39,694 bases of DNA from an uncultured bacterium (lineage in GTDB: Bacteria; Verrucomicrobiota; Lentisphaeria; Victivallales; UBA1829). Position numbers and translations under genes: made by a program. The DNA is taken from contig CASERY010000086.1 in assembly GCA_949290385.1 (NCBI GenBank), forward strand, positions 1 through 39,694. Reading direction: 5' to 3'. The first letter of the stretch is position 1. Every line of letters starts with the position of its first letter. Under the pieces are notes generated by a model, which searched no databases, was not told the DNA's origin, and worked only from the letters and a program-made list of their open reading frames with translations. This document shows, in pieces, positions 1 through 39,694 of the stretch.

Positions 1-488
1 CCGCCGGAGAAATCTCCCATGGGTTTGGCAAGATCGGATTCCTGGAACCCGAGTCCGGCAAGAGCCGCGGCAGCGCGGTGTTCAATATCATAGCCGCCGA
101 GATGTTCAAAAATGCTCTGAAGATGCCCAAGCTCTTTCAAAGCGGATTCACAGGAAGGATTTTCCTGAAGAATCTGCAAGGTTTCATCCATGCGTTTTTG
201 GATGGCCGGCAGTTCTCCTGATGCCTTTTTGACAAAATCCAGAAGCACTTCACTCTCTTTAAAAAAGCTGAGCTGTTGTCGGAGCAGGCCAATGCGGGCT
301 TTTTCTGGAACAACGATTTCCCCATGATCCGGTGAGATGTCCCCTGCAATGAGGGAAAATACCGTTGTCTTGCCGGATCCGTTAGGACCGACAACACCGA
401 TTTTTTCCCCCTTGTTCACCCGCATGGAAGCATGATTGAGAATATCCCGTCCGCCGAGCAGTTTTGAGACGTCGTTGAAATCAATCAT
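1..488 (-). CDS. ABC-F family ATPase, N-terminal part (cut by window edge)
   Basis: About 162 residues from an ATG at 488 run off the left edge. The product starts MIDFNDVSKLLGG and has a clear Walker A, GPNGSGKTT, near residue 38. A Q-loop-like GLLRQQLSF follows, then a helical arm-like insert, and the open end reads GDFSGG, the start of the ABC signature. No transmembrane segment is visible. This is the layout of soluble ABC-F proteins (EttA/Uup/YdiF type), which act on ribosomes rather than in transport. Which ABC-F subfamily cannot be told without the second ATPase domain. It lies 112 bases downstream of typA on the same strand, so the two translation-linked genes may share a transcript. 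No in-frame UAG in the visible part. Confidence 0.85.
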   Translation of the reverse strand, partial: MIDFNDVSKLLGGRDILNHASMRVNKGEKIGVVGPNGSGKTTVFSLIAGDISPDHGEIVVPEKARIGLLRQQLSFFKESEVLLDFVKKASGELPAIQKRMDETLQILQENPSCESALKELGHLQSIFEHLGGYDIEHRAAAALAGLGFQESDLAKPMGDFSG

Positions 489-600
489 TCTGGAGTCCTT
501 TTACAAGAGTGGCTTTTGGGAGACATAGAAAGGCCGAAGGGAAGCTGGAGGAAAAAGATGCTTCTGAAACAGGAATGGTATCATTCCTGCTGTCAAAGAA

Positions 601-2463
601 TCAGGCTTCTTCCTCAGCTTGCTGCTGTTTCATCATAGCACTGCGCATGCGGCGGCGTTCCAGCGAGGTGAGATACTTTTTGCGGAGACGAACGTTCTGA
701 GGTGTAACTTCCACATATTCATCAGACTGGACATATTCAAGTGCCTCCTCCAGACTCATCTTCTGAGCAGGTGCAATTTTGAGTTTGTCATCAGAGGCTG
801 CAGCACGGATATTGGTCAGGCGCTTTGCTTTCTGAAGATTGACTTCCAGATCGTCACTGGTGCAGTGCTGTCCCACAATCATGCCTTCATAGGTTTGGAC
901 ACCCGGGTCAATAAAGAAGGTTCCAGTCAGCTGGAGTGCATCAATGGCATAGGCTTCTGCACGTCCCTGGCCCATGCTGATAATGACTCCCTGAGAGCGT
1001 CCGGGAATGGGACCTTTAAACGGTTCATAATGGTCGAAACGGTGAGACATGACTGCCTGTCCGGCTGTGGCTGTCATTACTTTTCCACGGAGTCCGATAA
1101 TGCCGCGGGTTGGAATAAAGAATTCCAGAAATTGGCGTGAGCCGTGCTATTCCATTTTGCGCATTTCACCGCGTTTCTGGCCGACAAGTTCAATGACTTT
1201 ACCTGCAGATGAATCCGGCACATCCACAGTGAGTTCTTCAATCGGCTCGTTTTTAACTCCGTCAATTTCTTTCGTAATGACCTGAGGTTTGGAGATTGTC
1301 AGTTCAAAGCCTTCCCGGCGCATGGTTTCAATGAGAATAGCCAGATGAAGAACTCCACGTCCGCTGACTTTAAAACTGTCTCCATTTTCGGTTTCCTCCA
1401 CATGGAGTGCCGGATCGCGCTGCGTTTCCTTGTGTAGTCTTTCACGGATATGACGGCTGGAAATAAATTTTCCCTCCTGTCCGAAGAAGGGGGAATCATT
1501 AACTCTGAAGGTCATGGACAGAGTCGGTTCATCTACAGCAATCGGGGGTAGGGCTTCAGGATGTTCTGCGTCTGCTATGGTGTCTCCAATATCCAGGTTT
1601 TCAATCCCGACCATGGCGCACAGATCTCCGCAGTCTACATGATCAACTTCTTTGCGCCCGATTCCTTCAAAAACGAAAAGCTGTTTAATTTTGACCGGAG
1701 AAGTGGACCCGTCATGCTTGATCTGAACCAGCGGATCGCCGGTTTTGAGTGTGCCGCGATGAACACGGCCAATGCCGATTCTTCCCACAAAGTCATTATA
1801 ATCTAAGGTGGAAACCTGAATCTGTTCCGGTCCTTCCCGCATTTCAGGCGCAGGAATGTATTCAAGGATGGCGTCCATCAAGGGGAGAATGGATTTGGGT
1901 TTATTTTGGATATAATCCTGAAGATTTTCAATTTCTTTGGCATCGCGTGTGGCCCAGCCGTTTTTGCCGGATCCATAGAGAACCGGGAAATCAAGCTGTT
2001 CATCATCGGCATCGAGATCAATGAAGAGATCGAATACTTCGTTGAGGACTTCCTGAGGACGGGCATCAGGTCGGTCAATTTTATTGATGAATACAATTGG
2101 TTTCAAATGAAGCTGAAGTGCCTTTTGCAGGACAAAGCGCGTTTGGGGAAGGGGACCTTCTGCGGAATCCACCAGAAGAAGGACACCGTCTGCCATATTG
2201 AGTACTCGCTCCACCTGGCCTCCGAAATCGCTATGGCCTTGAGTGTCAATGACATTGATTTTTACTCCCTTGTAATTGACACTGATATTTTTGGACAGAA
2301 TGGTGATACCCCGTTCCCGTTCAAGTTCATTGCTGTCCAGAAAGCATTCATGCATTTCCTGGTTGCTTCTGAAGATCTTAGCTTGTTTGATAATTTCATC
2401 GACCAGCGTGGTTTTTCCATGGTCAACGTGCGCGATAATAGCAATATTTCTGATGTTTTGCAT
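601..2463 (-). CDS. typA: Ribosome-associated GTPase TypA/BipA, with one in-frame UAG
   Basis: Translational GTPase of about 620 residues that acts on the 70S ribosome in stress and assembly. The conserved start MQNIRNIAIIAHVDHGKTT holds the G1 motif, followed by DTQGHSDFGG (G3) and FINKIDRP (G4). EF-G-like domains and the TypA C-terminal domain follow. An in-frame TAG at 1147-1149 (codon 439) falls in GEMRKME-UAG-HGSRQFLEF. The same frame continues with FIPTRGIIGLRG, a strongly conserved TypA block, to a TGA at 601, giving normal family length. Without readthrough the C-terminal RNA-binding domain would be lost. ATG 2463 fits the family; ATG 2493 after AGGTG is an alternative, adding ten residues. 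Confidence 0.93.
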
Positions 2464-2651
2464 AGTGGTGTCGGTTTCCGGGGGTTGAATCATTTTCACC
2501 TGTCATTTTTTCAGAGGCTATAATATACCTGCATTTTCTGAAAAATCAAATGGTTCTGCCCGGGTTTCAGATCATTCCAGAAAGACTGTGTTTCTCTATA
2601 AATTCAGTTCAGAAGCATCCATTCTGATAAACGGAAAAGATGAAGACAAAG

Positions 2652-2688
2652 AAGGACGTTCCAAACCATTGCAATCTGGAACATCCTT
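2652..2688 (-). terminator. Hairpin downstream of the lipoprotein gene
   Basis: Arms AAGGACGTTCCA (2652-2663) and TGGAACATCCTT (2677-2688) pair over 12 positions with one mismatch-type pair, around a 13-base loop. On the minus strand the hairpin is followed by CTTTGTCTT, only moderately T-rich. It lies about 115 bases past the lipoprotein stop and before typA, so a weak intrinsic terminator for the upstream operon is likely. The rest of 2494-2804 shows no gene. Confidence 0.45.
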
Positions 2689-2804
2689 TAGGAAACACTG
2701 CATCCAACAGCAGCCGAGTCTGCAGTCAGAGCCGTCTTATAGACTTGGAATATAATTTTCTTCGGGAACCGGAGATATTCCAATTGGATTGGTTCCAGAA
2801 AAAT

Positions 2805-3458
2805 TCAATTGACAGTTGTGGGAGCGGTGGATGATTCTTTTTCCACAGAGTTTTCCTGCTCCAGCAGAAGAGCTTTTTCCGGGGCTTGGCTTCCAATGGA
2901 TTCAGGCGTTTCTGAAACAAAAGTCTGATTTATTGCAGAATCCTCTGTTTTTTCTGCGGAGATATTTTTCAACTGCTGCGCTTTGAGTGAGGCTGCCTGT
3001 TTGTCTGTGGCAGCCTGGACATTTAATGTGAACATGCCGGCATCCGGCCCGAACAAACTCAGGGTTGAGATTTTCCAGGCTCCATTGATATTGAAAAGCG
3101 TGACAGGATATTTGGCAATCAGCTGGTTGCCGGTCTCTGCCTGCACCCAGACGACCGCCTGAGAACCGTAAAATTCCGGCTTGGAAAACGTGAGCTGAAT
3201 GTTTTCGAATGTTTTCTTTTGAATTTCTCTGCCTTTTTCCTGCTGTTCTGCGGACATCTGACTGATCATCATCTGCCAGAACTGGATGGCATCAGGAGTT
3301 GCGCAAAGTGTGAAGGCATCTTCGCTGCCCTGCGAGGTCTTTTCAAAATAAAGCCGGACGACTTCATCCGGAGAGGTTTCCTGAGAGCATGCACCCAGAA
3401 ACAGTGTTGCGGAGAGTACACCCAAAACTGTAAATCTGCTGATTTTCTGCTTTTTCAT
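2805..3458 (-). CDS. Predicted lipoprotein of unknown function
   Basis: A 217-residue protein with a type II signal peptide: KKQK at the N-terminus, a hydrophobic stretch (residues 9-22) and lipobox LGAC with Cys24 as the lipidation site. The mature part starts SQETSPDEVVRLYFEKTSQG. A short helix beginning with DEVV followed by small beta strands resembles the NTF2-like DUF4878 group of lipoproteins, but I cannot assign it firmly. The last 60 residues are low-complexity, rich in Glu, Ser, Thr and Gln, and probably disordered. It ends in TGA and sits 91 bases downstream of holB on the same strand. Function unknown. Confidence 0.8.
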   Translation of the reverse strand: MKKQKISRFTVLGVLSATLFLGACSQETSPDEVVRLYFEKTSQGSEDAFTLCATPDAIQFWQMMISQMSAEQQEKGREIQKKTFENIQLTFSKPEFYGSQAVVWVQAETGNQLIAKYPVTLFNINGAWKISTLSLFGPDAGMFTLNVQAATDKQAASLKAQQLKNISAEKTEDSAINQTFVSETPESIGSQAPEKALLLEQENSVEKESSTAPTTVN

Positions 3459-3549
3459 AGAGCTGGCCTGATTTCCTTTTTTGAATATTTAAAATCGTTT
3501 GTTAAATTCTTGCATTCATTTTATGCGGATGCAGTTTCTTGAAGAAACT

Positions 3550-4614
3550 TTACTTTCGGATGGCTATTGTCAGTACAAAACTTCGGATTGCCAGTTCATC
3601 ATTGACGTTGGTTTTCAACATCTGAACAAGGTTTTCCGCTTCCTGAAGCATTCGGAATGCTTCTCGCTCACGAATCACAGGCCGGGGTTGTGTGTCCAGA
3701 AAAATCTGAATAAGTTCCGGATTCGGAAGAAGCGTTACATCCACTTTGGCGGAGAGCATGGCAATCTGAGCGAACCATGCATGAATCAGGCTGGAATACT
3801 GTTCCCGGAGACGTCTGTATTCGCTGCCGATTTCACCTTCCATGCGTTTTTCTATGAGTTTGATTCCTGAAGATTCGAGATCTGAAGCTGCTTCCATTTT
3901 AGGTGCCCATTTTGCCTTGACGGAATCCTGGGCAATTCTGGAAAGCGATTTGAGAATATCAATAAGATCGCAGGCACAGGATTCAGCTGCAGGCAGATCA
4001 TTTTTGGACTGGAACTGCAAGCGCATCAGAATTTGAGGCAGAATTTCAAAATGAGTAAAGTCATATTCGCAATGATTTTCTGTCAAAGAGATCATCTGGC
4101 AGCGTGAACGTGTTGTAGGAAGCAGGGATGCCGCTCGTCCGCTGGTAAGAATGAACAGGGTTTTTTCCGGCGGTTCCTCCAGCGTTTTCAGAAAGGCATT
4201 CTGGGAGCTTTCATTCATGGTTTCTGCGTCCTGAATGATGCCGATTTTCCAACCGGACTCAGATGTGCTGCTCAGATGAAACTGAGCTTCAAAATGGCGG
4301 AGTGTATCCGGTTCGTCATCCGAGTTGCCGACAGGAATCTGTCGACTTTTGGATACAGGAGCCAGCATATACAGATCCGGATATGTTCCATGCAGAATCT
4401 GACTGCATACGGCACATGTTTCGCACGGCTTTCCATCGGACTCCGGAGTAGGACAGACCGCAAGACAGGCGAGAAGGCGGGGGAACTCTTTTCTATATTC
4501 CTCTTTGGAGGATATGACCAGAAAGGAACTGCCGAGACGGTCTTTCATACGGGCATTTTTCAATGCCTGCATGAGTTCAGGAAAACGTTCTTCAAAGTAG
4601 GCCCAGTTTCGCAC
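3550..4614 (-). CDS. holB: DNA polymerase III delta-prime subunit
   Basis: Clamp-loader subunit of about 354 residues. The sequence shows the zinc-module cysteines (CETCAVC near residue 80), a sensor-like KIGIIQDAETMNESSQNAF, the NAFLKTLEEPP motif typical of delta-prime and tau, and the arginine-finger SRC motif in TTRSRCQ. The start is a GTG at 4614 that overlaps the end of tmk by 23 bases; tmk followed by holB is a common bacterial pair and suggests translational coupling. It ends in TAA. Overall length and motif order match HolB, though the C-terminal third is divergent. Confidence 0.92.
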   Translation of the reverse strand: MRNWAYFEERFPELMQALKNARMKDRLGSSFLVISSKEEYRKEFPRLLACLAVCPTPESDGKPCETCAVCSQILHGTYPDLYMLAPVSKSRQIPVGNSDDEPDTLRHFEAQFHLSSTSESGWKIGIIQDAETMNESSQNAFLKTLEEPPEKTLFILTSGRAASLLPTTRSRCQMISLTENHCEYDFTHFEILPQILMRLQFQSKNDLPAAESCACDLIDILKSLSRIAQDSVKAKWAPKMEAASDLESSGIKLIEKRMEGEIGSEYRRLREQYSSLIHAWFAQIAMLSAKVDVTLLPNPELIQIFLDTQPRPVIREREAFRMLQEAENLVQMLKTNVNDELAIRSFVLTIAIRK

Positions 4615-5248
4615 GGACAGTCTCCCAGATATGCTGATGAACTTCCTCTATACTGCCGGATGCGTCAATAATGACAAAGCGTTCCGCTTCCATGGCGGCA
4701 ATTGCCAGAAATCCGTTTCTGACCTTCTGATGAAACTCCATGGACTCTGAATCAAAACGGTCTTCCTGCATATTTTCAGCATTTCCCGCGCGGAGTCCGG
4801 TTCTGCGGAACCCCGTTTCCGGATCAAGATCCAGCAAAATGGTCAGATCCGGTTTGAGGCCCCGGCAGGAGAAACTGTTAATCTGGCGTACAAAGTCTGC
4901 AGAAAGTCCTCTTGCATATCCCTGATAGACCAAAGTGGAGTCTGTAAAGCGGTCTGAAAGAAGAATTGCTCCTCTTGCAAGGGCGGGGCGGATCAGTTTT
5001 TCCGACATCTGTGAATGGCATACGCCGAAAAGAAGCAGTTCACTTTCCGGAAGAAGATCTTCTTCCCGGTTGCGCTGCTTGAGAATGTCCCGGATCGATT
5101 CAGCAATCACAGTTCCTCCGGGGGAACGGGTCGGAATAATTTCGCGGTTTGTTTCCAGACGCAGGCGGTCGGCAAGTTTCCGGAGCTGGGTTGTTTTGCC
5201 GACGCCTTCTCCGCCTTCCAGTGTGATGAAGCAGCCTCTGTTGTCCAT
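4592..5248 (-). CDS. tmk: Thymidylate kinase
   Basis: Phosphorylates dTMP to dTDP in dTTP synthesis. From ATG 5248 the 218-residue product starts MDNRGCFITLEGGEGVGKTT, holding the P-loop GGEGVGKTT. DRFTDSTLVYQGYARGL is the DR-Y/F..S..YQG signature and LTILLDLDPETG the usual strand and turn. The DRE/DRP-like motif reads TRSPGGT, with Ser where most homologues have Glu (TREPGGT), a small oddity in an otherwise standard enzyme. The frame stays open upstream to 5362, but that extension lacks family similarity. It is the first gene of tmk-holB, divergent from recD2; the 203-base gap to 5452 presumably holds both promoters. Confidence 0.94.
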   Translation of the reverse strand: MDNRGCFITLEGGEGVGKTTQLRKLADRLRLETNREIIPTRSPGGTVIAESIRDILKQRNREEDLLPESELLLFGVCHSQMSEKLIRPALARGAILLSDRFTDSTLVYQGYARGLSADFVRQINSFSCRGLKPDLTILLDLDPETGFRRTGLRAGNAENMQEDRFDSESMEFHQKVRNGFLAIAAMEAERFVIIDASGSIEEVHQHIWETVRAKLGLL

Positions 5249-5451
5249 AAAAATCCGTATATTTTGCTGTAAATTATTTGGAATTCCGTTTGCGTACGGA
5301 GGGAATCCAATGTAAATTGAAATCAAACTCTGTAAGGTATTTCCTATTGGTGAAAAAGTCAAACATTTTATGGCAAAGTTTGCGGGAGAAGCTGGAAAAA
5401 GGTCTGGCGAATGTTTCCCGCAGTTCCCTGCCGGACTGCGTATGATGCGTT

Positions 5452-7701
5452 ATGATTGAAGATTTTACATTGAGCAGCGGGGATTTTCCTCAGGGTTCTT
5501 CTGAATCTGGAGCCGATGAGGAATCTTCCGTGGCTTGTCATGAAATCCGCGGGGAAGTTGAAAAGGTTCTCTATACCAGTGCTGACGAGACTTACAGTGT
5601 AATCCGGGTTCGTGATTTCCAGGGAAAGGATCATAGTGTCGTCGGCAGTCTTCCCGGTGTTTGCGAGGGGGAAATAATCGAGGTCCGTGGAAAATGGGAA
5701 ATGCACCGGGAGCATGGACGTCAGTTCCGTGCAGAATCCTGCCGCTTTTCTTTACCCGCTACAGAACAGGGGATCATCCGCTATCTTTCTTCCGGCATTA
5801 TTCCGGGAGTTGGAGAGAAATATGCCCGTGCCATTGTCCATACATTTGGTCTGGAAACTCTTTCGGTGCTGGATAACGCCACACCCAGACTCAAAGAGGT
5901 ACCGGGACTTGGACGAAAAAGAATTGCCGGGATAAAAAAAGCATGGAAAGAAAATTCCGGAAAGCGTAATCTTCAGATTTTTATGCAGGGACTGGGGATT
6001 TCACCCGCTTTTTTCAACCGTATTTACAGCGTTTATGGAGACAGATGTGCTGAAGTGGTCCGGAAAAATCCGTATCAGCTTTGTTTTGATGTCCGTGGAA
6101 TCGGATTCCTGATGGCTGACCGGATTGCCGGAAATCTGGGAATTGCAAAAAATGATCCTCAGCGTCTGATTTTCGGGGTCAAACACAGTCTGGAGCAGGC
6201 GAAAACCGCCGGCCACGTCTGTATGCCTCGGGATGCGTTTGCGGATCAGGCGGCTGCCATGCTTGGCGTTTCGTTTGAAGAGACAATGGAATCTGTAAAA
6301 GCTGCGGTTCATCAGGGTTTTCTGGCGGAGGGGAAGGCTCCGGATGGATCTGTCTACCTTTATGAGCCTGGCATGCTGCAAGCGGAAAATGAACTGCCGC
6401 ACCTGATTATGAATCTGTTGAAGAGAGAAAAACATTTCGGACAACTTCTTGCTTCTTCAGGCATGCAGGGCACGGATGCAAAATTCAGCAGAGAACAGCT
6501 GGATGCCATTGAACAGGCTGGCCGAAGTGCAGTAAGCATCCTGACTGGCGGTCCCGGAGTTGGAAAGACGACTGTAGTAGCGGAAATTGTTCGGCGGGCC
6601 AAAAAGGCAAAGCTGCACTTTGTCCTTGCTGCACCTACAGGACGAGCCGCAAAACGAATGCAGGAAGCCACCGGAGAAAACGCTCAGACAATTCACCGTC
6701 TGCTGAAATGGGATCCTGCAAAAGGATGTTTTATTCATGGTGCCGGGAATTTCCTGCATGAACAGCTGTTCATCATAGATGAGGCTTCGATGCTGGACCT
6801 TCCGCTGGCAGATGCTTTTTTCAAAGCAGTTCCACCAGGGGCTTGTGTGATGCTGGTCGGAGATCCGGACCAGCTGCCTTCGGTCGGGCCGGGCAATGTG
6901 CTGAATGATCTGATTGATTCCGGGATTTGTCCTGTTTCGCGCCTGACAAAAATTTTTCGTCAGGGGGAAGGAAGCGGGATTATTCGTGCAGCTCATGCTG
7001 TCAATGGCGGGAGTCTCCCGGATTATTCCGGAAATGCGGCGGGGGATAGAGCGCTTTCAGACTTCTACTGGCTGGAAAAAGAAGATGCGGAGGAGACTGC
7101 GAATTTGATTGAGCGTCTTGTTACGGACCGCATTCCCAGGCGTTTTCATTTGAATCCGATGACGGAAATTCAAGTTCTTTGTCCCATGAACCGCGGTCCT
7201 GCAGGAACCATTGCCCTGAATGAACGTCTTCAGAAGGTGCTGAATCCGGAACAGGAAGAGGTTTTCCGGTATGGAGGGCGCCTTTTTAAAAAAGGGGATA
7301 AAGTTATGCAGATTTCCAATAATTACGATAAGAACGTCTTTAATGGCGATATGGGGCATATTGAATCCATTGATGTTGCCGGTGAAACCTTTACTGTACG
7401 TTTTGACCAGGAACTTATTGCCTATTCTTTTGAAGATTCTGAACAGCTGGTTCTTGCTTATGCTGTCACTGTCCATAAATCCCAGGGCAGTGAATTTCCT
7501 GCTGTGGTGATGCCTCTCCTGGGATCCCATTACAAGATGTTGCAGCGCAATCTGCTGTACACAGGAATGACTCGGGCAAGAAAACTCATGATCCTTGCGG
7601 GATCCCGCAAGGCTGTTTCCATGGCGGTTCGCAATGCGGTCCGGGAGCCACGCTATTCGCTTCTTTACGAAAAATTGAAAGATGCTGCAGAGGAGAAATA
7701 A
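5452..7701 (+). CDS. recD2: RecD2-like ATP-dependent DNA helicase
   Basis: Superfamily 1B 5'-3' helicase of 749 residues, the RecBC-independent RecD2/TraA type. An N-terminal OB-like region is followed by helix-hairpin-helix repeats (EVPGLGRKRIAGIKKAW, near 145-160). Then come Walker A TGGPGVGKTT (about 365-374), motif Ia APTGRAAKRM, Walker B FIIDEASMLD (about 440), motif III VGDPDQLPSVGPG, and the C-terminal VTVHKSQGSEF and YTGMTRAR motifs. No Shine-Dalgarno sequence is obvious before the ATG. It ends in TAA. The GSCFA gene starts 4 bases later, so both are probably one transcript despite unrelated functions. RecD2 helps replication restart and mismatch repair in organisms without RecBCD. 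Confidence 0.93.
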   Translation: MIEDFTLSSGDFPQGSSESGADEESSVACHEIRGEVEKVLYTSADETYSVIRVRDFQGKDHSVVGSLPGVCEGEIIEVRGKWEMHREHGRQFRAESCRFSLPATEQGIIRYLSSGIIPGVGEKYARAIVHTFGLETLSVLDNATPRLKEVPGLGRKRIAGIKKAWKENSGKRNLQIFMQGLGISPAFFNRIYSVYGDRCAEVVRKNPYQLCFDVRGIGFLMADRIAGNLGIAKNDPQRLIFGVKHSLEQAKTAGHVCMPRDAFADQAAAMLGVSFEETMESVKAAVHQGFLAEGKAPDGSVYLYEPGMLQAENELPHLIMNLLKREKHFGQLLASSGMQGTDAKFSREQLDAIEQAGRSAVSILTGGPGVGKTTVVAEIVRRAKKAKLHFVLAAPTGRAAKRMQEATGENAQTIHRLLKWDPAKGCFIHGAGNFLHEQLFIIDEASMLDLPLADAFFKAVPPGACVMLVGDPDQLPSVGPGNVLNDLIDSGICPVSRLTKIFRQGEGSGIIRAAHAVNGGSLPDYSGNAAGDRALSDFYWLEKEDAEETANLIERLVTDRIPRRFHLNPMTEIQVLCPMNRGPAGTIALNERLQKVLNPEQEEVFRYGGRLFKKGDKVMQISNNYDKNVFNGDMGHIESIDVAGETFTVRFDQELIAYSFEDSEQLVLAYAVTVHKSQGSEFPAVVMPLLGSHYKMLQRNLLYTGMTRARKLMILAGSRKAVSMAVRNAVREPRYSLLYEKLKDAAEEK

Positions 7702-7705
7702 TCTG

Positions 7706-8722
7706 ATGAAAGATTTGGTCCACAAAAATCCCTTTCCCTATACTCCTGTCGACTGGTGCTGGCCGCTGGAAAAACTGAAAGGCGGCCGGACGCTGGTTTC
7801 CATAGGTTCGTGTTTTTCAGAATCGGTGGCAGGAAAGCTGCTTTCTTCCGGATTCCGTGGGGCACAGAATCCCAATGGAATCCTCTATAATCCTTATTCC
7901 ATTCAGGATGCGGTGCAGCGTCTGGACATCGGTTATGAACCAAGTGATTTTTTTGAGTTTCAGGGAAAATGGCATTCCTGGGCGCATCACGGGTCGTTTT
8001 CTGCTGAAGACAGAATGGAAGCAGTGGAGAGAGCGGAACGTGCCAGAAAAAATTTTTTCAAATGTTTGAAAAAAGCGGAGCTGTGCATGATTACTTTTTC
8101 CAGTGCGGTTGTTTACAGGCATCTGCCGGAAAAAAGAATTGTGGCCAATTGTCATAAGGTTCCTGGAAATGAATTTACCAGGGAGCTGCTTTCGCATCAA
8201 AGTTGTCTGGCATGCATGACGGCAGTCTGCAGAAAAATCCGGGAGTGGAATAGAGACTGTGCGATTGTGCTGACAGTTTCTCCTGTTTGTCATTATCCCG
8301 GAGACCTCCTGCTGAATTCGAGGAGCAAAGCTCTGTTGCTTGAGAGTGCTTATGAAACAGCGGATAAAGAAGAACGTGTGGTCTACTTTCCTGCTTATGA
8401 AATCATGACTTGTGAGCTGCGTGATTATAGATTTTATGCAGATGACCTTCTGCATCCGTCTGCTTTGGCGGAAAAGATTATTCTGGAGCGTTTCCTGGAC
8501 TGCTGTTTTGAAGAAAATGCACGATTCCAATATGAGGAAGCAGAACGGAAGCTCCGCCAGTCGTGTCATATTCCGTTGAAAGAGAAATTTTCCGGCACGT
8601 CCATGTTCGACAGGGCGGAAAGAGCGAATCCGTTATCCTCCGAATGCCTTTAGCATAGAAATGTTTCGCAGGCTGAGATGGCGATTGAACAGTCTGTACA
8701 AAAAGAACTGGAGACCTGCTGA
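7706..8722 (+). CDS. GSCFA-domain protein, with in-frame UAG near the C-terminus
   Basis: The product (338 residues with the UAG as an amino acid) carries the family-defining SIGSCFSE near residue 32 and the GSCFA pattern of YNPYSIQDA and FSSAVV blocks. These proteins are distant relatives of SGNH/GDSL esterases; no substrate is known. An in-frame TAG at 8651-8653 (codon 316) follows PLSSECL. Beyond it 22 more codons, including the amphipathic SQAEMAIEQSVQKELE, run to a TGA at 8720-8722. That TGA overlaps the asnB start as TGATG, the classic translational-coupling arrangement, which supports the longer reading. Spacing to recD2 is 4 bases. Confidence 0.85.
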
Positions 8723-10659
8723 TGTGTGGAATTGCAGGCTTCATAACTCCGCCGGGGCAAACAGCAGATCCGGAGCTTCTCAGGCGAATGGCTCAGACAA
8801 TGATCCTGCGGGGCCCGGATGGGGAAGGAATCTATACAGATGGATCCGTTGGATTTGCACACAGGCGTCTATCTGTGATTGACCTGGAGGGCGGTGCACA
8901 GCCCATGTCCAGTGCTGATGGATCCATGGTGGTGGTTTTCAACGGAGAAATTTTTAATTTCTTGGAGCTTCGCAAAGAGCTTGAAGATCGGGGAATGACA
9001 TTCCGGACCCGGTCGGATACGGAAGTCCTGCTGGCTATGTATGAGACTTTCGGCAGTGATTTTGTCAAAAGACTGGATGGTTTTTTTGCCTTTGCTCTGT
9101 ATGACCGCAGACGGCGGATCATTCTTCTCGGACGGGACCGGCTGGGAGTGAAACCTTTATATTACGGCATTTGGAAAGGTTTTTTTGCCTTTGCCAGTGA
9201 AATCGCGTCTCTGCGCTGTCTGCCTTTTGCGGAACTGGACAGAAATTCTGTAGATCCGGTGATGGCAGCCCATTTTTTCTGTTATCAGTATGTGGCCCCG
9301 GAGAAAAGTATTTACAAGAATCTTTGGAAACTTCCTCCAGCCAGTATAGGAATTGTGCATTTGCAGGAGGAGGGGGGAACAACGGATGGAATAAAAGGGG
9401 ATGCGCTTGTAATTCAACGTTACTGGTCGCTGGATTATTCAGAAAAAATACATGTTTCATATGAGGATGCATGCGGAGAGCTTGAACGCAGAATGCGCCG
9501 CGCAGTCAGTCAGCGCATGATTTCAGATGTGCCGCTGGGGGTTTCACTTTCTGGTGGTTTGGATTCCTGCATTGTAGCAGGACTTGCTGCGGAACTATCA
9601 GAGAAAACTCTTGAGTGTTTTTCAATTGGATTTCCTGTGCCGGAATACGATGAGAGCTGTGCGGCAAGAATCGCGGCAGAACACCTGAAGAAATCGTTTG
9701 CAGTTCATGGACTGAATCATCATGTAAAAATGGCCGATCCCAGTGATTTTTCACTGCTTGAATTCCTTTCTGTACGTTTTGGGGAACCGTATGCGGATGC
9801 ATCCATGCTTCCAACGTTGCTTTTAAGCCGTTTCTCAAGAGAATTCGTGACGGTAGCGCTGAGCGGGGATGGAGCGGATGAATTTTTCGGCGGATATGAA
9901 CGTTATATTGCCATGAATTACATGAGGAAGATCCGTCCTGTTCCCAAATCTCTGCTGAAAGCGGCTTCTGCCCTGCTTCCTTCCGGAGGAGAACGCAGCC
10001 GGATGGGACGTCTGAAACGTTTTCTTGTATGTGCTTCCGAGGATCCACAGAAACAATATGAAAGTATTGTTACACATCGAGGTCGTTCTGTGCTCCAGCT
10101 CTTTGCCTCGCCGGAACTCCGGAATGCTGCGGAACAGCTGGACAAAGGATTCGATTGCTCAGAAGAGAATTTATGTTGTTTGCATACGGCTCAGGATATT
10201 GCAGAATTTTGTATGGAGGAAGATGTTCACAATTATCTTCCCGGAGACATTCTGGTTAAAACGGATACCTGTTCCATGGCGGCTTCTCTGGAACTGCGAT
10301 CTCCGTTTCTGGACCATCATGTGGCAGAGTTTGCGGCATCGCTGCCTGTAGAATGGAAACTTGAAGGGAAAAAGAGGAAACGTATTTTAATGGATGCTTT
10401 CCGGAAATATCTTCCTTGTGATCCGGAAAAGATCCGGAAGAGAGGTTTTGGTGTTCCTCTGGCCCTCTGGTTCAGAACCTGCTGGAATGCAAAAATGAAA
10501 GAGCATTTACTGGACCCTTCGTTTGCAGACGGAGTCTTTGTGGAGCGTTCAGGGATTGAACGAATGATAAAAGATCACGAGCAAGGCCGAGCCGATTACA
10601 GTCCTATGATTTTTTCTTTGCTGATGTTTTCTTTCTTTGAAAAGAATCAAAAAGCGTAA
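8722..10659 (+). CDS. asnB: Asparagine synthase (glutamine-hydrolysing)
   Basis: A 645-residue class II amidotransferase. The N-terminal nucleophile is Cys2 in MCGIAGF. RGPDGEG, RLSVIDL and FNGEIFNF are the usual glutaminase blocks. The synthetase domain has the PP-loop LSGGLDS (about 276-282) and SGDGADEFFGGYERY. The end contains KRGFGVPLALW, typical of AsnB proteins, including those in surface-polysaccharide clusters. It makes Asn from Asp, Gln and ATP, or amidates another acid in a cell-surface pathway; the neighbouring GSCFA gene leaves either open. The ATG overlaps the upstream TGA by one base. It ends in TAA and has no in-frame UAG. Confidence 0.92.
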   Translation: MCGIAGFITPPGQTADPELLRRMAQTMILRGPDGEGIYTDGSVGFAHRRLSVIDLEGGAQPMSSADGSMVVVFNGEIFNFLELRKELEDRGMTFRTRSDTEVLLAMYETFGSDFVKRLDGFFAFALYDRRRRIILLGRDRLGVKPLYYGIWKGFFAFASEIASLRCLPFAELDRNSVDPVMAAHFFCYQYVAPEKSIYKNLWKLPPASIGIVHLQEEGGTTDGIKGDALVIQRYWSLDYSEKIHVSYEDACGELERRMRRAVSQRMISDVPLGVSLSGGLDSCIVAGLAAELSEKTLECFSIGFPVPEYDESCAARIAAEHLKKSFAVHGLNHHVKMADPSDFSLLEFLSVRFGEPYADASMLPTLLLSRFSREFVTVALSGDGADEFFGGYERYIAMNYMRKIRPVPKSLLKAASALLPSGGERSRMGRLKRFLVCASEDPQKQYESIVTHRGRSVLQLFASPELRNAAEQLDKGFDCSEENLCCLHTAQDIAEFCMEEDVHNYLPGDILVKTDTCSMAASLELRSPFLDHHVAEFAASLPVEWKLEGKKRKRILMDAFRKYLPCDPEKIRKRGFGVPLALWFRTCWNAKMKEHLLDPSFADGVFVERSGIERMIKDHEQGRADYSPMIFSLLMFSFFEKNQKA

Positions 10660-11026
10660 AGGACGGTAAAAAATGAGGTTTGTCTATTCTGCTTTGGGAG
10701 TCCAGCAAGGATGATAACTGTTTTATGAATTCAAGTTTGAGGCAGAGTTGTGTTTTTGCTGTTGAACAGATGCAGGACGTAGTTACGCGAGCAGAATCTG
10801 TCTGAGTGGAATCCTTTTGAGGTGGAATGGCTCTCTTTTTTTAGATTTTATTCGAATCCTAAAGAAAAGATGGAACAAGCCTGTTCTGCTGCTGTTCTAT
10901 GAATCGTTTTTCTGAAGAATTTGGAAAAGGATTCGGCGAGAATTCTTGTTTTCGTTACAGTTTTTTCCTTCCCATACTATAAGATATGGGAAGATGGTAT
11001 CATTTTTAGATTTACAGAGGAGAAAA
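10660..11026 (+). other. Intergenic region before the sialidase-like gene
   Basis: 367 bases without a credible gene in either strand, even when TAG is allowed as sense; the longest reading is about 26 codons. The right end contains the inverted repeat described separately and a good ribosome binding site (AGAGGAG) before ATG 11027. A TTCGAAT string near 10848 is not part of a tRNA: the flanking bases do not pair. Confidence 0.6.
10969..10992. promoter_or_regulatory. 8-bp perfect inverted repeat upstream of the sialidase-like gene
   Basis: TTCCCATA (10969-10976) and TATGGGAA (10985-10992) are exact reverse complements around an 8-base centre, CTATAAGA. The centre includes a TATAAG that could be a -10 box. 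The site ends 34 bases before ATG 11027. Symmetry and position suggest an operator for a dimeric regulator overlapping the promoter. No regulator is encoded next to it. Confidence 0.5.
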
Positions 11027-12157
11027 ATGAATTTTTCTTATGCATCTCTTGATCCGGTTCCTGTAACAAAACCGGGGCCGCACTGTGCAAAGGAATTGCG
11101 GACCCATCAGGGAATTCCGGGGATTGAACGTTTGGAGTCCGGCCGAATCTTTGCGGTTTGGTATACGGGCGGAAAGAGTGAGTGCCGGGAGAATTACGTG
11201 GCAATGTCCATCAGTGATGACAATGGTACTACCTGGTCTGATACAGTGGCGGTTGTTGATCCGCCGCATCCGGATGTCCGGGCATTTGATTCCACTTGCT
11301 GGATCTCTCCCAATGGAAAGTTTTACTGGTTCTGGTCTCAAGGGTGTGGCGGAGCTGACGGGGCAGGGGAGATATTTGATGGAATCGGAGGCGTTTGGTT
11401 TTCCATTTTGGAAAACCCTGATGATGATCCGGATCAGTTTCACTTTACTCTGCCCCGCAGAATTTCAAACGGAATTATGATGAACAAGCCTACAGTGCTT
11501 TCCGACGGGACATGGGCATTTCCCTGTTCGGTGTGGACCGGACCTTATCGAAAACATGAGTCATTGAATGCCGTTCAAGGGGCAATGATGGTGGTTTCAG
11601 AAGATCAGGGAGAGACATTTTATCTTCGTGGCAGAATTGATATGAGCAATGTTGATGGCGGTCCGGTCTTTGATGAGCATATGTTTACAGAATTGTGCGA
11701 CGGCCGGATCCTATGCAGCATCCGGGTATAGAAAGGCATTGCGGAAAGCATTTCCAGCGACGGAGGACGTTCATGGAGCAAATCGGAACTTTCAAAAAGA
11801 TTTTCTGGACCTAATTCCCGTTTTTTCATTCGCCGTCTGAGATCCGGACGTCTTCTTCTTGTCAATAATGATTCCAGAATCAGACGCGAGAAAATGACCG
11901 CATTTCTTTCCGATGATGATGGTATTAGCTGGCCGTATCATCTCCTGCTGGACGGCCGGGAAAATGTTTCCTATCCAGATGGAACAGAGGCACAGGATGG
12001 CAGACTTTATCTGATTCATGATTTTGCACGGAGCAATGGTGGATATATTCTGCTTTCCAGGATTACGGAATAGGATATTCTTGCCGGATCACTGGTTTCC
12101 TCCAGTTCTGAGCTTTGTCTGGAAGTAAGTCATTCGAAACCCGTTCTGAATTTATGA
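11027..12157 (+). CDS. BNR-repeat sialidase-like glycoside hydrolase, two in-frame UAGs
   Basis: A 376-residue cytoplasmic-looking (no signal peptide) six-bladed propeller protein of the exo-alpha-sialidase-like family that is expanded in Lentisphaerae and Planctomycetes. Asp-box-like repeats include SISDDNGTTW, SSDGGRSW and SDDDGISW; other family blocks are GRIFAVWYTGG and YLIHDFARSNGGYILLSRI. TAG at 11729-11731 (codon 235) lies in CSIRV-UAG-KGIAESISSDGG. A second TAG at 12071-12073 (codon 349) lies in SRITE-UAG-DILAG, where relatives typically read TEEDILAG. Translation then reaches a TGA at 12155. Without readthrough the second half of the propeller is missing. ATG 11027 follows AGAGGAG. 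The actual substrate is unknown. Confidence 0.85.
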
Positions 12158-12173
12158 TGATGACATCAGAAGT
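12143..12173. repeat. 31-bp direct repeat, copy 1
   Basis: Begins GTTCTGAATTTATG and ends GACATCAGAAGT. It is identical to the copy at 12212-12242. The unit carries short inverted ends, TTCTGA and TCAGAA. Copy 1 includes the last codons and TGA of the sialidase-like gene. Confidence 0.9.
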
Positions 12174-12211
12174 CCTGGGAGCTGCAATTCCGGTGCTTGT
12201 GATGAAACTGG

Positions 12212-12242
12212 GTTCTGAATTTATGATGATGACATCAGAAGT
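12212..12242. repeat. 31-bp direct repeat, copy 2
   Basis: Exact match to 12143-12173, separated from it by 38 unrelated bases. With only two copies and no cas genes it is not called a CRISPR array. It may be a small mobile or structural repeat in the convergent intergenic gap. Confidence 0.9.
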
Positions 12243-12297
12243 GCGAAACAGTTTCTGATGCAGATGTTCCAACCTTCAAAATGAATGTCGGAATGTT

Positions 12298-12317
12298 AAG
12301 GATTTGACTGAATCCTT
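12298..12317. terminator. Hairpin between convergent sialidase-like gene and tilS
   Basis: AAGGATT (12298-12304) and AATCCTT (12311-12317) pair perfectly around TGACTG. On the plus strand CTTCATCCTTTATATTTTTATTTC follows, which is T-rich. Placement between two convergent genes fits a terminator, perhaps serving both directions. The stem is short and AT-rich, so it would be weak. Confidence 0.4.
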
Positions 12318-12365
12318 CTTCATCCTTTATATTTTTATTTCAGAAAAAGATCCGGACACTCTTTT

Positions 12366-13919
12366 TTATTCATGTCTGGCTGAAGCATGGTTTCTGTTCT
12401 GAAAAAATGAACTGACTTCTTCGGATGTACTCTGAAATTCAATCTGGAGGATTGTACGGGTGGATTGTGTAATTGAAGCATTATTGCTCCGGCGTACACA
12501 GGGAATCCATAAAATATGGTCCGTGATGGTTTTCAGAAGGGGGAGTTCCTGCTGAATCAGAGAGGGTATATGGCTGTCCGAAAAAACTTTTTTACATTTC
12601 TGAGGACTGTGCATTCCAAATGGAACCATTCGGTCCCCCGGCTGTTTAAGTTGGATTTTCAGATTTGAAGGAACCATGGATGCATCCAACAGAATCCGAT
12701 TCGATTCAGTGGAGAGATGCCAGTGTAGACAGAATGGACTCAGGATAGTATCGCTTTTTTTATGAAAGTCTGCTGTTGCTGCAACTTGCTTGGAATTCGT
12801 AATTTTCTGTGCCCGGAAAATGCCCCAGGGGGTTTCTATGGATGAATTTTGTTGCCAGTTCCAGATCCAAAAGCGTTCCAGATCCTTATTATGCTGTGAA
12901 TTTCCGGACAGTGGATGAACCTGCAGACTCAAAAAGTTCTTGTGAAGAACAATAAATGTATTCGGCAGATCCGGAACAGGAATGAGAACCATTTCAGGAA
13001 AAGGACCTTGTTCCAGATGTTTCCGGAGTCGTCCCATTAAATTACTGTCTGGGATAAAGTCTTTTCTAAGAAGATTTGTCATATACAGACGCAAAACCCG
13101 GCTCTGCATAGCAGGATGAAGGTCATGGTACAACGTCAAATCAATTTGATTGTCTGTCTCTTCAACCAGACAGCGCCGATACTCTTTTTCTGCCTGTTTT
13201 TCCAGATAATCCGCATCCATACTGAGGACCTGTAGAGACCGTAGAATACCGGTTTTTGCAAAAGGAAAATACCGGTAAATTTCAGGGAGAACTTTTAATC
13301 TGAAAAAATTCCTGCTGCAGCAGATTTCATCATTGGTTTTGTCGTGGCACCAGTAGGTTATGCCTTCTGCCTGCAGAAAGGTTTCCAGCTCCTTTTTTGT
13401 GCATTGAAGAAGCGGACGGACAAAAAAAAGCCCGTCAACACATTTTATCTCACGCAGAGACGTGAGACCGGATACATTGGAGCCTCGAATGATCCGCAGA
13501 AACAGATTTTCTGCGTTGTCATCAGCGTGATGTGCTAAAGCAATCCAGCTGTTTCGGGGAACTGTTCCTTCATCAATCAGTTGATGCCAGGCAGCAATTC
13601 GCAGGCGTCTGGCCGCACTTTCGGTACTTTCTCCGGAACGGCGTTCCTGAAGTACATTCAGAGAACGTTTGACAAAGCGTACTCCCAGGTTCCGGGCAGT
13701 TTGCTCACAGAAGGCAGCATCTTCCAGGCTTTCTTGCCCTCGGATTCCATGCTCAAAATGCACGGCGGCAAGAGAAAGCTCCGGTCCGCTTTTCAGCACT
13801 TCCTGCTGCAGAAGCAGGAGCAGAGCAAGCGAATCGGAGCCGCCGCTGAACGATACAAACACAGGCATGCGTTTTTGCCGCCAAGTCTGAACAAAGTTCG
13901 TGGATAATGCGGCCTTCAT
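12366..13919 (-). CDS. tilS: tRNA(Ile)-lysidine synthetase
   Basis: Modifies the wobble cytidine of the CAU anticodon of tRNA-Ile2 to lysidine so that AUA is read as Ile. The 517-residue protein has the N-type PP-loop SFSGGSDSL (23-31), then HFEHGIRGQES, RRLRIAAWHQL and ALAHHADDNAENLFLRIIRG, the diagnostic TilS blocks. A middle helical domain and C-terminal domains complete a full-length bacterial TilS. It is the last gene of the seven-gene minus-strand run, starting 14 bases after the thioredoxin stop. It ends in TAA with no in-frame UAG. Confidence 0.93.
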   Translation of the reverse strand: MKAALSTNFVQTWRQKRMPVFVSFSGGSDSLALLLLLQQEVLKSGPELSLAAVHFEHGIRGQESLEDAAFCEQTARNLGVRFVKRSLNVLQERRSGESTESAARRLRIAAWHQLIDEGTVPRNSWIALAHHADDNAENLFLRIIRGSNVSGLTSLREIKCVDGLFFVRPLLQCTKKELETFLQAEGITYWCHDKTNDEICCSRNFFRLKVLPEIYRYFPFAKTGILRSLQVLSMDADYLEKQAEKEYRRCLVEETDNQIDLTLYHDLHPAMQSRVLRLYMTNLLRKDFIPDSNLMGRLRKHLEQGPFPEMVLIPVPDLPNTFIVLHKNFLSLQVHPLSGNSQHNKDLERFWIWNWQQNSSIETPWGIFRAQKITNSKQVAATADFHKKSDTILSPFCLHWHLSTESNRILLDASMVPSNLKIQLKQPGDRMVPFGMHSPQKCKKVFSDSHIPSLIQQELPLLKTITDHILWIPCVRRSNNASITQSTRTILQIEFQSTSEEVSSFFQNRNHASARHE

Positions 13920-13933
13920 TCATTCTCCCGGCA

Positions 13934-14248
13934 TCAGGCGTTCAGTACAGCCTGAAGAACTTTCTCTTTGGGCTGAACACCAATAAAGTTTTTCACGGGT
14001 TTTCCGTCTTTCAGAATAAAGATGGCCGGAATACTCATAATATGAAATTTTGCCGCGAGTTCCGGATCCTTGTCAATATTGACTTTTGCCACAAGAATGT
14101 CATCCGGGAGCTCAGTGGCAATTTCTTCCAGAACAGGACTGAATGCACGGCATGGGCCGCACCATTCCGCCCAGAAATCAATAAGACTTACTTTGTTTTT
14201 AACTGCATCATCGAAAAGATCAGCGGTGAGATGCTGAACAGTACTCAT
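13934..14248 (-). CDS. trxA: Thioredoxin
   Basis: A 104-residue single-domain thioredoxin with the active site WAEWCGPC (Cys30 and Cys33) and the cis-proline loop MSIPAIFILKDGKPV. It reduces disulfides of cytosolic proteins using thioredoxin reductase. Size and motifs are standard for TrxA. It lies between the PD-(D/E)XK-like gene (144 bases upstream) and tilS (14 bases downstream). An AGGAGAG ribosome binding site precedes the ATG. It ends in TGA. Confidence 0.93.
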   Translation of the reverse strand: MSTVQHLTADLFDDAVKNKVSLIDFWAEWCGPCRAFSPVLEEIATELPDDILVAKVNIDKDPELAAKFHIMSIPAIFILKDGKPVKNFIGVQPKEKVLQAVLNA

Positions 14249-14391
14249 AAAGGCTCTCCTTTCTTTCCCGGATTCATAATAAAATCCAGAAATAATGGTT
14301 CTGATTCTGGCTTCATTTAAACAGTAAAAAAACAGGAATCCCAGAGGTCATCTTGTCTTTTCAATAGTATATGCCTGGGGCCGGTGATTTG

Positions 14392-15426
14392 TCAAGCCTT
14401 TTCCGGAAAAAATGATGAGGATGTATTCATTTCATCGCAGATGCCTTTACATGTGTACCGGAACTGACAGTTTTTGCAGTGATCTGTATTTGTTGTCTGC
14501 GGGAAATATTCCAGCGAGACTGTTCCATCTGTCGCTACAAGCTCGAGCATTTCACGGCTGCTGTTGTCAATAATTTCTTCAAGATTCAGAACCGGAGCCG
14601 GTGTGGATCCAATAGATACAGCAGAATCTGAGAAATTGAATGCCATCGTGGAAATTCGGTAATGTTCCCATTTTTCACGGCAGTACAGATCAAAAAGTGA
14701 ACTTTTCAGCGCCCATTCCGGATAACTATGAGTCAGCAGAGAAACCCCTGGACTGACCGCGTTAAAATTCAGCATGGAAATCATATCCTGCTGCAAATAA
14801 ATGATCCCAGGCTGAAACCATACCGGAAAATTCTTCCGACAGAAATACAGGAACTGATCATCCAGTCGGAAATCCATGAAGTCCAGCTTCAAAAGGTCCT
14901 GGAGAAAATCTGCTTTGAGCAGCGCTCCATAGGCATTGCTCAATGTTTTGACTGCCTTCGCAATCAAATCATTTAAATCCGGGTAAACTTTGGGTTCCAG
15001 AACATATTCCTGGACAGAAGGCTTTTTTGGATCATCCAGATATTCCTCGTTTTTCAGACTGCTCTGAAGCATGGATACGGATTTACTTAAACCTCTGAGC
15101 ATATGGATGGCAAAATCTTTGCGGCGCTGTTTCTCCTGCTGCTGGATAATGGCTTTTCGAATCGCTGAGATAACCGACTTCTGGAAGGCTTGGGACATCC
15201 ATTGATCCAGAGTAAGCATGTATTTTTCATAATAAGCAGAACGTGCCAGCGGATGAGCATATTCATCCCATCCTCCCTGCGCAAGATAATAGCGTATGAA
15301 ATAGGCCCTTCGACATCGGTTGAAGAGCTTGTACCTGAGAATAGACCAGGAAAACTCCGATGCCTTGAATGGCATTTTGATGTCGGGCCTGGATGCCGAC
15401 AAAAGATCGTTCGTGAAGTTGCGCAT
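14392..15426 (-). CDS. PD-(D/E)XK/Cas4-like Fe-S protein, probably without nuclease residues
   Basis: A 344-residue protein with the fold marks of RecB/AddB/Cas4-type Fe-S nucleases. It opens with FSWSILRYKLFNRCRRAYF (Cys38), matching the usual FS.S.L..Y..CPR.Y start. It ends with the cluster C-x2-C-x5-C-x3-C in CKNCQFRYTCKGIC. Four to five cysteines could bind a 4Fe-4S cluster. In the region that should carry GxxD...(D/E)xK, I read PGIIY...ISMLNFNA, so the catalytic Asp and Lys appear replaced by Tyr and Asn. This is judged by eye, not by alignment. It may be a DNA-binding or structural relative rather than an enzyme. It follows sppA by 32 bases and ends in TGA. Confidence 0.6.
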   Translation of the reverse strand: MRNFTNDLLSASRPDIKMPFKASEFSWSILRYKLFNRCRRAYFIRYYLAQGGWDEYAHPLARSAYYEKYMLTLDQWMSQAFQKSVISAIRKAIIQQQEKQRRKDFAIHMLRGLSKSVSMLQSSLKNEEYLDDPKKPSVQEYVLEPKVYPDLNDLIAKAVKTLSNAYGALLKADFLQDLLKLDFMDFRLDDQFLYFCRKNFPVWFQPGIIYLQQDMISMLNFNAVSPGVSLLTHSYPEWALKSSLFDLYCREKWEHYRISTMAFNFSDSAVSIGSTPAPVLNLEEIIDNSSREMLELVATDGTVSLEYFPQTTNTDHCKNCQFRYTCKGICDEMNTSSSFFPEKA

Positions 15427-15458
15427 ATTTGAACTGCTACCCTGTATCCAAAATTGTT

Positions 15459-16553
15459 TTAATGTTCCCGAGGAAGAAGATACGGTTTCCCAGGAGTCAG
15501 ACTGAAGGAGCTGCTGCTCCCCGGGAGAAGCAGTTCAATATTTCTTTCCACCTGCATTTTCCTGCTGAGCTGATCCAGAAAGTCAACCAGGGAATCTGTT
15601 CCGGAATTATAATGGACAACGCTGTAGTTTCCGGATGTAAGGTTCTACAGTTCTGCTGCCAGTTTTTCTGCATCGTCAAAATATCCGAGCTGATCTACCA
15701 GATTCAAATTCAACGCTTGTTCTCCAGAAAAGATTCTGCCGTCGCCAATGATGCCGCCTGTAATCTGATCCAGGGGAATATTCCTGCTTTCAGACACAAT
15801 GGAGGCAAATCGCTGATATACTTCCATGAGAATACGCTGAACAATTTCTATCTGCTCGGGAGACGGCTCCGGGCCTGCTCCGTTCAGCATAGCCTTCATG
15901 TTTCCAGATGTATAAATCTGGGGTTTGACTCCGATTTTTCCGAGCAGCTCAGAATAATTGTAAGACTGCATAATGACTCCGATACTTCCCGTAAGCGTCA
16001 AAGGATGTGCCACTATCTTATCGGCGCCACAGGCAATATAATAACCTCCGCTGGCTGCTATTGAACCCATCTGAGCTACTACTGGTTTTTTGCATTCTTT
16101 CAGTGCTCTGTAGATCTCATCGGAAGGAACGACTTCTCCGCCGGGAGTATTCAATGTTACGATGATCGCTTTTACATTGTGATTCTGTTCGGCTTTTCTG
16201 ATCTGTCGAATCACTTTCTGAGCCGTTACACTGTAGGTGGAAGCAAAAAGGTTTTCATCGCTTTCCGAAGTAATGACTCCGTCAATGGAAATAACAGCTA
16301 TTTCCGGAAAAATACTGTTCGTTTCTTCTGTTTGATAATGCACTGAAATATCTTTAACAGCAGAAACCAGAAGGGAAAAAAGAACAACCGGCAGAATGAA
16401 CAGACCCAGAAGACTTGCCATGCAGCCGCACAGACACCCGCATCCAAGCAGCGAGGCCTTATTCTTTTTTGAATATCCTGAACTGGTTGTTTTGACATAG
16501 ACATGCGGATTCGGATTCCGGTCATTTTGTTCGTTGTTCAAATCCTGATTCAT
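15459..16553 (-). CDS. sppA: Signal peptide peptidase SppA, one in-frame UAG
   Basis: Membrane serine protease that degrades cleaved signal peptides. The 364-residue product has a polar cytosolic N-terminus, a run of four alternating cysteines CGCLCGC (38-44), one membrane segment (about 45-66) and an S49 domain. This domain contains IVTLNTPGGEV, the serine block GSIAASGGYYIA and GSIGVIMQSYNYSELLGKIGV. An in-frame TAG at 15645-15647 (codon 303) follows EKLAAEL. The frame then runs 61 codons (NLTSGNYSVVHYN near the join, PGKPYLLPREH at the end) to a TAA. A VV.Y strand and a YLLP ending are typical of SppA tails, so the longer form is the real gene. It starts 35 bases after the pfkB-type stop. 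Confidence 0.9.
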
Positions 16554-16588
16554 TTTATCTTATCATGTGTTGAATTGTTTACGGAATT

Positions 16589-17521
16589 TTAATTCTCTTT
16601 AATGTAGTCGGTAAACGGAAAAAGTTCAAATGCCTTTTCCCGTTCAAAGACTCCCGGAGAATCTGTAAGACAGTTGGCGGAAGCTGCAGCAAGTCCGTAG
16701 CGAAACGCTTCAAGAGGAGCTGTTCCGCTGATAATTTCACTGAGCATGACAGCAGAGCACACATCTCCGGATCCAATGGTATTGACGGCCTTAGGAATAG
16801 CTGGCACTGTAATGCGCCATAGGTTTTTCTCCCGGTCGCCAAACCAGGCGAAACTGGAGCCTTCTGTAACAGCCAGATGACGGATTTTAAAAATTTCGAA
16901 AGCCTTTAAAATGGCTTGTTTCAAATCTTCTACCCCGGTAATCTGGCAGAGTTCCTCCCGGTTGACTTTCAGAATATCCACCGGATATTGAAGAGCCTTT
17001 TCCACATGCATAAAGGAATCCAGCAGAACCATTGTCCCGGATTCAACGGCTGTTCTTACAAATTTAGCGTAGCAGTCATCTGGAATTCCAGGAGGATAAG
17101 TCCCGCAGATGGCCAGACCGTCTGCATGGGTGAGATCGGAAGAGATTTCTTTAATAAGCCATTCAGCTTCTTCTGCCTTTACGTGGGGAGATGGTTCCAC
17201 AAGCTCTGTGGAAAGTCCGGTTTTTTCACAAATCTATGTTGTACATGTCCTGGTGCGTGCGGCGATTTCCCGGGTACAATGACAGATTCCTTCCTCATTC
17301 AGATAGTTCAACAGTTTTTGTCCGGTCGTTCCACCTGCAAACTGGTATACGCAGGGAACTGCTTTTCCCCAGTTTCTGACAGCTCTTGCCGCATTGATGC
17401 CTTTGCCGGATGCCATGGATGCAGCGGAACGGGCACGATTGACAGACCCCTTCTTGAATTCCGGGAAAAACAGGGTTTTCTGCCATGCCGGGTTGAATCC
17501 GATAATGCAAATTTTATTCAT
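16589..17521 (-). CDS. PfkB-family sugar-phosphate kinase (1-phosphofructokinase/LacC type), one in-frame UAG
   Basis: The product (310 residues) resembles the FruK/LacC branch of ribokinase-like enzymes: start MNKICIIGFNPAWQKTLFF, the GKGINAARA block (GKG.N.A), LDILKVNREEL and the anion-hole motif GSGDVCSAVML with the catalytic Asp (usually GAGD). A TAG at 17234-17236 (codon 96) sits in RTRTCTT-UAG-ICEKTG, followed directly by STELVEPSP, a signature stretch of this family. The TAG occupies a strand position where homologues usually have Leu, Ile or Val. The kinase active site lies beyond it. ATG 17521 follows AAGGA. Substrate is probably a fructose or tagatose phosphate, unproven. It ends in TAA. 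Confidence 0.87.
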
Positions 17522-17610
17522 CAGTATATCCTTGGATGCTGTTTTTTGATTCGGGTGTATGAACGCAATTCCGGAAATATCCTGGAATGAATCCATTTTC
17601 TTTTTCTTGT

Positions 17611-17868
17611 TTATTTCAGTTCAAGTCCCATCCGGTTCAAATCCTGGATCAACTCCTTTTCGTTGAAGGCCTTGCCGGGCCTCCAGCTTCCGTTGAATTC
17701 AATGGTGGGGACCACCCATTCGCCTCCATTGACTTCATCCACTTTGCGGACAACATCTTCAGGAGCCTCTTCTATTTCCACATAATGGAACGGGATGTTT
17801 CTGGATTTTAGAAAGGCCACTGTTTTCTGACAATGGGGACACCATTTTGCTGCATAGACAGTCATCAT
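17611..17868 (-). CDS. Glutaredoxin-like protein
   Basis: An 85-residue thioredoxin-fold protein with active site AKWCPHCQ, the TVPxI-like cis-proline loop WVVPTIEFNG and a C-terminal FNEKELIQDL helix. It belongs to the small glutaredoxins (YruB/NrdH/Grx group) that reduce mixed disulfides or a partner enzyme. ATG 17868 fits the family; an AAGGAG lies 11 bases upstream. An in-frame TTG six bases earlier has better spacing and may be used. It is the second gene of the minus-strand run, after the M14 peptidase. It ends in TAA. Confidence 0.85.
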   Translation of the reverse strand: MMTVYAAKWCPHCQKTVAFLKSRNIPFHYVEIEEAPEDVVRKVDEVNGGEWVVPTIEFNGSWRPGKAFNEKELIQDLNRMGLELK

Positions 17869-17999
17869 GGGCAACTTGTTCTCCTTTCCTGAAAACATCT
17901 TTTATAGTATAGATGTTTTTATTTTTTTCCTGTTCACTGATCGTTCTAAGAAATTTTCTGTTTCACCAATTTTCTATTCTTGAATTTGAAGCCGTTCTG

Positions 18000-19157
18000 T
18001 TATTCTGTCGGGAACTGGTAAAATTTCAGAAAAACTTCTGCCAAAGCTTTTCCAAATGCCCGAATTTTATCCGGGGTAAATGTTGCCGCACCGCTGTTGG
18101 CAAATGGAATTTCCATGGAAAAAGAAGAATCATTCCAAGGCTGCTCTGCGGCCCAGCGGGACAGGGTTTTCCCTTGAGTGTAGTTTGCATCTGTATTCCA
18201 GGAAACTCCGTAGGGAACATTGTCCTGACTGGAGAATGGCACATCCTGTGGAACTGCTTTTTCCAACAGGGCAGAGAAATGGTCTGTCTGTTCCTGCTAT
18301 TTCTGAGATTTCTGTCCCACAAAATAGATCCGTTCATTGGTTGGTCCGCTGTAAAGCCACGGGCAATGAAGATCCATCACAAGTTCCGGACGGATCTGGT
18401 TCAAAAGCTGCATAATGGAACGGATTTCCGGGTAAATGGGGGCATCTCCATAGTCTCTTGCATGATCATGCGGACGTCTGTTTTTCCCCTGGTCTCCGTC
18501 GACGACGCCATCTTTATCGACAAAAGGCACGGCGTAAATAACCAGGTGCCTGCGAATGGCTCTTCCAAGTTTAGAATCTTCCAGTGCTGCGTCCAGGATG
18601 CCTTCCAGGGCATAAGTCGCCATAGTTTCGCCACAGTGATGACGGGAGGTCAGAAAGATTGTTTTTCGGGGAAGGTCGGTGGTACCGGGTTCTGCAGGAG
18701 CTTCAATTTTCAGAAGCTCCACAGGGCGCCCTTTTCGTGTGTAATCCAGAACTTCTGTATGAAGGCATCTGGATTCATTATGGCGGAGAAGAAACTGCTG
18801 CAAGTGGACTTCCTGATACTGCATGACGCAGCAGAAAATAGGATTGTTCGGATAAGAGCCATCATACTGATAAGAAAAAGTATCTCCGTCCGATTCCCGT
18901 TTAACGCAGTCGACACCCAGCCATTGCCAGGTCATGCCTCCATCATAACTGACTGCAGGTCCTCTGGAACCGATGGCCTATCCGTTATTGAAATGAAATG
19001 TGTAAGTATCTTTGGAATCAAAAACAGCTCTGAAACACCAGTAAAACCAGTCGCCTTCGGTATTGCCAAGATTCTTGGACAGGGTAATCTGGTTTTTCTG
19101 GATATTGACAATAAAAACACTTCCACCAGGGAAATCGGTCTGAATTTTTATGCTCAT
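18000..19157 (-). CDS. M14-family zinc carboxypeptidase, two in-frame UAGs
   Basis: A 385-residue peptidase of the cytosolic carboxypeptidase-like M14 group. An N-terminal beta domain ends GSRGPAVSYDGGMTWQWLG. Then come zinc ligands H174 and E177 in SRHHCGET, and His264 in MDLHCPW. The general-base Glu349 lies in FSMEIPF. TAG at 18978-18980 (codon 60) follows YTFHFNNG and precedes AIGSRGPAV. TAG at 18297-18299 (codon 287) follows VGQKSQK and precedes QEQTDHF. The second lies between the zinc ligands and the catalytic Glu, so an active enzyme needs both read as sense. ATG 19157 (MSIKIQTDFPGG) fits the family; an ATG at 19205 is possible. No signal peptide. It ends in TAA. Confidence 0.87.
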
Positions 19158-19300
19158 AGTTGATGAAACAATCCTTGCCTTGAAATCGGGGTATATAAAG
19201 CTCATGCAAATCTACAGCAGGAGCATTCAAAAAACAAGTATTGTTGCGGGGAAAGACGTTTTTTTTATGTTTTTTTTGAAAAATTATTAAAAACCGGTTG

Positions 19301-19340
19301 TAATATGGAAAAAAATGGAATAAATTGGAATAGATTGGAA
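19301..19340 (+). promoter_or_regulatory. MraZ boxes: four TGGAA direct repeats at 10-bp spacing
   Basis: TGGAA occurs at 19306-19310, 19316-19320, 19326-19330 and 19336-19340, each separated by five A/T-rich bases, ending 26 bases before the mraZ start. MraZ is known to bind tandem TGGGN repeats with five-base spacers in front of its own operon. The one-base difference (TGGAA) is consistent across all four copies. A TAATAT just upstream (19301-19306) could be the -10 box, so bound MraZ would block transcription. Confidence 0.8.
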
Positions 19341-19366
19341 CAATCAGGATAGTTTGGGGTGTTCTT

Positions 19367-19846
19367 GTGATTGCTTTCTGCGGATGTGACCAATGTTCCA
19401 TGGACTCAAACGGACGTATTAAGCTCAGTCCAAGAGTCCTTGAGGATTTTATGCGGACAGGACCGGATCTGGTGCTGCGCTGTCTGCCGGAAGGATCCAT
19501 TGGAGTTTATCCGGAGTCTGTCTTCCTGGCAATGCGCGGATCTTCTGAAAATACGGTACAGCAGGCTGCAAACAGCATACTGTACCGCAGAACCTTGCGC
19601 TCATTCAATGCCATGAGCCAGCCGGAGAAAATCAGTGCTCAGGGGCGTATTACGCTGCCGGGGGCGTTCCGTGATTTTGCGGGACTTATCCCCGGAAAGG
19701 AAGTTGTGGTTGTTGGTGTGGATATTGGAGTGGAAATCTGGTCCAGGGAACGCTGGGAAGAAGAACAGGAAAAAATCATGCATCATATGGATGAGCGGGG
19801 TGATCTGGAAATGGCCGCCGATTTGAATGCATTGAGGCCTGATTGA
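19367..19846 (+). CDS. mraZ: Transcriptional regulator MraZ
   Basis: A 159-residue AbrB/SpoVT-fold protein made of two copies of the MraZ half-domain. Copy 1 includes SMDSNGRIKLSPRVLEDF; copy 2 includes KISAQGRITLPGAFRDFAGL. MraZ forms rings that bind direct repeats and controls the division and cell-wall cluster. The start is a GTG at 19367 behind GGGGTG; the residues before the first DSxGR block match the usual MraZ start. It is the first gene of the division cluster, but rsmH, which usually follows, is absent here. It ends in TGA, with no UAG. Confidence 0.92.
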   Translation: MIAFCGCDQCSMDSNGRIKLSPRVLEDFMRTGPDLVLRCLPEGSIGVYPESVFLAMRGSSENTVQQAANSILYRRTLRSFNAMSQPEKISAQGRITLPGAFRDFAGLIPGKEVVVVGVDIGVEIWSRERWEEEQEKIMHHMDERGDLEMAADLNALRPD

Positions 19847-20117
19847 CAGGATGTCCGAGCTGGATCCTTTGGAAATTGAGCATGTGGAATTTGTTTAAAA
19901 TAAATCATGAAAGTTCGGGGATGAATCCTGCATGAATTGTGCATGCAGACAGAAATTCCTGTGAACTTGTCCGTTGCAAAAGAATTTTGTGAATGAGTTG
20001 AATTTTTAAAAGCTGACAGATCAGAAGGAACAGCTTTCTGATGGAATAAAAATTTAGGCAAAGAAAAATGAATGCATTGAAAACTCGGGGGTTGCTGCGA
20101 TGAAGGAGATGAAGAAG

Positions 20118-20375
20118 ATGGATGTTCGGCTTCGTTATGCGCTTGTCGCCGCTATTTTTTCCTTGACTCTTTTACTTGTGGGTGCTGGGAAAATGAGCGG
20201 ATCCATCCAAGCCTACAATGAAGAAATTAAAAATTCCAAAGCTGAATGTCAGGCGGCAGTAGATCGTTTTCGTTCTCTGGTGCCTGCTGAGAATCAGAAG
20301 GCATGGGACAAAGTTTCAGAAAAATATCCGGAGTTTTGCCTAAGAGTTTCCACCTCAGTTCCGGTTCAGCGCTGA
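20118..20375 (+). CDS. Small single-pass membrane protein at the ftsL position
   Basis: An 85-residue protein: basic start MDVRLRYALV, a hydrophobic segment (about 8-25), then a 55-residue helical, charged tail with QAYNEEIKNSKAECQAAVDR. Topology and position (after mraZ, before a PBP-like gene and ftsW) recall FtsL, a bitopic coiled-coil division protein. I see no clear leucine zipper, so the function is inferred only from context. ATG 20118 is preferred because AAGGAG lies 10 bases upstream; the frame is also open from ATG 20100. It ends in TGA. Confidence 0.55.
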   Translation: MDVRLRYALVAAIFSLTLLLVGAGKMSGSIQAYNEEIKNSKAECQAAVDRFRSLVPAENQKAWDKVSEKYPEFCLRVSTSVPVQR

Positions 20376-20796
20376 TTTTTTACCCTTGCAGAATTTTTGA
20401 AACAGTCTGACAGAGAAAAGAAAAAGAGAGAAGATGGTAAAATATTTTCTCCGATGCAGAAAAGAAGCGTTTTATTGGAAAATCTTCGGCAGAGAAAAAG
20501 TCATGGCAGAGGGGAAAATTACAATTGCGTCTGTCTTTGACAGCAGAAAAGGCTGTGTCTGAATGAATAGACAGGCTATCCTGTGTCACAGACTTTTTCG
20601 TGAGAGTGCTTGCTTTTCAGCGTGTCTGGTATTTTTTTTGTGTTTTTCTTCCTGCAGATTCTGGACTTATGAAAAAAATGATATTGTGCCCATAGGAAGT
20701 TTATGGATTCCAAAAAGCAGATAAGGATAGATGTATCAGACTGGTCTGATTTTTTTTCTGTTTCCGCCGTTTAGATTCAGTCAGTGAGGTATTCTT
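20376..20796 (+). other. 421-base gap inside the division cluster
   Basis: No gene is supported in either strand, also with TAG read as sense. It holds a small perfect hairpin (CTGTC TTT GACAG at 20531-20543), the terminator-like structure listed next and several T-runs. The right end should contain the promoter of the following genes and a GAGGT ribosome binding site before GTG 20797. Confidence 0.5.
20553..20598 (+). terminator. Possible intrinsic terminator after the ftsL-position gene
   Basis: Nested pairing: outer GTCTG (20557-20561) with CAGAC (20589-20593), inner ACAGG (20571-20575) with CCTGT (20580-20584), followed at once by TTTTT (20594-20598). It is about 180 bases past the stop of the small membrane protein, so it may end an mraZ transcript or a short RNA from this gap. 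Confidence 0.4.
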
Positions 20797-21516
20797 GTGC
20801 TGGATGAAAAAAGATTCCGTTTCCGTACAAAGTGTATCTGGATTGCAGGTATCTTGTGGGCTTTGGCTGCTGCAGCTAGTGTTTTTTATTATACGGTAAT
20901 GGCCCGGGATTCTCTCGTGGAAGAAAGCAGCAGAATTGCCTGGAGACAAGGTGTACTGCCGCCGGTGCGTGGACGTATTCTATCTCGGGATGGCGTTGTG
21001 CTGGCGTGGACTGAAATGTATCATGATTTGTATCTGACAAGTCTTCCTGGTGGTTTGAAGAGACGGGAAAAACTTTTACAGCGCTTAAAAGAAGAAGGTT
21101 TTTCTGGAATCGAGATGTCGGATCAGGAGTCTTTGATGAAACATCTTCCTTACTGCCTGAAAAGAGAGGTTGCACCGGATGAATTTCCTGCAATCAGGAA
21201 GCTGATGACGGCCTATCCGGAGCTGTCTTTGCAAGTGCGTTTTGAGAGAAAAGTCCTGGATTCCACGGAGATACAATCTTTGATTGGGGCCTGTTCCGTA
21301 GACAGTGACGGCATATTTGTAGGAATCAGTGGGATTGAGTCGGAAATGAATTCGGTCCTGGCGGGTGAAAGCGGACTATATCAAGTGATGGTCGATCGAT
21401 ATGGAAACTGGTTGGAAGGCACATTAAAAATTCTTATGCCTGCGGAAGAGGGGCTTGATGTAACATTGGGGAAGAGCCTGTCTGAACTGACTGAACGTGA
21501 TGAAAAAACGGAATGA
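20797..21516 (+). CDS. PBP-like dimerisation-domain protein lacking a transpeptidase domain
   Basis: A 239-residue protein that looks like the N-terminal half of FtsI/PBP2. A short cytosolic tail is followed by one membrane helix (about 14-33), then the pedestal motif VRGRILSRDGVVLAW (RGxIxDRxGxxLA in PBPs), the GISGIESEMNSVLAGESG block (G.EG.E..yd..L.G..G) and GLDVTLGKSLSEL, which corresponds to the lTiD..LQ segment before the catalytic domain. It then stops at TGA, so the SxxK, SxN and KTG motifs are absent. The stop overlaps the ftsW start, leaving no room for a lost 3' part. It may be a structural partner for the SEDS protein. GTG start behind GAGGT. Confidence 0.75.
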   Translation: MLDEKRFRFRTKCIWIAGILWALAAAASVFYYTVMARDSLVEESSRIAWRQGVLPPVRGRILSRDGVVLAWTEMYHDLYLTSLPGGLKRREKLLQRLKEEGFSGIEMSDQESLMKHLPYCLKREVAPDEFPAIRKLMTAYPELSLQVRFERKVLDSTEIQSLIGACSVDSDGIFVGISGIESEMNSVLAGESGLYQVMVDRYGNWLEGTLKILMPAEEGLDVTLGKSLSELTERDEKTE

Positions 21517-22685
21517 GGAGCGGGCCATTGAAGTTGCTGAAGCAGAATCTCTTGAAAAAGAAGTTTTTTTCGTTTCCGGCTGCCGGTGCCGCAGGACTGG
21601 TGATTCTTGGTTTGTGGGGATGTCTCCTGATTTATTCATCCAAGGCATTCGGAGGTAGTCCGATGCATTTTGTGGACCGTCAGCTGGTGTGGCTCGTGAT
21701 GGGAGCGGCTGGATTTATAGCGGCTTCCATGGTGCCTTTTGAAATCTATCAGAGAGTACGGGTTCCTTTTTTTATTTTGTCCGTCATCATGCTGCTGTGC
21801 GTTCTTTTGTTCGGTGTGGAGATCGGCGGGATGAAGGGATGGTTCCGCCTGCCTGTTCAGAATGTTTATTTCCAGCCTTCAGAACTGGCAAAGATGGCAT
21901 TTATCCTCTATCTCTGTGGAATAAAAAACGAGGGAGAGAAGCAATCGGAATTTGCCCGGTTTGCCCATATGGCTCTGGCAAGCTGCATCATGTGCGCACT
22001 TCTTCTGCTGGAACCGGATCTGGGGACATGTGTGCTGTTTTTTGGTGTTTTTTTAACGATATACTGGGTTTCCGGCGGATGGATTCGTTACATCCTTCTT
22101 TCCGCAGGGCTTTTCCTGGCTGCATTTTTTACTTTTATCTTGGCAAATCCGTATGCCATGGATAGGATCCGCGGTTTTCTGGATCCGGGTTCCTCTGTCT
22201 GGCGCAGTTCCTGGCATATCCGGCAGTTTCAGTATACGATGGCACATGGCGGTGTTGCAGGTTCCGAAACGGGAGGCGCCATGTGGGCAAATGCCTACTT
22301 GCCGCTGCCGCATTCAGATTCACTTTTTGCCACAATTGTGGAATCATCGGGACTGATTGGAGGAATGATTGTAATTGCGGGATTTGCCTGTCTTCTTCTG
22401 GCCTTTGGTGCTATGGCATTAAGACGGCATTTAAGCGACTGTGCGAAGTTGTTCATTTTTTCGACGGGCTGCCTCTATTCTGTTCAGGCGCTTCTGCATA
22501 TCAGTGTGAACACAGCATTGATTCCGCCTACAGGGCTGACTCTGCCGATTCTCAGTTACGGAGGAAGTTCTCTATTGACGACAATGCTGGCATTCGGTAT
22601 GGTTTTCAGTGCATCCAGAAGTTCTGATGACGAAGGGGATTTACAGGAAGAAGAGACTGAAAGTTTTTCCGGAGAACACCGCTGA
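21513..22685 (+). CDS. ftsW: SEDS-family peptidoglycan polymerase FtsW/RodA
   Basis: A polytopic membrane protein of 390 residues with about ten hydrophobic segments. Diagnostic blocks: YFQPSELAKMAF, LLLEPDLGTCV, the extracellular-loop LPLPHSDSLFATIVESSG (its Asp aligns with the catalytic Asp of RodA), and IPPTGLTLPILSYGGSSL. SEDS proteins polymerise glycan strands from lipid II together with a class B PBP. Here the preceding partner gene has only a dimerisation domain. ATG 21513 overlaps the upstream TGA (ATGA); a TTG at 21528 preceded by GAGGAG is an alternative. Context in a division cluster favours FtsW over RodA. It ends in TGA. Confidence 0.9.
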   Translation: MRSGPLKLLKQNLLKKKFFSFPAAGAAGLVILGLWGCLLIYSSKAFGGSPMHFVDRQLVWLVMGAAGFIAASMVPFEIYQRVRVPFFILSVIMLLCVLLFGVEIGGMKGWFRLPVQNVYFQPSELAKMAFILYLCGIKNEGEKQSEFARFAHMALASCIMCALLLLEPDLGTCVLFFGVFLTIYWVSGGWIRYILLSAGLFLAAFFTFILANPYAMDRIRGFLDPGSSVWRSSWHIRQFQYTMAHGGVAGSETGGAMWANAYLPLPHSDSLFATIVESSGLIGGMIVIAGFACLLLAFGAMALRRHLSDCAKLFIFSTGCLYSVQALLHISVNTALIPPTGLTLPILSYGGSSLLTTMLAFGMVFSASRSSDDEGDLQEEETESFSGEHR

Positions 22686-22857
22686 ACCTATTCAGATTTG
22701 TCTCAAGAAGACTGACGGATGCAGCTTTAAGCTCTTTTCGCATGACTTAAAATATCGGTCGTTTTTTTGTGCTGCAAGAGAAAAACAGCTTGATTTTTAC
22801 ATTGCGTTTGTGCTGTTAGGGCATCTTTCCTTTTTTTTCATTTTTTTTGAAAAATCA

Positions 22858-22886
22858 TTCGACTTTTTGACCATTCGGCGTAATAT
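22858..22886 (+). promoter_or_regulatory. Possible promoter of ftsA-ftsZ
   Basis: TTCGAC (22858-22863) and TAATAT (22881-22886) are 17 bases apart in the 235-base ftsW-ftsA gap. A ribosome binding site CAGGATCCT follows before ATG 22921. The -35 box is a poor match to TTGACA, so this is tentative. The rest of 22686-22920 has no gene. Confidence 0.35.
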
Positions 22887-22920
22887 ATCAATGACGATTA
22901 CACATGAGGGTCAGGATCCT

Positions 22921-24171
22921 ATGGCATATGGAAAGAATTTGTATACATTATTTGAATTCGGGACAGATAAGATCTGCGTTTTGAGCGGTATCTGCGGAAA
23001 CGGCAGGCCTGAAATTGTTTCCTTTGTACAGAAAAACAGTGGCGGATAGGTGGTTAAAGGTACAATTGTCGACTATAACGCCATTGTAAGTATATTGAAA
23101 GATGCTCTTGAGATTTCAGATAAAGCTATTGGGGCTTCTTTTGAGCGGCGAAAAGTTTTCTATCTGCTTTCCGGCGGTGCCATTACTTCCTATCAGGGAG
23201 AAGGATCCGTTCTGGTGGACAGCCCTGACCGCAAGGTTACTGCAAAAAATATTAATGACGCTACGGAAGAAGCTCAGAAGACGGCATTGTCTACAGACCT
23301 GAGCAATTTTAATTCTTTTGATTCCTACTTCCTTCTGGACCGCAGCAAACGGGTTTCCGATCCGTACGGTGCGATTGCGGAGCGTCTGGATGCCTATTTG
23401 CATATTATTGCTACTGAAAAGAAGCAGATTGAGAATTTGAATGCGGTCTTCCGTGAACTCGGTTTTGAAAACGGGGGAATTCCGGTTTTTTCCGGAATCG
23501 CGTCAGCCTTCGGAGCTTTGAGCATGGAGGAGCGGGAGAAGGGGGTTTTCCTGGTGGACTTCGGAGCTGGATGCTGTGATTATGTAATGATTCATGATGA
23601 CGGCGTCCTTCTGAGTGGTGTTCTGCCTGTGGGAATTGCCCATGTGGCCAATGATTTATCTATCGGTCTGAGTCTTCCTTATGATTACTGTATGCGCTTC
23701 CTGCGGGAGTCCCGGCTGGAAGAGCTGCGAAAAAAAGGACAGAATTTTATTGAATATGCTGATGTAGGAGGTCATAAACGCCGAATTCCCCTGGACTCAT
23801 TTGAGAAAATTATGGATATGCGGCTGCGTGAAACCTTTACGATTCTTCGAGAATATCTTGAAAATCAGGATTTACTGCGACTGGTGAATACCGGAGTTGT
23901 TCTGTGCGGAGGAGGGGCGTTGATTCCTTCGTCTCCGGAGATTATGCACGATGTGTTCCGCAGTCATGTCCGTATCGGTGAACCGAGCGGAATAACAGGG
24001 GCCATGAGTGCTTTTGAATATGCTCCCGCCTGTTACACAGCGATTCAGGGACTTCTGAAGTATGCGGCTGATTATGAAACGGAGAAGCCGGAATCTGCCA
24101 TGGATGGATTCCGGGATATGATTGCAGGGCTTGGAGAAAAATTCCTGCCCAGATCCAGGAGGGAAAAATGA
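22921..24171 (+). CDS. ftsA: Cell division protein FtsA (divergent), one in-frame UAG
   Basis: Actin-like membrane anchor of FtsZ; 416 residues. Start: MAYGKNLYTLFEFGTDKICV (the GTxK-type phosphate-1 loop as FGTDK). After SFVQKNSGG comes TAG 23047-23049 (codon 43), then VVKGTIVDYNAIVSILKDAL, the conserved FtsA KG.I.d....v..i..a. Further blocks: VFSGIASAFGAL, FLVDFGAGCCDY (phosphate-2), and LVNTGVVLCGGGALI (adenosine motif). The tail GEKFLPRSRR could be the membrane-binding helix. Without readthrough the protein would lack its first ATP-binding loop. It ends in TGA, overlapping ftsZ by ATGA. The identity call rests on these motifs and on position before ftsZ. Confidence 0.85.
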
Positions 24172-25472
24172 CACAGGATGATCTTCTTGATGTTCTGCCG
24201 GAGACCTGTGCTGTACCGCCTAAACCTCAGTCCCATGTGCTGGCTATGGGAATCGGGGGAGAAGGAGTACGGGTGATTGATGCTCTGTCCCGCATGGAAT
24301 CGGCAGACTGGCTTCAGACTGCAGTTATTGATACGGATTCATCCGGTTTAAAAAACTGCAGGGCCCACTGTAAAATCAATGCATCTTCCGACTGGTCTAT
24401 TCAGGATGGTTCCGGATGCGGAGGCGATGTGCTTAGAGGAGGACGCGCTATTGCCAGAGAACGGAGCAATATTTCCGCACTTCTCAATGACATATCTCTG
24501 CTTGTAGTGACTGGAGGTCTCGGTGGAGGAACAGCAACAGGCGGAATCCGTACAATTGCATCGGTAGCGCGTTCCGCAGGTATTCCAGCCGTGTTTCTTG
24601 TGACCACGCCTTTTTCCTTTGAATCCTACAGCCGTCGGAAAAATGCCGATGACTGCATCGATGAACTTCTTCCGGTTACAGATATTCTGCTGACAATGCC
24701 CAATGATCTGCTTTTTACCCAGCTGCCTCCGGATACTCCGGTAGAGCAGGCTTTTGCAACCTAGGCAAGGGAAGTTGCTCAAGTGATGGCCGGAATTGCT
24801 GATGTCATGCGTTGCAGAAGCGTGATCGGTTCCGATTATGCCACCTTTATGGATGCTCTCAGAGGCAGGCGTTGTTCCTGTGCGGTTGGCGTGGGCTATG
24901 CCAGCATTTCGGATGGACTGGACCGGTGTACTCTGGCGGTTGAACGTATGCTGGAATCTCCATTTCTCGGAGGAATGAAACGTCTGAAGAATTCAGATGC
25001 CGTGCTTTTTACACTGAGCGGCGGGACGGATCTTCAGATTGCGGAAATGAAGCGTTCCCTGGAAATTGTTTCCGGCATGCTGCCTGTGGAAGCCAATGTG
25101 ATTCTCGGGGTTAATACCTGCGAGGCTCTCACCGGCAGAATCCAAATGACTGCTGTCTCTGTAAAATACGATCAGAATCCTGCAAAAACGGTTTCTGATT
25201 CCTCCAGGAAACGGAAAACCTGGGAAGCTCCTGCTGCTGTCAGCAGAACAGCTCAGCGAAATGGACGCGGAAGCAGAGATTTCTCAGGAACACGGGGAAA
25301 GCATGCTGGAAATGATGATTTGTTTGAAGGGACGTTGAAACAGGGGGAACTGGGTCTGATGAGCCTGAGCAGGGGGATTTTCGAAAAGACTCCGCTTACA
25401 AAGTATCAAAATGAGGATTTGGATGTCCCCACATTTCAACGGAAAAATATAACGATTGATGCCGGGAATTAA
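24168..25472 (+). CDS. ftsZ: Cell division protein FtsZ (divergent), one in-frame UAG
   Basis: Tubulin-like GTPase that forms the division ring; 434 residues. It shows GIGGEGVRVIDAL (GxGGxGxN loop with Arg-Val in place of the Asn), the tubulin signature GGLGGGTATGG, VTTPFSFE and the C-terminal FtsA-binding peptide LDVPTFQRK. TAG 24762-24764 (codon 199) lies in PVEQAFAT-UAG-AREVAQVM, i.e. helix H7 where FtsZ usually has AFR.AD.VL. The catalytic T7 loop follows the TAG and reads IGSDYATF rather than INVDFADV: the first Asp is kept, the second is Thr. The region after residue 330 is a variable linker. ATG behind GGAGGG. It ends in TAA. Confidence 0.87.
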
Positions 25473-25512
25473 TCTTGAGATTTAAGAGTAAGAGACAGAA
25501 GAAGAAAATAGA

Positions 25513-26442
25513 ATGAAGCAAAAGTTTTTTTTCTGGATAATTTGCTGTATATGTCTGATAGAAAGTATGATTTTGCTTGCTGGCTGTTCTTCATCCGGGA
25601 TGCAGGAGGTGCCGGTCATTGATGCGGACCGGGCATGGATGTATACTGAAAAAAATGTGTCCTTTGGACCGAGACCGTCCGGATCGGAGGCATTGAAGAG
25701 ATCCGGAGAATGGATTGAAGAATGTCTCAGACAGGTTCCTGGAAATTTTGAAGTGGAATGTTCTGTGTTTGAAAAAGCGGCACCTTTGGGGAAGACTCTT
25801 TTTAGAAACTATACAGTATCCTGGCCGGGACCGGGAGATGATTTTATCATTCTGGGGGCTCACTATGATACCAAAATGTTTTTTTCAGGGGCGGATTTCC
25901 TGGGAGCGAATGACGGCGGGTCCGGTGTGGGGGTGCTTCTGTAGATTCATGAGAAACTGGGGACCTTGAACGAGCTGCCGATTGGAATTAAACTGGTTTT
26001 TTTTGACGGGGAGGAATGCACGTTTCAGTATGGAGAACATGACGGGCTCTGGGGAAGTCGTTTTCAGGCAGAAAACTGGGAAAAATCCGGGCTTCTTAAA
26101 AACTGCCGGGGAATGATTCTACTGGATATGGTTGGAGATAAAGATCTAGCATTTACTGTTCCCCAGAATGTGGACCCGGAGCTTCGGAAATGGGTTTGGG
26201 AGGAGGCCGGCAGACTTAAGTATGAAAAGCATTTGACAGATTTTCATGGGGAAATTCTGGATGACCATGTCCCTTTTCTGGAGAAAGGAATTCCTGCGCT
26301 GGTTTTGATTGACTTCCTGTACGGTCCGGGTAATTCTTACTGGCATACGCCGCAGGACCAGCTGGATAAATTGTCCAAAGAAAGTTTAAAATGTGCGGGA
26401 GATCTGGCTCTTGCTGTTGTCTGGCGCATTGCCGGACAATGA
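25513..26442 (+). CDS. M28-family/glutaminyl-cyclase-like lipoprotein, one in-frame UAG
   Basis: A 309-residue secreted lipoprotein: hydrophobic leader and lipobox LAGC (Cys25). The zinc-binding fold is read from LGAHYDTKMF (His, Asp region), GANDGGSG (Asp), FFDGEECTF (Glu), LLDMVGDKDL (Asp) and YWHTPQD (His). FDGEE and DHVPF are especially like glutaminyl-peptide cyclases. TAG 25942-25944 (codon 144) is in GVGVLL-UAG-IHEKLG; most relatives have Glu here (LLELAR). Half of the zinc ligands are downstream. It may cyclise N-terminal Gln or act as an aminopeptidase. Its TGA overlaps a possible ATG of the next gene. Confidence 0.87.
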
Positions 26443-26483
26443 AGGTCAGGAGGCTCTGCCGCCAAAGGAAGAATTGCTTCAAG

Positions 26484-27377
26484 ATGAACCATATAATCAA
26501 ATCGTGGATACGCCGAAAAAACGGAACACTGTACAGAAACGGGCACAATCATTTTGTCTTGTTTCCGGATGGAGATTTCGACCGGGTGAAGGCTCTTCTG
26601 GCGGATTTTGGGAAAGTTCAGGAGAATTCTCTTCTGATGAAAAGTTCCAGAACTACAACGGCAGGCATTGCCGGAATGGGACAGAATGATGAGCCTATTT
26701 TCTGGAAACGGAACAACAACAAAGGTCTTCGTTTTACTTTGCAGTATTTATTTCATCCGGCAAGGGTGTTCAATGCTGCGATGGCTGCAGATTATCTGGA
26801 GGAACTGGGAATTGCAACGCCTAAAGTGCTGGCTGTGGGAGAGTGCCGTATTGGCTGTTATCTGAAGTGCGGATATCTTCTGACGCAGTCTTCGAATGAT
26901 ATTCATCAGGCGAGTCAGATTTTTTTGGAAATCTCAGATCCGGAGCCTTTGTTAGAGTCATTTTTCAGCTACTGCGGGAAAACGGTTGCAAAACTTCATG
27001 ACGGATACATTATTCATGGCGATTTGAAGATCAGCAATTTCTATTATTTCGGACGCTGGACTCCAGATGCAGCTTACGGTATCTGGGATCTGGATTCTGT
27101 AAGAAAATTCAGAAGCGAACCGGATCCAAAATTGAAAGTCCGGGAATTGTCCAGGATTATATCCTCCATTCTGATTCAGTCGGATGGAAATCCGTTGCTG
27201 CCTCAGTCATTTTTCGATCCGGAACGGCTGACACGCTTGCTGCTTGCAGAATATGCTAAAAATGTAAAAGGAGCATTTGTTCCTGAAGTAGATGAAGTGA
27301 AGCAGGCTGCCGAGGAGCGCTGGCTGAGTGAGGAGGGGTTGATGCACTCGGAGAAGTACCGGAATGAGCATTGTTGA
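26484..27377 (+). CDS. LPS-type (InaA/WaaP-like) kinase 1
   Basis: A small protein-kinase-like enzyme of 297 residues. Seen: KSSRTTTAGIAG then FWKRNNNKGLRFTLQYLF (ATP-binding lobe with Lys), the catalytic loop IIHGDLKISNFYYF (HxDLKxxN) and the metal-binding IWDLDSV (DFG-like). Lipopolysaccharide core kinases (WaaP, KdkA, InaA group) phosphorylate heptose or Kdo; the natural substrate here is unknown. ATG 26484 is chosen; ATG 26439 would overlap the previous stop as ATGA and is equally possible. It overlaps the next kinase gene by 14 bases and ends in TGA. No in-frame UAG. Confidence 0.8.
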   Translation: MNHIIKSWIRRKNGTLYRNGHNHFVLFPDGDFDRVKALLADFGKVQENSLLMKSSRTTTAGIAGMGQNDEPIFWKRNNNKGLRFTLQYLFHPARVFNAAMAADYLEELGIATPKVLAVGECRIGCYLKCGYLLTQSSNDIHQASQIFLEISDPEPLLESFFSYCGKTVAKLHDGYIIHGDLKISNFYYFGRWTPDAAYGIWDLDSVRKFRSEPDPKLKVRELSRIISSILIQSDGNPLLPQSFFDPERLTRLLLAEYAKNVKGAFVPEVDEVKQAAEERWLSEEGLMHSEKYRNEHC

Positions 27378-28428
27378 AAATTTTTGTGGTTTCCGAATTG
27401 AAAAGCATCATGGATGGACGTGGTATGTGTCCGGTCCGGATATTCTGGAAAACTGGTTTGATCATTATCGGGAACTTGAAAAGCATTTTGTAAAGCGCAA
27501 TCCTGTCCGCTGTGTTTTCCGTACTGTCTCCAGCAGTGGAGCTGAGTATTTTGTCAAGCACGATAGGCCTCATGGTCTTGCTGGCAGGATCAGGGCATGG
27601 TTTCAGCCGAAGGGGAAAAGTGAAATGAGGTCTTTTCTTTTACTTCGTTCCAGGAATGTGCCCTGTGCAGAATATGTAGCGTATGGCTGGCATGGGACAG
27701 AATCAATGCTGGTGACAAAGGCTCTGAAGGGATATCGTTCGTGCCTGGAATACTGGTACACGGAAGCGGCCGAAAATCCGGATGCTTCCTAGAAATTCCT
27801 GATGAAAAATGCTGCACTTATCAAGGTCCTTCGGGAAAAGGGGATTCGTCATCCGGATTTTCATGCGGGCAATATCATGTACTGTCCGGAATCTGCAGAG
27901 ATGGCTCTTATTGATGTTTACGGAATCAAGGCGGAAGCCTGCGGAAGGAAACTTTCAAAAAAAGATGAAAATCGGCTGCTTCATTTGCTGGTTGAATATT
28001 CCGGCAGACTGTCTGAGGAGGATGTTTTCAGATTGTTTGAGGAATGCGGATTGAATCTTTCCGGAAAGGAGATCCTTCTGCGCTGGCAGGAACTTCTTGC
28101 TGCGAATGAACGTCACATTTCCCACGAATGGCCGAAGCGCCGGAGACAAATTTTAAGCGGACACAGCAAGTTCTGCCGTCTGGCAAGCCCGGAAGATGTT
28201 CAGGTGGAGCTTGGAGGGCATCAGAAACTGATGATCAGGAATACGCCATATTTTACAGTACAGAACCCGGACTTGTCAAAACTCGGCATCGTGAAACTGT
28301 CCCATGAGGCGGCCGAAAATCTCTGGCTGGAATCCTTTCGGAAACAGCTTCTTCACAGAGAGGAAGAAACACGTCTTCCGCAGGCATGGCTCCAGAGGGA
28401 CGATGGCACAGATCTTCTTTATTTTTAA
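27364..28428 (+). CDS. LPS-type (InaA/WaaP-like) kinase 2, one in-frame UAG
   Basis: A 354-residue second kinase of the same broad family. The N-lobe includes VFRTVSSSGAEYFVKHDRP (Lys in a VKxD strand), and YVAYGWHGTESMLVTKAL. The catalytic loop is IRHPDFHAGNIMY and the metal site ALIDVYGIK. TAG 27790-27792 (codon 143) lies in NPDAS-UAG-KFLMKN, just before the catalytic loop, so the active site depends on reading through. Overlap with kinase 1 and the paired functions suggest that two sugars of one outer core, or two sites on one sugar, are phosphorylated. It ends in TAA. Confidence 0.8.
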
Positions 28429-28446
28429 ATCGAACGGATCCGACGA

Positions 28447-28474
28447 TTGAAAAAATCGTTATCTCGTGTATATT
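28447..28474 (+). promoter_or_regulatory. Sigma-70-type promoter of clpC
   Basis: TTGAAA (28447-28452) and TATATT (28469-28474) are separated by 16 bases, 50 bases before the clpC ATG. The -35 lies in a small palindrome, ACGATT-GAAAA-AATCGT (28443-28459). Confidence 0.6.
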
Positions 28475-28498
28475 CGCTCCTGTGTTTTAAGAGATAAC
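28458..28498. promoter_or_regulatory. Inverted repeat GTTATCTC-N25-GAGATAAC spanning the clpC promoter
   Basis: Two perfect 8-base arms (28458-28465 and 28491-28498) flank the -10 box and the predicted transcription start. The arrangement recalls heat-shock operators such as CIRCE or the CtsR box, but the sequence matches neither. A repressor site or a 5'-UTR hairpin that must melt are both possible. Confidence 0.55.
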
Positions 28499-28523
28499 AG
28501 AAATTTCAGGGAGTTGTTTACCT

Positions 28524-31175
28524 ATGTCGGAATTTGATGATATCAATGCCTGCATCCGCAATTTTACCCCCCGCGCCAAACGGGCTTTGATTTTGGCGCA
28601 GAAAGAGGCGGAGCGGTTTAATCATGATTCCATTGGGCCTGAACATTTGCTTCTGGGCATTTTACTCCTGGGTGAAGGTGTGGCTTTTGATTCTCTGCTG
28701 GCATTGAAGGTGAATCCGGATGAGATCCGCAGAGAAGTTGAAAATGGTCTGCCTGTTTCAGGCGGCGTCCGCCAGCAGGGCTCGGATACTTTCAATCTGC
28801 AGTTGCAGAAAGTGATTCTTCTTTCCCGCCGGGAAGCTCAGGCTATGGGATATAATTTTATTGGAACGGAACATTTGCTTTTGGCTGTACTTCAGGAGGG
28901 CTCAGATTTGGCAGCCAGAACGCTGTTTCACCATCAGATTACACCGGAAAAACTGCGCAGGCAAATCCAGATTTCTCTGGATCCGGAATATCTTCCGGAT
29001 GAAGGGACGGGTTCCGGGGCAAATTCTGCCTCCGGCAGCGAAAATACGGAACGTGCGGAAGGCAGTCTGGAAAGCGGCCAGAACGGGGAATGGCAGGCGT
29101 TGAATGCTTTCGGACGTGATTTGACAAGACTTGCCAGTCAGGGAAAACTGGATCCAGTGATTGGACGGACCGGAGAAATTGAACGAGTGATTCAGATTCT
29201 TTGTCGCAGAACGAAGAACAATCCAGTTTTGATTGGTGAGGCAGGAGTTGGAAAAACAGCTATTATAGAAGGACTTGCACAGAAAATAGCGTCTGGTGAT
29301 GTGCCGGATCTTCTGAAAAACAAGAAGATTTTTGCCTTGGACCTGCCATTGATGATCGCCGGAACAAAGTATCGCGGACAGTTTGAAGAAAGAATCAAGG
29401 CCGTGATTGATGAAGTCTCAACTTCCGGAAGAGTCATTCTTTTCATCGATGAACTTCATACCATTGTAGGTGCAGGCGATGCTGAAGGGTCGATGGATGC
29501 TGCGAATATTATCAAGCCGGCACTTTCACGCGGAGAACTCCAGTGCGTTGGAGCAACCACCTTGAATGAATACAGGAAGAGCATTGAGAAAGATGCTGCA
29601 TTGGAAAGACGTTTTCAGTCTGTTCTAGTGGATCCTCCGTCTCTGGAGGATGCTGTCAAAATTCTTCAGGGGTTGAAACATGTATATGAAAAACATCACC
29701 ATGTGCGTTATTCCGATGGGGCGATTGAATAGGCGGTACGTCTTTCGAACCGCTATATCAGTGACCGCTTTCTACCGGACAAAGCCATCGATCTGATGGA
29801 TGAGGCCGGGGCAAGAGCACGGATCCATCACAAGACTGTGTCTCCAGATTTTGCTGAAATGGAGGAGAAACTTGCTCATGTTCAGGCGGAAAAGGAAAAA
29901 GCCCGCTCAGAAGAACTTTTTGAAAAAGCAGCAGGTCTTCTACAAGAAGAACGGCAGTTGCGCAGCCAGTTGGATGCCGCTAGAAAAGCCTATGAAAATG
30001 AGGTGGAGAAATCTGCTGTGCGGATTACGGAACGGGAGATTGCACAGGTCCTTTCTGCACTCTGCGGCGTTCCTGTGCGGCAGATGGAGGAAGGGGAGCT
30101 GAAGCATTTGATATGTCTGGAGGCAGATCTTGGGAAAGAAGTTATTGGACAAGAGGAAGCGGTATCAGTTGTTGCGAAGGCTCTTCGCCGTTCCGGAGCA
30201 TCTCTGAAAGATCCGGAGCGTCCCATTGGAAGCTTTATTTTTCTGGGACCGACCGGAGTCGGGAAAACGCTTCTTGCAAAGTCTCTGGCCCGGGAGATGT
30301 TCGGTTCTGCGGATTCCTTAATTCAGATTGATATGTCTGAATATATGGAAAAGTTTAATGTAAGTCGTCTGGTAGGATCCCCTCCGGGGTATGTAGGTCA
30401 TGGAGAAGGCGGAGAATTGACTGAGCGTGTACGGCGTCATCCATACAGCGTTGTGCTGTTCGACGAAATAGAGAAGGCACATCCGGATGTGATGCACATG
30501 CTGCTTCAGATTCTGGAGGAGGGACGCCTGACTGATACGCTGGGAAGAAGGGTGGATTTTCGGAATACAGTCATTATCATGACCAGTAATCTGGGAGCAG
30601 AACAGCTCTCCAGAGGCGGATCTCTTGGATTTTTTACAGGAGCTCCGGATCGTGAAGCATCCAGAAAAGATCAGCTTCTGCAACAGGTGAAGAGAAATTT
30701 CAAGCCGGAATTTATCAACCGGGTAGACGAGCTTGTGGTGTTCAGAAGCCTGGATCGGGATGATCTGCGTAAAATTGTGCAGATTGAGACAGGAAAACTT
30801 ATCCAGCGGATGCAGGAGCAGAAGCTGACGTTGCATATTGCTCCGGAAGTTGTCGAGTTCCTGCTTGAAAAAAGCTGGCAGCCGGAATATGGAGCACGGC
30901 CGGTCCGCAGAACGGTCGAGAGAGAACTGGAAGATGTTCTGGCCCTGAAAATACTGGAAGGGGATTTTAAAAAATCTAAAGAAGTCTTTTGTTTTATGAA
31001 GGATGGAAAGGTGGATTTTTCCACAGAACTACCCTTTACTTTAAGTTCAGAAGAGTGTTTGGAAGAGAAAATACTTCCCTCAGAGGATTCTGGACTGCAG
31101 AAAAAGACTGGAATGAGTCGGAAAGCAAAAAGAAAATCTCTTTCATCCGGAACAGTTAAAAAGTCTTCAGAGTAA
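28524..31175 (+). CDS. clpC: ClpC-type AAA+ chaperone/unfoldase, one in-frame UAG
   Basis: An 883-residue Hsp100 protein. Two Clp-N repeats (about 1-150: [17 protein letters not shown] and [16 protein letters not shown]) precede AAA1 with Walker [10 protein letters not shown] (about 238) and [15 protein letters not shown] coiled-coil middle domain (about 425-470) is followed by AAA2 with [15 protein letters not shown] (about 575), [16 protein letters not shown] and [16 protein letters not shown] 29730-29732 (codon 403) lies in [19 protein letters not shown], followed by [15 protein letters not shown]. Homologues mostly have Ala at this column. Stopping there would remove AAA2. It probably works with ClpP. 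It ends in TAA. Confidence 0.95.
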
Positions 31176-31221
31176 AAGCAACAGAGATCGTTTTGCGGAA
31201 GCTAGAAAATCGGTGAAGCTC

Positions 31222-31764
31222 ATGTCAGAAGAAATGTTTGAAATAATTGATGACCTCACAGGAAAAGTCATTGGAATGGCGCCCCGTTCCAAGTGTCATG
31301 GAGATCCCCGGTTGGTTCACCGTGCTGCTCATGTGGTGGTTCTGCATCCGGATGGAGCCGGTATTTTTCTTCAGAAACGTAGTATGAAGAAGGATATCCA
31401 GCCGGGTAAATGGGATACGGCAGTAGGCGGACACCTGATGCCTGGAGAGAATTTTGAACAGGCTGCCCGCCGTGAACTGGGAGAGGAACTGGGCATCCAT
31501 ACGGATGAGAGACTCAGCAAGATTCTGGAATACAAAGTCCGCAATGAGAAGGAATCGGAAAATGTGGAAGTGTTCTGTCTTGTCAGCGGAGGCCCGTTTC
31601 ATATTCAAAAATCGGAGCTGGACAGTGTGGAATATTTTTCCTTTGAAGATTTAAAGAAGTGTTTGAATGAAGGACGGACTCAGGATTTTACGCCGGTTCT
31701 CTGCCGAGAGCTTGAGATGCTTTTTTCAAAGGGTTTTTCAATTGAGAATCTATTGAAAAAATAA
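31222..31764 (+). CDS. Nudix hydrolase
   Basis: A 180-residue Nudix protein. The Nudix box GX5EX7REUXEEXGU is complete: GHLMPGENFEQAARRE followed by LGEELGI. N-terminal FEIIDDLTGKVIGMAPRS and LQKRSMKKDIQPGKWD resemble the YfcD/IDI-like group, which includes isopentenyl-diphosphate-isomerase-like enzymes, but the substrate cannot be inferred. ATG 31222 lies behind GGTGA; a GTG nine bases earlier is also in frame. It follows clpC by 46 bases and ends in TAA. Confidence 0.88.
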   Translation: MSEEMFEIIDDLTGKVIGMAPRSKCHGDPRLVHRAAHVVVLHPDGAGIFLQKRSMKKDIQPGKWDTAVGGHLMPGENFEQAARRELGEELGIHTDERLSKILEYKVRNEKESENVEVFCLVSGGPFHIQKSELDSVEYFSFEDLKKCLNEGRTQDFTPVLCRELEMLFSKGFSIENLLKK

Positions 31765-31862
31765 GAGATTTTCTGTGGAGACAGCAATAGAGTTTGTTCT
31801 GCTGTCTGCTGGCGCAAATGAACGGGAAGGTGGACTGTAACTGCATATCCCGGGAAAAGGGC

Positions 31863-33080
31863 ATGATGACAAACAATACAGGAAACAGCATAAAAAAAAG
31901 CTGTCTGGAGTCTGAAGCTCCATGGAAAACGCTGCTGCGGCGTTTCCTGGCACGAAAGACAGCCGTTTAGGGGAGTGCTTTTGTGCTGCTGCTGTTTCTG
32001 TTTTCTGTCTTTGCCCCTTAGATCTGCAATGGGGAGCCGTGGCTGGCATATTGTCAGGGGCATTGGCGGAGTCCGGCGCTGAGGAGTCTTTTTGCTCCTG
32101 ATGCCCAGGAAGTTTTTGTAGAAAAATTTTTCAATTATCTTTTTCTCCTGATCCCCAGTGAATGTCTGCTGTGGTGCATCTGCCGGAAGATAAAAAAAGT
32201 GTCTGTCAGAAGAGGGGTTTTCGTTTTTGCCGCTGTATTCCTGCTGATTCCGTTTTTTATGGTTTCGCCCAGGATGGAACACCATGACTGGAAAAAGCTT
32301 GCGGCTCAGGAGACTCCGGGGGAATTTTTTCTTTTTGCTCCGGTTGCTTTCGGTCCCACACAGACGTCTTCTGAAATTTATGGAAAACCTTCCCGCCAGC
32401 ATTGGTTCGGCACAGACCAGGTGGGGCGTGATGTTTTTGCCAGAATGCTTTACGGTGGCAGAATTTCTTTGGCGGTTGGTTTTTTTGCAACGTTGATTTC
32501 CATGGGACTTGGGACGGCAATCGGACTTTTTTCCGGATATAAGGGGGGAAAGATTGATTTGCTGGTGCAGCGTATGGTGGAAATTGTCATTTGTTTTCCG
32601 ACTTTTCTTTTACTGCTGATCCTGATGTCAATTCTGCTGGACTTCGGATCCAGACAATCGATCTTGCTGGTTATTCTGGTTCTGGGGTTTACAGGATGGC
32701 CCGGACTTTGCCGTCTGGTTCGTGGAGAGGTTCTGAAACAGCGTCAGATGGCTTATATTACAAGTTGTGAAAGTCTCGGTGTGCCGGTCCGGTGGATTTT
32801 ATTAAAGCACTTGCTTCCGAATGTGTCCGGCCCGATTTTTGTTTCCTTCACCTTTGATGTGGCAGGAGCCATCCTGGCGGAAAATTCTCTGAGTTTTCTG
32901 GGATTCGGGGTGCAGGACCCCGCGTCCAGCTGGGGGGAACTGCTGAAGCAGGCGTTTGCGGATCCGCTTCTGTACTGGAATCTGATGCTCTGGCCGGGAC
33001 TGGCTATTTTCCTGACTGTATGTGCCTTCAACTTTATTGCGGACGGCCTTCGCAAGTGCATTGATTTAAAATCATCATGA
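31863..33080 (+). CDS. OppC/YejE-type ABC transporter permease, two in-frame UAGs
   Basis: Inner-membrane permease of the peptide/nickel family. The C-terminal half has FGTDQVGRDVFARMLYGGR, six membrane spans, the EAA-like loop around ITSCESLGVPVRWILLKHLLPN, and ENSLSFLGFGVQDPASSWG. Reading TAG as sense extends the gene 112 codons upstream of GTG 32199. This gives the usual OppC start, with RRFLARKTAV before TAG 31968-31970 (codon 36) and GSAFVLLLFLFSVFAP before TAG 32019-32021 (codon 53). Next comes ICNGEPWLAYCQGHW, which resembles the NDKPLLV.Y.G.WYFP segment of YejE. The result is a 405-residue protein with an intact first membrane helix. No binding protein, second permease or ATPase gene is adjacent. 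ATG 31863 or 31866. It ends in TGA. Confidence 0.83.
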
Positions 33081-33094
33081 AAGGATTGAATAAG

Positions 33095-33541
33095 ATGTCT
33101 TCATCATCTGTTATTCGTTATAAAATGGAAGACGACTGTGGTGATCTGGTTCCCAGGAAAGCTCATGAGGATGATGCCGCATATGATTTGCGTTCCAGAA
33201 TCGATGTTGTAGCGGAGCCTATGCGTGTAACTCTGGTTCCAACCGGGCTCCATCTGGAGTTGCCTGTCGGGTTTGAGGCACAGATTCGGCCTCGGAGCGG
33301 GATGGCTTTGAAATATGCTTTAACACTGCTGAATACTCCGGGGACTATTGATGCAGGCTACCGGGGGGAAATTTGTTGTATTCTTTTCAATGCTGGAGAG
33401 AAGCCCTATGAAATCAAACGGGGTGACAGGATTGCACAAATGGTGATTGCCCGTTTGCCGGAAGTGGAACTGCTTGAAGCTTCAGAACTATCCGAAACCT
33501 AGAGAGCTTCCGGTGGATTCGGTTCTACTGGAAAATCCTGA
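33095..33541 (+). CDS. dut: dUTP pyrophosphatase, one in-frame UAG before motif V
   Basis: Hydrolyses dUTP to dUMP, keeping uracil out of DNA and feeding dTMP synthesis. The 148-residue trimeric-type enzyme shows all five motifs: I, DDAAYDLRS; II, RPRSGMALK; III, GTIDAGYRGEI; IV, RGDRIAQMVI; and V, RASGGFGSTG. Motif V comes only after TAG 33500-33502 (codon 136) in ELSET-UAG-RASGGFGSTG, followed by TGA. Motif V closes over the active site of the neighbouring subunit and is needed for catalysis, so the UAG must be decoded. ATG 33095 follows AGGA with 9-base spacing; an ATG at 33077 overlaps the upstream stop. Confidence 0.95.
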
Positions 33542-33561
33542 TGAAGAAGATGAATCAGGAG

Positions 33562-33610
33562 GACTGTCCGGGATTATTTTCTCTCCTGAGACAGTCTTTT
33601 TTATTTTTTT
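33562..33610 (+). terminator. Intrinsic terminator after dut
   Basis: GACTGTC (33562-33568) pairs with GACAGTC (33590-33596), followed directly by a long T-rich run (33597-33610). It lies 20 bases past the dut TGA, which also fits the extended reading of dut. Confidence 0.75.
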
Positions 33611-33919
33611 ACTTCTTTGGCTGACTGCAGGTATGATGTATCGGACGATTCCTTTTTATGAGACTTTTACGGGACAAAAAATCTTTTTCCCCCCGGTCTA
33701 GAGAGATATTCCTCAGGATATCTTCCATTATTTTCTTCTGTTATCATGCAAGGGAAAAGTCGCTTTTTCATGTCTTTTCATGCATTTTAAATGATGCCTG
33801 TGGAAATAATTTAACCCCGTTGCTTCTGAAATATTTCCGGCAGACTTATTTGTCGGGGGAATAAGCGGAGTTTTTGGAGTAAAATATTTTAATATTTTCG
33901 ACAGGTAAGTGTAGAGCAA
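33611..33919. other. Gap between the dut terminator and the regulator gene
   Basis: About 310 bases with only short, low-complexity readings on both strands and no family similarity that I recognise. AT-rich toward the right end (TAAAATATTTTAATATTTT near 33880). Confidence 0.5.
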
Positions 33920-33958
33920 GGAGAATGAAAAAACACAGGGAAAAAAGATTCATTCTCC
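33920..33958 (-). terminator. 9-bp inverted repeat overlapping the stop of the XRE-cupin gene
   Basis: GGAGAATGA (33920-33928) and TCATTCTCC (33950-33958) are exact reverse complements around a 21-base loop. The arm at 33950 includes the TGA stop of the regulator gene. On the minus strand the loop contains a T-run, but no T-run follows the hairpin, so a standard intrinsic terminator is doubtful. It could instead protect the 3' end of the glycerol-phosphate operon transcript. Confidence 0.4.
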
Positions 33959-34531
33959 CACTTGATCTGGAATTTCTGAATAAATGACAAGACCTTTGGC
34001 ATAACTGCATCCGGGGGCAAGGGCGGCCCGGTGGGGGATATTCGCCTTCAGGTAAACAGTATCCCCCGGACTCATGCGGTGCGGATGCTTGTCATCATAA
34101 ATGCAATAATCCAGAATGCCTTCCAGAACAACGAAGAATTCCTCGGCCTCATGCATCATGAGTTCCCTTGGAGAGGCCGGGGTGTATTCAAGAATAAAGG
34201 GATCCATTTTCCTGCCGAGCTGACGGTAAGCCAGGGCCAGATAGCGGATGCCGTATTCTGCGCTGTTGTCTCTCTGGAGTTCTTCTCCTTCATCCAGACG
34301 GCTGAACGTGAACGGTTCTGCGCTGCTATTGTTGCGGAAGAGATCGCCGACATCAATTCCAAGAGCATCGGCGATCTTAAGGAGGGCTTTCAGGGATGGT
34401 GTGATCCGGAAATTCTCAACCTGAGAGATGAATCCTTTGCTGAAACCGCTTCTCCGGGCAAGTTGTTCGACGGTCATTTTCTGTGCCTGGCGCACCTTGC
34501 GTATCGTTTGAGAGAGTTCCAGCAGATTCAT
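33950..34531 (-). CDS. XRE-family regulator with cupin domain
   Basis: A 193-residue protein: N-terminal helix-turn-helix (about 8-60, with QLARRSGFSKGFISQVEN as recognition region) and a C-terminal cupin sensor (about 105-185, HEAEEFFVVLEG and MSPGDTVYLKANIPHRA). This layout is common in regulators of amine, sugar-acid and osmolyte metabolism; the cupin binds a small ligand. It is the last gene of the glycerol-phosphate operon, 4 bases after the glycerophosphodiesterase, so it probably controls this operon, perhaps through the inverted repeat at 39216-39252. It ends in TGA. Confidence 0.88.
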   Translation of the reverse strand: MNLLELSQTIRKVRQAQKMTVEQLARRSGFSKGFISQVENFRITPSLKALLKIADALGIDVGDLFRNNSSAEPFTFSRLDEGEELQRDNSAEYGIRYLALAYRQLGRKMDPFILEYTPASPRELMMHEAEEFFVVLEGILDYCIYDDKHPHRMSPGDTVYLKANIPHRAALAPGCSYAKGLVIYSEIPDQVGE

Positions 34532-34535
34532 GGTG

Positions 34536-35294
34536 TCAGTGTCCTGTTACAGCGTTGCGGAGTTTTGCCGCGCAATTGCTGGTGATGGAATCAACCCCCA
34601 TATCTATGTAGCGGCGTGCGACATCTTCCAGATCCACGGTCCAGATGGCAACATGGAATCCGGCGTTCTTCAGGGCTTTAATATAAGCTGCATTGAAGGC
34701 TTTTTCCAATGCGTGGGCATCAATTCCATCGGCTTTTGCCGTCTGGAGAAACCGGATGGTTTCTTCGGCAGAAGGAGAAAAAGATCCGTCTGCTTCATTT
34801 TCCTTGAAAGATGTGAGCCAGAGTGTTTTGATGTCGGGCATATACTTCTTGCTTGCAGCCACAATTTCCCTGTGGAAGGAAATCATGACAATCTGATCGT
34901 GCGGAATATGCAGGGCATCAATTTCTTTCTGCATAGCCGAGAGAACCTTTTCATCGTTTTCCTTGACTTCAACGTAGAATTTTTTGCCGGGTTTGAGAAT
35001 CTCGAGAACAGAACGGAAGGTGGGGATTTTTTCCCCTTTGTAATCGGCTTTCCCATTGCAGACATCTACGGTCTGTGTTTCAGCAAAGGTGCTTTCTTCA
35101 ATATGGATATTTTTGTCTCCGACTCGTCCTGTTTCGCTGTCATGAATGCAGACAAGAATGTTGTCGGAAGTCAGATGAATATCGGTTTCAATTCCTTCTG
35201 TATCCCGTTCCATGGCCAGTTTGAAGGCGCTCAGGGTATTTTCCGGAGCGTCAGCGGATTCTCCGCGGTGCGAAATCCATTCAACTCGTTTCAT
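34536..35294 (-). CDS. Glycerophosphodiester phosphodiesterase
   Basis: A 252-residue GDPD-domain TIM-barrel enzyme, cytosolic (no signal peptide). Motifs: WISHRGESADAPENTLSAF (HRG...ENT), GIETDIHLTSD (ExD), VCIHDSETGR (HD), FYVEVKEND (Glu/Lys) and AIWTVDLEDVARRYIDMGV. It hydrolyses glycerophosphodiesters to glycerol-3-phosphate and an alcohol, the substrate for the GlpA-like enzyme of the same operon. Spacings of 3 and 4 bases to its neighbours show tight co-transcription. It ends in TGA. Confidence 0.92.
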   Translation of the reverse strand: MKRVEWISHRGESADAPENTLSAFKLAMERDTEGIETDIHLTSDNILVCIHDSETGRVGDKNIHIEESTFAETQTVDVCNGKADYKGEKIPTFRSVLEILKPGKKFYVEVKENDEKVLSAMQKEIDALHIPHDQIVMISFHREIVAASKKYMPDIKTLWLTSFKENEADGSFSPSAEETIRFLQTAKADGIDAHALEKAFNAAYIKALKNAGFHVAIWTVDLEDVARRYIDMGVDSITSNCAAKLRNAVTGH

Positions 35295-35297
35295 TTT

Positions 35298-35660
35298 TTA
35301 CCTCTTGATTGTGCTTGAAAAAATGACATTGACATTGCTGTCTTGAAAATTTTCAATGAAAATATCGCCCATTTTCACCGGAATGTCAACCCGCATTCGG
35401 TAAAGAGTATTTAAAAGAGGGGCGATTAGATTCTTCGGGAGTTCTCTGTCTGTTCTGACGGGCGCATACGGCTGTTCTTTGGAGTTGCAGGCTACAACTG
35501 CGGTAACAATTCTCCGGGGATCGCACAACTCCTGGCGGGCATATGCGGCGCCACGGGGACATTGGTTGCCGGTAATCTTCAGATTTTCAAAGTTGCCGTT
35601 CCATTCAGCGGAAAGGCGACATCCGAACGGACAGCGGATACAGATTAATTCCTGCTTCAT
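35298..35660 (-). CDS. DUF1667 protein (Cys-rich redox partner)
   Basis: A 120-residue protein with the DUF1667 arrangement: N-terminal CIRCPFGC, then ITGNQCPRGAAYARQEL and PRRIVTAVV. The cysteines (C-x2-C-x3-C and a later C) could bind an Fe-S cluster or metal. In many bacteria this gene sits next to a GlpA-like dehydrogenase and an FAD/NAD oxidoreductase, as here, and all three are thought to act as one glycerol-3-phosphate oxidising unit. The exact role is not established. It starts 6 bases after the oxidoreductase stop and ends in TAA. Confidence 0.88.
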   Translation of the reverse strand: MKQELICIRCPFGCRLSAEWNGNFENLKITGNQCPRGAAYARQELCDPRRIVTAVVACNSKEQPYAPVRTDRELPKNLIAPLLNTLYRMRVDIPVKMGDIFIENFQDSNVNVIFSSTIKR

Positions 35661-35666
35661 TTTCTT

Positions 35667-36923
35667 TCATTCTCCTTTTTTCAGACGGAATATGAGTTCA
35701 CCTTTTTCCTGGAGAAGTTTTCCGTCCAGTTCCACAAGGATCATTTCAGAGGGACGAACTGTGCTGTAATGTTTTTTCCAGATGACTTTACCGTTAAGTT
35801 CCGCCTCAAGTTCAGCCTGATTGCTTACAATCAGGGAACGGAAAGCAAATCGTGTTTTGCGTCCACTCTGATAGGTGTTGGGAATGACATATTTCAGATT
35901 GGATTCAACCTTGACAGGATTCTTTTCCCCGCAGTCTTCGCCGTCCAGTCTGCGGACAGCCATTTTTGCCGCATTTTCCGCTTCTTCCGAAACAAAATCT
36001 GCCAGATCGTGCACATGCAGTACATTGCCTCCGGCGAAAATGCCCGGTACCGTTGTCTCGTAATTGGAGTCCACCAGAGGCCCTCCTGTAGACGGATTCA
36101 GTTTCACTCCGGCACTCCTGGACAATTCATTTTCAGGAATCAGCCCGACAGAAAAAAGTACGGTATCGCATTCAACTTGAAATTTCTGTTCCATCTGAGG
36201 AATTCCGCCGGAGAACGGCGCAATTTCCACTCCTTCAACGCGTTCCCGTCCCAGAATGTTGACAACCGAGTGCTCCAGATAAAGCGGGATTCCGAAATCA
36301 TCCAGACACTGAACAATATTACGGACCAGTCCTGCCGGATAAGGCATAATTTCCACGACCGCTTTTACTTCAATCCCTGTCCAGCTCAGGCGGCGGGCCA
36401 TGATAAGTCCGATATCTCCTGATCCTACAATAACGGCTTTTTTCCCAGGCAGAATCCCCTCTGTATTCAGCAGTTTCTGGGCAGCGCCCGCCGTGAATAC
36501 TCCAGCCGGCCTGCTGCCTGGGACCGCGATATTGCCTCGGCTGCGTTCCCCGCATCCCATGGCAAGGATTACGGCACGTGCATGAATTTTCCGGACTCCT
36601 TCTCTGGAAGAAAGAGCAATAAGTGTAAATGTGCCGTCTGCCTCTTTTACAAGACTGGTGACAGAAGTTCCGGAACGGATCTTTGCGCCGGCTTTCAGGG
36701 CTTTTTCTGTAAAACGTTCTGCGTATTCGGGGCCTGTCAGTTCCTCCTTGAAGTAGCGCAGGCCAAAGCCGTTGTGAATGCACTGCCTCAGAATTCCTCC
36801 GGGATGGTCTTCCCGGTCGATGACAAGGGTGGTTTTTCCTGCTGACGATGTTTCAGCCGCGGCGGCAAGTCCTGCGGCTCCTGCTCCGATGACGGCAATA
36901 TCAAAGGACTCTTCCTGAATCAT
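35667..36923 (-). CDS. FAD-dependent NAD(P)-linked oxidoreductase of the glycerol-phosphate operon
   Basis: A 418-residue pyridine-nucleotide-disulfide-type flavoprotein. FAD site IAVIGAGAAGLAAAAE at the N-terminus; central NAD site AVIVGSGDIGLIMARRL; second FAD motif GIFAGGNVLHVHDL. CIHNGFGLRYF and ILAMGCGERSRGN are typical of the group paired with DUF1667. It likely passes electrons from the GlpA-like dehydrogenase to NAD or another acceptor. ATG 36923 overlaps the end of the glpA-like gene by 23 bases. A longer frame to 36983 lacks similarity. It ends in TGA. Confidence 0.9.
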   Translation of the reverse strand: MIQEESFDIAVIGAGAAGLAAAAETSSAGKTTLVIDREDHPGGILRQCIHNGFGLRYFKEELTGPEYAERFTEKALKAGAKIRSGTSVTSLVKEADGTFTLIALSSREGVRKIHARAVILAMGCGERSRGNIAVPGSRPAGVFTAGAAQKLLNTEGILPGKKAVIVGSGDIGLIMARRLSWTGIEVKAVVEIMPYPAGLVRNIVQCLDDFGIPLYLEHSVVNILGRERVEGVEIAPFSGGIPQMEQKFQVECDTVLFSVGLIPENELSRSAGVKLNPSTGGPLVDSNYETTVPGIFAGGNVLHVHDLADFVSEEAENAAKMAVRRLDGEDCGEKNPVKVESNLKYVIPNTYQSGRKTRFAFRSLIVSNQAELEAELNGKVIWKKHYSTVRPSEMILVELDGKLLQEKGELIFRLKKGE

Positions 36924-38391
36924 GGGATGCCTCGCGATTTTGATTGATTTGAACTTCCAGATCCCCGAGACGTCCTGCGGCAAGACGGCTGCCGCCGCCT
37001 TTCTTGGTAAGTTCCTCCATGGGGATGCCTGTTTCTCTGCTGATGATTTTCATGATTCTGGCGGTGCAGAAGCCTCCCTGACAGCGGCCCATTCCTGCAC
37101 GGGTATAAAATTTTACGCCGTCAAGAGTTGTATGGCCTTTGCGCACAGCTTCGACAATTTCTGCTTCAGAAATTTTTTCGCAGCGACATACAATGTGGGT
37201 CCATGCCGGATCTTCCTGATGCAGTCGGTCCATTTCCTCCAGAGATTCATGGCGAATTTCATGTTTCGGTGCAAGCTCCGTAACAATATGGATCTTTTCC
37301 AGCAGAGGAAGTCCTGCACTTTTCAGTAGATCTTTAATGTATTCGCCAATGGCGGGCGACGCAGTCAGTCCGGGGGATTGGATGCCTGCCGCCTGTATAA
37401 AGTTCGGAGCCTTTTCCGAGAGAGCAATGTAAAAATCCTCATGATCCATGACGGGACGGAGTCCGGCAAAGGAAGTAATCAGGTCGCGCGGAGAAATCCC
37501 GTTGACCATATTGCGGACCAGAGAAAGAATTTTTTTCATATGGTCTGCATCCGTTGAAGTGTCCCATTTGCTGTCAACCGGATCCGCAGTAGGCCCGATC
37601 ATGGTTGTCCCTTCAGCCGTCGGAATGACCAGAACACCTTTGGAGTGCGCTGTGGGAACCGGAAATATAACGCGTTCAGGACGGGCTGAACTGTTCCGGT
37701 CCAGCAGATATTCCTCTCCTTTGCGGGGATGAATCGTAAATTCCTCCGCCCCGAAAATTCGGGAAACGCGGTCTGCAAAAAGCCCTGCGGCATTGACAAC
37801 ATATTTTGCCCGGACTGTTTCTCCGTTTGCGGATTGAATAACCCAGGCATTGTCTTCACGCTCCGCTTGAACAACTTCAAAATTGCATTTCAAATCGGTG
37901 TCATTGCGTTTGGCGGCTTCCACAAGACTGAATACGTAACGGTAAGGTTCAATGGTGCCGCCACCTGGCGCAAAGAATCCGCCGATGACTTCGGGATTCA
38001 ATTTGGGTTCCAGCTGGAGAAGACGGTCTCGTCCGCACATTTCAAGATCCCGGACTCCGTTTGCGAGGCCCTGTTCATAAAGTTTATGAACGGTGCTCAT
38101 TTCCTCCGGAGAAAATGCGATTACAAGAATTCCTGTCCGTTTGAATGGAAAGCCCAGTTCATGCTGGAGTCGTTCAAACATCAGATTCCCCCGGATTTCC
38201 AGTTTTGCTTTCAGGGTGGATACAGGATGGTGGAAGCCTCCATGAATAATGCCGGAGTTTGCTTTGGATACTCCGAAACTGACATCAGCACAGCGTTCAA
38301 GCAGAACATTTTTCAGCTGATAGTGCGACAGCTGCCATGCTGTTGCGGCACCTGTTACTCCGGCTCCGATAACTGCAACATCGTAAATCAT
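36901..38391 (-). CDS. glpA: GlpA-like glycerol-3-phosphate dehydrogenase with BFD-type [2Fe-2S] domain
   Basis: A 496-residue flavoprotein of the DAO fold. FAD motif VAVIGAGVTGAATAW (about 5-19), SKANSGIIHGGFH, VNAAGLFAD and FAGLRPVMDHEDF are G3P dehydrogenase/oxidase blocks. The C-terminal BFD-like domain binds an iron-sulfur cluster through Cys402, Cys404, Cys437 and Cys442 (CRCEKI and GRCQGGFC). It oxidises glycerol-3-phosphate to DHAP. It shares ATGA with the upstream HAD gene and overlaps the FAD oxidoreductase downstream. It has no membrane segment, so anchoring needs a partner. It ends in TGA. Confidence 0.9.
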   Translation of the reverse strand: MIYDVAVIGAGVTGAATAWQLSHYQLKNVLLERCADVSFGVSKANSGIIHGGFHHPVSTLKAKLEIRGNLMFERLQHELGFPFKRTGILVIAFSPEEMSTVHKLYEQGLANGVRDLEMCGRDRLLQLEPKLNPEVIGGFFAPGGGTIEPYRYVFSLVEAAKRNDTDLKCNFEVVQAEREDNAWVIQSANGETVRAKYVVNAAGLFADRVSRIFGAEEFTIHPRKGEEYLLDRNSSARPERVIFPVPTAHSKGVLVIPTAEGTTMIGPTADPVDSKWDTSTDADHMKKILSLVRNMVNGISPRDLITSFAGLRPVMDHEDFYIALSEKAPNFIQAAGIQSPGLTASPAIGEYIKDLLKSAGLPLLEKIHIVTELAPKHEIRHESLEEMDRLHQEDPAWTHIVCRCEKISEAEIVEAVRKGHTTLDGVKFYTRAGMGRCQGGFCTARIMKIISRETGIPMEELTKKGGGSRLAAGRLGDLEVQINQNREASHDSGRVL

Positions 38392-39194
38392 TCAGGTCTC
38401 CTCATTTCAAAGGATTTCCATACAGATTGAAGTTCCCCCAGATCATGGACTTTGTAATCGGGTTCAATTCCTTCCGGTACAGTCAGATCTGCACCTGGAG
38501 AAAGAATCTGGCAGCTTGCAGCGCCTGCATTGACTCCAAGAGCAATATCTGTTGAAAGTCTGTCTCCGATCATGAGACACTGGTGAATACCGACTCCAAA
38601 TTTTTGAGCAGCATATTTCAGCATTCCGGGATCCGGCTTTCCAAGAACTTTGATTTTCTTGTTGGTGGAAACTTCCAGCGCCTTTGTAATGGCTCCGCAG
38701 TCCACAAGCCATGTCTTCTGATCTGTTGGGCAGAACACATCCGGATGTGTGGCAAAACCGGGAATCCCCTGATGCAGAAAGTAAGCGGCTCTGCAAAGTT
38801 TTTCATAAGTCAGGTTTCTGTCGAATGCTATGACCACAGCCTGAGGATTTTCTCTGTCAATTTCAAAGCCGGCTTGTTGAAACTCCTTTTCGATGGATTT
38901 CATGGCGAGCAGAGTTACACGCTTGATTTCCGGGTGCTTTTCTTTTAGATAGTCGATGGTATACTCTGTGGATGTATAAAAATGCTTTTCTCCAGCTTTA
39001 ATTCCCATCTTCGCAAGTTTTTCAACATATTCCGGAATACTGAGGGACGAATTGTTGGAAAGGAATGCGAATCCGATCTTTCTTTCTTTTAGAAAATTCA
39101 GAAAGGGGATTGTTGTCGGGAAGAGCGTATTTCCATGGTAAATTGTTCCATCCATGTCCAGAAAGACCTGACGGATCTGAAGCAGTTTTTCCAT
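38388..39194 (-). CDS. HAD-IIA sugar phosphatase (NagD/glycerol-3-phosphate phosphatase-like)
   Basis: A 268-residue HAD enzyme. Motif I FLDMDGTIYHG (Asp13 nucleophile, Asp15), motif II FLSNNSS, a type IIA cap (about 75-180) and motifs III/IV KVLGKPDPGM and MIGDRLSTDIALG. Members dephosphorylate sugar phosphates, phosphoglycolate or glycerol-3-phosphate; heading this operon suggests a glycerol-phosphate-related substrate. ATG 39194 follows AAAGGAG with good spacing. It is the first gene of the operon, directly behind the inverted-repeat operator. It ends in TGA, overlapping glpA by ATGA. Confidence 0.9.
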   Translation of the reverse strand: MEKLLQIRQVFLDMDGTIYHGNTLFPTTIPFLNFLKERKIGFAFLSNNSSLSIPEYVEKLAKMGIKAGEKHFYTSTEYTIDYLKEKHPEIKRVTLLAMKSIEKEFQQAGFEIDRENPQAVVIAFDRNLTYEKLCRAAYFLHQGIPGFATHPDVFCPTDQKTWLVDCGAITKALEVSTNKKIKVLGKPDPGMLKYAAQKFGVGIHQCLMIGDRLSTDIALGVNAGAASCQILSPGADLTVPEGIEPDYKVHDLGELQSVWKSFEMRRPE

Positions 39195-39215
39195 GACGAT
39201 TCTCCTTTGTTTATC

Positions 39216-39252
39216 TTTTTGTTTAGTAAATATAATATCAACTAAACAAAAA
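39216..39252. promoter_or_regulatory. 12-bp perfect inverted repeat at the glycerol-phosphate operon promoter
   Basis: TTTTTGTTTAGT (39216-39227) and ACTAAACAAAAA (39241-39252) are exact reverse complements around 13 A/T-rich bases. On the minus strand the centre contains TATTATATT, a good -10 candidate, about 30 bases before the HAD start. A dimeric repressor would cover the promoter. The XRE-cupin protein encoded last in this operon is the obvious candidate. Confidence 0.7.
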
Positions 39253-39694
39253 TCAAGGGACTGCTTTCATCAAGTAGGACCCGTTGATTTTTGAGAGCCT
39301 ATTTTCGATTTTTCAATGATTCTATATAAAATTCAGCCGTTTGAAAGAGCGATCATTTTTCTTGTTGCACTCTGTGAAGGGTTTGGAAAGGATCCTAGAA
39401 AAACTTTTTGGATAGATTTAATCACAAGACGAACCGTAAAAAGGAGGAGCTTTTCAGCACCTTTGAGAAATAAGGCAGAATGAATAGCAGGAATGGAAAT
39501 TATTTTTTTTAGAGTATCTGCTGTTTTCTGCATATATTTAATTCATTTTAAAGAAATTATAATTGATAATATGGAAGTCAAATCAGTCAAAAAAATGTCC
39601 GGTCCCGTTATTTTCCAGGACAGGGAAACTTTCCTGTTTCTGTAGCGGAAGCATATTTAGAAAGAAGGGACAAGAGTTGATGTAATTCATTTAT
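39253..39694. other. Right-end region without a supported gene
   Basis: About 440 AT-rich bases. A 66-codon frame on the minus strand (39333-39533) has no recognisable domain and no ribosome binding site, so I do not call it. A near-palindrome around 39620-39637 (ACAGGGAAAC and TTTCCTGT) may be a terminator part for a gene beyond the edge. Confidence 0.4.

Follow-up and report, generated by a model that had tools for sequence, protein, structure and literature searches.

How can two TAG codons, 51 bases apart, lie in the frame of a transporter gene? The gene is found in the window, by which we mean the whole stretch of 39,694 nucleotides that was analyzed, and the window belongs to a fragmented 2.7-Mb MAG that is 78% complete and whose relatives are Lentisphaeria/Victivallales. 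The named GTDB relatives are MAGs of this lineage, many of them from rumen and gut; the genus of this MAG is represented by one genome, and approximately 1.03 Mb of the MAG was taken for comparison with related genomes. The permease locus comprises the following features:

31863..33080, + strand: OppC-type ABC transporter permease, full length with TAG as sense; 405 codons from ATG 31863, ending in TGA
31968..31970, + strand: TAG1, where membrane helix 1 begins; A23 I13 T12 L8 in relatives; E. coli OppC has Ala
32019..32021, + strand: TAG2, directly after membrane helix 1; relatives L54 F17
32199..32201, + strand: GTG opening the table-11 ORF; not conserved as a start, codes for Val inside the frame

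The initial annotation had proposed that two in-frame UAGs hide 112 codons of this permease, and both the coordinates and the frame are confirmed: ATG 31863 lies exactly 112 codons ahead of GTG 32199, with ATG 31866 as an alternative possible start. The table-11 ORF spans 32199-33080, beginning at the GTG as claimed, and opens further upstream when TAG is treated as sense. The extension is homologous throughout. The long form is found, at 51-68% identity and with sense codons in place of the TAGs, in every aligned relative that covers the N-terminal region, and the OppC_N family (PF12911) is matched by the extended reading only. Orthologues from the same family and order match this N-terminal region and have open frames of at least 387 aa in nearly all cases. 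None of the aligned relatives has an independent start at GTG 32199, nor was the short form that the initial annotation had set as its counter-case seen in any of them.

With TAG translated as alanine, OppC_N (31.6 bits) is followed by BPD_transp_1 (89.0 bits), both above their gathering scores, a domain order that identifies an OppC-type permease. The best NCBIfam score (Opp4C) rises from 266.1 bits for the short reading to 282.8 bits for the extended one (+16.7; cut-off 350). Of the earlier label OppC/YejE-like, only the first half survives: the microcin C permease model (YejE, NF011596) gave 145.3 bits against a cut-off of 439. OppC/DppC permeases (PF12911 + PF00528) have the same domain order and fold, and E. 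coli OppC (8z21) can be aligned to the window protein both in helix 1 and in the core, whereas the window permease has a long insert after helix 1, common to its Lentisphaeria relatives, and scores under every NCBIfam equivalog cut-off.

Reading through the TAGs restores the first membrane helix, as had been anticipated, and the predicted structure places it at residues 31-48 (pLDDT about 93-94). Of the two UAGs, said to flank this helix, TAG1 is residue 35 of the model, at the helix start, and TAG2 is residue 52, just after it. The TAG2 column is Leu/Phe in relatives, and the TAG1 column holds Ala, Ile, Thr, and Leu among 74 relatives; in E. coli OppC the corresponding residues are Ala (TAG1) and Met (TAG2). 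If UAG is read as an amino acid, the two apparent stops are ordinary sense codons, and the permease would be one uninterrupted polypeptide of ~400 residues in which each end of membrane helix 1 carries a UAG-encoded residue. A further candidate TAG-bearing orthologue, in genome G014 (L137), was rejected: one TAG there is the regular stop of the gene, and the protein that aligns has an open frame.

A cause local to the permease gene does not hold, and programmed readthrough in one gene is ruled out because the TAG pattern is genome-wide. In the window itself, ten TAG-bearing ORFs match their own families across the TAG, including BipA, ClpC, FtsA, FtsZ, and SppA. TAG-bearing genes of the window are listed here, with the names of proteins assigned from motifs marked as such:

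604..2502, - strand: TypA/BipA GTPase; TAG 1147-1149
10916..12154, + strand: BNR-repeat protein; two TAGs, 11729-11731 and 12071-12073
15462..16559, - strand: SppA peptidase; TAG 15645-15647; Ala in G012
16592..17620, - strand: PfkB-family kinase; TAG 17234-17236; relatives V
22579..24168, + strand: FtsA; TAG 23047-23049; relatives S4
24078..25469, + strand: FtsZ; TAG 24762-24764; Ala best by at least 2.3 bits
25492..26439, + strand: M28 peptidase; TAG 25942-25944
27343..28425, + strand: Kdo/WaaP-family kinase; TAG 27790-27792
28491..31172, + strand: ClpC-like ATPase; TAG 29730-29732; 17 relatives A14 S3
33077..33541, + strand: dUTPase-like protein (name from motif); TAG 33500-33502; relatives D11

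Across the MAG, TAG sites occur on more than 20 contigs, and the genes carrying them include BipA, ClpC, FtsA, FtsZ, SppA, TrpE, CarB, MreB, RuvA, TruA, and RF2. When the conserved genes of the MAG were aligned to two related genomes (36,576 codons), internal stops numbered 42 TAG, 1 TAA, and 13 TGA. The 42 TAGs are spread over 34 alignments, whereas the 13 TGAs are confined to 4 alignments between the MAG and ORFs of G012; these TGAs are probably spurious, the G012 ORFs being presumed antisense. Control alignments between the relatives contained 2 TAGs in 9,640 codons, both in one alignment. TAG frequency in conserved regions is ~1.2 per 1000 codons, similar to that of CTA. Among 57 MAG genes aligned as far as the C-terminus, the terminator was TAA in 35 and TGA in 22, and in none was it TAG. 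Taken at face value, the fragmented and incomplete state of the MAG could invite the view that the code is standard and that errors, pseudogenes, or contamination account for the TAGs, but sequencing or assembly faults of this kind would have to yield 42 TAGs against a single TAA, remove TAG from every examined terminator, and recur over many contigs in essential genes, all of which have their relatives in Lentisphaeria. We regard that view as extremely improbable, and UAG as almost certainly a sense codon in this genome.

The release factor complement of the MAG is consistent with UAG being sense. RF1 is the bacterial release factor that reads UAG. A TIGR00019 profile search of the 78% complete MAG recovered RF2 and one short protein resembling ArfB but no RF1, whereas RF1 is present in 33 of the 36 family genomes with this MAG counted (33 of the 35 others); in G012 it lies at C80:15876-16922. 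The RF2 of the MAG keeps the SPF motif, which is expected for UAA/UGA recognition. The remaining family genomes that lack an RF1 match, G016 and G042, were set aside: with 69% and 72% completeness and a ClpC free of TAG, they look merely incomplete. Incompleteness alone could likewise explain the absence of RF1 from this MAG, though we infer a true loss rather than an assembly gap. The sequence itself shows that UAG occurs in frame in many conserved genes and does not serve as a terminator, and that the MAG contains no RF1.

The identity of the encoded amino acid was approached through the residues that relatives carry at TAG positions. Among 64 well-aligned TAG sites in pairwise comparisons, Ala was found at 19, Glu at 6, and Gln, Leu, and Ser at 5 each, with other residues making up the remainder; Tyr, Trp, Cys, and Pro were absent from these 64 sites. 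Ala is enriched approximately threefold over its ~10% background (p = 6e-6 over all columns and 3e-5 over mismatch columns), and a mixture likelihood combining an encoded residue with background composition gave +8.5 to +10.2 nats for Ala, followed by Gln at +1.6 to +2.9. The pairwise method named all tested sense codons correctly in 3000 of 3000 draws. Profile scoring, in which A, S, Q, E, or L was put in place of TAG for ten proteins (TrpE, RuvA, SppA, BipA, MreB, RF2, TruA, FtsZ, OppC_N, and the ClpC lid), gave summed scores of 3316.8 bits for Ala, 3310.8 for Ser, 3308.2 for Gln, 3302.4 for Glu, and 3300.5 for Leu; these profile and pairwise sites partly overlap, which limits the independence of the two approaches, and profiles tolerate Ala in general. 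Given that UAG is sense, alanine is probably its meaning. An early amino-acid tally that pointed to Cys/Tyr was discarded as contaminated by antisense shadow ORFs.

UAG might instead mean glutamine, read by a near-cognate tRNA-Gln or a tRNA-Gln(CUA), a meaning it has in code-15 phages and in the nuclear codes of many eukaryotes. Both tRNA-Gln(CUG) and tRNA-Gln(UUG) are present in the MAG, the TAG sites of RuvA and CarB correspond to Gln in G008, and Gln, second in the pairwise likelihoods, won 19% of gene bootstraps (Ala 77.5%, Ser 3%). However, Gln occurs at just 5 of the 64 sites and leaves the Ala enrichment unexplained, and profile scores run against it in TrpE (-3.2 bits), FtsZ (-2.7), SppA (-1.9), and at OppC TAG1 (-2.3), which makes glutamine an unlikely meaning.

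The fit to alanine is nevertheless partial. Only ~37% of TAG sites behave as Ala columns, the Ala share is 30% at TAG sites versus 62% at true Ala codons, and a pure-Ala model at TAG sites is 7.6 nats worse than background composition. TAG is one mutation from codons for Gln, Lys, Glu, Leu, Ser, Trp, and Tyr. Conserved non-Ala columns coincide with TAGs in the dUTPase-like protein (Asp), at OppC TAG2 (Leu), and in an ABC protein (His). The dUTPase-like TAG sits in a conserved C-terminal RGxGGFGS motif where Asp is found in 11 of 11 aligned relatives, and stands out as the single conserved site fitting Ala poorly. Weak conservation of TAG sites is what a young codon, first tolerated at variable positions, would give, and ambiguous decoding would give it likewise. 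In the latter case RF1 would have been lost without a dedicated tRNA, and several near-cognate tRNAs would read UAG, tolerated at variable positions only; most TAG sites do resemble background composition, and the incomplete MAG yielded no CUA tRNA. Yet TAG also stands in conserved columns of ClpC, FtsZ, TrpE, and RF2 (where relatives carry Ala), no obvious near-cognate tRNA would supply the Ala excess, and the Tyr and Trp missing from the 64 sites also speak against it. Ambiguous decoding therefore seems decidedly improbable, and alanine remains the reading we favor.

No tRNA with a CUA anticodon was present among 46 tRNA matches, pattern searches of the incomplete MAG gave no convincing candidate, and ARAGORN with introns allowed returned only noise from the MAG. 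The MAG also has no recognizable tRNA-Ile, several tRNA-Ser, or tRNA-Ala(UGC/CGC), so the UAG-decoding tRNA may lie outside the assembled part of the genome. One tRNA-like locus, G000:C164:65-149 (= L205:65-149, minus strand), has a long variable arm and CTTCTAAA in the loop region. It could in principle represent a class II tRNA that reads UAG as serine, the residue ranked second both by summed profile scores and in the column analysis of relatives, and it is the only unrecognized locus in the genome-wide tRNA-Sec list. Against this, its score of 19.4 bits with the tRNA-Sec model (E 0.375 genome-wide) is far under the gathering score of 47, its anticodon stem is broken, and a CCA end is lacking. 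ARAGORN does not accept the locus, and shuffled sequences reach an equally good free energy, while Ser shows no excess over background at the TAG sites. We therefore treat this locus as a weak lead for a suppressor tRNA and serine as a very remote candidate, less probable than glutamine.

Together, these data make it highly probable that this genome follows a variant code, with UAG as sense and RF1 lost, and with UAG most likely specifying alanine via a tRNA outside the assembly. Under such a code, UAG would be a rare sense codon, translation would end at UAA and UGA only, RF2 would be kept as the factor for both, and UAG would be read by a tRNA absent from the assembled genome, most likely charged with alanine. 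The parts of this scheme that we infer are the true loss of RF1, which amino acid is inserted, and the tRNA that brings it.

In bacteria, UGA is reassigned to Trp in Mycoplasma and relatives and to Gly in Absconditabacteria/Gracilibacteria. These codes are likewise genome-wide changes from stop to sense in which the release factor reading the codon is lost or altered, but in this MAG the codon is UAG and the missing factor is RF1. Some bacteria and archaea insert pyrrolysine at UAG; this kind of code expansion was rejected here, as no PylS (TIGR02367) in the MAG exceeded the cut-off (best 20.2 bits, cut-off 178) and UAG occurs across housekeeping genes. According to a 2021 screen of 46,384 bacterial species with Codetta, UGA is the codon reassigned in all stop changes known from bacteria (PMC8629427). 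UAG does encode Ala in the mitochondria of Hydrodictyaceae green algae, where a tRNA(CUA) is related to tRNA-Ala (PMC6821328). The codon and the proposed amino acid are the same as in this MAG, although that case involves an organelle genome and ours a 2.7-Mb bacterial genome in which no CUA tRNA was seen. Code-15 crAss-like and other phages read UAG as Gln and share a gut-type habitat (PMC9523058), but the TAG-bearing genes here are cellular housekeeping genes in the cell's own genome, which has no RF1 match, and Gln is less supported than Ala, so phage code 15 was rejected.

A change of UAG to sense in bacteria is not described in the literature searched, and we found no open-licence publication describing such a code for Lentisphaeria or Verrucomicrobiota, though a paper elsewhere could exist. 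It is probable that a non-reduced Lentisphaeria lineage captured UAG as an alanine codon after RF1 loss, which would be the first UAG reassignment known to us for a bacterial chromosome; outside organelles, no stop codon would have been turned into an alanine codon before. If so, the RF1/UAG route would be open in nature besides the UGA/RF2 route, in a genome of ordinary size, as a natural counterpart of engineered RF1-free E. coli. Furthermore, proteins of this lineage would be truncated in public annotation, and the completeness of its MAGs would probably be underestimated.

Elsewhere in the MAG, a tRNA-Gly(TCC)/tRNA-Tyr pair occurs on two contigs (G000:C5:12990-13170 and G000:C158:16900-17076) with equal tRNA scores, reflecting either duplication or assembly redundancy. 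A ketose-bisphosphate aldolase-like protein (name from motif; L078:1099-2157, minus strand) contains three in-frame TAGs.
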